A stretch of 64,000 bases of DNA, from NCBI RefSeq assembly GCF_000002995.4, contig NW_025062479.1:4211221-4275220 (forward strand), written 5' to 3'. This DNA comes from Brugia malayi. Lineage: Eukaryota; Nematoda; Chromadorea; Rhabditida; Onchocercidae. The notes beneath the pieces are model-generated. The model was not told the DNA's origin. It saw only the letters and a program-made list of their open reading frames with translations, and did no database searches. The translations under genes were made by a program, and so were the position numbers. Positions within the stretch are counted from its first letter, which is position 1; every line of letters starts with the position of its first letter. This document shows, in pieces, positions 1 to 64,000 of the stretch.

Positions 1-535
1 GATCAATTTCAAAAGGGACGGAAAGAGCTGACAAGTAGTTGAACTGTTTGACGACCTAAAAAGGGAAATTAGGAGTGTCTTTGATTTTGTTACAGGGAAG
101 AAGGGAGATAACGGTGCATAAGAGGGAGAAGGAACGGATGAAAGGTGTGGTAGGAGGGTAGGGAGATGGCTAGTAAGATGCATCCATTCATCGTCGACCT
201 TGCTTGCGCATGAATTTGGCCGATCGAGATGAGAAAGGTCCCCCCCGCTCCGTTTCCATCTAACCATTTGGTATGCTGAGCTGCTCTCCGGTGTCTACAG
301 GTGCCGACTGGGCATGAGAATTTAACAACGACCCCTCCCTTTCCAATCAGCGACCATTATCTGTATCTGACAATTTTCGAGCCACTCAACCTCTATCCAC
401 TCCGATCGTCATCACAGATATATCACACAAATAACACAACTATTATTTATCCGTAACTGCTGCTACTATTACTGCAACTGCTATTGTGTATTCCTGTCAT
501 TACCACTAGCACATGTACTAATATTGGTGAAACAT
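1..535. other. 5' flank of the first LRR gene
   Basis: No coding exon was recognised here. The first 250 bases are purine-rich and less AT-rich than the rest of the window, and the stretch ends with CAA/CTG-rich sequence just before the first long open frame. It probably holds the promoter and 5' UTR of the LRR gene, but no specific element can be named. Confidence 0.4.
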
Positions 536-3500
536 ATGTCTCTTCCTTACCCGAATTCTCAAATTACTCCTCGATATTCTATTTCGGAAGAACAACTTAT
601 CTCACAACCCACCAAAGTCACTTCGACACCGAAATTAACATGCAGTAATGTTACAGCTTTACACCCGTGTAGACAGCGTGTAGAAACATGGCCGTTTGTA
701 ACGTGCGCCAACACCTATTCCGATAATCACGAAGAAGGAAGCGGGACTTGTAACTACAGCATAGAGGAAAAAGGCATGGGAATAAATAGTAGTAGATATA
801 ATGCAGCAATGGAAATGTGCTACGACAACGAAATTGATGACGTTCGTGGTATTTGTGATGAAGACAACAGTAATAAAAGCTACCACAACGATGACAAAAG
901 TGTAGATAGCACGCAAGAATGGCGTAGAATCAGAATTTGTGAAAATGAACGACGACGACAACGACGAAAATTTACGGGATACAAGAAAAGACAATGGTTG
1001 GTGAAAAGTGATACAATTACTCAATTTATTGAAACTTTTGTCCTATTTGTTAGCATTATGCAAACTTCACTGGCTTGTCCTGAAATTATCAAATCGCTAT
1101 GTCGTTGTGATGATTCGCAGAACGGTATAATCCTGAAATGCTCACATACTGATGGATCCCAAGTTGTCTACATGTTGAAAGCTAATCAAATCAACTTGGG
1201 TTTGATTCAACAGTTAGAAATGCAAAATTGTGGGTTGAAACATATTCCTGCTGGATTTTTTTCCGGATTATTCATCAAGAAACTGGATTTGTCATACAAC
1301 AGTATTGTAGATATCGATGAAAACAGCTTCCTGGGAATGAACGATATTTTACAGGAACTTATATTACATCATAACAATTTAACACAGTTACCATCTAAAG
1401 CACTAACACCACTATCAGCACTTTTACGGCTCAACTTGTCCAACAATTCAATTGGTGACATTGAAGCGGAGCATGCCCTTCCACCATTATCAAAGGTTCA
1501 TCTTTAATTATTATACTTAATACAACATATTACCTCTCTTACAAATTCCAAAGAAGGAAGCAACGTGCTTATATCTGAACGATACAGATAACGTATTCTA
1601 CAGCTAAAATCCTGAAAGATAAGTACACCTTTAACATGCATAATTCTTTTTCACTTTATCTTAAGTTCTTACGATTTAAAGTTGAAAGTTCTCCTAACAG
1701 TTATTTAACTGAAACCAAATGTATTATGAAAAAAAATGACATTTTCTATACACGTTTAACTGGTTGATCGACCTACCATTGCTATGCTATTACAACTATA
1801 TCACTATTATCATCACAGCTATATGAGTTCCATCAATCGAGTTGAAGAATATAAGAAATGGACCAAATGGAGAGAATTACCGATCTGTCTCTATAAAAAC
1901 TTTAAGAAAATTGATCTAAGAGTCAAAATTTATATATTTCTTCCTTCAACACAAGAAAATTCATGTCAAAATAGTCACAATATATGAAATATATTGAATA
2001 TGTGAACTATACTGAAAAATATTTTTTTCAATATATGAAAGAAAAAAGGAAAAATAATTTGCAGCTATACGATATTAGCTTAGCGAACAATCGTATATGC
2101 CAGATACATAAGAGCGCATTTGATGGTGTTAAACATAGTATACAGACGATTAACCTTGGCAGGAATTGTTTGAAGAAAGTGCCAGCGTCAGGTAAACTTC
2201 TCGTGTTATAATTACTGTCTGGAATTAGCTTCAACTTGCGTCCTATGCATCACAGTCAAACTGGAAGTTATTAAACATGCTGATTCTTCAAATCTCTTTG
2301 TTCATTCAATTCATCAAATATTCGCCTGTTTGTTATTTTACCAAAGTTGCTAGAAATATGTGTTACTAAGTGGAATTTATTTATTTACTAAATTTAATAA
2401 TGAAAAGTTGGCTAAAATTTCCATCCAAATTTTGGACAACTACAGAAAAGTTCCCGTTTTTTATTTATAGCAGTTCGAGGATTCAAACAATTAATGGCAT
2501 TGCACTTGCACAACAACAACATCAGCGCACTGGAAGCACTGTCATTTATGAACTTACCATTAATTAATTTGCTGAATTTGGCATCAAATCAAATCACAAC
2601 CATTCATAATCGAGCATTCCTCAATGTACCCAACTTGCGATACCTCTACTTGACCCGAAATCGAATTACTAATGTCAGTTATTAGTTCCTTTACTTTTTC
2701 GCCTTTCATTTTCAGTTACCGTTTATAAATTTTGAATCACACACAGCAATTACAAAACACTATTTTTCCACCTTCCCTTCCTCTCTTCTCCTTAACACTC
2801 TTTAGAATGTATTTTTAATTAGTCTAGGCAGTAATGAATGAATTTTAAGTATCCGCAATATTATCTTTCACTGTTATCTAATATTAATTTTTTGGTTCAG
2901 CAAATATATCAAATGGAATAATTTGAAATTATTTTCGAAAACAAAAGATTGATTTAAATCTGGTTTCAGATCTCGCCACACCTTTTCGGTTCATTCGAAC
3001 AGCTCGAAATGCTTGACTTGACTGGAAACCACCTGGCTGAACTACAGGAAAATTCATTTTCAAATTTGAAAAATTTACGACAACTATACCTAGGTGAAAA
3101 TCATATCGAGAAAATAAGACCGGGTAGTTTCATAAATAGCTCAGTGGTTATCCTAATTTTGAATTCAAACCGTCTCGAGAAACTTCAAGAAGGAATGTTT
3201 GATGGATTAACTAAATTGCAACAATTGGCTCTTAAGGATAACCGGGTTTGTTTTCTACACTAAGACAAAAATTATATTAGTTATTCTTCATTAAAAAAAA
3301 TTATAATAGTTATTGGTCATTAGTTGCTTATAGGTGTTACATTATCACAACTCAAGTCAGAATTCCACTATGAAGTACACTGCTTCTCAGTCTTATTTGA
3401 TTTTAACCCACTGAGAAAAAAATCGAGGAAAAAGACAACATTTTGACATACATGTCAAAATAATTTACATATACCGGTAAATGTCCGATTTCAATCCATG

Positions 3501-5923
3501 TCAAGATCTTTTTTGATTTGTTTTCAAAAAAAAAAAAAAGAAAGAAAAAGATTCTGAACCCGTAATTACAAATTTCAAGGAACTGAAAACAAAAAACATG
3601 TTGAATTCCTTTCTACGATGACCAAACGAACAGTTGACGGTATTAAGTAATGCAGGTAATCCATGTGCCAAAAACCCAGTTTTCAAAATTTTCTTTTTTT
3701 ACATAATTACCTGATATCCAGAAAAAAAATTTTTTATACACTAAAATTGTCTTCAGAAAGGAGGGGATTTACAGTTTGTAAGAATGAACATCAGAATCCA
3801 AAAGGTTACAACAAGTTTCTGTATATCTTCATCGTTCAGAAATATCTTTCCAAATAATAATGAGGCTAATGAATAGCACATAGTCTAACAAAAAAAAAAA
3901 CCTGGTAAATAAGTATTTTCAGATCCACTCCATCGATCAAAATAGTTTTTATTCCAATCAAGGTTTGGCAATGCTTGACTTAAGTAATAATAAACTGGTA
4001 GATATACCACCTTCAACATTTCTGGCTCAAATTAATCTATTTCTTATCGATCTAAGCGGTAATAAATTGGAACGTACACCCTACGAAGCATTTAGAAGAC
4101 AAGTGAAAGTAGTACTTTTACAAGGTTAGTACTTACAGTTGCTGGATTTAGTAGACAGTTTACATACTTTTAATTAAGTTGAAACTATTTGATAAGAATT
4201 CACTGCAAAATGGTATATACTCTTTTGATAAAAAGTAAAATGAGGTCAATAAAATTTAATTGTAGAAAATCCTTTGGTTTGTTCGGAAGGAGTGCATATG
4301 CTACAGCAAGGTGTAGGAATCTACATAGCAAGCAGTGAAGACGTCATCTGTGGACTACATAAGAATCCTAACCCAAATAGCGTTGGCATAACTGATGCTA
4401 CATATACGCCACCGACTTCCACCTATTTTATAATGAATAATGGAAAAGATGGCAATTTTAAACATGAAGAGCTTTTGCTAACTAAATCTCCACCAATCAT
4501 TCGTCCACTATCCAGCATCGATAATGAAGTTCGTCTTATTTCAATTATTTCAGACTTTTCAAAATTCGTTGAAACTTTGAACATACACAGAAGAAAAAGT
4601 GTTTATGGAACGATTTTCCTTAAATTTATTTGTAAAAGTCAAAATACACTTTATAATTTAAGGCAAACAAACCAGAAACTAGTGTTCGCGAACAAGAAAA
4701 GACCCGTACAAATGAAGTGATTCCAGTAAGACCTGTTAATGCATCTGTAAACATACAACCCAATTTACCTCTACAGTCATCAGAAATGTTCAGCACTGAG
4801 CAACTGATGAATGCTGTGGAAAGTCGAGTAATCACAATTCCTAAATCTCGGAAATCCGGCACGGGAAGATATGAAGAAAAAGTGTCGAATTACAAGGAAA
4901 TGCGTACCGGAGGCAGAAGTTATCAACATCCGTTTGATGCCACTGACACAATACATCCTTTTCCGGTACCTTTCTTGAAACGCCCCACAAAACTGTCAGA
5001 AGCATATGCAGCTGTACCCGGAATAACAATAATTACGGACCTAACATCTGCAAATAACATGACATCCAACGAACAAACACTACCACCCAGTATCGTTATT
5101 GCCAATCACGTACAGAAAATTGACCACACTACTCCAGCACAAAAGATTGACAGAGATCACACTGGGAAAAATTCTATGGAAAATATGAGGGGAGCGCAGG
5201 AAAGTGGAGAGATTTTGTTTGATCTAGATAATACAGAAAGGTAAGTATTTTACACCGCAACCACTGAAGCTACACATAGCTTAATATCTGAAATATAATC
5301 ATAGAATAAAGTTGTTAAGTTAGACTCGAAATTCAACTTTTTAATTCACTTATCTTAATGATTTTTAAGATTCATAGAAAAATGTTAACTATATGCTAAC
5401 AGCAACCATCTACTGAAATGTATTCAGACCTGTGAAATTAAAGCCCAAGTTGATTGATAAGTTCTCATTCAGCAAATACTGCATCTTTTTTTCTTATCAG
5501 GTTGGAACGTGTAACAGCTCCATCAGTGATTATACTGATTTGTTTAAGTACCGTAGCCATTGTTATGGCTGCCGTGCTTATTGGTTTATGTATTGCGAAA
5601 CATCGTCGACTGCAAACTTGCCATGACTCGATGACAACTGATAGCGCTGCACGTACTAATGCTTATGTTGCTGCTCAGCTCGATATGATCTACGGAACAA
5701 TAAGACGGAATCGGTAGAATTCCAGCATTTCGAAGTTTATTTCTTCCGTAAATCACATTAAATTTTCTACAAACTAATAAGTACTGTTTCCAGCGGATTC
5801 AACCCACAACTAAGCGTAACATTTACGAATTTCAGAAATGCACCGATACTAAATCGATTTGACGATGGACAACCATGGATTTATGCTCCTGCTTCGTACG
5901 GAACTGCCGGTTACTACAAATAG
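536..5923 (+). CDS. extracellular LRR single-pass transmembrane protein (egg-6/let-4-like)
   Basis: Nine exons join in phase: 536-1495, 2065-2191, 2474-2673, 2970-3245, 3923-4124, 4266-4528, 4663-5240, 5501-5713, 5836-5923, giving about 968 residues. A hydrophobic stretch near residues 165-185 is followed by a Cys-rich cap (CPEIIKSLCRC), then about fifteen LRRs of the type LxxLxLxxNxI, and a C-terminal cap beginning NPLVC. A Ser/Thr/Pro-rich stalk leads to one membrane helix (VIILICLSTVAIVMAAVLIG), and a short cytoplasmic tail ends GYYK. This is the plan of the nematode eLRRon proteins (EGG-6, LET-4) that organise apical extracellular matrix; that role is inferred. The first ATG is uncertain because about 165 hydrophilic residues precede the hydrophobic stretch. 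The 4528/4663 join is the least certain splice. Confidence 0.8.
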
Positions 5924-8074
5924 AAGTTTGAGAGCCTAATCCAGGATTAATCATTTAGATCAGAAGTACTTAAATCCGGTGCTCAAATCGTCCCTTTTTT
6001 CTGTCAACATTCCATGTATTTTTTTTTTTTTTTTTTGTATCCGCATTATTAACCAGCATTCTACTCATGCTTTCCCCAAGTTAAAAATTTTTACGAAAAA
6101 TCTTATGATCGAATCCGTTTTTGTAACTTTTCGGTTCGAGATTTTTGTTTCGTTTGTTTACTCTTCGTCTTTTATTCAATTCCAAAAAAACACTTCACCT
6201 AAACTGCTGACGTATTATTAATTTTAATTTGTTACTTCAAGTCAAAGCATATGAAGAAAAAAGATCTAACAGATGGAAGAAACATGAAGTTCCCTTCTAT
6301 CAGTTTTGCAGATTCTCATTCAGATAAAAAAAAAAAAAAAATTCTCAGAACTGTCAGTAAAGGAATTATCCCCATTTCATGTTCTTATTCAGAAATAAAG
6401 AAATGCCATTTTGAAAAATTATTACCTCATTCAATAGTAAAAGAAAATTATGAACAAGATGAAAGAAGTTAATAATAAGGATAAAATAAACTACAGAAAA
6501 TAAGTTGGGAATTATTTTTTTAGTAAACTTTTTATTATTTTTATTACTTCTGCACCTCAGTGCTTCAAAAAATTATCTGTAATTTAATCTAAAGCAAAAA
6601 ATTTTATGGTAACTGCAACACGGAAGAAGCGATGGGAACAAGAAATTTTAACGAAATAAAAATCATCTCCAGGTAATCGTCCTTTCTTTCAATCTTAGCT
6701 CTGAAGCACCAAGTGCAAGAAATTACCCAAATTGATAATCAAAAATAGTGGAAAAGGTTTACGGTACTGCTAATTAGGAAATAGCTTCTAGAAATCACAA
6801 AATACATATGCTATAAAAGGTGCGAGGTAAACGTCGATGTGGTGGAAAGACGACAGTCAAGAATCCATTACTAAGCGTATGACACTACTTCATGATTGTG
6901 AAATTCGACCACTCATCCCGATAGAAGAGATATGGGAATGACAGTGTCAAAATATTCGAACAAGAGTGTAACGAGTGATTTATAAACACTAACCCTTCAG
7001 GATATGCTGAGACAATTTCCATTATGTAAATTTATTCTTTGACTTTAAAGATGTATAATATTATTTTAAAAATGAATTGAGCTGATTTCCATTGGATTTC
7101 ACCTTAGCCTCACCTATTTTTAAAATTCAGAGTTCTGAAACTGAATCCTCAATCAGGCTAATAAAACTTGAATCGATAAGACCCAATTACACATAGATAT
7201 AACATAATACAACAAATCCTTCATGTCTTTTTTGAAGCATTTGTGTTACTAATACACTTCGCCCAAAAAATGCTGTGTTATCAGACGGATAATTACTCTC
7301 TGAGTTTACTGTTAAATAAAGTTTTAAATTGCAGTGAACTACGAATTCTCTTTCTGAGATTTGGAATGTTATATAGTCAAGAACTAACAAATAAAAGTAA
7401 TATAGGAATATTTAAGGAATGTGAGCCAAAATTGATATCAATCATGTGAGATTCTTATGAAAAAAAAAGCCCACTTACTATAATACGATAAAAACTGTGT
7501 CACTCATCACCGATTAACACGATGCACATACAATTTAAAAGGTTGTTTTCCAGTTGAACTACGTATCGTGTGTATAAAGAAGTACTATTGTACAAAATTT
7601 TGTTTCACAAAATAGCACGGACAGATGAATCTGCGGCAAGAACAAGCAACCATGAGTACTGGCCTTGACCTAACAACATGGCTGATGATGTAGAAGTATT
7701 TGAATGTATTGCACAAAAGTTCTAGAAATATGTGAAGCGAAAAGGGCGGCGACCTTCCTGGTACCTGTTATTTCTTCTGCATACTCCCGCCCCACATCGT
7801 CCCTTCATCACCACATCCTCAGTCATCTTACCGCTCATTGTCAGATGTAAATCGTTCTCATCTCAGGCAGAGTCTACTCGTCTACTAATAAACATCTTTT
7901 GAGGAAAACGTGGATGAAAACCCAAGTTCCATTAAATTAATCCACATACTGTACTGGATTCTAATTTCCACGTCCTTTCACACAGATTCCTCACATCCTT
8001 AGGATAATCTTCACCTAACAAGCACTTAACCACCAAGATAATTTATTTTAATTTCTGATTTGAACTCTGAAAAA
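5924..8074. other. intergenic region between tandem LRR genes
   Basis: About 2.1 kb without a convincing exon. Positions 5924-6500 are probably the 3' UTR and downstream flank of the first gene, with T- and A-runs and an AATAAA-like motif near 6480. The rest is AT-rich, apart from a more GC-rich patch at 7740-7870 that may be part of the promoter of the next gene. The short open frames here have no family resemblance. Confidence 0.4.
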
Positions 8075-11000
8075 ATGATGCATTACCGAATAATTCTATT
8101 TTTCTGTGTATTTGTCAGCTCTGCACTAGCATTTTGTCCAACGTTTCTGAAAAATCAGACAACTTGTTCTTGCTTTGCTTATATTGATGGTGTCGTAATT
8201 CGATGTAGTGGCCAAAATGGACCAGCTATAGTGGAACAACTCAAGAAAACACCAACTGAAATACGCGAACTAGCACTTGAAAAAGCTAACATTGTCGAGG
8301 TGAGATTTTAAAAAATCAACCTTTTCGAAATAAAAGAAAATGGAATTTTAAAGTCATAAGTTTGTTTGGAGACTAGAAATAATTTAAGATTATGCGATTT
8401 TGTGAACTACTCAGCCGTCAATTTCGAATTTGATCACTTTTTTCTTACTAAAATTCAAATTGTGCAACATAGATCGGACGAAATGCGTTCAGGAATTTGC
8501 GGATCAAAAAGTTGATTCTCGACAATAATCGTATCCGTGCGCTGCACCCGCAAGCATTCCGTGGTCTGGAATCTGTCATGCTTGAGCTTTCAATTTCTAA
8601 AAATAAGCTTACTGCTATTCCAACCGATTCACTTGTCGGAATGCGCGCTCTACGTGTACTTAGTCTACGCTGCAACAATATTGGGGACATCGAAGCACCT
8701 GCTTTCCAGAATACGTCCAGCATGATCGACTTAAATCTTGAATGTAATCAGGTGAAATTTATGAAATTTAAGTCATTTCTTTTTAAATGAACCTTATAAA
8801 GCTGAAGACACTCAAAACAGGATCTCAGAATTTTTTTTTTTTTTTTTTTGAATTAAGCAAATAGATTAATAAACAAGGAGCACAACTTTCTAAAAGAAAT
8901 TCACTCAGATCTGCAATATCGAAGGATCGGTATTCAATGACGTGAAAGACACTCTGCAAAACCTAATCCTTGATAATAACTGCTTGTCAGCGGTACCTTC
9001 CGAAGCGCTTCGAGGTCTGGATAACCTTATCGGCTTACACATGAAATACAATGAGGTAAGCGACTAAAAGATAATACTAACTCTTCCCAAAGATTTTTTC
9101 CAGTTATCTCCAGAAATGTTCAAAGACTTTAACTGATTTTAGGCTTTAGATAAAGTAATGCTGTGGTGCAACTGAGATACTAAATAGTTGAATATTACGA
9201 AGTGCTTCTTTGGTATTTAAAACTTTACATTCAGATTAAACAACTGAACAACATGCAGTTAACTAATCTAAGTAGTCTAACAATTCTCTCACTCACCGGA
9301 AATAAAATTTCTACAATTGAAAGTGATTTTATGCCACAAGCCGAGAATCTTCGCTATCTTTATCTGGGTAATAACAATTTAGAAACCATCGAACAGGGAG
9401 TAATGCATCAGTTCAAACAAGTCCAGGTGAAACCTTAATTTCTGCAAAATTTAACTCAAAAAACACTCCAGTTCTAAAACTTCAAAAAAATTGGTACTTG
9501 CTACAACAAGAACTTATTGTTTCCTATGCGAAAAAGCTACAAAAATACTGGCTGTGAAAAAGCAAAAACCCTAGACAAATTAAAATGTTAAAGTCAAGTT
9601 GTTTGCTGATTGTCCACTAATTCCTGCCTCAGGTCATCGATATGAGCTATAATTATTTCACTAAGATAACGGGAGACATGTTCTCTGGTCTCGAACATTT
9701 ACAACATCTCAATCTTGAAGGAAATCAAATAAAGGTAACTAATGAAATCACATTTTCTTAATAGAAGCAAAAAATATTAACCGGACCTCTTAGATACAGA
9801 AATTTGGAGTTAGTGTTGTAAGACTTCATTATCTTAATTTGATATCAAGAAGGTAGAAAAAATACTCCAGGATATAGCACCAGGAGCATTTGCAACAACA
9901 CCATTACTTCTACTGTGGTTAAGAAACAACTGTTTGGGATCTATATCACCAAACCTGTTTCAAGGTACACCTTTTCTGCGACAAGTATCCCTTGCTAACA
10001 ACAACATCAGGACAATCGAGGTAATATACACAATTTTAGTATCATTTAGATTATTTTTTATAGCTTATTAATCATCTCGTTTTTATAGCTATAATCTTTA
10101 CAATGCCGAGAACTACATTTTTAAAACCTGCTGAAATAGGATCAATTATGTTGCAGCCTTTAAGCTTCGCACACTTAGCTAATTTGCATACCTTGGATTT
10201 GTCGCACAATAAAATACACATTATCGAACCAAGTGCTATTATTGGTTCTGATTATCTGATGGTTCGACTACAAGGTTTGTTTCATCAACAGTCTTAAAGA
10301 GGCGTAAAAATAACGGATTAATAACTGGTTAGAAAACCAATCACTGGACCGAAAAATCTATAGTTTATTTCATGCCAAAGATACTGTATCAGTCGGCAAG
10401 TATATTCCAAAGGTTAAAAGGTGAAGATTTAAACAATAAATGATACGTAAACTCAACATTCTCGTTCTTAATTTTATCCAGAAAATCCGATGGTTTGTCT
10501 GCAAGACGGCTTTCACGTTATGAATGGAAAGGAGGCAATAAATCTTACAACGGAGCCCAATTTAATCTGTCAAACAAATTACACGAATAATCTGGAGGAT
10601 ATATGCCCCAAAAACAGCAATGTGCCACAACCACCATCATGCTGCTTAAAATCGACATCAAGTATTTTTTTTAATTAACAAAGTTATAAAATATATCACT
10701 TGTCCCATAATCGAAGTGTTTCTGAGAAACATGAATCTTCCTATCAAAAAGTTTCTGAAACATCCAGAAAATTTTCGACCGTTTCAGAAGCTGATAAAAC
10801 ATTTTCAACGTTACCTTTGGAAATAAGAACAACTCCAATATCAGCAACTGCATCAACTCACGAAACTCCAAATATTCACCTGAATAATGTTCACAGCAAG
10901 AAATTCAACACTGAAAGGTTTTTGCGTCTTTCACAACGACCTTCCGGATATCGAACATCACCTTTTCTACGATATCGTTTACCAACACATTCAAAACTTT

Positions 11001-11373
11001 CAGACACTTCTATACTTGGTAAAAGTTCCAATAGCAAAGCGATCCAAGTGAGTGTTATAATTAATAAATCTAAGAAAAATCACTAACAGAATGAATACTA
11101 AATTATTAGAGTCAAGAATTTGGAAGAAAGTTGAGTAAAATTAATTTTAAAGCAAACATGAAGCAACAAAAATTATGCAATTCTTCGAATAGAAATTATA
11201 AGTATCTTGATTAGGCTGAACGATTTCCGCGATTAGACAAACATTTGGAGAAAATTCGAGGTCAATTACCACCTTACATACGTATCGAATCGAAGGATAA
11301 AGAGGAATTCGTGGAATTTGTGTCAGACAGTCATGTTAATTCAGTCCAAACACAGGATAGTAAACAACAGTAA
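8075..11373 (+). CDS. secreted leucine-rich repeat protein, tandem paralogue of the upstream gene
   Basis: Ten exons: 8075-8299, 8473-8751, 8909-9055, 9235-9426, 9633-9734, 9871-10020, 10157-10274, 10482-10661, about 10752-11047, 11215-11373, giving roughly 615 residues. A clear signal peptide (ILFFCVFVSSALA) is followed by a Cys cap (CPTFLKNQTTCSC), about twelve LRRs, a C-terminal cap starting NPMVC, and a Ser/Thr-rich tail. No membrane helix is visible, so it looks secreted, as C. elegans SYM-1 is. Most introns fall in phase 0 at the same point of successive repeats (xxNxI), as expected for repeat-exon duplication. An AATAAA lies about 65 bases after the stop. The exon boundary near 10752 is a phase-based guess. 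Confidence 0.8.
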
Positions 11374-11683
11374 TTTCCGGATTTCCTATGCTACAACTAT
11401 AAAAGCTCAAGAAACGGAACGAATCAAAAAGGTGCTAATAAATTTGTCATCATAGACCAAACCCATAAATTTATTCATTTTTGTACTTCAAGTTGCCATT
11501 ATACTTCAAAAGTAATAAAACACTGTAATCCGTGTAATCAAAAATGGAACCTTAATAAGAAAAACTGTGCTGAAATTTAAATAAGGCATTAAAGATAATC
11601 ATGATTAAAGAAAACTGCATACACGCTATACACACTTTACAAAAAAATCCTATAAAAGTTCAGTTGGGAGAAAAAAAAAAAAA
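11374..11683. other. convergent 3' ends
   Basis: Only about 310 bases separate the plus-strand LRR stop from the minus-strand BLTP3 stop. The gap holds AATAAA motifs for the plus gene (near 11437 and 11513) and a short A-run. Nothing else was seen. It leaves no room for more BLTP3 coding sequence on this side. Confidence 0.6.
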
Positions 11684-14600
11684 CTAGCCATCTGAAGATG
11701 TTGCTGATGATTGGAACACTGTTTCCTTAAGATCGTAGGGGGTTGGAATTGGCTGATTTGGCAGTATAATATTAAGTTCAGCCTGGAACTGGTTAAGTTC
11801 ACTCAAAAATATATTAATATATTAACTCTCTTTAGAAATATGGGTGTAAACTGAAATAGAAGACAATTACGTGAGCATAATTAAGGAAAATGGATATACC
11901 TCATTCAAGAAGCAAATCATTTCAATTGCCGGGCCATTTCCATTGCTACGGTTAGCAGAGAAAAATTTTTGGTCATCAATAAGTTGATCCACAAAAGTTG
12001 ATATATATGAAATTAGACGCATGATTTGAAGGAACTGAAAATGATCAACCGCAATTCGAATCTTCGACATCGGTTGCAGTGCCATACTTACCTAAAAAGC
12101 AAAAGTACCATTTCTTTCTCTTCCCGAAAATTTTTCTTCTTATAGTTTTAAACAACCAACATGAACTTTATGGAAAAGAAATAAAAATATTTAAACTCGA
12201 AAGTTTTCAGAAACATGCAACCACAAAAAAAAAAAAAAAAAAAAAAAAAAAACAGTCAAATATCCAACTTTCAATGGTTTAACACTAAGAAGCGCATGAA
12301 ATGCAACATCACCAAGCAAAGGTGTACTCGATACTTCTGCGAAATCTGTGCTTATTCGAACCGGTGATGTATTTATCCAAATCCGCTCCGCTAAAATTGT
12401 TTGAAGCAGTTAATCAAGAAATTAAATCATGTTCCAAACGATATAAACAAATGATTAATTCCTTATCGTTTAGATCCAACCAACCGGATAACTGGTCTCC
12501 AAGCACAACTTAAATAGTAGGAACCACAAAAATATATATTGGCGGACTTTCTGAAGTCTAAAAACTGTTGCTTTGCACTGGGATTTTTAAAGTGATAAAT
12601 CGCGAAGATAACAAATAGTACACATATAGCACAAAATAATAAATAGTTGTTACCTTCATCAACATTCTCACACGAATTTTGATTCAACTGTAAGATGAAT
12701 TCTTTCAATTTCTCATTGCTAACCAGAAGGCCAACATGGTCGATGAAATCAATTACATTTGATGAAATCGACTTAAAAAACGAATTTGACTCGTCACCGG
12801 AAACTGTTTCGTAATTAGTAGCCAGCAAAGTGCTCATGCTTATCACAATTCTGCGTGCGAAACGCGTATCAGATACAAACGAGTCTTTTAATGGTATTAT
12901 TATCTGGAATTTTACCTGATTTGAAAACTCTTTACTTTACTTTCACATAAATAAAAAAAATGATTGAAAATAGAATAACGAATTTGTTAAAGATAAAATT
13001 TCTGGTTGTGTTTTACAGCAAAGTACTTATCAAAAATCGTCTTCCTTTAGCTTTCAACTTCAACAGACCAAAGATCAAAAAAAAGACCGATAAAATCATT
13101 ATTTCTGATGAAGTAATCGATTCATTTTCTTTGTATATACCTTGGGCATAAATAGATTGATGCGCAGATAGGTTTTGGGTATCTTTGAGCCATCAGGCAT
13201 TATGCTAGAGATTTGCTGAAAAATATAATTTTGTCTGAATAAACTATACTTTGAAAATTAGTGTAATTTAAAAAGATAAGAGATAAATCGTAAACTTACT
13301 AAAGCATATTTAATATCATCGATTATGAATAAGAGCCATCGAATCGTTCTTTGATCGACTACGAAAAAAAATGGACCAAGTAAAAGATGTGTGATGTTTG
13401 AGGGCACTGAAAATCAGTTGGTCAAAACAGCATCTAATTAAATAGTAATACTGTAAACATTTCAATTAAAATGAATAAAAGCTATTGCCTGGGAAATTTT
13501 CACATGTTGGGTGATAAAAAGAAGTAAACTCGAGATGGAAAACAGGACAATCGCCTTGTGCTGCGATATTTAATTTACGATCCGACATGAACAGATTAAA
13601 CAATGTTTCCTTTTTGGAATTCATATCCGTCACACACTGGACAATAATATCATACATTCGTATCACACAATTCTGAGACATTAACTCTGGCCACAAATCA
13701 ACTATTCGAGATTGTGCACTAGCATCTGCAAAGGAAAATGAAAATGTAAAAACGCAAGTGGAAATCAAAATTTGAAACAAAAGTGAGCCAAATGACTGTA
13801 ATCAAAAACTTAATAACCCAAACCTAATTCAGTGCAAAGCTTCCGCAGGTGGAACTGTAATATTTTGTGGACCCAGGCAGCACAATGATTTGCGTTATCA
13901 TATCGAATCCAATCACTACGATCAGATATAGCGTTGTTAGCTGGATAAAAATCAACGGACAGGCGCAATAAGGTTACCTGTAGTGCACCACAAATAATAT
14001 CCCAATCTTCAGGATAACCTGGAAACTTGCTTTAGTTCACAAAATTAATAAGAAAAAGCTAAAAGAAGATGGATTTAAATTAACCGAAATGTAAAGTCCA
14101 AAATCAAACAAAAATGTAAAAAAGAGCAAAATTTAATTTAAATGCGTCAAAACTTTGCACCACTTGGATTTTAGAAGTTACTGAACAACGCGGAATAATG
14201 TAGACACAAGTTTCGAATGAAAAAAAAAAAAGAAAATTCATATAAATATAAAAACTAAAACGGAAAAAATCAATACCATCCGAGGTTTGATTATCATCAC
14301 AGAGATGAAGATCAATTTTGCCAACATAAACATGGTACGATGTTCGATTAAAATCGAAATTGCGAAATATGGCTGAAACCGGAATCGAAGGAGGCGATTT
14401 GACCACTGGCGGTTTTATTTCGATGCACTTTAATAATAAATGAATAATATTGCAAAACTGAAGGAACAGCAAAAGAAGTACGATGTACAACATGAATTTC
14501 GCCCTTGACAATGACATAAAAAACAAAAAAAACCTATACAAATGTTCAACCTCTCTGTGGTATAACGTTGGTACTTTCTTGGAAGCTGCTTTGATTATAT

Positions 14601-16676
14601 TCATGATATGATCGTAAAATGTGATAGCAGACCGTATTTGCGGTAAAGTAGCAATCCACAAAATATCGTCTAATATTAACTGTATACGACCACCAAGAAC
14701 GCTACCATCTAAAAAGAACTTTTAATTTTCCTATTAACTCAATAAAGCAGCTTACTGCAATGCAACCAAAGAGTGAAAGGTAATACACCACTTTAGATGT
14801 TGTTTTAGTGCCTGTTAGATGTAAATTTCGGTAAATTCATACCAGCAGTGGACTTTTTCACACTGATTCTACTCTTTCCATTGCTAGTAATCAATCTTAA
14901 TGGAGCATTTATAGCATTACACGATGAATTAGCTTGTGCAGATGCTTCGATACGTAATAACTGCCATGTAACCTGAGAAAGGACCGTTTTATGAAACATT
15001 GTACTGACTAACAGCTACACAGTAGAGTGAAGACATTTAAACCAATGGCAAATTGGCAAGACTTTATGGTCTTCATAAATCGTAAAATGGAAAATTATTA
15101 AACAATATCACGAAGTGTTTCGAAAAATAGACCATTTTAAACATAAGTAATTTGCTAGTATTCGTATCTACAAGTCGAGTATATCGCAAATCATTGACTG
15201 TTTGCCAGGTCGGGCTCTTACTTTCAACCGCCAGTCTCGAGAGCTGAAAAGATTTCATGGAAAAAACTCCAGCATCACTAAAAAAACTGTGGGAATAAAA
15301 TCATTAAGGGAATGAATATAGCATTCAGAAACATACCGTTAGAGAACCACGAAAAACACCAGAATCGAAATCAATCTCCACTGAATTAACATAAAGTGAC
15401 ATCAATTCAGCAACTCGATTAGCAAATCCGTATGTTGAGTCTCCAAAAGCACTGAAATAATATTTTTAAGCTTCAATAATCATTCAGAGTATTTTATTTC
15501 AAAATTAAGTATGCAAATCATGGCGGTGAAGAAATATACCTCAAAGAATTTGAGTCACAGTCAACAAATTCATCTGAACTAAGCTCGACCTCTACCCGTA
15601 CTTCATCAATAAACTGAAAACAGAGACTACAGTAGAATGAAAGACGAAATAATTCAAAGTAATATTTTTGGAATGGAAAGATTTTAGTTTGCATGCAGTT
15701 GTTTCGTCTCAAATATGGTCAGAATAACTGAATTAACATCTAATGTTTAAAAGAATTATGATTTCATGACAGCCGATATATCTTCATGCTCATGGTATAT
15801 TTTCTATTAGCCCTTATAGTGCTGTTGAGACTAAGATATTCGCGAAGTTTGCACTTACAAAGGTTTCGTTTATCAATTTCAGCTAAAAACATCCGCAGTG
15901 ATGGAAATTTTTTCTTTGCCCAATTCTATTTTTCAAATGCAAAACGAAAAGTTACTAGTTTAACTGGTTGTGACTTCAACTTCGTCCATGGAACTTTAAC
16001 AGCTATTCTATTGCAAACTGCTCGCTTAACTCGTAGCCATGTTGGTAATTCAAGTACCTGAAAAGAGGTATATACGTAAATATATTTATATTAATATAAA
16101 TATACAATATTTTGTTGAAGGTGAATTTTATATTATGAAACGAACTGCTATATGTGAATTTTTACGTGGAACCATCGATGCGAAGCTGAAAGTGAGCGCT
16201 TACGGTTGATAAAGGTGTAACGGATAATCCTACTGGATAAGTATCTACTGTCATATTTCATATAATTTTATCAGTTTAAGCCTTAAATTTATTCAACAAA
16301 CAAATATTAGAAAAAAAAAGTTATTTTTGTATTTTGGGGAAAATATCTTAGAACGAATACATGAAGCAAATATAAAAAATACTCTCTCAAAAAAAAAACT
16401 AACTTCACTTAGGACTATTTCGTTTAATTCGATGTTCTTTAGTTCTCCTTTACCACTCAAAATCTGCACGCTGATTTGATCGGCTGTAATATTGCGAACA
16501 AATCTGAAATTTAGTTGAAAGTAACACATCGTTTTGTGCAATGCATTTCTTTCAAAACGTATACTCAGGAAAGTTTACAAAACAGTAGAAAAGCTTATGA
16601 AAAAAAAAAAAAAAAACATATTCAGATATTACTTTGAAAGATGCTTGATAATTTGATTCTTGATAATACTTGTCAT
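11684..16676 (-). CDS. BLTP3 family (UHRF1BP1/SHIP164) bridge-like lipid transfer protein
   Basis: Exons in order: 16676-16633, 16503-16404, 16057-15956, 15613-15540, 15451-15337, 15243-15133, 14972-14843, 14708-14277 (perhaps split by an intron), a short one near 14180-14130, 14018-13824, 13725-about 13512, 13406-13300, 13215-13141, 12915-12654, about 12508-12460, 12390-12269, 12091-11871, 11801-11684. The N terminus MTSIIKNQIIKHLSK plus LELPTWL and WTKLKSQP, then YGFANRV, SPTWQTVNDLRYTR, IDLHLCDD, GALQVTLLRLSVDFYP and KIRIAVDHFQFL, matches the chorein-type N terminus and following repeats of UHRF1BP1/SHIP164 as I remember them. Such proteins form a hydrophobic groove that moves phospholipids between membranes on the endocytic route. 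A TTTTGCAG acceptor about 55 bases before the ATG suggests cis- or trans-splicing of the leader. The product is about 770 residues, roughly half the vertebrate length. Confidence 0.8.
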
Positions 16677-16748
16677 TGGTAATTTACAGATCTTTTCCAC
16701 ATCTATTCCCCCAGTAATCGCGATTGTTGGCTGCAAAAAAAAAAAAAA

Positions 16749-16769
16749 GAGAGAGAGAGAGAGAGAGAA
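16749..16769. repeat. GA dinucleotide microsatellite
   Basis: About ten GA/AG units directly follow an A-run, in the 5' UTR or leader intron of the minus-strand BLTP3 gene. Confidence 0.9.
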
Positions 16770-17994
16770 AGCTGCTAACATATGACAGTTATGTTTTCTG
16801 GCCAAAGAAAGCACCTATATCACTAATTAATCCAACAAATCCTTGCAACAGATCATTCAAAATATTGTTTAGCTTGAATCGATTGGTGGTAAGAATAGCA
16901 ATGGAATTTTAATTTTTTGATTGTCATTTAGAAATTGAAAAAAAAAAAAAAAAAAAAAAAAAAACTTCCTGATCACATATCTAAAGTAGAGCTAGTATTT
17001 ATGTAAGTTAGGATGTGCGGAAATTACTTAGAGGAACCATTTTCTCTATTTTAAGAGTACAATATAAATGAAAAAAAAACCTAATAAAAATAAATGCACT
17101 TACTAGGCATAACGGAACGGAACTCCCAACCCACTGTTATCCAAGTAGCAATATCATTAGATCACCACTCTACTCTTGTAAAAAAGAAAAGCAATATTTT
17201 TGATAGATACATACTCAAAGTATTACGAAACACTACTTAACCGTAATAATCAATTGTGACGGATGTCAACATTGGCTAATCAAAATCTTGACCAAATAAA
17301 ATTAGATTCAGTCTACGAACCTCTACTAGTGCTTACAAATATTGTACGGGAAAGATAAATGTCATCTGAGATGCTAAGCAGTGATAAACAGACCGAATAT
17401 AGTATTCATCCTGAATTTGTGGCATTAAAGACAAATGAAATCGGATAAAACTGAAGTATAACTCGTACAAACTACAAGTACAAATTGTGCACAAGAACTA
17501 GCGCGGTTAAATGATAAATAATTTGTCACAGAGATGTCATAGGCGATGTCGAGAACTCGCTTCGATGTGTTTTAAGACTTCAACCCTCACGGATCCACTA
17601 CACATTACCATTAGATTACAAACGACAACAACAAATCAACCACCACATGATGGGATATTTCACTTTTCGTCAGCTGTTGGCTTCGTGTCTCCAAACCCGC
17701 GATAAGGAAATTCGAATGACCCATGTGCATGAGGAATGTTTGTCCGAAAAGGGATGGTGCAAGATTTGCTGTGGGCATGTTATGATAATTAGGCAAGGCT
17801 TGTAATCCTTTCTATCACTGATCTTTCTTATTATTCGTCACTATTTGTTGCACTACTGTAGTGGATAGAGTATATGCAAAAATATGACGAAAAATTTCAA
17901 AGATGTACGGAAGAATATAGTGAAAATATTGGAACAGTCAGTATAATGCGTTAACAAATGTATAATAAAAAAGATAATGAAAAATAAGCTGCTT

Positions 17995-18560
17995 AAAGAT
18001 CTTTAATGAAGCTATTACATTTTCAAGTGTAATAGGTTCATTAGGTAGCAAACATACTGTTTCTTAAATTAATGGATTGTAGCCGTTTTGGAAGAGCCAA
18101 CCTGTCATAGGTTTGTTGAGTTTCAACTTTTGAAATTGGTTGGAATGTGCCTAACTTTTTTCTTCAGTTTTTATTCTTCATAGTTTTCTTGAGATAATCT
18201 TTGAAATTTATGAAGTCCTCAAAAAATGGACTTTTTTGATTGGTGCTAGAGAATGCGGCTGATATCAAGTGGGAAGGAGCAAATGAAATGAATGAAACTT
18301 TTTTCTCTTTAAAATAGGTGTAGTTATTACGATGAAGTCATTTTTAGTAACATCAGAATTACTGATAGGTTGTTCCTACCATATTGTGGATTACTTCTTC
18401 AACAGAATTGCTGTGATCTTTGAATATTTCGTTGTGCTTCGTTTGAGAGTATTCATTCTAGTTTAAAAAAGCTAGATTTTTCTGGAGAAGTAACTTTGGA
18501 GATTCCAAGAAATTTCTCAATACTTTAAGGTAGTTTGCAAGTCGTACAGCAATATTTATG
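17995..18560 (-). pseudogene. possible decayed protein-coding relic
   Basis: Read on the minus strand, short blocks in changing frames look more protein-like than the surrounding DNA. Examples are LANYLKVLRNFLESPKLLL near the high end, a block containing STNQKSPFFEDFINFKDYL in the middle, and NEPITLENVIASLK near the low end. Stops and frame changes separate them. I do not recognise the family. It could be a decayed host gene, a bacterial relic like the one at 43.7 kb, or chance in AT-rich sequence. Confidence 0.2.
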
Positions 18561-19176
18561 TTTGTCCTTTAAATTTACATTTACCCTTGTATTCTGTTGT
18601 AATTTTTACAACAGAAAACTTCGAACCGTGGTGGATAGCCAATAATGCTAACATCTTCAGTAAAATACCGAAAATGTACTTATGCCGCTTACTGTCCTTT
18701 GCAGGTTTGCCTAACTTCTTTTTTAACGGATCGGTTAAATTTTCCCAAGAAAATGCAAATATTTAACACCTAAATTTTCACGCTTATTTGCTTCCCACAT
18801 ATTACATAATAAAGATGAACCGATTTCCTTGTTTACTTTTATTGTTTTACATGTTCAATTATCAGACGCAGATGCTAGTATAATGTAACTTTTCTCCTCT
18901 TAATAGCCATTTTTTTTTCTTTACTGCAAACTAAAATATGAAATATAAGCTGTAAGCTTATCCCCGTGATTCCATCAGTTATGTCATTAATATATATATA
19001 TATATATTCTTTTTCATCGTCTAAACAATAGTCTATGTTTGGTATCTCATGCAGTTCAGAAAAAGAAAGCAATAAAATTTTTTTCGATAAGAAAAATATG
19101 GAATTTGTAAAAGTCGGTTTATCTGTTACCCATATTTTTTTCTATTTAGGGTCCACAACTATTCACTGAGAATGAA

Positions 19177-19788
19177 ATGAGTAAGAGTCCTGATGTGCGA
19201 TATATTTCTGATGTGTAAGTTGTGAGACTGAATTCAATTTAAAATTTCGTCTAAACCAAAGCGTTAGTATTCAGATATGTAGAAATGACGTTTCTGCACG
19301 TTAATGTGAAAATTTCTATTTTCTTAAAACGGTTAATTTGTAGGGACGAACGATTAGGTGTAGCTGTGAGATTATATGCGATAGTGGAAAGTTCTATGCA
19401 GAAAATTAAAGCAGAAATGCTAGTCGAGCACATTCGTGCCAAAATTTTACCTTTTGATCGGTCATTTGGCGAGCACCCTATTAACAATGTTGGAAATGAT
19501 GCTCAGGTCCTTAACCTGCTAAAAAATTGTTTGAATCTGTTCAAGTTTCCATCATATTCTCTCTTCAATCGTTTATAACGATAATTATTCAGTAGCTTGC
19601 ATATTCTTTATCGCCAAACTTGAAAAAATCCTCTAATTGGTTGAGAAAAATACACTTTTTCGAATAGTTTTTTCTTTTTTTTTTTGCTTTTCATCTTACA
19701 ATCGTAGTACTTTGCAATCACTGAGATTGAGCTACACGTCCAAGATCACCACCACTTTATCATTTACAGTGTATACGGTCACAAATGA
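19177..19788 (+). CDS. small unrecognised protein, three exons
   Basis: Exons 19177-19214, 19344-19506 and 19708-19788 join in consistent phase to give 93 residues, starting MSKSPDVRYISDVDERLG and ending IIYSVYGHK. Each junction has a good GT donor and a TAG acceptor. An acceptor (CTATTTAG) lies 27 bases upstream of the ATG, compatible with spliced-leader addition. The sequence is mixed helical and charged, with no signal peptide or membrane segment and an HHH cluster near the end. I do not recognise a family. Three phase-compatible splice junctions are the main support. It could alternatively be the 3' end of a longer gene starting further upstream. Confidence 0.5.
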
Positions 19789-20927
19789 TACGAATAATGT
19801 GTTTATTTCATATGTCTATCATAACGAACATTATCTGTTATAGTGTTAACATTTTTGTTTATTCTACATGAATTCATGGGAAAACAATTCTTACATGGAT
19901 ATAGTTCAGCTGGCCAGCCTTCTCGGTACAATACTGACCTCAATTGAACGACTCTCTTTTCAAGTGTGTAGAAAACAAAAAGAGGAAGTGCCGAATATTG
20001 CCATTATTATAATACGCGGGCGTCTTATTCTCTGTGGCATTTTGGGAGATATAGTGTAAGCAATTACATATATTGCGGCAGGAAGTAGGAATGGCAGATT
20101 TTTATTTGAGTTAGACATTTCTACACAAGAATTTTGAATTCATGCAGCATGTAAGCGATTCCTATTTGCAGGGCATAAAATTTACAAAAGAAAACTTTTC
20201 AGCAACTTTATAAGTGCTGTTATTGACACTGATACTATCCACTTTCTATTTTGCGCATTTCTCTCAAAAGCTAATTAAATTCCTTTAGCTTTGCTTTGCT
20301 GCGAAAAAATTCTGACTCCTACGCGAGTAGAGTTGGCTCTCAACAGTACACGCTTTTCAGTAATTGCAATGTACCACAAACACTGGTATTGCCTACTTCT
20401 ATTATTTAAATTTTGCTTAAAATGAAGGGTGGAAAGAAAAGTTTCATATTTTTTGTAAATGAGAGTATTCGGTCAATAAGCTGCCTAAATTATAACAAAC
20501 ACTATCATCGTAACAAACATCGAAAGCAATCACAAAAGCCCGTTATATTACAGAAAGGGAGCAATTTTGCAGCAACGGACAACACTCTCGTAAAACTTTA
20601 CATACATGAGGTAAATATCTTCTTCCAATGTTTGCCGTAGATGTCATGAATATTTATCTCATATCTTTCACTTCTTATTCTTACAAAAAAGATAGCAGTA
20701 TTTTTTATTATTTTATTGTTATCAATATTCTGTATAGTATGTATAGTAGAAACAAAATCAATTCATCATTTTTACTTAATATCAAAACTCCCAATGTATG
20801 GAATTATAGATGCAACCATCAGATTTGCGATTTTTTGTATTTACAAGAGAATCAATTCGAATGCTATTAAAATCAATTCCGTCGTTAACATTATTCACGA
20901 AAAGCTCTGGTTAGCGTATTCTGCATA

Positions 20928-22124
20928 ATGAATTTCACAGAATTGGAATCGATTTTTGTTGATGTCGATTTCGCACCTGTAAAAAGTGTAATACCTTTAT
21001 TTGCATGTTCATCAGGACAGATATTTTCAAATTGTATCCAATATTCCTTAATATTGAGACATTTGAACTTTGCAGACGATATAATATGGTCACTACATTT
21101 ATGGCAGACGGAGATGTACTCAAAGAATCCACAAAAAGTACCTGCAGCTGGCTTTCTACTTGTTGATAACTTATCAAAAATGATTGCTGATAGCGATGTA
21201 TGTTTGAAACAGAACTTTGCTGAAAATTTGCTGAAAAAGATCAAAGAAGAACAGTCCCAAGAGAAACAAACAAGAAGAGAACAGAGGTGGAAGATGCTGG
21301 AAAGTAAACTGGCTGCTGAAATGAACATTTCCGAGAAATCAGAAGACTCAACAAATCAACGTACTGTGTACTTACAAACGAAGTTAAAACAGATCCAAGC
21401 AACGTACACCAGAATAAAGGAGCTTGTCAATAAATTACTTCATGAAGAAAGAAATGAAATGTTGGCTTATATGAAGCGTAAAGAAGAAGTTTTGAATTTA
21501 GAAAAGGAATGTGAGCAACAAAAGGCATTGCAAGAAAAAGTACTGAGTTTACAAGAGCGACAAAGGAAACAACTGGCTGATTTGCGGGGCTTTTTGCGTA
21601 AATTCCTGAAATATCAAGATATTGTGCGGTGTGAACTGCTGATAAATGTTGAAAAACTAGAACAACGGTTAGAAACGATGAAATTTGAAAACAGTGAAAT
21701 TCATTTGCGAAATATATGCCGTTATCATCAACGAATGCTACGTGTAACATTGTTCCAGAACAAAATTGAACAGAATTTGGAAAGTTTAGAGAAGCAAATG
21801 CAAGAAACAACTAGGAATAGTTGTAGAATGCAGCGGAAGTTAGAAACACTCAGATCACAGGTAATAACCACTTCAGTTTTCACCTGTATTCTTCCTGTAC
21901 TGTACCATTTTTCAATCTTTCGTTCTACTTCACATAGAGTCTTCAAAAATTTATATCTTTCACACATAAAATAATTTGCATAGCTTTGTACAAGCGAAAA
22001 AGAGAGTCGAAGATTTTACAGCTTCAACAGAAAAAACAATTGGTTAAACCAATACAGGAAATTAGACCAATATCGGGACAAACTTACTGCAGAAGTGGTG
22101 GCGCACAACGAAATTTTCACGTAG
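20928..22124 (+). CDS. coiled-coil protein of unknown function
   Basis: Exon 1 is 20928-21860 (311 codons) and exon 2 is 21984-22124, together 357 residues. Residues 1-100 are globular and fairly hydrophobic (FADDIIWSLHLWQTEMYSKN). From about residue 105 to 311 the protein is almost pure heptad-like coiled coil, rich in E, K, Q, R and L. Exon 2 read in phase continues the charged helix (NQYRKLDQYRDKLTAEVV) to a TAG. A short globular head on a long coiled coil resembles centrosomal or kinetochore subunits, but I cannot assign a family. The start at 20928 is the first ATG of the long frame; an upstream exon is possible. Confidence 0.6.
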
Positions 22125-22783
22125 CAGCAAATAGGCAATTCCATTATGGTGATGAGTTTCAACGGCACCATTGGCGCCGACGGTCAAATAGCGAAGTATT
22201 GTGGAAAAATAATTGTGAAAGAAACCATAAACCAATCTGCTAATCACAGATTCCTGTCACTTTCTAAATTTTATTCATCAGTTGTATTAAATAAACAAAT
22301 TCTGGTTGCGTTACATTTTGAATCAATTAGTAACTAATAAAAGAGTAACGCGGTTCACTGGAAATTAAAGAAAAGTTAGCATGATTTTAAATGAGCACGA
22401 TGCACGAAACACTATTGTACTGTTAAAAATCACACATCACTGATGACAAAGTAAAATATCGCTTCATTGATTGAGACGCACTAATGAGCTGACTTCACGT
22501 CATCAGAACACTTTATTTAAGAAAAATAAATTATAATGGCGAAGTGAATCTTTCAAATGTTCTTGTTAATGCTTTAGACAAAAAACTAAGGGCTGCTCAT
22601 TTATTTTATAGGTTCGTTCTGGAAGTATGGGTAATGTTCAATAGCATTTTGCTGCTATTTATTGTCTGTTAATTATGAAAAATCGGAAGCAGATAGTCAG
22701 GAAAAGATTGTTTCGATGACTCATTGACACTTTTGCATATTTCTACACAGTGTAATGTAATGTAAAATGAAGTTACACCACAT
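22125..22783. other. 3' flank of the coiled-coil gene
   Basis: AT-rich, with an AATAAA near 22290 that could be the polyadenylation signal of the upstream gene. Short open frames at 22146-22337 overlap the coiled-coil 3' end in other frames and are not supported. Confidence 0.4.
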
Positions 22784-23266
22784 TGTCGTGAAAGGTTTGT
22801 CTTCAGATACTCGAATATTTGTGTAACAGCAGTGAGATTTATAAATCTTTATTTTTATTTAACTTACTATCAGTAACCTGAACAGTAGAAATAAACTTTA
22901 TAAAATCGGAGGAAATTTAGATTGATTATGAGGGCTTATAGTCGACAATAATGACCATAATGAATCTTTTGTTTATTAGAATTGAATTTATATGAGTGAG
23001 AATTGGGCGTGTCTGAGATAAAAATTATATGTGTGAAGAATCGGAAATGTTTACAAAAAATTGAAAATTTACAATGTGAGAATTGAGCGTATTTAAGATG
23101 AAAATCACATGTGTGAAGAATCTTAAGAAGCTAGATTTAAGGAATTCATGATACCGTAAGATTGTTTACAATTTAAAAATGATTAATTAGTTTTATTAGT
23201 ATTTAGTTATATTAATCTTATTATTTTGGTTAGAGTTTTTCGCGAAATTAACATTACAAAAAAAAA
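22784..23266 (-). repeat. decayed solo LTR of the BEL/Pao family
   Basis: It begins on the plus strand with TGTCGTGAAAGGTTTGTCT, nearly the same as the LTR edge at 24315, and runs through the same order of blocks (AATAAACTTTAT, GTCGACAATAATGA, GAGTGAGAATTGGGC, repeated ACATGTGTGAAGAAT). It ends at TTTTCGCGAAATTAACATT, where the intact LTR would read TTCGCGACA. The far terminus is eroded and followed by an A-run, and no target duplication was found. No internal retroelement sequence flanks it, so it is a solo or truncated LTR in the same orientation as the left BEL copy. Confidence 0.75.
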
Positions 23267-24314
23267 AAAGATTTCTGATATGTCTGATATTGCCTTTCAT
23301 ATACTGCTTGTTTTTGACTTGACAATGATCTGTCGCAGTTTCAATTTAATTAAGTTAAAGAACTTTTAGTTTTAAATGACTGGCAATTTTTCTGTTCCTT
23401 ATTTCATGGAAAAATCATCGATCTGCAATCAAATTATTATTTTTTTCATTTGCCCAATTATTGTCCCATACTTCTAATCATTGTTTACATGTTTTTATTG
23501 CTATCATTTATTACTTTATAAGTCTTTGTTTAGAGGATTTTTGTCAGTTATTTATCATAACAGCTTAAGGTTTGTTTATTTATGTATAAAATCAATACAA
23601 CGGAAGCTACTGCAACAACAATACGAACCTTGCTTAGGTCCATTCTATGGCCTTACAAATGCAAGACACGATGCAGCGCATCTAAGCTTGTTCAGAAATT
23701 TATGTTTTTTTTTTAATTTCGTATCGTTATCACACTTAGATCAAATCGTACATACTCAAATTTTCGATGGAAAATGTACTCTTGTCCACTATGGTAGATA
23801 CGACACCTATTTAATTTATCTCATGTTATTAAACTTTTGAAAAAAAATTTGTGATTCAACAGTTTGACTTTACCACATAGACTGCAATGTCATAAAAAAT
23901 TGCTATGTGCAGATTGCAGTATAGAAAGAATATCCATTTTCAAGGAACAGTTTGACTTTCGTTGCACTTGAAATTGGTAAAGCGAAGATTCTCAACATTG
24001 TTAATATTTCTTGATTTAAAAATCATTGCTTATTTTTAAAGATTTATTTTTTTCTTATAGATAATTGATTCCAATTAATAAAAATGTCTTCGATACAACC
24101 AGTTTTAAAAAAACGTCCGTTTACCAGCAGTTGCACCTTGAAAATAAATACTGCTATAAATTTTCAGTCATACATATGTGTGCAAATTTATAAAAAATTA
24201 TAAAATTTGTTCGCTACATAGGTCGTTTTTAGTGCGAAATTCATTATAACACTGTATTCATTGAAATATAACAGTTGTAAAAGCAAATTTAGAATTCCTT
24301 TCTTACTGCCCTGT
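23267..24314. other. intergenic, no gene recognised
   Basis: AT-rich DNA between the decayed LTR and the left BEL element. A 119-codon open frame at 23481-23840 has no recognisable domain and is T-rich at both ends. I treat it as unsupported. Confidence 0.35.
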
Positions 24315-24795
24315 TGTCGTGAAAGGTTTGTCTGGTTGATATTCGAATAGTTGCAATACAGTAGAAAGATTAATAAACCTTTATTTTTCGAAAACGTAGT
24401 ATGAATAAACCGAGGAATAAAAAAGAGAGGAAATTTATAATAAAAAAGAAGACCGGAGGAATTAATATTGGTTAACAGAGTAGTAGTCGACAATAATGAT
24501 AATAATACCTTCCTGTTTATTAGAATTGAATTTATATGAGTGAGGATTGGGCATGTCTAGGATAAAAATCACATGTGTGAAGAATTCGAGGTGTTAACAA
24601 AGAAAAGATTAAAATGAAAGCTAATTTCAATTTTACAGAAAAAATTACATGCATGAAGAATTGGATGTGTTTACAAAAACGAGATTAAAATTATATGCGT
24701 GAATACCGTAGGACTGTTTACAATTTAAAAAGGAGAGATGATTTATGATACTATGAAATTAGTTAGAAGTTTTCGCGAAATTATAATTCGCGACA
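24315..24795 (-). repeat. 3' LTR of the left BEL element
   Basis: 481 bp with inverted termini TGTCG...CGACA. The sense 5' end forms a near-palindrome (TCGCGAATTATAATTTCGCGA). The U3 part carries repeated units centred on CACATGTG-like E-box palindromes spaced by TTTGTAAACACxTCxAATTCTTCA. AATAAAGGTTTATTAATC near the sense 3' end is a candidate polyadenylation region. It is about 98 percent identical by eye to the LTR at 32311. A 101-codon open frame inside it is not a gene. Confidence 0.9.
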
Positions 24796-24896
24796 CTCCC
24801 AAAGAGGGAGAGAAATTGTTTTAAGACGTAATTTTGAGAGAGTGATTTTGAGGTATATAGGTAAATGTACGGAGTTTAATAGGTAGGATTTCTTCT

Positions 24897-25715
24897 TTAG
24901 TTAGGAATTGAGTGTGTGGTGATTCTATAGGGAGAGTAATGATGGTAGTTTGATTTGAATTTCGTTTTTGAAGTATTACAAAGGAGAGATTGAATTAATT
25001 TAAATTTCCACTTAATAATAACTAAAATAGTTAATATTGTCACGATAATTATACAGATAAAAATCAATTTCCAATGTGTTATCACGTTTTTAAATTCTTC
25101 CATCGGTAGAACAATTTCATTGAATTCCCTTTCCATTTGTTTGATAATTTCTTTTCCTTTTTCAGAGATTTCTTGCCAAAAGAGTTCATCCTTCATTTGA
25201 TGTGGTATTGAATTAATTGTTTTTTGGGTTTGAGTTAGGTTTTCTAATTCAACGTTAATTTTTTCAATTTCAAAATTGCTTATTAAACTCCCTCTGAATT
25301 CGATATTTTTGATTGCTATTCGTCCACATTTACAAGCAGTTACCATCAAATTTCCCTTAATTCTTTTAGCTATCACATCGTTTCTTTGAAGTATTAGTTT
25401 CGTGGCAAGGGTAGGATTGCTGATTGATAGCCATTTGATCAAAAGTAATAAGTTATTTCTGTTTTGGCAACTTCTCTGCTGTGTTTCTTTAAGTTGTTGA
25501 AAGAATTCTTGTCTTAGTGAATCAGAAAGGTATTGAAGTTTTACATTTTCAAGATCGTACTTTCTATCCGGAGACTTTTCCATCATCAATAGTTTATTTG
25601 TTACTCTTCGTTTGAATTTTGTAGTAGAGTTGGAGTCATCTTCAACGTCTAGTTCAATAACTATATCGCCCTGCATTAAATGTTTAATATAGGGGGGGGG
25701 GGGGAGGTTTATCAA
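24897..25715 (-). pseudogene. BEL env-like C-terminal part with membrane anchor
   Basis: 272-codon frame. Most of it is charged and helical, with a conserved-looking Cys pair (ACKCG). A single hydrophobic anchor near the C terminus (KLIFICIIIVTILTILVIIK) is followed by a basic tail of about 35 residues. This is what the membrane-proximal half of a BEL/Pao envelope-like glycoprotein looks like. The open frame begins inside a run of 13 G (plus strand, 25692-25704) that differs by one base from the mirrored copy, so its N terminus is an artefact of that run. Whether any product is made is doubtful. Confidence 0.7.
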
Positions 25716-25894
25716 TTATAAGCGATGCTTGTATCTCATCGATGATGAAGTGGTTGTTATACTTTGTAGCCTTGAATCTTCCGATCTTTCGATATAAACA
25801 ATGATTGGTCGTATCATTGCTATTCCATATGATAATGCTAGTATTCGTTATGCATTCACCCTTTTGTGTCGAACAGTCTTTTATATCCTCAAGG

Positions 25895-26383
25895 TTAGAA
25901 ACTAACCCCCCCCTCGTAGAGGAGAATTTCTCCTTGGGTTAATATGAAATTTGATGTTGGTTGATAGTTGACTCCTAACCATCCATAGGAGTATTGTATT
26001 TCCTTATTCGTTATCCATTGATTAGGAGAAGACTGAATTAGTCCAATTCCGTACATTCGTTTTCGAACATTTAAATATCTGCAGAATTGTGAGGAAGTTG
26101 CGGTAGTAGACATATGGTCTGATACTACCGATAGTGATATTCTAAGAAAAGCTTTCGTGCATACAGTCCGTGTAATGTTGCTACATTTTCTAGCTGGTAT
26201 TCTTATATGGGTGCGTGTGTACACATCCATTTTGTGATATGTAGCATTTTTGTTAATAATTTCTTCACAATTCCATTTTTCAGAAATATTAAAGGGTACT
26301 CCAGAAATCCAATTACAGCTGTTGTTAGCTAATACCTGCCTTGGTTTCAGTATCACACGGATAATATCTCTTTCATATTCCAT
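25895..26383 (-). pseudogene. BEL env-like N-terminal part
   Basis: 162-codon frame beginning immediately after the truncated RT (overlapping by about ten bases). It has several Cys residues, multiple N-x-S/T sequons (for example NISEKW, NATYHK, NITRT) and beta-rich composition, as in an ectodomain. It ends at a run of eight G/C at 25906-25913, where a neighbouring frame stays open downstream, so the break sits at a mononucleotide run. The original start and signal peptide are missing, presumably lost with the deletion that removed integrase. Confidence 0.65.
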
Positions 26384-27413
26384 TTAAGACCGAGAAAATT
26401 TTCCTGGTTTGTTTGGCTTGAAAGTCGCATTCAGGTATTCTTTCATCAAATTCTTCGTCGTTTGAAAGAAATTCTCTTATGTTCATTGATGCTTCACCAA
26501 AAATTTCTTTCGTTCTTTCATATTTATATAAAGCCTCTTCTGTTCCATTAGCTGATATAATAACGTTGTCCACGTATAAGTTCTTTCTTATCTCCCATGC
26601 CAATTCACTACTATGATTTTCTAGGTGGTAATTTAATGTTGCTGATAATAAGAAAGGTGAGGATATTACTCCAAAAGGAACTCTCTTAAATCGGTAACAT
26701 TTTATATTTTCATTGGTTAGTTCTTTATCAATATCATCTAACCAAAGAAAACATGTACAATTTCTTTCCTCATTTTGTAGTTCTAGTTGTGAAAATACCT
26801 TTTCGATATCAGCGGTTATTACTATTCTCATCATCCGAAAACGTAATATTATTCCAACTAAATCCGGTAACATTACTGGACCTCGATATAGTACTTCATT
26901 TAAGCTTTTAAAACCTTTGTGATGTGCTGAGGCATCATATACTATTCTTAATTTAGTTGTTGATTTACTAGGAGTTAATACTTCATGATGTGGTAAGTAA
27001 TGAATAATGCTTACCTCATCCTTTGGAGGTACTTCTTCAATTATACCCGGATGTAGTTGATCCATAAGTATTTGATGATATGAATGGAGATTTGAATTAT
27101 GTTGTAGGCGGTTGATCAAATTCTTCAATCGTCCCAAGCATAATCCATAATTATTGCTTAATTTTTGTTTGGAGTCTTTCCATGGCCAACAAACCTGGTA
27201 TCTTCCACCCTGCTTGATGATGGTCCGTTTGAAATGCTTTAAAGCTTGATCATCATCATCATCATCTTGAGGTGATTCTTGGATACCAATCGTCTCTAAT
27301 TTCCAAAAATTTTCTAGCTCCGAGTTAATATTGGCGTTTGTAGAATATACTACTTCTTTAGCATATAATTCGTTCTTGCAAAGTATCTTAATATCTCCAC
27401 TTCCAGCAATCAT
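26373..27413 (-). pseudogene. BEL reverse transcriptase, truncated before RNase H/integrase
   Basis: 346-codon frame with BEL/Pao RT landmarks: [14 protein letters not shown], the [11 protein letters not shown] block, the first catalytic Asp context [25 protein letters not shown], and [10 protein letters not shown] in the catalytic loop. The frame ends at IFSVLNGI, where BEL proteins normally continue (VLGI-W) into RNase H and integrase. Here it runs straight into the env-like frame. The second catalytic loop reads YVDN. I believe this is seen in some BEL elements, so it may not be a lesion. A poly-Asp run (DDDDDD) near residue 52 is odd. Confidence 0.85.
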
Positions 27414-27428
27414 AAGACCAACTTTTGA

Positions 27429-27965
27429 TTAAACCAACATATGCCCTGATTTTAATTCTTTGATTTCTCGTAGACTAATAAATTTGAAAAAATAGTCAGC
27501 TCCAATCAATACGTCAAGTTTTTTCCAATAATTTGTTAAATTTTGAATTTGAAGTTCATTTGATGTCTCCACTACCTGCAGTTCGTTCGTTAGATAATCA
27601 ATTATATTTGCTTGTAATGGTATGATTTCGCTTCCTGTAGTTAGCACATTTAGTTGTATGCGAGCAATGCGACATGATTTCGGTTCCTTTATACCAAATG
27701 GAGCTATTCTGATAATTTGAGTTTCTGTTTCGGTTAACTTTAATTGACGTGATAATTTTTTGGAGATGAAGGAGAGTTGTAATCCAATATCAAATAATGC
27801 AAGGGCATTTTGTTGTAGTTGAGGTTGTAATGGATTGAAGACTTTTATCACCTTGCATAAGTAAAGTTTCTTTTGTCCCTTTGGATCGATTTGTAAATGT
27901 CGAGTTATAAAGAAAAGTTGAACAATTCCTTTCTTTCGAAGGTACGATTTTTTCTTGCTCTTCAT
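27429..27965 (-). pseudogene. BEL aspartic protease region
   Basis: 178-codon frame. Residues 50-178 match the BEL retropepsin layout: ALALFDIGLQLSFIS around the active site, then VLIGADYFFKF and SGHMLV just before the RT junction. The usual D-T/S-G active-site triad reads D-I-G here, a likely inactivating change. A single in-frame TAA separates it from the RT frame that follows. Its first 50 codons overlap the gag nucleocapsid frame in another phase. Confidence 0.75.
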
Positions 27966-28359
27966 TTCTTTGATACACTGTATTGTTCAAAGAAAGTGAA
28001 TTCCTTTTATTACATAAAGCACTATTATGTAAGCTTTTGCAATAAAAACATTGTTTTTTGACATTACAATTCTGTCCTTTGTGACTGTCTCTAAGACAAA
28101 TAGTACATTTCTTTAATACTTTGAGACGATTAAGTCGAGCATTGAGAGTCGTGTAGTTCACGCATTCGCTGTCCCAATGATCTTGATTGCAGAATACACA
28201 TAGTCGTCTTTTCGTTGTTGTAGTTTTCGAAGTATTTTGATTATCTTTTATTGTCGACAGTGCTGAAGTTCCTCCGGGATTGTTTTTGTTCCGGTTTGTT
28301 AGTTGTAGATTTAATATTGAGTTGAGTGAGTGAATGTTGACAGTTTCTAATCTGTTCAT
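27790..28359 (-). pseudogene. BEL gag nucleocapsid region with three zinc knuckles
   Basis: 189-codon frame containing CVFCNQDHWDSEC (C-x2-C-x4-H-x4-C), CTICLRDSHKGQNC (C-x2-C-x4-H-x4-C) and CFYCKSLHNSALC (C-x2-C-x3-H-x4-C). Three spaced knuckles after a DUF1759 domain are typical of BEL/Pao gag. In-frame stops separate it from the DUF1759 part upstream. The same frame occurs unchanged at 34235-34804. Confidence 0.85.
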
Positions 28360-28535
28360 TCACATTAACTAAACTTGTTAAAAAGTTTCTTAGTTTGAGA
28401 ATTGACCAAGGCATGTCCTTCTTCTTATGTTTATATATTTTATTTAATATTCATGATGGTAATTTACTCTAGACCAAAATTTCGACATTTGAATGTTCCA
28501 GGCTTTCTCCTAAAGCGTTCATTTCTTTTAATTGA

Positions 28536-29147
28536 TTAGAGTTTATTATTTAATAATGTCGTTGCTATTGAGTGATCGCCATACTTTTCATTGAGCAGTT
28601 TTCTGATGACTTCATAATTCTCTGGAGCTATATCATATCCAGATATTGCTTGTAGAGCCTTTCCTTTAAGACATGAGTACAAGTAATTCAATTTTTGTAT
28701 TTCTCGAATCGCTTGTGTGTGGACTGCTGCGTTAAAACTGCTCCAAAATTGTCGCCATTGTCTAAGGTCTCCATCGAAAGTAGGGAGCAATAAATGAGGA
28801 AGATTTACATTAATACTTGAAGAAATATTTGAAGAAGGAGTAAATTTTGCCTCTTCTTTCGTTTGTTTGTTCGTCAACTCCTTTGAGAATTGTTTTAGGT
28901 TTTGGTCGACTTCACCCTTGTGCATTGTTAGTGTTATTACCGCTTCCTTTCCTTCGTGTAATAATTGAAATATTCCTTGGTCACCTTCTGTTACTGTTTT
29001 GTATTTTTCCTCCTCTTCTCTTCTTTTCATTGTGACAATTTGTTGAGTATATGTGAACCATTTATCGTTGATAGATTCAAGCTTAGTTACGCATAATTGG
29101 ATCACTGTTTCCGTGTTTTGTTTAATAATCGTTTGCATGTCACACAA
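28536..29147 (-). pseudogene. BEL gag DUF1759 domain (left copy)
   Basis: 203-codon frame: a helical N-terminal part (KRREEEEKYK) followed by the DUF1759 signature LPTFDGDLRQWRQFWSSF, then KLNYLYSCLKGKALQAI and EVIRKLLNEKYGD. The DUF1759 block is intact here, whereas the mirrored copy is interrupted by a solo LTR. Upstream of 29147 the frame is lost, though gag-like sequence continues to about 29260. It differs from the right copy at several residues, unlike the 3' part of the element. Confidence 0.85.
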
Positions 29148-29289
29148 AGATACGTTTTATCCTTTGTTCCAGATCAGCTTTATGAATATCTTCTGTCAAT
29201 CGATAGAAGTCCTTTAAGCGTTGTTCGAACGAAGAAAAGCTTAAAGAATAATTTCCTAGACCTAAGGGATCCAGTTCTGGGACATAATG

Positions 29290-29475
29290 TTATGCATCAT
29301 TTTGCTGCTTTTTCAGAAGCTTAACCGATGTGCTACCTTTATCGACTACAACTTGTGATAGCTTCTCTACCGGTTGGTATCCAGCTGTATCCAATGGATT
29401 TGCTGAACACATATTCTTCTGCCACTGATATAATATCCAACTTAGTTGACCTAAATAAATAAACTTGTTCAGCAA
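29290..29475 (-). other. unassigned exon-like open frame between elements
   Basis: A 61-codon minus-strand frame including NPLDTAGYQPVEKLSQVVVD. It starts after an AG acceptor-like site (TTTATTTAG) and has coding-like composition unlike its AT-rich surroundings. It does not resemble BEL gag. It could be a stranded host exon, a relic of another element, or chance. Confidence 0.25.
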
Positions 29476-29845
29476 TTAGCCTTATCGAAGGAAATTATCG
29501 ATGAGGTGAAAAACTTCCCTGAACAGGAAAAGGTTCAAACTTTTGAGAATGAAATTTAGAACAAATTGTTTGTTCAACTTATTTTAGTACTTTTTTACCT
29601 ACGTTATTTTAGTACTTTTCTCTTAAATAATGAGGTGGAAATTTCTATGCAGTAATATGCAGACAAACAGTGGAGAAATTGAATTAATTTTTGGTAGTTT
29701 ACAAAATTTTGAATTCGAGAATTTAAAATAAGTTCATCAGGTATAATGAAATTAGAAATTTCCGACTTAAACAAGAAAAGAAAATCTTTTTTTTTGTCTG
29801 GAAAGAAGTCTATCATAAAACTAAAAAGAATTAGTTCATAGTATC

Positions 29846-30353
29846 TGTCGTGAAACCTCAAACTTGGGTAATTAAACCTTTATTTAACATGAAGCAATAA
29901 TAGCGCTTTATACATATTGTACGGATGCTACACCGTTTAACAAACGCGTAAACTATAAAAAATGCAATAATATAAAAATGGTGAAATAACACAAAATTAT
30001 AAAGTATTAGACGCATCCCAATACCACCCAAAACATAAAGCAAATGATGGTTATAGAAGGATTGGTTGGGTTATATATAAGACTGATTTAACGAATGGAG
30101 ATTAGATGGGAGGATTTCTCATGGATGAACAAAGAAGATTGTTAACAGGATTAGTTTATATACAGAACTGAACTGACCAGATATTCGGCAGAGGAGGACA
30201 TTTAAATGATATGAAACAAAGACTGCTAATAAAGGGTTTTGCTAACGAAGGGTTTGCTAACAAAGGGTTTTTTTTGTGCGAGGAAAAGGAATTAGATAAG
30301 AGGAATTTGTTAGTTTTGGATATAATAATTTAAATATTTCGTCTTTCACGACA
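29846..30353 (-). repeat. solo LTR with GTATC target duplication
   Basis: 508 bp bounded by TGTCGTGAAA and TTTCACGACA. GTATC stands immediately on both sides (29841-29845 and 30354-30358), a perfect 5-bp target site duplication as BEL/Pao integrase makes. Its terminal inverted repeats match those of the BEL LTRs here, but the interior differs, so it belongs to a related family. No internal element sequence adjoins it. A 26-bp piece of the same LTR end recurs inverted near 32138-32164. Orientation is assigned from the TGTCGTGAAA end only and is tentative. Confidence 0.85.
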
Positions 30354-30358
30354 GTATC

Positions 30359-32310
30359 CATATATGAGCATAATTTAATATGATTACGCTATATATTAAC
30401 TTTTAAATGAATTAATTGAAAAGTAAGTGGTAAGCAATGGAGAGATTAAGGAAGAAGACTGCCTATCAACGAGATTAATCTATACAATATAATGGAATGG
30501 TAAGATAAATTTCAAAACTTAGTGAAGATGCATGAATGGAAAAAGGTTGTCATGCCTGGGGTGGACAGACTTGACAACTTAAGATGACAAGTAAGGTTTA
30601 AAGCCGTGAGATTTCTGCTTCAAATCTTCAGGATCATCTGCATGTTCATTCATGCATTAATGCCTATAACTACTATATTTAGGTCTAACGGCATATTTAC
30701 CTCACAGTATAACACAATTATTTCTAATTTTACAACCATCTGATGACACTAGTTTACTGCGATACACAAACTAAGCCAAAATAAATTATCTCGAATAAAA
30801 TCTCGAAACAGATTTTTCATCTTACTTTAGGAATTTAGATTAATTGCTGCCAATCTCACGCTGCATAATTTTGCGCAAGTAATCTTTTACACTTATTAAA
30901 ATGCGAAAAACATAAACCAATCATTCGATGAAAATTTTTACATGGTCTTTGTCATATTTCGGTTAGAGTATTGTTAGGTGTTTCGCATTTTAATAATGTA
31001 AAATTTTAATAAGTCATCTGATAATAATCTTTTTGTAGATATGAAATCTTATTTTGATAGATATCAATCTCAAAAATTGGAACCAAAGATAATATCATAC
31101 CACAAAACAGTTCTTATATCATATGGATGCTGTGCGATCGAAATTTTGTCTTTTGTAATTTTAATAGAAAATTCTTGTTTAGTTTTAAGAATAATTTCTG
31201 GAAGACAAATGAAAATTCACATACATGAACTTCAATGTTATTGAAAAGAATCGCATGAAGCTTCGGTTTTCTGGATTGCGATACGCAAAATTGTTTTCTA
31301 ATAAATTCAAATCTAGGAAAACGATTAGTCATGCTATTCAAGGTACTTAAGAATATAAGATGATTGAGACAGTTGGCATAATCAGGTCTTATTTTCCTTT
31401 ACATCTTGCTTACGAATTTATATTTAAACTTACACAATTTTTCCTAAAAAATTTATAGCAAAGCAAGTTGGAACCAATGATCACAAGCCAACATTTGACA
31501 TCTTAAAAATTTTTTGTCCGAGAGTATTTCTCTTTTACTCGTCCGTCGATTATTTGTAACTGCGTCCCCAGTAGTTCCAATACCTAAGAAATCTTCTTAG
31601 ATTTACTATTTCAATTAAGATCTAAAGTACTGCGAATGAAGTACCATAAGCAAGATTGTCCTAAGAAATTAACAGTAGTAGGAAAATACGAAGAAAATCA
31701 CGATTATTTTTCCAATATTGATAATTCCAGTGAAAAATAGATTATAGTCCATTTAAATGATAAACTGCATAATATAGTGTGATCGATAACTTGACTGCGG
31801 ATAATTTAAATTTCAGGTTTTAATCCTTTAGGAAAAGGTACAAAGTCTAAGCTTGGTTGATTTACTGTTGTCGCCACAATGGTGAAGCTATAACCTAATG
31901 AACAAAGGCTATTGTTTTAAGTGATTTTAATCCACATGATAACTTTAACATCTATAAAATTCCTCCCAATTTTCTTCCTTACAAAGCCACTGATTATAGT
32001 TTCTTATTTGGTATGGCTCGGTTGCGAGGTATCTAGCTTGCTTATATCTTTAAATGTTTTATAATTAAGTTATATTTGTGTGTTATGTATCAATTCATTA
32101 TTGTAATGTTGTATAATTTTTAATGTTAATCTGTGGTTTAATTACCCAAGTTTGAGGTTTGAATAATAAAGTATTTCACGAGGACTTCCACAGTACACGT
32201 ACACAGAACGGAACCAGTACAGATTCAAGATTCTATTAGTATCGAGTACAAAGAAGTCAACGATCTGAACCATCAAGAAAGGAAACCTATTTTGTTTCAC
32301 AAGGAACAGA
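30359..32310. other. spacer between the two inverted BEL copies
   Basis: About 2 kb of AT-rich DNA containing the midpoint (31297) of the large inverted repeat. No gene was recognised; open frames at 31041-31341 overlap on opposite strands and look random. Near its right end lies a 26-bp match, inverted, to the end of the 29846 LTR, followed by TTTCACGAGG. Confidence 0.45.
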
Positions 32311-32790
32311 TGTCGCGAATTATAATTTCGCGAAAACTTCTAACCAATTTCATAGTATTATAAATCATCTCTCCTTTTTAAATTGTAAACAATCGTACGG
32401 TATTCACACATGTAATTTTAATCTCCTTTTTGTAAACACATCCAATTCTTCATGCATGTAATTTTTTCTGTAAAATTGAAATTAGCTTTCATTTTAATCT
32501 TTTCTTTGTAAACACCTCGAATTCTTCACACATGTGATTTTTATCCTAGACATGCCCAATCCTCACTCATATAAATTCAATTCTAATAAACAGGAAGGTA
32601 TTATTATCATTATTGTCGACTACTACTCTGTTAACCAATATTAATTCCTCCGGTCTTCTTTTTTATTATAAATTTCCTCTCTTTTTTATTCCTCGGTTTA
32701 TTCATACTACGTTTTCGAAAAATAAAGGTTTATTAATCTTCCTACTGTATTGCAACTATTCGAATATCTACCAGACAAACCTTTCAACGA
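32311..32790 (+). repeat. 5' LTR of the right BEL element
   Basis: It begins TGTCGCGAATTATAATTTCG and is nearly identical to the left element's 3' LTR. The expected CACGACA terminus is replaced by CAACGAG, so its exact end is uncertain. An open frame starting at 32613 lies in the LTR and runs on into gag by chance. Confidence 0.85.
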
Positions 32791-32802
32791 GAAAAAACTT
32801 AT

Positions 32803-32820
32803 TGGTGCCACGAGCCGGGA
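32803..32820 (+). promoter_or_regulatory. candidate primer-binding site
   Basis: TGGTGCCACGAGCCGGGA begins with TGG, the complement of a tRNA CCA end, and is GC-rich against an AT-rich background. It lies between the LTR end and the gag ATG. The tRNA cannot be identified by eye. The roughly 13-base gap after the LTR is larger than usual, perhaps because the LTR end is damaged. Confidence 0.4.
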
Positions 32821-32822
32821 AC

Positions 32823-34058
32823 ATGTCGAGCCACATTATTGCGAGCTTTCAACCGGCAAAGGAAAGGTTAGTCAGTCTTCTTAAAGAAGTAAATCAACTG
32901 GAGATCAAATCTCCAGAACCAAGTATGACAATAGATGAAAAAGAAGATTTTTATATAATAAGAAAAAGAGTGTTAGAAGATAAACTTCGAAGAATCCAAT
33001 TATGCGTAACTACGCTTGAATCTATCAACGATAAATGGTTCACATATACTCAACAAATCGTCACAATGAAAAGAAGAGAAGAGGAGGAAAAATACAAAGC
33101 AGTAACAGAAGGCGACCAAGGAATATTTCAATTATTGCATGAAGGAAAGGAAGCGATAATAACACTAACAATGCACAAGGGTGAAGTCGACCAAAACCTA
33201 AAACAATTCTCAAAGGAGTTGACGAACAAACAAACGAAAGAAGAGGCAAAATTTACTCCTTCTTCAAATATTTCTTCAAGTATTAATGTAAATCTTCCCC
33301 ATTTATCGCTCCCTACTTTCAATGGAGACCCTAAACTGTCGCGAATAATAATTTCGCGAAAACTTCTAACCAATTTCATAATATCATAAATCATATCTCC
33401 TTTTTACATTGTAAACAATCTTACGGTTTCAAAAATCATCTCTTCATAAATCTGGCTTCTTAAGATTTATTACTCATGTAATTTTATGCAAAATTGAAAT
33501 TAGCTTTCATTTTAATCTCTTCTTTGTAAACACTTCAAATTCTTTACACATGTGATTTTAATCCTTTTTTTGTAAACACCTCCAATTCTTCACACATGTG
33601 ATTTTTATCTTAGACACGCCCAACCTCACTCATATAAATTCAATTCTAATAAACAAAAGCATTCATTGCCATTATTGTCGACTACTGCTCTGTTAACCAA
33701 ACTCAATTCCTCCGGTCTTATTTTTATTATAAATTCTCTTTTTTATTGCTCAGTTTATTAATAATACGTTTTCGAAAATAAAGGTTTATTAATCTTCCTA
33801 CTGTACTGCAACTATTCGAATATCAACCTATCACGACATAAACAATGGCGACAATTTTGGAGCAGTTTTAACGCAGCAGTCCACACACGAGAAATACAAA
33901 AATTGAATTACTTGTACTCATGTCTTAAAGGAAAGGCTCTACAAGCAATATCTGGATATGATATAGCTCCAGAGAATTATGAAGTCATCAGAAAACTGCT
34001 CAATGAAAAGTATGGCGATCACTCAATAGCAACGACATTATTAAATAATAAACTCTAA
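32823..34058 (+). pseudogene. BEL gag DUF1759 region interrupted by a solo LTR (right copy)
   Basis: Gag opens at 32823 (MSSHIIASFQPAKERL), directly after the candidate primer-binding site. It runs through the helical part to LPTFNGD, where the 33337-33838 LTR has inserted. DUF1759 resumes at 33844 with a QWRQFWSSF-equivalent and ends at LLNNKL near 34058. A 9-bp deletion relative to the left copy removes three residues after the insertion. Before the insertion several residues differ from the left copy; after the deletion they are the same. Confidence 0.85.
33337..33838 (+). repeat. solo LTR nested in gag, TAAAC target duplication
   Basis: 502 bp from TGTCGCGAATAATAATTTCG to TATCACGACA. TAAAC is present at 33332-33336 and again at 33839-33843, a clean 5-bp target duplication. 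It is a diverged relative of the 32311 LTR in the same orientation. It contains two adjacent units of about 42 bp, each with TTTGTAAACACxTCxAATTCTT followed by ACACATGTGATTTT. The left element has no insertion at this site. Confidence 0.9.
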
Positions 34059-34234
34059 TCAATTAAAAGAAATGAACGCTTTAGGAGAAAGCCTGGAACA
34101 TTCAAATGTCGAAATTTTGGTCTAGAGTAAATTACCATCATGAATATTAAATAAAATATATAAACATAAGAAGAAGGACATGCCTTGGTCAATTCTCAAA
34201 CTAAGAAACTTTTTAACAAGTTTAGTTAATGTGA

Positions 34235-34804
34235 ATGAACAGATTAGAAACTGTCAACATTCACTCACTCAACTCAATATTAAATCTACAACTAACAAAC
34301 CGGAACAAAAACAATCCCGGAGGAACTTCAGCACTGTCGACAATAAAAGATAATCAAAATACTTCGAAAACTACAACAACGAAAAGACGACTATGTGTAT
34401 TCTGCAATCAAGATCATTGGGACAGCGAATGCGTGAACTACACGACTCTCAATGCTCGACTTAATCGTCTCAAAGTATTAAAGAAATGTACTATTTGTCT
34501 TAGAGACAGTCACAAAGGACAGAATTGTAATGTCAAAAAACAATGTTTTTATTGCAAAAGCTTACATAATAGTGCTTTATGTAATAAAAGGAATTCACTT
34601 TCTTTGAACAATACAGTGTATCAAAGAAATGAAGAGCAAGAAAAAATCGTACCTTCGAAAGAAAGGAATTGTTCAACTTTTCTTTATAACTCGACATTTA
34701 CAAATCGATCCAAAGGGACAAAAGAAACTTTACTTATGCAAGGTGATAAAAGTCTTCAATCCATTACAACCTCAACTACAACAAAATGCCCTTGCATTAT
34801 TTGA
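34235..34804 (+). pseudogene. BEL gag zinc-knuckle region (right copy)
   Basis: Same 189-codon frame as at 28359-27790, with all three CCHC knuckles retained. It lies in the identical inverted tract. Confidence 0.85.
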
Positions 34805-35165
34805 TATTGGATTACAACTCTCCTTCATCTCCAAAAAATTATCACGTCAATTAAAGTTAACCGAAACAGAAACTCAAATTATCAGAATAGCTCCATTTGG
34901 TATAAAGGAACCGAAATCATGTCGCATTGCTCGCATACAACTAAATGTGCTAACTACAGGAAGCGAAATCATACCATTACAAGCAAATATAATTGATTAT
35001 CTAACGAACGAACTGCAGGTAGTGGAGACATCAAATGAACTTCAAATTCAAAATTTAACAAATTATTGGAAAAAACTTGACGTATTGATTGGAGCTGACT
35101 ATTTTTTCAAATTTATTAGTCTACGAGAAATCAAAGAATTAAAATCAGGGCATATGTTGGTTTAA
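34629..35165 (+). pseudogene. BEL protease region (right copy)
   Basis: Same 178-codon frame as at 27965-27429, including the D-I-G active-site change and the TAA before RT. Confidence 0.75.
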
Positions 35166-35180
35166 TCAAAAGTTGGTCTT

Positions 35181-36221
35181 ATGATTGCTGGAAGTGGAGA
35201 TATTAAGATACTTTGCAAGAACGAATTATATGCTAAAGAAGTAGTATATTCTACAAACGCCAATATTAACTCGGAGCTAGAAAATTTTTGGAAATTAGAG
35301 ACGATTGGTATCCAAGAATCACCTCAAGATGATGATGATGATGATCAAGCTTTAAAGCATTTCAAACGGACCATCATCAAGCAGGGTGGAAGATACCAGG
35401 TTTGTTGGCCATGGAAAGACTCCAAACAAAAATTAAGCAATAATTATGGATTATGCTTGGGACGATTGAAGAATTTGATCAACCGCCTACAACATAATTC
35501 AAATCTCCATTCATATCATCAAATACTTATGGATCAACTACATCCGGGTATAATTGAAGAAGTACCTCCAAAGGATGAGGTAAGCATTATTCATTACTTA
35601 CCACATCATGAAGTATTAACTCCTAGTAAATCAACAACTAAATTAAGAATAGTATATGATGCCTCAGCACATCACAAAGGTTTTAAAAGCTTAAATGAAG
35701 TACTATATCGAGGTCCAGTAATGTTACCGGATTTAGTTGGAATAATATTACGTTTTCGGATGATGAGAATAGTAATAACCGCTGATATCGAAAAGGTATT
35801 TTCACAACTAGAACTACAAAATGAGGAAAGAAATTGTACATGTTTTCTTTGGTTAGATGATATTGATAAAGAACTAACCAATGAAAATATAAAATGTTAC
35901 CGATTTAAGAGAGTTCCTTTTGGAGTAATATCCTCACCTTTCTTATTATCAGCAACATTAAATTACCACCTAGAAAATCATAGTAGTGAATTGGCATGGG
36001 AGATAAGAAAGAACTTATACGTGGACAACGTTATTATATCAGCTAATGGAACAGAAGAGGCTTTATATAAATATGAAAGAACGAAAGAAATTTTTGGTGA
36101 AGCATCAATGAACATAAGAGAATTTCTTTCAAACGACGAAGAATTTGATGAAAGAATACCTGAATGCGACTTTCAAGCCAAACAAACCAGGAAAATTTTC
36201 TCGGTCTTAAATGGAATATGA
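35181..36221 (+). pseudogene. BEL truncated reverse transcriptase (right copy)
   Basis: Same 346-codon frame as at 27413-26373, with no amino-acid difference, ending at the same RT/env junction and lacking RNase H and integrase. Confidence 0.85.
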
Positions 36222-36699
36222 AAGAGATATTATCCGTGTGATACTGAAACCAAGGCAGGTATTAGCTAACAACAGCTGTAATTGGATTTCTGGAGTACCC
36301 TTTAATATTTCTGAAAAATGGAATTGTGAAGAAATTATTAACAAAAATGCTACATATCACAAAATGGATGTGTACACACGCACCCATATAAGAATACCAG
36401 CTAGAAAATGTAGCAACATTACACGGACTGTATGCACGAAAGCTTTTCTTAGAATATCACTATCGGTAGTATCAGACCATATGTCTACTACCGCAACTTC
36501 CTCACAATTCTGCAGATATTTAAATGTTCGAAAACGAATGTACGGAATTGGACTAATTCAGTCTTCTCCTAATCAATGGATAACGAATAAGGAAATACAA
36601 TACTCCTATGGATGGTTAGGAGTCAACTATCAACCAACATCAAATTTCATATTAACCCAAGGAGAAATTCTCCTCTACGAGGGGGGGGTTAGTTTCTAA
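36211..36699 (+). pseudogene. BEL env-like N-terminal part (right copy)
   Basis: Same 162-codon frame as at 26383-25895, ending at the same run of eight G. Confidence 0.65.
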
Positions 36700-36916
36700 C
36701 CTTGAGGATATAAAAGACTGTTCGACACAAAAGGGTGAATGCATAACGAATACTAGCATTATCATATGGAATAGCAATGATACGACCAATCATTGTTTAT
36801 ATCGAAAGATCGGAAGATTCAAGGCTACAAAGTATAACAACCACTTCATCATCGATGAGATACAAGCATCGCTTATAATTGATAAACCTCCCCCCCCCCC
36901 CTATATTAAACATTTA

Positions 36917-37510
36917 ATGCAGGGCGATATAGTTATTGAACTAGACGTTGAAGATGACTCCAACTCTACTACAAAATTCAAACGAAGAGTAACAAATAAA
37001 CTATTGATGATGGAAAAGTCTCCGGATAGAAAGTACGATCTTGAAAATGTAAAACTTCAATACCTTTCTGATTCACTAAGACAAGAATTCTTTCAACAAC
37101 TTAAAGAAACACAGCAGAGAAGTTGCCAAAACAGAAATAACTTATTACTTTTGATCAAATGGCTATCAATCAGCAATCCTACCCTTGCCACGAAACTAAT
37201 ACTTCAAAGAAACGATGTGATAGCTAAAAGAATTAAGGGAAATTTGATGGTAACTGCTTGTAAATGTGGACGAATAGCAATCAAAAATATCGAATTCAGA
37301 GGGAGTTTAATAAGCAATTTTGAAATTGAAAAAATTAACGTTGAATTAGAAAACCTAACTCAAACCCAAAAAACAATTAATTCAATACCACATCAAATGA
37401 AGGATGAACTCTTTTGGCAAGAAATCTCTGAAGAAGGAGAAAAATTTGTTGAACAAATAAAAAAGGAATTCAATCTGTGTGACTATATTAATTGTTTTAA
37501 TTATTCTTAA
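36917..37510 (+). pseudogene. BEL env-like C-terminal part, truncated (right copy)
   Basis: 197-codon frame. It matches the left copy to FWQEISE, then continues with related but clearly different sequence for about 15 residues and breaks off. The membrane anchor and 3' LTR present on the left are missing. The upstream C-run has 12 C against 13 on the left, which moves the frame. Confidence 0.75.
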
Positions 37511-38435
37511 AATAATAAATGATAATAAAAAATGAATAAAAACATAGTAACTTAAGCAATCATTAATAAGGAGAAGAGAAAAGATAACAGATGTGAAGGA
37601 GAGTTTGGTATTAATCAGTTGAAATGGCCGGACAATATGAGAGTCTGATAAGTGGATACTGCTATTATTCGTACGTTTTTGGAAACAAAAATTGAAAAAG
37701 TTATTGTTTTCGTTTGATCCTTTATTGCTATTAACAGTATACATCGGGACGTGCAAAGCATTTGAGATTTTGTTGTCGTTTTCGAAAATCTTTTATTGCA
37801 AATTTTATCCAATTTGTAAAAAACTTAATGTCTTTGTATGAATTTCGGTTTCTATGTTGATATGTTCAGATAAATTTATAAAACCGTATATTGTATGGAA
37901 ATATGTTATTGCAAAAGCATTTCTTAAATCTATTTTTTATATGTCTTTTTTTTGTGATTCATTACTCCAAAAAGAAAAAAAAAGCCGACCTCTTTGATTT
38001 GTATTTCTTTTTTAACTGATCTAAAAACTGATCTATTTCCTTATGATCTTTTGGCCTTTCTTTTGACCTGTGTTTCTTTACTGATCTACTGATCTGATCT
38101 GTATTTCTTTTATGATTCATTACTCCAAAACTGATCGCTACTTCCTTATCAAAAATTAGAACAAATCCTGAATTTTGGCCTTAAGTTGCTCATTATTTAT
38201 GTGAGGAATGATATTTGTTTGAAATCAGTTTACCAACCTCTTAACAATTGAAATTACTCTCCATTAACATTTATAATTTTACAACAATAAATAAGATGCT
38301 ACAACGCCTTAGACTAATGAAAGTAATGAATATCCGGGAGTTCTAATATTGAAGTCAGTTAAGAAAATATTGCGCTTAGAAGAATGCAATATTATTGTTT
38401 TACAAGTGTTTATTGTATTTGCATCACATTATTCA
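37511..38435. other. flank with degenerate short repeats
   Basis: AT-rich. Between about 37945 and 38150 the motifs GTGATTCATTACTCCAAAA, TTTGTATTTCTTTT and AACTGATC recur, a degenerate tandem-like array. TTTATT at 38409-38414 is the minus-strand polyadenylation signal of the INPP5E-like gene. No gene was recognised. Confidence 0.45.
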
Positions 38436-41400
38436 TTAATAGCGTTGTTCCAAAACACGCACAGTGAAAAAGCCATAAACGGGTTTGTGATCAGAAGCAT
38501 TTTCTTCCCATAAGCAATCATATTTTGCAGGTCTTATCCGACTTGACTCTTTTGCATAATACAAAATTCGATCCTAAAAATTGACAGCTGATATAAAATG
38601 AAACAGTGAAATAAGTTCGTATCGTTCAATGCGCCTAAAATCATACCGTATATGATGGAATCCGATCGTTAACATAATTGTTGGTACCAAGAATAAACTT
38701 ATGCGTTGGTGGGAACTTAATATAAGCCTCACTAAAACCTTCAAAAATATTACCTGAAAATAGAATGTATTGCTTAAAACCTCTTGAAAACCTGAACAAT
38801 TAATCTTAATGAAGATTTTTGGGAAAATAAACGATTCAGAAACAAACCTTTACACCTCTCCAGTGTCAACTCATCGTCAATGAGTAATTGATCGAAGAAG
38901 GAATCTGCCATATTTTGTTGCTTTTTGTTTTGTGAATCCAATGCATCAATTCGCTCCCTACTTTGAAGCCGAAAATTCAAATCACCAAACCAGAAAACCT
39001 GTGAGAATTTGAATTTCAACGATAATTCTATATGAACACGGTTCCCTCAAGCATTGCTGTAATCAATAATGGAACAAAATGACACTCCTCTTTTTCCCTC
39101 TTTCTTCTGAAACGATCAAACACAATATAAATTGCAAAATAATAATTCAGTTGGTATTAACATAAAATAAAAAGATATTATCGATACTTACACAATCAGC
39201 TTGTTTCACTCCTGAACAAGGCAGCGCTGAAAATCGCAGCGAATCACAGATTTTGGAGTAATCACATATACGATTTAACACTGGTCCATCTGAAATAATT
39301 CTGAATCTTTATACTATAATACTGACAAATAGATGAGGATTAATCCTAACTGAACCGATCAATATGGAGTTATGCTAACTTTTGCGTCATGATAATTCTA
39401 ATTGGAAACACCGTTCAAACCATCCTCCAATTTATCCAACACATTTAATCCTGCTTTTGATCCTTGAACTGATCCCAACAAACTGTCCTCCTATTTATCC
39501 AACATATTTAATCCTGCTTTTGATCCGTGAACTGATCCAATAAACTGTGTGCTTAATTTCTAATTTGCTTATCTCTGCTCACTAATAAGTATTATAAACA
39601 AAACTGACGAGTCATGTGACAGGTTACAAAAATAACTGATGCTTGGAAAATCCGAAAGAAAACGGCAATCGCTCCTTTCGTTCGAACCGGCTTAACAATT
39701 GGACTACAGGAAATGAACTGCCATTCTGGAGCTGTAAAATAAGGTTGAATTCCAGAGGCAAATAAGTAAATGAAACTTGAAAGTGGCTGACTTATATCCG
39801 AACAATTGTATAAATCAGTTAAGATCTTTGAAAATTTCGAATTTAAATCATATTTCAGGTTCCATTAAGTTTTAGATTTTCAAAATGCAAAGTGTTCTGG
39901 AGTATTTCACTAACAGATAAAATAAAATGACAAACTTGAAGTGTATGCAACCAAAGGCTCTCGAATAAAAACAATCACCATTTGCGACCACTTCCGTACC
40001 CAACAAAATATCAGATGTGTGTCTGCAACAACTTCGGCCAGCGATTTTACTGTTTCTTGATGATAATATCTAAAATTTAAAAGTTTGTTCCAGCTTTTTC
40101 CGCTTTTCTGTTTTTAAAACTAAAAAACCAATAATACAATAAGCTGGAAAAAAAAAAAAAAGTAACGCATTTATTGATGGAAGCTCTTGAAAACATAAGC
40201 AAATCAGATCAGCTCTATCTGCAGGTCGTTCATTTGTAATCAATTTCCCAATTTTCGACAAATGATTTTGTGACTAAAAATATTGTTTAACTAACGCATA
40301 AATTATCTGGGTTTAAGATTATATAAAATATAAGAAACTCTTAATAACTCGAAATAATTCGGATTTATTAAAGTTGTAGAGAAATTTATAGATTCAATGA
40401 AAAAAGAAAACTGTAATAACCCTTGAGGCTACATTCCAAGTTAAACACATCACAGTAACTGTTCCATCAGGTATCAAATCCTTTAGTCGATCCACTTCCG
40501 GGATAGTAACTCCACCGGGACCAAGTACTGTTATTCTAAAAAACTTGATGAGTGGAGCGAAACAACGGCAACAATAAGCTGGGATAAAAGTGAGGAGAGA
40601 TAAGTTGTCCTATTGTTCTTGCTAATAACTTTGGCAATCGTTTCTTTGATTTTCTCATTCTTGATTACGAAAAATTAATTTTGGTCCTGGAAAAAAAGGC
40701 GTAAAATAAAGCGTGAAACTCCTTTTTTTTCTGGATCTCTGTTATTGTGTTAAAGATTTTGCAAAAAATCTCATTTAATTCCGATATTCTAAATTAAATA
40801 TGATTATTTTCAGTTCTGTTCCAAAAAATTTGTGAATAATGTGTAGACTGACCTGAGCTGTGAATGTTTAACGTCATATGTAAAATACTGGTTCGTTGCA
40901 GCTTCACTGGTAAGCGCTATGCTCTCCTCCAGGGCACCATCCTCAATACTACCTGATTCTGGACTTTCCGGACTTGAAACTGCAATCTTAATGTAGAAAG
41001 TTAAGCGAAAATTCCATTTTGTGTTATCAGAAAAGAAACTTTTTAACATTCACGAAAACAATGCTTAGATATTCAAAATGTCAAGGATGATGAATGTTGG
41101 AAAATCAAACATATTCTGATTAGTAGTGAAAATGAGCTTAAACTTGAGCGGCATTTTTCAAATACTGGTAATTTTAAATATAATAATAATGCTTAATGTT
41201 GGTAAAAACTACTGATATTGTCATGATTATCAGTGTTATCTAGTTAAATCACTGCATCACTCTGAAGGCAATAGCGCTTTGCACGAGGCAAATGCACATT
41301 TTCTGAATTATTCAGTTCGAAAATATATCCATTTGTACTTTTTTATAGATATCCTCATTGAAAGAAATAAAGTAGTATTGAATGATTGATAACTATGATG

Positions 41401-41751
41401 ACATTAAGAGATAGATGCCTACCGTTTTCATCTGGAGAGTGATCTTTAGTAGACGATGTGATAGTAAAGTGATGTATATGTGACGTGAATGATTCGATTC
41501 GTTTTAAGGAAGAGTCCTCAACAATCATCTTCTTATCATTATCCTGGCAAACCATTTTTTTCTTGATAATATTGTTTAGCTTTTCTAACTGCGTTAAGTC
41601 TCGAATTAGAATTACGACTAAATTTAAGTAATAAAATATCAAACATAGGAAACTCGACAATTACAGTTGCAACAGATGAAGACGAAATTGCTTGAACTGT
41701 TGTCAGACTTTCAGTTACCCGAGTTGCCAAAGATCGTACACGATTGGTCAT
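38436..41751 (-). CDS. inpp-1: inositol polyphosphate 5-phosphatase, INPP5E type
   Basis: Exons: 41751-41665, 41543-41423, 40979-40853, 40535-40421, 40273-40167, 40069-39936, 39731-39609, 39289-39192, 38998-38848, 38753-38647, 38573-38436, all phase-consistent, about 440 residues. Family motifs: CLTWNVAS at the domain start, PVRTKGAIAVFFRI, VFWFGDLNFRL (catalytic GDxNxR), NIFEGFSEAYIKFPPTHKF, IPSYTDRILY and SDHKPVYGFFTVRVL. This set matches INPP5E, which removes the 5-phosphate from PI(4,5)P2 and PI(3,4,5)P3, largely at cilia. C. elegans inpp-1 is the likely counterpart, from memory. An acceptor (TTTTCCACAG) lies 8 bases before the ATG, compatible with a spliced leader, and a polyadenylation signal lies about 22 bases after the stop. 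The C terminus stops at EQRY with no CaaX box, unlike vertebrate INPP5E. Confidence 0.85.
39423..39547. repeat. 63-bp tandem duplication in an INPP5E intron
   Basis: Two units (39423-39485 and 39486-39547) with about five differences, each containing ATTTAATCCTGCTTTTGATC and ending in AAACTG. It lies between two exons and has no coding effect. Confidence 0.85.
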
Positions 41752-42718
41752 TCAGAAAACTGTGGAAAAATAGGAGCATTAAATATAAAAACACATCAAA
41801 TCCAAAAAGAAATTTGCATTAGCTGGTGCAAAAAAACTCCGAAAAACTTGCATTATCCTAGAAATATAATACAGATAAACAGGAATTGTAATAATAATAA
41901 CGTTGATTTAGTGACATGACCAGTATTCTTGAATCAAACTTTAATATGCAATGAGCATTTCATTATCTATAAAGGAAGGTTCACTATCTTTCGGTAAGGT
42001 AAAGTTAGGTTTTAAAATGAGAAGTTATTCAAGATAGGATAACTGAAGCACTGGGCTAGTCTTTGGCTGTATCTATTACCAATTATTGCACTGGTCCCAA
42101 AAATATTTTATTTTAGACATAGATGAAGTATGTAAATCCAATAAGTTCTAACAAATATTTGGTGATGCAGTGAGATAAGCAAATAGCTTGGCATAAAGTG
42201 TCCGATTCAACGACGCAAAGAAATGTTCCAAAAAAAAATTTTATTTCATGTATCAAACACAAAAACGCAATAAAATTTTTTTAGTTCAAAAAACGATAAA
42301 TGAAGTACATAAAAATCAACATTCTAAAAATAGCTTCGTGCTCATCAAGAAAAAAAAAATGATTCTAGACCCGGACAACAAAAAGATTTAAATTTCTAGA
42401 TTTGCATTTCGAATTGAAATAGGGCAGAATATTTTCAACAAATGACAAATAGAATTTGATGTAAATTAGGAAATCAGAATGAGCGGGTTAAAGAAATTAT
42501 TTGAAGCGACTTGAAGTATGGAAGAAATAGAGCGGTATGATTAACTAAATAAAAAAGAAAGCTATGACGAACTAATTCAAAAACTGTATTCCAAAAGCAG
42601 TAAAAAAGTCAACATCAAAACTAAAAAAAAATTTCTTTTCTACTTACTAAATATACAATGATCTAAATAACTCCGGAATAAACTCAATTTCTCAACCATA
42701 TGTTTCGGACAGCGAGTA
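41752..42718. other. intergenic between INPP5E-like gene and RPS2-like gene
   Basis: AT-rich, no exon recognised. It should contain the 5' flank of the INPP5E-like gene and the 3' UTR of the RPS2-like gene. Confidence 0.4.
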
Positions 42719-44938
42719 TTATGATGAGTTAACCAATGGTATCAACTCCCGAAAAGCACTGTTTTCATCAATTTTCTCACTCTTCGATTCGAACAAATAA
42801 GCACGTTGAATAGCCAGAAATGTAGCCTTTGCAACTGGGCCTAATGTCCTGTAGCTGGATGCTGATGTATAACAATCTTGGATGCCACCTAAGTGCAGCA
42901 ACTTTTGTACTATAGGTGGTGCACTAACACCAGTACCGCGTGGAGCTGGATAAAGTGTTACTCGAACATCACAGTAACGAACCATTATCTAAACAAGCTT
43001 TCATCCAATTAAAATTCCTAAGATTTTAACTTTTACTACATTCCATTATTTCGTTTCAAAATAAATTTGTTATAGGGTGTAACGTTGAAAAATCAGTAAC
43101 AGTAGGCTGTTTAGATTGCAAGGAAAACAGGCATAGTAAGTACCTTGCAGGGTATAGTATGAGGTAAGCCATGTTCCGTGTGCCAATAGGCTCGTCGTAC
43201 AGGCACCACTGCTGTCTTTGCACGATAAATTGCAAGTCTGATCGCGGTGCTGACACGTTTTGCACACTGCATCCCAAGACCCACGTGCCCATTCTTGTCA
43301 CCAATAGCAACAAACGCTCGAAATCGAGTGCGCAACCCATTTCGAACTTCCTTTTGTACCGGAAGAATCTTCAATACCTGCTCCTTCAGATTTGGTACTA
43401 ATAGATCCACAATTTGATATTCCTGCAATTCTTTTATTCCTTTCTCTTTCATTAAATTTTAACTGGCGCAGCTTTGAGTAGGAACCATCAATTCGAAAAG
43501 AATTAAGTAATCGTTTCTTTCGTTAGAGAGTTTTTTTTTTTTAAAGATTACCGACGATTATATATATAACTGGCTCAACACACTATATAAATTTCAAAAC
43601 TGTGAAAGGAAACATAACCTTGGATTCAGAAAATTGATATTCCTGCAGTATATTTATTAGATGCAGTAAAGTAATTGACTTTTCTCTAGAATATGATTAA
43701 TACATTGAAGAAATAGTTAAAGGTGATATATGGATTTAGCAGCTTTAAAGTTTATAGCGATTGGTTTAAGTGTACTTGGCATGCTCGAGGCAGGTCTTCA
43801 TGTAGCAAATATATTTTCTACTATGCTAACTGGTCTTACAAGAAACCCTAAATCGAAAGGTAAGATGAAAATTTAGTTTATGTTGGTACTGGCAGGATTG
43901 ATTTTACGGGGTTGCTCGCGTTTGTTCTTGCAATGATGTTTGTTACTTAGCACATGTCAGTACAGTCAGGTCAACAGTATAGTCAAGCATACCATCAATT
44001 ATTTCAAATGCCATACCAAATTTAAGACCAAAATTTTCCAGTCTTTCTGTTTCATAGCGCTAGCGTATTCTGGCAGTAAACTTTTCAACCCCTTGAGACT
44101 CGGTTACCTTTAGAAGTGTCAGCGCTTTGTTTGTTATTACCCAACCCAGCCTGTTTCCCTTTGATTTCTGTGTTATGTTTCATCTATATGCAGGTTCCTT
44201 TCAATTCTTCCTTTATTTCCCCCCAAGTTTCGCACTAATCATGAGGCTATTATTGAATGACAATGACAAGGTGACCAACTAGGATGGGTATCGATCTATG
44301 ATAGATCTCTTCTATTGTAGCTACTCGTCCATCTTTTACCAAACGGCCAAGCTTTGTTACCGGAATCCATGGCTTATCCCAATCAATTGTTATACGACGT
44401 AAACCACTACCTATTCGCCGTGGTCCAGCACCTTGATTTCTCGTTGAACTGCAAGGTTTCTCAAGAATTTAGAAAATTGGAATTCTAAAAAGAGAAAGGG
44501 CTAATCTTATTTCTATCGCTAGTTTAACTATTAAATACGTTGAAAAATAAATATATACATTAATTTTCCGGTTTGGATGAATACCAAATAATAAATAAAA
44601 ACTCATTTTCAAAGATTACATAATGTTGAAATCAGTTTTTTATTTTATTAATGTGCAGAATAGATTCCATAGCTTTACATTTTCAGGAAGTGCGAAGGCA
44701 AATTCTGGTGGAAAGAACATGGGAGAATTCAATTTCAAAAAAAACTTTTAGTGGGCCAGATAAGGTGCAAACTGACTCAGAGAGTGAAAATTTTGCTTTT
44801 AAGGTTTGCAACAAATGTAGCTTGAGTATTTCTTTCTCGTTGAGAAGTAGTTTAGTTTAAATACCTGGACCATCTTTCATCAAAACTACCGGTGTTGACG
44901 CTGCCGAAACCACCCTGAAATCCTCCTCGACGGTCCAT
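42719..44938 (-). CDS. rps-2: ribosomal protein S2 (uS5), divergent
   Basis: Four exons: 44938-44865, 44448-44280, 43422-43144 and 42988-42719, 263 residues, all junctions phase-consistent. The N terminus [12 protein letters not shown] is followed by [78 protein letters not shown] and [19 protein letters not shown], the uS5 double-stranded-RNA-binding and C-terminal domains of the 40S subunit. uS5 lies near the mRNA entry channel. It departs from the usual highly conserved sequence in places: the segment after PHTIPCK reads [11 protein letters not shown] rather than the usual VTGxCGSVxVR. A CAG acceptor lies about 10 bases before the ATG. Intron 2 carries Wolbachia-like DNA on the opposite strand. 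It may be a fast-evolving paralogue rather than the main S2 gene. Confidence 0.85.
43730..43950 (+). pseudogene. atpE: Wolbachia-derived ATP synthase subunit c (atpE) pseudogene in an intron
   Basis: Starting at ATG 43730, the translation begins [19 protein letters not shown] and continues through [11 protein letters not shown] and RNPKSKG, the Rickettsiales F0 subunit c pattern (two membrane helices joined by an RNP loop). The frame hits TAG at 43874. A shift of one base then opens [20 protein letters not shown] to a stop at 43948-43950, the second helix. The total length equals a normal atpE minus one base. A relic AAGGTGAT ribosome-binding site stands before the ATG. It lies wholly in intron 2 of the RPS2-like gene, antisense to it. 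One deleted base plus odd substitutions (GMLEAGLH) mark it as non-functional. Confidence 0.75.
43945..44115 (-). pseudogene. fragment of a bacterial polyprenyl diphosphate synthase, probably Wolbachia
   Basis: On the minus strand a short frame reads [20 protein letters not shown] followed by YTVDLT, resembling the second Asp-rich motif of octaprenyl/farnesyl diphosphate synthases (usually NxGxAFQIxDDxLDYxxD). The key DD pair is changed to DG, and only about 45 codons remain, with a TAG just upstream. It abuts the atpE relic tail to tail, so the inserted bacterial DNA appears to be a mosaic or a contiguous decayed block. Homology is by motif only. Confidence 0.45.
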
Positions 44939-47089
44939 TGTATAAAACCTGAACGAAAGTTCCAGAATGAAAGTCTCTCAGTAATGACTGTGTATAGTAA
45001 TCTGATCACATAATAGATACATTTCAAAAATTGTCTATAAAATTCAATATGATTTTCGAGGAAAAATATTAATCTCAGTTAGTCAGAAAATTATTTAAAC
45101 CCAATCACACACGGACAATAAAGTACTGGGACTGGGTAATAGTTTTAACTAAGTTTAGCAATAATAAAGCATACAAATAACAAATACATAGATAGGCTTC
45201 TGAAAAAAGAACCTTGTTGAAATCACTGGACACTGGGACATATAATGAGTCCACAAACACAGAAACACACACACACACACACACACATAGAAAGGAAGAA
45301 AGAGAAGAAGAGGGACGCAAGCCTAGTATGCGCAAGCAATCAATATAAAGTACTGGGACTTCTTCATTTAGATGCCTCATAATTAAAATGATTTTCCTAA
45401 CCTTATGTTTTTTAAAAGTATCAGATGTTATCTGCACTACCACCAATACAACCCGCTCACAGCTTCTTTAGCAGTCCTGCAGAATCCATTGAGAAAAATG
45501 GAGAAAAAATATTCATAGCTTCAGCATGTAGAAGAGTAAAGAAAGAGGAGAAGGGGGTCACAAGCTCAATTTTCAAACTATATTTTTTGGGAACAATACT
45601 GCGAGATTACTGTCTTCCTAATTTTATAAATGACTAATTAATAGGAAATCTTAGCAAAACAATGCCATAAAATGGATGAGTGTTGTTGCATCAGGAGAGC
45701 AAGCGTTTATCATTACCATGGGAACACATTATGTGAGCAAATCTGAAACAGTTCTGAACAAATGACAGTTTTCAATTACTGTAGTCTTTTGCAAACCCTT
45801 GAATACTATTATTTTTAATTCAGAGAGGTACTATAATTTAAGTTTCGGACTTTTGAAGCTCAAAAATCACTAAATGGACATCCTTATCACTTCATACAAG
45901 ACAATCTGTTATGGAAATGGTTGCGCTGCTTAGTGAAGAAATGAAATCAAAAAGACGACAATGTTTTGAAATATATTATAGTTTATGCCCACTATAAATG
46001 GAACACTGTCAAACAAAAACTATCAGAGAAAATCTTTTGCGTGTTGAAAACATTAATAAGTGGTTTCACGTTTCACTGCAGTATAAATTTCACGGAGAAC
46101 GCAATCAAATTGAAAGAGGATTTCAATTAACCCATTGAAATCCAAAGAACTAGTGATTGGAACTCAGCTTGTATTGGTCAGCTATGAGAGCATTTGTAGC
46201 CAAACCGAAACAACGACAGATTCAGCTTAGTTCTCTGACTGTGAGGTAAATTCACACAAGACAGTTCATGAGGCTATCAGTGTTTCGCTTCTATGATGAG
46301 AATTAAAACTTTCGAGAGAGGATGAATAGCTACTATACATGGTAGTGGTGTATTAGATCTACTCCGTTCTAGGTCTCTTCTCTATCAACTCCCAGTGGTG
46401 ACATCTGTCGCTTCACTACTTCCTCTCCTCTCGCAGCTGCCCCTTGTTAATAGGGAGTTTCCATTTGGGACACAAAATTGCATGGGGTTACGATATTGCA
46501 CGCCGTAGCAGCTATTTGGCATAGGACGTCATCCTCAAATAGCCGTGTGAGTTTATATGGTGGCGAGGTTTGTGTAAGGGGTGGATAACATCTGATGGCA
46601 TCGGAATGACCTGTTAGGATGGACTGGTGGACGGTGGCTGTTGATTGTTATGTGGTGTATTGGGTAAGCGAGATTCTATACCACTGAAATGGTGTTATGT
46701 CTTTTACAGTACGAAGGTTGTGTAAAAGAATTTGACGAAGTGAAATAAATTTGGTTTTTTTATAGCGTAACTGATTATCGTGTTGAGATATGTCAGCTGT
46801 GCTACGAACTTCAGCCTTATGAGAGCTCTGACTAATGCCATGTAACGAAGTTGGAGACGTCAAATAAGTCATTTCCTTCCTCTCCACTGGCTCATAAATA
46901 TTAGAAGTTCGGTATTCTAATCAATAGATTTTGTACAAGTTTCGTGCGAGTTCCGTTTCCTTGTAGAGATGTTAAAGAATGCTTAACTTATTGAACTGAG
47001 GTGGTGTTTGGAAATCAGCTGGACTTTGAACATCATCCCACTTTGTTCCTACGGTGGGGATCAATTGAACAAATCATTTTTAGGGAGAT
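44939..47089. other. divergent promoter region, low-complexity patches
   Basis: About 2.1 kb between the minus-strand RPS2-like gene and the plus-strand kelch-like gene. It holds a CA microsatellite (about 45265-45287), two copies of a TAAAGTACTGGGACT motif (near 45120 and 45347) and a less AT-rich patch at 46340-46640 that could be a promoter or 5' UTR. No supported exon was found. Open frames at 45105-45446 and 46648-46887 have no coding character. Confidence 0.4.
45265..45287. repeat. CA dinucleotide microsatellite
   Basis: About eleven AC units in the intergenic region upstream of the kelch-like gene. Confidence 0.9.
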
Positions 47090-49533
47090 ATGCAAGTGAA
47101 TACTGAAGATGTTACTGTGCCATGGGGTAGGGTACCAGATTCCCTGGATATACAGATGGGTCGCTGGCGCATGGCAGTATTTCAGGATGTTCAAGAAAGT
47201 TTTGATCACTCCAAGCTGTATTTCCTCTACGATCCGGTTGCAGATGAAAATTCAGGAACAACGTAAGTGAGAGCATTTTCCACTTTTGTTAGGCATTACT
47301 AGTAAAGTTGAGATTTTGTATCACTTTTCAAATATTGGTGAGACATGTACCGATAATTTCGCTTTTTAGTGGTGGGCGCAAAGGCAACCAAGGTTTGGTC
47401 ATTTTCGATTTGTATCAGCGCTGCTTTACTCGGGAAATACCCATCTTTTGTGAAGGTACAAATCGCGAGTTTAATTGTTTAAGGGCTTTTAAAACTGCAG
47501 TAATTTGTTTTATCTAATTTACATTGGAGCCTTTGAAGTACATGCATATCTTCTTTCTTGCGCAGTATATTTGTGATTTCTTCAGGAACACCTAAATTTA
47601 TATTTGCATTGAAGTGTCCGTCATCTTCCGGAGGTTCCTCATTTATCATTACCTGTACCGCCAATAGATATGGTCATACTGGGGTTGGTTGTTGTCTTTT
47701 TGTACTTTTTAAATTTTTGAATTCATGTAATATGATGGAAGTTTTAGGAACATATGGAGTAATGGATGCAAAAAGCTATTGTGATGTAAAAAAGTATTGG
47801 AAGTTTTGTTAAGAAGGATAAAAGTTAAAGCAGCTGGGAAAGCTGCGACCACTTATGAGGGATATTCAGCTTATTAGCTCAGTAAAGAGTTAAATAATGT
47901 TTTTCAAATTCTTTTTTCATTTCACTTGTATTTGGATATTTCTTCGTTTCAGTTATTACTCTATAGAATTAATTTAACACGTGATGGGATGAATTTGGAA
48001 AGCGGACCAAGAGCACTGTTGTCAAATTTTATAACAGTCACTGATACATTCATCGTTTCGATGCGTGAAGATGCACCTGAAGTTGTGCTGATGACTGCTC
48101 CTGGTCTTACTGTTTGGCGAATCAGTTGTCTCACCGAACTGCCTTCCAGCCCAATCGAATCATTTTCAGTCTCAGGGGCAGACCTCAATCATTATTATGA
48201 TGCTTACCTAAGCCAAGGGTCTGATTTCGCTCCACTTTTTTGAACACGAAACATGAGAAATTGATGAAATTGATTTTAACTATTCTATCAAAATTATTAA
48301 ATTTCCAATTTCCGTCATATTTCTGTTCTTTTTTTTTATTTCGGTGAAATCCATAATTACAGTTGCAGTTTTCGTAGTGTAAAAATTTGTTTTTGCATTA
48401 TTCACTGTTTTTTCTTTTTTCAGGAAAATATATTTTCTGTCTCAGTCACCTGATGGACATTTCGATCATTCTCGAGTCCACGTTCTTGAAATCACAGGAC
48501 AGCGTAAGTTACATACAGTAATGTGTAGTCCTGATCCTGTGCGTGGTGCACCATGCGCTCGTAAGCAGGCTGCTATTGATTCAGTGGCAGGTATGTTAAA
48601 TAGTTAATCTTTTTACCCTTTTCATTTCATTCATATAAACTTTCTATAACACCACTTTACTATTTGTTTATTATTCATCAAAAATTTTTAGAAGCACAGT
48701 TTATAGGATACATTTTACTTGCTGGTGGCGAGATCAGTTATGATGGCTCGGTATCTCGTCTTGTTGATTATTGGTTTGTTGATCTTTCAACTTTCATATG
48801 GCAACAAATTCCTGCAGAAATGCCAATTCCTTTGATTGAACCACGCCTTACGGCCACAAATTCAGGTTAACTCCATAGTATGTAATGTTAATTTACATCA
48901 CTTTTATCAGTTGTTCTGAAAGGTTTAGACACTCATTTAGTAATTGTAGATACAAGGGGAAATTTTTTGAAGCTGAGTCATACTATGCACTCTAATAATC
49001 CAACGATTATGATTTTTCCAGGAAGCATTTATTTGTGGGGTGATTTTGATCAGCCAATGCCAGGTATGCCAAACGGAACACATCTGCGTATTCTGAAAAT
49101 AACCGGATTTGGAAGCATTAAACCACCTCCTTATGACGAAGCATCCAAAAAACCTACTTCACCTCCGTTTATTCCACAAGAGCCGTATCCAACGAACCCT
49201 GTAGATGGATCATTTCCATCATATCCAAGTCTTGGTTTTATGCCGGGTAGGAACACGTCGAGTATGGCTCCTTATCCACCAAGTAATTCTTCCCATCCAC
49301 AAAATAATTTCTCGTACTCACCAAATCAACCCTTTTGTCCATCAGGACAAGCAACATATCCTCAAGAGCAACAGCGACAGTGTTACCCGGAGTCGGCACC
49401 TTATTCTCAGAATCGTCAGAGCACTTATCAAGACGGTACGCCGCAGCAGACGTGCGGTATTGCTCCTGGGCCGTTTAGTGGTCAGCATGCTTATTATCCT
49501 CCACAGGAAAAGCAGAACTGCTGTCTTCAGTGA
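47090..49533 (+). CDS. kelch-like beta-propeller protein with proline-rich tail and CaaX box
   Basis: Seven exons: 47090-47262, 47370-47455, 47586-47683, 47953-48218, 48424-48590, 48692-48865, 48929-49533, 522 residues. An acceptor (TTTTTAG) lies six bases before the ATG, typical of spliced-leader genes. Residues 1-340 contain blade-like repeats ([48 protein letters not shown]...[17 protein letters not shown]), each with hydrophobic strands and a W/Y turn as in kelch or galactose-oxidase propellers. The last 160 residues are rich in P, Q, S and Y with a PPPYDEA motif (WW-domain ligand type) and end in CCLQ, a CaaX box predicting farnesylation. A membrane-tethered adaptor is inferred; I do not recognise a named orthologue. 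Confidence 0.75.
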
Positions 49534-51622
49534 GCAGAGTTTGTATTAGCCATTCCAAGTATTTTACTTACATGTGAATAATATGATTCTTTAAGCCGGT
49601 ATTTTATCTTTAATGATTTTGATAGACCTTCTAATATTTTAATAGCTCCTGAAGTTTTCAACATGTGTTTAGCTTAACGAAAGACACAATCCTTATATTT
49701 TAACATAAATCTGTCTTTTTATTATTTTTTTCTGTACTTCTTCCTTTATTGTTTCTATGCTACATTGTGTTGGTATTCATATGTATTCTTTATTCTTAAA
49801 ACTCTAAAGTTATAAATTCCTATTAGCTCCATTTTTTGTATTATTTCTGTCCCGCTGCGTTTTCTGCAGTTTTTATTTTAGTACGAACTTTTATATCTGA
49901 AATACAGATTTTTGCAACTGAAAGTTCGCGTCTTTTCATTGTTTTGCTTATTATAAAGGATTATCGGAAGTCACGAAAACTGCCACTTAGCTGCACGGTC
50001 AGTAATATAGCAACACATAGTTAAAAATATGGTTATGTTTCTTTTTGAAGAAAAAATACCTGCTTATCCCCTTTTTGAAAAATAAAGAATGAGAGAGGTA
50101 ACCACACTGTTTTTGTTTTACTAATTTTCATTCATTCCAAGCTATTGTTTTAGTCGGGAACTTATTTCAACATATTTGAGCTCAATTTTTAATTCATACT
50201 GTCCCTCTTTTTTCTCACTTATTTTCATTATCTCAGCTCCTTGCGTTCCTTTTCTTGATAATTGGAGGTGCAGTGTCCCACCCAGTTCACTTAACCATTT
50301 TCATGTAGATTTTCTAACTTTATGCTCCTCTTGTTTGATTCTGATGTTTTCACGTATTTGTTATACCATTCTTAGGTTAACAGTTAAAGTTCCGATTAAT
50401 TGATCGTTTAGTATGGCATTACAAGAAGTTTCATTACATGGATGTAGCTTAAGTTTTTATTTCCTTTGGATTTAGAGTATCCAATGCTTATATAGGTACT
50501 ATCTATAAGATTAAAATAAATGTCAAAGTTTTAGGGTTTTCAAGAAATGCATGGTGATTTTAAATTGAAAGTACTTGCCATAATAAAAACGAACTTTTTA
50601 TTCATTAAGGTAGCATTTCTAAAGATTTTTCAAATCCTCTACAACTTTCGAAAGGAGGTGGAGTATAAGAAATGTTGCAGATTAGTTGAACGTGACGCAA
50701 AATCTGTATTTTTGTTGTTTGAAAAATCGTTTGAAGACAGCGATATTTGGGAGTTTGAATTAATGTGGTTAACATAGCATCACTGCTATCAGCATCAGTG
50801 TGGTATGTTTCCCGAAATACTTCAAAAAATAGGGGATTTATGAGGCGACAGAGATTTTTTAACCAAGTTGAAAGGGTTTCTCATAGAGTTTTGTTACAGT
50901 TGTGGATGGCGAATAGACAGCAAGTATTGACTTTTGTGTATAAGCTGAGTGCTCGGGGATGCAGTACTGTTTTAGTGTTAAAAAGGCTCACAGAGAGATT
51001 TCCTATAAGTTATAGAAAGAAATGCATTAAAGATTCTTCCCAAAATTAACAATAAGGAAGTTAATGTATGTAAAATAAAAGGAATGTGTAATAATGTAAT
51101 GAACAGCAATAACACAGCTCTTGCCATACACGTTCATTACACGCATATAATGAGGAGAACAAGAGCAAAAAATTTGAGGAATTATATGATGAAAGGTAAA
51201 AGGGAAATGAGAGAGGGAAAGGCAGAAAGTTTTCCACTTGTATATGGAAGGGAATTAAAACATGAGTCGAAATCCATGACAGCAGTAAACAGTTAAATTC
51301 GAAGAGAGATGAGAATTAGTTTGGTATTGATTCTTTTTTGCATTAAATAGTTAACTTAATTTCCCATTTAAACATATATGGGCTTTAAAATGTGTATCAA
51401 TCAATCTTTTTTAAAGCACTGTTAAAAACTTTATGCTACACATTAAAACTTGGGCAATCGTAGAATATTTCACTTGTTGGAATCTAGGAATCTAGGAATG
51501 TTTACAGTTATTGTGTAAAATATACTCTTGAATAGCATAGTAGTATTAACAGAATAAGAAATGCTATATCTATGGTACCAAATAAATTTCAGGATATTGC
51601 TAATTTCCTAAACAAATAGCTT
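49534..51622. other. convergent intergenic region
   Basis: About 2.1 kb between two converging stops. It should hold both 3' UTRs. A cluster of short open frames (50547-51296) has lysine-rich, AT-driven composition and no splice logic. Nothing else was recognised. Confidence 0.4.
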
Positions 51623-53605
51623 CTATGAGAAAACAATGGATGTGAGCAGAAGTGAAATAGAGTGAATGAGGCATGTCGACGGAGAAGAGGAAGAATTCAG
51701 CGAATGACTTTCCGGTGCGCCACCATCTGTAGCAGTAGCAGCATGCTCATTGACTGCTTCAGGAATCAGATTATCTTCTCCAGTTGTCCCACTTAGTGAC
51801 CCTTCATGATGTACCACTGTGGCCAGTCCTGGCTCAGCTATCTCGTCAAGCTGCGGAATATTGCAGTCAAAGTCGCAAGAATGTAGCTTATCTGCATGTA
51901 GACCCTGGAAAAAACGAACATTCTTCTGATTGCAAGTCGGATGAAATCATCAAAATCTTAAAAAATGATTTCCCTTCTCCCATGACTAAATTTTATTACC
52001 AATTATATAACATGTAACCTTGAACATGTTTCTCAAGCTTTTGCACATGATTACTTGTGCACTTTCTGAATGACAAATCCCCTTCATTGCACTAATATAT
52101 TCGTGCAACTTATTGTTTACTTCTTGACAAACCTGAAAGGTCGATTAAAAACTTGCGAGCAAAACTTTTCATGTCAAAATGGCACTTAAGTGAAAGATCA
52201 CAATTATTTATATATTATGTTTTTTCTACATGCACCGCTTCGTTTTACTAAACTCTGCAATCTCGGACATCTATTGATCCACAAAATTCTAACTTGATCA
52301 TCTGGATGTTCTAGAAACCTTTCGGATAAGTAGGTCCCAGCACTGAGTGTCATTTCACCAATTCGTTCTTCCATTAAACATTCACGATGTTCCCTTAGTA
52401 TTTCCTGTCCTTCCTGTAGAAAAAATTACAAAAATCCATCTAGAAATATGTATTAAAAACTAAAATGAAAGATTAGATTCAAAAATTCGGCATGCTTGTC
52501 TAATATGGAATAAAAGTCTGTTGAAAAACAGTTTATATCCCAGAAAATAAATAAATGACTTTTTATATATGGGAAGAAGTTTTAAATGGCGGTCCACGAT
52601 ACTAATGTATTCTTTCCCACAAAAACAAGCCAAATCGCTCTAAGAAACACGTAATTTACCTGTGAACAAGCATATGTCAAGAGATAATAACTCTTCAAAA
52701 AGCTGCCTGAATTTTTTCGATGTATTAACAAATCGCTAACTGTGTTTGAAGCAGCAAGAATTTCACTGTGTTCGCATTCATGCTTGACTGGTCCAGCATC
52801 CTAAAAATTTCCATTGTGAACCAAAATAAAAAAGGGTAATTACAATCTAAAAATTTCTTTTCTAATAAATGTAAAACAAAATAAAATCCGGTAACGGCAA
52901 TTTATTTGCCGTGCTTATTTAAAGTAACAAAAGTAGATGGCAAGCTTCTTTTCCGCCTGAAATTTTTTCACAGTAAAGTAAAGATCTACTTAAGTTTCCG
53001 CTATTCAATTTGGCGCGAATGACAAACTAATAGGCGTAATTAAAATAACACTCTCTTAAAAATGTCTTAAATTATGCCTACCGTTTAATATATGTATATG
53101 ATCTAGACAAAGATCCCAGGATAATGGATACTGTATATTTCCAACTGCGAAATATCAACCTGCAGGATTCAGCTGTGGAAAAAGCAATTAATGATTTACC
53201 TTGATACATAAATCAAGCTGCCTTAAGTGCTCACATTGATTTTCATTGATCGTAACAACATTATCTTTCAGTTCATATAATGTCCATGCCCATTCATCCA
53301 AGATACTTATGAAACACTTCACCAGCGTTATATAATCGCATAACTTCAAATCGGTGATGACAGTAAATTCGTATCCCAGAAATTTCAATTTCAATCTCCA
53401 CAAATCAGTGACTTTTACTTTTCTCACATTGTTTCACATTATTTTTCAGGACTTCAGAAAACGAAAATACTTAATTGTGTTAAAGTCTTCCAGAAAAAAC
53501 TTCATCAGTCAATCGTATATTTAAAAATTAAAGTGTAAAATAACTAACCTGTAGTGTACCAGTGATACTGTTCAATAATAGCAGTACAGCAAATTCAAAT
53601 TTCAT
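51623..53605 (-). CDS. secreted cysteine-containing protein with probable GPI anchor
   Basis: Six phase-0 exons: 53605-53549, 53343-53200, 52800-52660, 52413-52249, 52132-52019, 51904-51623, 300 residues. Exon 1 is a signal peptide (MKFEFAVLLLLNSITGTLQ). The mature part has about a dozen Cys in a helical context (LCDYITLVKCF, QCEHLRQLDLC, HECEHSEI, NRCPRLQ, VCQEVNNKL, ICHSESAQVIMC, SCDFDCN). It is followed by a Ser/Gly/Thr-rich acidic linker and a hydrophobic C terminus (CLIHSISLLLTSIVFS) after SSSSPS, the usual GPI-attachment layout. The Cys spacing is reminiscent of nematode T20D4.11-like (DUF19) secreted proteins, but I cannot confirm this. Every intron is phase 0. Confidence 0.75.
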
Positions 53606-56600
53606 CGAGAAAAACTCAAGTTTGCTGCAACCAGTAATAACCTCAATAATATTGGCCTAATTAAGAAACCGTTCACAAGGATTTCCACAGAATTTTTCAG
53701 AAGTTCATTTAAACTTGGCTTTGAACAAAAAATTCTTGTTGCGGCCACGATAAGCGAGAATTGATATCAAGCTTTATCTGCAACACTTTTGAATTTAGCT
53801 TGCAATTCACAATGATTATTTCACAAAAATCTTTAAGATTAACATCATCCATATAGCCAACATATACCCACGCAGTAGACCTAAAAAATTTTGGAATTCA
53901 AATTTTCAAAATCGCTTCAACGAGCAGCACTTACTAATAATAGAACATGTAAAGGATTGCATCAAATTAACTTGTAATTTTCGGAATTTCGTAAGGAAGT
54001 TTTGAATAAGAAATTTATAAAAGGAAAAATTCAACAAACTGAGTATGAGGAAGAAAACAAAGAGTTCTCATACGGAAATATCGGTCGATATCTGAGTGCA
54101 GTAGGGAAAAGATAAAGATTTGCGGTCAGTATTCTCCAGCGAAAGCAAATTTGCTCATTTCTAATAAATAACAAAAGTAGAAATAGAACCTGTCTAGCAA
54201 CAAATTATTACGCATTACATAACGATATGTAATGAATTTATTGAAATTTAATCAGCAACTAAAAAAAAAATAATGCATTATGACTACTTTAATCTTAAGA
54301 TGCGTTATTCTAATGCTAGCATTTTTCCCAAAAGTTCTGTCATATTAATTAAAAACTATTTTGTAATACAGAAACAAAACAATTATGTAACGGTTTTTTC
54401 CACTTTTAAAATTCGATCTATAATCAATGAAACAAAACACAATCGGCAACAAAAAATTTGTAGACTTCAGAAAGAAGAGAAGAGATGGACTGCAAGGTTG
54501 AATTTGAGTAAAAGCAGATGGCAAATATGCTGATTCGTTACGCCAAAAGTTAAGCAGTTTGTAATAGAAATGAATTGTAGAAAGTACTTATGACACACTT
54601 AGAGAAAAATATTAATGTGTTTTTTGCATGTAGTTGTGATAGATTTCGAAAAGTCACCATTAATTGAAATTCTTATTAAACCAGCCTCTTTTCTTCACAT
54701 GCAGTCTAAATGGATAAAAACATCGAATGATTTAAATTACTGGCAGATGAAAATTTTAATGGAAGAAAAGTGAAAAAAAAAGAAAGGAAACGAATGGTTA
54801 GGTTGTTTCTTTTTTGGAAAAATCATTTTTTAACATTAGCTTTTAACTGCTTATAAAAAGACTTCACTTAGAAGCCCAGCGAAATTCTTCATTACTTTGA
54901 GTTTAGCAATATGTAAGAAATATTTATTACTTGAATTAAGTTTGAAGTGCTAAATTATACCTTTCCCGCACAAAAAGGAGCGAAATCTTTTAGAAGCTTA
55001 TGTTTTCACCGCATAATATGGAACATAATTTTGAAGTTGTATAATGTGAGTAAGCAAGTCCTGACGATTCAGTTTCTCTCCTTTTAGGAATTTCCTGAAA
55101 AAAAAAATTTCATTCTTAAGTATTATCAATTTTGCTAAAACTGCATTGATTTTTTGCAGCAGTTCTTATAACTTCATTTAACATCGTTATCGTCACGTAA
55201 CGTTTAACATACTTTTCCGTAACTAGTTTTCAAAATAAGACTAGTGGATTTCAACCCTTTTATTGATAACACCAAGAACATGTATGAAATATGTTCAATA
55301 TTAAAACAAAATTTTACTGATAAGATGTAAAGGTTTTTATGGTTTAATTATACAACAAAGATTCTTGAACGATTGATTATTGTTTTTAAGAATTCCCTTT
55401 ATTTATTTACTTTTTTTTTCACCTTAGTTTTGCTAGACATGTCTGCATAGCTTGCATATAAGGATAGTTTACTCTTAGTTATTTACAAACTAAGTTTTGA
55501 GAAAATAAGTATAACAACTTTAAAAATCAAGAATTAGCTTGTTAATCTGCTCCTTTCGAGGAACAATACCAGACTTTTTTTTTTAGCGAAAAGTCTTACA
55601 ACAAATTACAATCAAACTATAACAAAAATGTTGAAAAACAAAAAAAAAAAAATGTGTTAAATTAACTCAAAAGTTAAATGTTTAATTAAGCAACTAGAAA
55701 TAAAGGCCTTGAGGTGCAATCATAAGAACTAAAATAACGGTATATAATGTTCTGTGAACTCTATTTCTCATTATTGGAAAAGTTAACTTCATATTAAAGT
55801 GAGAGAGCCTGTCAAAGGAAGTATGAATGGCAATGTAAGGAATTCTCATTTCAATAACGTCTCTAACAATTCATAAAAAAAAATGTCAGAGAAGTGTTCA
55901 CTTTGTTCTGAACTTTGATGAAAAAGCCAATGAAGACTGAAACGGAATCGACGTTGACATGCTTGTGATGCAAATAAACGAACTTATTGGCATAGGAAAA
56001 AACTTTATTGCTGTCAGAAACAACTTTATTTTGAGGAAAATCTAAAACATTACAACGAAGCATCCTAAAGATGCCAAGTGCACATACTGCGTTGAGGAAG
56101 GATATCTTGGTGTACACAGCTTTTTCCCATATATTTAGAAATTCTGAGATTGACCGATGAAAGACTTATCCATGAAAACATTTTTCACTAGCCTTTTTTT
56201 TTTTTAGGCACAAGTGTACGTCACTTTCACAACTAACTATTTTAACTCTCTAATTCAAGCTCCATCCAGCTGTAGTTTCATTTACCTACTGAAACCCTAG
56301 TGAACATCAATACTTTCTTTCCAATCTCATAACTTAAAAAAATTTTTATTCCTTTCCTGATTTATTGGAGTCAAAAAAGTAACCAAACATCATCCGATCA
56401 TTACAGTTACCTTGGATGAGGTTTGCTACAAGTAAATAATAAGAACGAATTGTTTATGCCTAAACGTATGACACTGTGTAATACATGATTAGGAAACACA
56501 AATTATATCTAAAAACTGAAGAATTATTAAATGATGGAAAATGTCAGTTCTATGACAAGAAAAATCTTAGAAAAAACTAGTATCCATCTTATCATTTCAT

Positions 56601-57382
56601 AGAATAACACTGCTATGATATAATCAGATTACAGAAATGGACCACCAGAAGCGTTGCAAAATAAACACCTGTTATATAAAAACATGGCCAAAAATGAAGT
56701 TCGTAATTTTAAGTAATTTAAAAACAACCAAAATGACATATCCATCACAAATATCACTGTAATTGAAGGGATATTACGAGATAAGCAAAAGAAAAAAGAA
56801 TGGGAGCGAAAAGATCACGAAATGTGATAAAGATTTAATCCAGGGATATTGGAAGAAAATGGAAACCAGATGTCATCTAAAAAGACTGACTAAGTGACTT
56901 AAGTGCTCGGTATCTTCAAAACTGGACCTGACATATCTGACAAGTCACAACAAAATGATAACCAGAACAGTGCTTCACAGATGGTAACAGGTTGCAGGTA
57001 TTGCAAGCTATATGCACTGTTGCAACCTCCTTCCATCAAGCTAACACAAGACCATATGCTGCCAAACTAGCAAAGCACAGTCTGAATTCATTTTGATTTC
57101 CAGAAAAAGTAATTAAAAAAATTTTATAAAAAAAAAAAAAAAAAACTTTGCTCTAACATTTCGAATTATGTGTTGAAAGAAGGCAAAATTTTTGTATCCT
57201 TGTTTTTAATTCAATCAATTGACTTTTAGAGCTGTACTTAAGGAGCATAGAACATGGTCTACCGTTGTTATATTAGGCGACAAAGAAAATATGAAAGAAT
57301 TCACCATAATCCACCCATTATTTCTTGCTGTTATGATTAATTTAGTTTTCTTATACTCACTCAATGTTTTGCACTGTGAGCG
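53606..57382. other. gene-poor interval
   Basis: About 3.8 kb of AT-rich DNA. Open frames at 54273-54533 and 55863-56117 have no domain or splice support. A 50-codon protein-like frame near 56900-57080 (plus strand, containing MVTGCRYCKLYALLQPPSIK) is noted but unsupported. The last part (about 57120-57230) has an A-run and a TTTTAG acceptor-like site ahead of the small membrane-protein frame. Confidence 0.4.
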
Positions 57383-57646
57383 ATGCCTCGGCATGCAAAG
57401 AAATCCAAACGAAAAGAACTCCAGCAAAGGGAGATCGCTAAGCAAAAGTTTCTATTCCGCAATAAGTGCCGTGCGATATTTCGTAGGTTAATGCGATGGA
57501 GCTTACAAACAGGGAAAACTTGTGCATATTTTATAGTTTATGCTGTCACGTACAGTATACTAATTATACTACTTGTTGCTGCATCTTTCGCTATCTTTGC
57601 TTTTACTTATATTTTCTATAGCAATACTTTCTATTTTTCGAAATAA
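57383..57646 (+). CDS. small single-exon membrane protein
   Basis: 87 codons starting MPRHAKKSKRKELQQ. The first 45 residues are strongly basic, then comes one long hydrophobic segment (YFIVYAVTYSILIILLVAAS, extending about ten residues further) and a short end, FYFSK. A basic head followed by a single helix suggests a type II membrane protein; the RWSLQTGKT-helix arrangement vaguely recalls the start of Na,K-ATPase beta subunits, but the ectodomain is missing. The stop overlaps an AATAAA and is followed at once by an A tract of more than 30 bases. An overlapping frame at 57219-57491 is considered a shadow. Confidence 0.4.
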   Translation: MPRHAKKSKRKELQQREIAKQKFLFRNKCRAIFRRLMRWSLQTGKTCAYFIVYAVTYSILIILLVAASFAIFAFTYIFYSNTFYFSK

Positions 57647-57651
57647 AAAAA

Positions 57652-57683
<32 letters not shown>

Positions 57684-58690
57684 AAAAACAAAAAACAAAA
57701 GTAGAAACCTGAAAACTAATAATTTAAAAGAAAAAAAATTAGCACTTCTGAAAAATAAATGCTTTTTTTTATTCTTATCAAAGAAAAAAAAAACATTGTA
57801 CAGTAGAGTCATTCATATTTAGTGCTTGCTTCCTATTTTACACTACTTTGATTCAATAGCAGTAAACTTGAGTTTAATCCTCTTAAATGTGACACCAATT
57901 GAAACAAACATTTTATATAAAACACTAATGTAAGAAAAATTAGTTCTGTATAACAAAGTATACCAACAAAATATTGAGAGAATAAAATATTGCAAATACC
58001 TTATCATGTCATAACTATGATTTAGGCTATAGCCGTTTTAGCTCTGTAATTTTAAATTCAAGAAAGCAAATTAAGGGGAGTTAAAATAACCTTACTAAAA
58101 CCTTTACTAGAATGATTAAAGTTATACAAATATTTCATTCTACAGAGTCATGCGATTTTGACCTTCGTTAATGCAGGGGAAATATGCAAAAAGCCACCAA
58201 TACATAAATCTCTAAACTAAACATTATTTCCTTTGACTTATTTCGCCAAACCGACTGTAATAAATCAGAATTTACGAAATTTGTCTATCCACGAATGCCA
58301 AATGTTAGTTTACAGCTAAAATGACAAAAAATAACTAGTCTTTATGAAATTTAACTTACAAAGTTAGTCAGTTTTATAAATGGAAACTACTGGTTGCATG
58401 ATATAAAACTACGCTAATCCAAAAATACAATATATGTAGGATTAAATACTCAGGAATTTATGGGACAAAAACATCGATTAAAGTACTCATCAAAATGAAA
58501 ATTTCGACCCAGTCAGTTTCATTGGCAGGAAAACGAAGAAGTAATAAAACTAAAACATCACCATCACTATTGTTAATCGTCAAATATAACTGTTGCGGGA
58601 AAATTTGTTTACTTTATTTGTAAGAAATTTTAAGTCATTCTCGAAAGTTCTTCTTTAATCAAAAATTAGGAAGTAAATTGAAGAGACTAA
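57647..58690. other. A-tract and AT-rich flank
   Basis: It begins with a long A tract interrupted by single C bases (to about 57700). The remainder is AT-rich with no open frame of interest. Confidence 0.5.
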
Positions 58691-58697
58691 ACTAAAA

Positions 58698-59045
58698 ATG
58701 AATAGAAAAGAACAGATTCATCATGTCCAAAGTAATCTAAATGATCCGGTAAATGCATATAGGGACAGGAAACGCTCTGTCTGCCAACTATTATCAAATT
58801 AAATCAGAGATTAACTAAGGAAAACCAGAGATTTATTAAGAAGCTACATTAGCTTAATGAATCAGCTGATGGTAGCACTCTTAAAAAATCTGACAATATT
58901 GGATATTTGAATGCGGAATTTGAATGAAATGTTCGAAAACTTTTTGTAAATGAGAGATTGAAATAGGTTGAATTTGACCAACATGAATTTATCAAGCTTC
59001 CACATGAGAAAAATCAATTATGTAATCTTCACACTGATTATTTTT
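58698..59045 (+). pseudogene. decayed coiled-coil protein relic
   Basis: A plus-strand stretch starts with ATG at 58698 (MNRKEQIHHVQSNLNDPVN). After a shift near 58800 it continues in one frame as IIKLNQRLTKENQRFIKKLH, then LNESADGSTLKKSDNIGYL and VEFDQHEFIKLPHEKNQLC. Three in-frame stops (TAG, TGA, TAG) interrupt it. The charged, helical composition is unlike neighbouring DNA. The family is unknown. It is a pseudogene if real, or a chance run in A-rich sequence. Confidence 0.3.
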
Positions 59046-61867
59046 TGTTTCTCCTCTACTTCACGCCTACTTTTTTAGGATAAAGTTAGGGTTACCGTCC
59101 ATATAGGCTATCACAAAAGCCGAGTAGAAAAGATAAATCCAGAAAAAGGTAGAGTGACAACTGCAGTATCAATCCAGTTATTGCTTTTGAGCAGGAATAT
59201 CATGAAAACCGATAATTGGAGAATTCAAAATTGAGAACAAATGCTCATTGTATCAAATAATGTTTATATATAAAAACCGAAATAGTATAGAGGAAAGTTT
59301 TGTTTGTTTGTTTGTTTTTCTTTTTTTTTTTAAAAAAAGAAAAAAGTGCAGAGAAATACAGTAAGATTAAATCTATTTTAAGTTGAGATTGAAATTGAAG
59401 TCGTGACTTGAAACCAAAGCAAAAAATCGATCTTCGAACACACAAAATGATGACCTTTTCCGATTCAGCCGGTACAAATCCAACAAGGATACTGCAGTTA
59501 CTTAGATACTGAAAACTTTTTATTACAGATGTGAACTACATCCATAGATGAAACTCATAGTTTATAACTGCTACAAAAAAAATATTGCATATAGCTTTAA
59601 TTCCTGAGTTACTTAACCTTTTCAAAAATAGTGAAAGTAAACTAAATCCTAAAAAAGCATTACTTGGATAATGACAAATTATGCCAGGTACTAATGTATT
59701 ACTTTTCGCCCCAGCAAAATCCCATCAATTTTTTAGAAATGGTTGCCTCATACATTTTTTTTTGTTACTACTTGTGAACCTTATAACTTTCAATCAAAAT
59801 TTTTTCTGCATATCCATAAAAGACTATATGAATAATAGACCATGTGAATAGTTGATTTAACAAGAAAAAATTTTGACTTTAAATGTTAAAGCTTTTTTCT
59901 TTATACAATTCATAAAAAGAATATAAATGCAACGTTAAAAATGTTTGTCATTTCGTGATATACTTCCAAATTTATTAGGTTTCGAAAGATTAAATCCATT
60001 GGAATGTTTATTGGTTCCTAAAATAATCTAAAAGTTTGCATCTCGAATAGTGGGAAAAAATCAATTGTGTTCCAGACACATAACAACAACACTTTTTTGA
60101 GATTAACGGAATGCAAACGAGGAGAAAAATAACGCAATGAAGAATGATGACACAAAAAGATGAAGCAAAAGCTTTATTTGATCTCGCGATGTGTACTTGG
60201 ATTAAAATTGTAGCAAATGCTATTATGGCTAAATTAGTTTATGTGTGAGAGGACGAAAGTCCTAATTTTTGCGCTACTGAATAAATATTGTTAACAATCA
60301 ACACGAATAACTATCCACATATGAAAACTGATTTCTGGAGAGCCGATGAGTTATTTTGATCAAGAAAATTGAGAAACGGATTCAAGTTCCAACGAACATT
60401 TCTCATTTTTATACTTTCAATAGTTCATGAAACTAGCTTAATGACAAATAGTTAACGCAGAATGCCTGACGTCCGACGTAGTAATACATTTTTCGGGCAG
60501 TGAGAGGCAGCTGCGCTTAAATACTTTCCACAGAAAATCGTAAGAACTGTGTGATATGAAAACGCATAACTTTCATGGGTCATTCATAAGACTGTGATTA
60601 ACAAATAAAATTCAACTTATAAAATGTAATAACATTTTAAATATAAAATATTTCAAACAGCATATTTGCTTAAGCCATTGAACTATTTTGCACATTTAAG
60701 GAGATGCGTGAACATGTGCAGAAAGGCTTGCTACCTCGTTTATGGATCTATGGGCATATTTGGAACATGTAATTAAACAATAGAGTCGGATATTGATCTC
60801 TTGGAATTATTATACTGTTCAAGAAACTATAAAATCAGGCTTCAAAATTTCTCAAAATACAAAAAGCTGAAGGTCGTAGTAGAAATCCACAAATCTTAGC
60901 ATTTAAATTTTCAAAACGATGAGAGAAGTTAGAGATACGAAGGTATGACATCTTTTTCCATACAATGAACTACTTATGGCGTTGAAAAGATGCGAAGGAG
61001 AAGTGCATTGTGATGAAAGTGTGACACAGAGACAGCAGCCTAACTGGCCAACTAAAATGGAACTAAGATCTTAACGCTTCCAAACTACACAACTTTATAT
61101 ACATGCATAAGTAGCAATATTGATTTTGTTGAAGGAAAATAAATGAAGTCTACTTCCCTTTCATCTTCTATTTTCATAGATATATTATTATTATTGTTAA
61201 AGTTGAAAAACTAGAAATTAATTCCATCTCGAAATACACTTTAATGTCTTAATAATTAAACGTTTCTCTAGATCCTCTAAAATGCAGTATAACAGAATCT
61301 TCTAGGAAATTTGCTTTATTCTGCGATTCCAACAAAACACTGAAAAATCCCAAAAGTCCTAAAAATACAGGAGACGCTAAAATGTCCTAAATGTATGTGG
61401 GGGGAATGTCTGAGCGCCAAGCGGAAGGTTCCAGGAACGTTAGCCTCATAAAACAATCAGAATTTTAAACCGAATTTCTCTATGCTTTTTTCAAGAAGAA
61501 ATATGTGTAAAACTGCCTTAATGAACGAAATACAAATGTATAACTTAAAATTCCTATACGACTATTCATTTAAGGTCTTCATTTGGAATAAATGTAAATT
61601 GTCTCCCAAATGCACATTAATCTGCAAAACATTGGGAAATATTTTTGTGATCCAGTTGTAATATAAATGAATTGTTTAAATTTTTTGCTTGGATCTATTC
61701 TGAATACTGGAATATTATAGGAGGGATTATAAATAAAACTTAGGTACAGCGAAAACTAATGGAAAGCATGAATAGCACTGGAAATCCGCAGAGGTTAGGA
61801 GAACACGTGATAGGGATAAGAGGGGAATGAGAGACAGATGGGAGAGAGAGAGAGACTAATCTATTAA
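59046..61867. other. gene-poor AT-rich interval
   Basis: No supported gene. A short frame follows an acceptor-like TTTTTTAG near 59080 (DKVRVTVHIGYHKSRVEK) and another protein-like fragment lies near 60910-61080. Both contain or run into stops and could be further relics. A GA-rich patch lies near 61840. Confidence 0.35.
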
Positions 61868-62086
61868 ATGAACCTTCTGTTTGCTTATATTGCATTTATG
61901 GTGGCTGTAGGATATAGCTAAATCACAAATGTACGACAGGCTCATAGAACATTGCATCTTTTCCAGACTCCCTCTGTTGAAGCAAATGAATGTCTTCCCG
62001 GATATTATCCACCAGAAATAAGGCTATCTAGGATAGTCAGTTGTTACGAGCTACTGAGAAAAACATTCCAAAGTTTTTTCTTTTAA
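61868..62086 (+). CDS. candidate small secreted peptide, two exons
   Basis: Exon 1, 61868-61906, encodes MNLLFAYIAFMVA. A 60-base intron (GTAGGATAT...TTTTCCAG) is followed by exon 2, 61967-62086, starting TPSVEANECLPGYYPPEI and ending at TAA. Both boundaries are phase 0, and the 52-residue product has a textbook signal peptide with likely cleavage after VEA, leaving a peptide with two Cys. A very short intron and tiny exons are normal for nematode secreted peptides. There may be further exons, because a GTCAGT donor-like site lies within exon 2. No homologue is recognised. Confidence 0.35.
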
Positions 62087-64000
62087 TGTCCTTATTCTCT
62101 TCGAAGTTGAATTGCTTAATGAATCGAATATTTTTAGGTCATATCTATATACTAAATATATCTTAAAAATAGCCACCTTTCAACCTATGGCTAGCCTTAC
62201 GCAAGAACTTTGAAAAAAAATTTCCAAATTCCAAATGGTAACAATTTGTTCCCATTATACTAACTCTTCTGATTCACATGTAATATAACGACAGTAGAAT
62301 CAATAATCATTAGCATCAACTCAATTACATAACACTATAATTACGAAATTGAAAGAAATTAATCTGTGCAAACCCACCAATTAAAATGGAAAAAAGTCGG
62401 TGAAAGAGCCTTTACAAAACAGCAATAAATATACCAGCAAAAAGAAACAGTCGAAGTGCATCTTATGTGCAACACTCCACTGTTGTTAATAATAAGAGAA
62501 GCTGCACTGCAAATACAGAGGTCACAACTATTAATCATCAATAGCTTTCAAGATAATGTCAATCTGTTATACACAGCAGTTGAATGCTGTGATAGGAGGT
62601 CGTGCGGCATAAAATAAAGCGTCTAGAGATAAATTCCTGGCAAAAATTCTTCAGAAACAAGTGGTGAAGCTAAGCTCCAAAAAGCATGTGGTTTAAAGCT
62701 TCTATCAGAAACCTACTAATAAGAAATCTCTCTTGCATATATCATCCATACCAAGAAACTTCTCTTATGGCTTTTCTGACTTAACAGTAACAACTCCCTT
62801 CACCAGATCTAAACGGTATCAATTAACAACTCAGTCTTAACAAATAACAGCAACAACACTCAGCATCCGCAAACGACGGTTCCTCAGTTTCTTTTAACAC
62901 ATTCACGACTAACCGTATTTAGGACCAAACTTACAGCACTTGCCATATTACAGAATATTTGAAAACAGATCTTCATTTACAGATGAAAATAAACAGTGTA
63001 AACCACAATATAAAGAAATCACTTCTTTCAAAAATTACTTAATCAAAGGTTAAAAGCAGTCTACAACTGCAACAAAGAAAACACTGCATTGCACCAGCCC
63101 TCTTTACCACAGTAAATATAAGGAAATAAGTGATCATTGAAAATTCACTTCTGATCCATCAAATAGCTATTAAACTTAATTTAATTAATACTTATTGAAC
63201 ATAACTTAGAAGTTTCGTGCATGGAATGAAACTACCAGTAAACAAAACAGATATTCCTCACTATAGCATAAAAGGTAAGGCTTTCAAAAGTCTCAGGTTA
63301 CTATAATATACTACACACCGGATAACTTTCCAAATAATTCAAAAAACTCAAGATCAAATTGCATAAAAATTTCCAATCGACTGAGGGAAAACATAAAAAA
63401 GCAGTAAAAGAAGTTTTCCCATATGAGTGCAAGTACTTACATCATAAAAGAGATATGAATAACACTTGAGATACAAAAAAAAAAAAACCAGAAAATAACC
63501 GATGAAAAAAATTTCAGCGTAAAATAACTGGAAGCATACAAAAATAGGATATGAAAACAGAAGACCGAGCTTCATCACTCAGATCGGGTATTAATAGCCA
63601 ATCATAAAAAATTCGGACTGGTTCAAATTTCTCTACATTCGGTACATGTCACAAAAAATATAATAATGACAAGAATGTTACACTTCCGCTTTCGTTTCAA
63701 CCAATACCAAAATAATACAAACAATTATTACAAAAATATTTGAACGCACTAGAAGCCATTTCATAAATGGCTTACAATAAATGAATCCATCAGTAAATAC
63801 AGAAAGTGAATAAACAATTTACCGAGGCAAATAGACTGAGTAATAATAAGACCAATCAAATACTACAAAAGTTTTTTCTTCTCAAAAAAATTGATTTCAT
63901 TACAACTAAAACAACTGTCGCAAAAAAAGGAGTAGAAATGACTAGCAAAGATAAACGCAAACCTGCAATACAGCATGAACCAAGAAAATCCAAGAAAAAC
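62087..64000. other. gene-poor end of window
   Basis: AT-rich with short A-runs. Minus-strand open frames near 62359-62541 and 63354-63578 are hydrophobic shadows of A-rich sequence. Nothing is supported. Confidence 0.4.

Follow-up and report, generated by a model that had tools for sequence, protein, structure and literature searches.

A decayed mosaic, very probably of Wolbachia origin, in an intron of an X-linked RPS2 paralogue of Brugia malayi

The window analysed here is a 64-kb stretch of Brugia malayi chromosome X (4,211,221-4,275,220). A gene on its minus strand is a paralogue of RPS2 (uS5), and intron 2 of this gene carries a mosaic of three scraps at 43644-44218, two from Wolbachia and the third probably so, named F1, F2 and F3 in the following list of features (window positions).

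42719..44938, minus strand: RPS2 (uS5) paralogue, four exons, 263 aa (GT-AG borders and a joined open frame; PF00333, PF03719)
44938-44865, 44448-44280, 43422-43144 and 42988-42719, minus strand: exons 1 to 4 of the RPS2 paralogue
43423..44279, minus strand: intron 2, 857 bases, phase 0, donor GTTGGT, acceptor TTGCAG
43414..43427: copy 1 of a 14-base direct repeat, over the true exon 3 acceptor
43634..43647: copy 2 of the 14-base direct repeat, abutting the start of F1
43644..43959, plus strand: F1, a decayed piece with the end of atpB, the leader and almost the whole of atpE (blastn matches of 84-85% with wLbra and the Spi319 MAG; tree)
43971..44055, minus strand: F2, an 85-base piece of a polyprenyl synthetase gene (77-86% matches in 9 of 12 Wolbachia-type genomes; PF00348 in one homologue)
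44067..44218, minus strand: F3, probably a fragment of an IS66-family transposase (matched at 82.5% by a decayed copy on contig C1 and at 77% in the Wolbachia sp. DFT4 MAG)
43058..46491: duplicated segment that takes in the first two exons, most of exon 3 and all of the mosaic (inverted copy at C139:4281148-4284530, outside the window)

The joined reading frame of 263 aa has no internal stop, and a Pfam search found both S5 domains in it (PF00333, E 1.6e-22; PF03719, E 1e-17). Exon 44448-44280 joins exon 43422-43144 in phase 0, and the placement of the insert in nuclear DNA, within intron 2 and with the host phase intact, as claimed in an earlier note on this DNA, was thereby borne out. The same note had taken the host for a housekeeping-type RPS2 gene, and here it was mistaken: canonical RPS2 is a separate gene on chromosome X (C139:5233248-5235094), about 1 Mb away and 59% identical to the window's gene over 190 residues. 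The host is a divergent RPS2 paralogue and, judged from sequence, the housekeeping copy lies elsewhere. The intron of canonical RPS2 at the same K|E codon border measures 100 bases, that of the paralogue 857; 575 of these 857 bases belong to the mosaic, and the gene is still open. A predicted protein of B. pahangi is 98% identical to the paralogue over its full length, those of D. immitis, S. digitata, E. elaphi and L. sigmodontis are 84%, 83%, 83% and 77% identical, and partial ones are found in W. bancrofti (72% over 68% of the length) and B. timori (96% over 60%). The presence of predicted proteins in seven other filariae indicates that the paralogue is old and conserved. Its frames and these relatives suggest that the gene is spliced across intron 2 in B. 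malayi. Rfam and tRNA scans of the 64-kb window gave no matches.

F1 was compared with 19 loci, 12 of Wolbachia type and 7 of Ehrlichia/Neoehrlichia, a set that does not include wBm. Two of the 12 (L008 and L012) are labelled just Rickettsiales bacterium, and were counted as Wolbachia because they are placed among Wolbachia in the tree. At the DNA level F1 matched all 19 at E 1e-3 or better, the best match being 85% over 324 columns (E 1.5e-100). The atpE-like frame starts at 43730, is preceded by a relic AAAGGTGATAT leader and stops after codon 48; its amino acid identity to AtpE is 77-83% for the Wolbachia-type loci and 62-67% for the Ehrlichia/Neoehrlichia loci. The 48 residues alone score 20.4 bits with Pfam ATP-synt_C, under the cut-off of 24 bits.

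For F2, PF00348 (E 6e-70) identifies the matched gene in one Wolbachia-type genome as that of a polyprenyl synthetase; to judge from their translations, the neighbouring ORFs are rpsP-, grpE- and trpS-like. No match to F2 was found in three of the 12 Wolbachia-type genomes, namely those of wDi, wPpe and the Spi319 MAG. In both single-chromosome Wolbachia genomes in which F1 and F2 were both matched (G002 and G003), the two matches lie more than 200 kb apart.

F3 matches one of the 12 Wolbachia-type genomes (Wolbachia sp. DFT4, 77%) and, at 82.5%, contig C1 of the B. malayi genome, where a decayed copy lies. Another DFT4 ORF shares the F3 stretch at the protein level (48% over 31 residues) and has an IS66 match (PF03050, E 9e-6); F3 is therefore probably a transposase scrap. 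F3 itself is not named by Pfam, two pieces of its C1 relative are without a Pfam match, and of the 20 candidates in a protein search with the C1 reading over F3, one was a match, an unnamed protein that belongs to no Pfam family at the cut-off. With one of 12 genomes matched and the C1 pieces lacking Pfam matches, both the Wolbachia and the IS66 labels of F3 are given as probable. A reading of F3 as a host repeat was considered and dropped after the matches in DFT4 and W. bancrofti had been found. Across F3 and F2 in B. malayi there are a stop and a gap, and the frame is broken.

These matches agree with the earlier note in its Wolbachia origin, in the strong nucleotide match that it expected and in its atpE and prenyl-synthase fragments on opposite strands. 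Its near full-length atpE with one frameshift was right as to the extent and the loss of frame, and a small deletion has to be added. The synthase scrap is likewise real while the Asp motif claimed for it is decayed, and to the two bacterial pieces recognised there, both of which were found, the scrap at 44067-44218 is to be added as a third.

One tree was built, for F1, with 12 rows and no nematode row; F2 and F3 were placed by pairwise matches alone. F1 nests within Wolbachia diversity, where it pairs with wLbra, the Wolbachia of Litomosoides brasiliensis (91/88, a fork that is not starred), within a starred clade of four. We take wLbra to belong to supergroup D, and the donor of the mosaic was most likely a supergroup D Wolbachia. 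In raw DNA identity, F1 is a little nearer to the Spi319 MAG than to wLbra (85.2% and 84.1%). The second half of AtpE is of two types in Wolbachia, KIYVY.GA.MVEF in L008, L016 and L017 versus KKY.YTGAALVEA in L009-L015 and L018, which may reflect recombination within Wolbachia.

Changes private to F1 were counted against wLbra and the Spi319 MAG. There are 17 in 218 coding sites, distributed 7:5:5 by codon position, of which 4 are synonymous and 13 not; this is close to the shares among all possible changes (24% synonymous, 73% not). A further 10 were found in 85 upstream sites. The wLbra branch has 8 coding changes (1:1:6) and 7 upstream, and the Spi319 MAG branch 11 coding changes (4:3:4; 6 synonymous and 5 not) and 1 upstream. 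Since wBm is absent from the comparison, changes in the donor lineage and changes after the transfer are not separable in the F1 count. The pattern in F1 fits a dead copy weakly, since few changes are involved and those on the living Spi319 branch are evenly distributed as well. The broken atpE frame is a firmer sign of decay than the codon-position pattern.

A search of the B. malayi genome with the wLbra atpE region matched only the insert and its duplicate. Positions 24001-64000 of the window were also searched against four Wolbachia-type genomes, and the best 40 of the 51-80 candidates for each matched only the mosaic and about 41 bases at 45146-45186. The latter stretch is 88% identical to the Spi319 MAG (E 3e-5) and had no match in the other three genomes searched.

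Aligned with the segment in the window over 3434 columns, the inverted duplicate of 3.4 kb shows 3 mismatches and a single gap of 51 bases, and it places a second copy of the insert about 23 kb away. The duplicated stretch stops short of the end of exon 3 and does not reach exon 4, and the gene copy in the duplicate is therefore broken. Its near-identity points either to a duplication that is recent and followed the insertion, or to later gene conversion. A large palindrome at the end of the window was considered and rejected, as no inverted repeat of 200 or more bases occurs in 38000-64000 and the duplicate is confined to the 3.4 kb. As to the 14-base repeat, a 14-mer in common with the 40 bases around the acceptor occurred in 1 of 5000 simulated introns, a test made after the repeat had been seen. 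The stretch between the two copies matches only itself and the duplicate in the genome. The repeat may be the trace of a repair event. The copy at the insert edge, carrying the sequence of the exon 3 acceptor, could serve as a decoy acceptor.

A W. bancrofti prediction of the same gene (P0007) has 49 extra residues between exons 2 and 3. Of these, 43 align to F3 and F2 as they are joined in the window (57% over 44 columns, E 2e-7); the frame is open throughout in P0007, and the window's sequence has a gap and a stop. Residues 18-44 of the extra piece are 52-74% identical to Wolbachia synthases. The same F3-F2 junction in the same intron of W. bancrofti indicates common descent, and on the evidence of this one protein model the insertion is most likely older than the separation of Brugia and Wuchereria. 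The insert may thus be useful for dating, as the earlier note proposed.

As the 43 residues are read without interruption between exons 2 and 3 in P0007, one could suppose that the bacterial DNA is put to use and that F3 and F2 form an exon of the RPS2 paralogue in some filariae. We regard this as unlikely: P0007 stands alone as an unnamed prediction, from a contig of 6,983 bases, and the 3′ end of the model runs into the next intron; the E. elaphi and L. sigmodontis models are also off at the exon 2-3 border, where the donor in the window is weak (GTTGGT); and in B. malayi the frame is broken at F3-F2. A protein search with the extra piece of P0007 returned P0007 alone (one of two candidates), a silence that says little because the search also missed the Wolbachia synthases. 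Should the gene model be true, a bacterial chimera of about 43 residues would be spliced in frame into a ribosomal-protein paralogue of W. bancrofti, the orthologous Brugia stretch having decayed; bacterial scraps would then have turned into an animal exon, which would be surprising, and we hold it to be improbable.

B. malayi carries live Wolbachia, and its genome was present in the PacBio assembly step (PMC7181701), so that wBm reads misassembled into a nematode contig might be suspected. Such an artefact or contamination is very unlikely, given that the atpE piece is broken, part of a mosaic and about 15% or more diverged from each of the 19 loci, that in-phase host exons flank the insert on both sides within one contig of 24.9 Mb, that the genome holds two copies of it, and that its F3-F2 part recurs, at the protein level, in the W. 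bancrofti model. An origin of the atpE-like piece from a nematode cellular gene, for example that of mitochondrial ATP synthase subunit c, would draw on the conservation of subunit c across bacteria and eukaryotes and on the seven other PF00137 matches in the genome. We give it next to no chance: F1 includes the end of Wolbachia atpB and the leader and nests among Wolbachia, albeit in a tree without a nematode row, and the whole-genome DNA search with the insert returned its two copies and the C1 match to F3 but no ATP synthase gene. The better match to a nematode gene, which the earlier note had named as evidence against its reading, was thus not found in that search.

We therefore consider it very probable that the mosaic is a nuclear Wolbachia transfer (nuwt), in which joined scraps entered an intron of the X-linked RPS2 paralogue in the ancestor of Brugia and Wuchereria and have since decayed. 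End-joining repair of a break would probably have put together scraps from different places in a Wolbachia genome and lodged them, in one event rather than several, in an intron that already existed. After insertion the DNA presumably decayed neutrally and without function, being lost from the host transcript together with the intron on splicing, and it would later have been copied once through the short inverted duplication.

Nuwts are well catalogued in B. malayi, and the insert is therefore one more instance of a known phenomenon. The assembly contains 345 of them over 428,883 bp, mostly pseudogenes (PMC7181701). A 2013 report found junction reads in introns and UTRs at 23% of the expected number, and described a pair of neighbouring scraps that come from separate parts of wBm (PMC3849323). 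The present insert resembles the nuwts of these two reports in being made of decayed nuclear Wolbachia gene scraps, some of them duplicated, with junctions in introns or UTRs and scraps side by side; it differs in being short, diverged and inside the intron of a conserved gene. A survey of 22 filarial genomes assigned 95-98% of Brugia nuwts to supergroup D, in keeping with the donor proposed here, and found many Onchocerca nuwts to be orthologous between species, an orthology reported there for Onchocerca (PMC12693587). The accessible part of that survey describes no intron insert common to Brugia and Wuchereria with a joined transposase/prenyl-synthase scrap, and in a word search neither "intron" nor "atpE" occurred in its main text. 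Word searches of the main texts of PMC3849323 and PMC7181701 likewise found no atpE, and among the titles listed by full-text literature searches none concerned this insert, which may well be included in the published catalogue of nuwts (Supplementary Data 6 of PMC7181701).

Having internal junctions of its own and being fixed in an intron of a conserved gene, such a nuwt makes a clean marker: knowing which filariae have it and which lack it would date a single transfer, and hence the symbiosis, with no need for a molecular clock.

Contig C1, which holds the relative of F3, also holds rpsE and was considered as a piece of the wBm genome. This was rejected, as 10 kb of it has three ORFs of 100 or more aa and decayed pieces, and we read C1 as nematode DNA that contains further nuwts. 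About 1.1 kb from the F3 relative it carries a bacterial-looking fragment of a lipoyl domain (L043:5218-5595). Bacterial-type pieces of rpsE occur in B. malayi at C1:46091-46510, C5:43112-43330, C5:55036-55176, C8:20519-20737, C63:24532-24750, C135:14699431-14699571 and C138:13388677-13388817, in open frames of 70-159 codons, one of them less than 2 kb from the end of C135; these multiple pieces are apparently duplicated nuwts.
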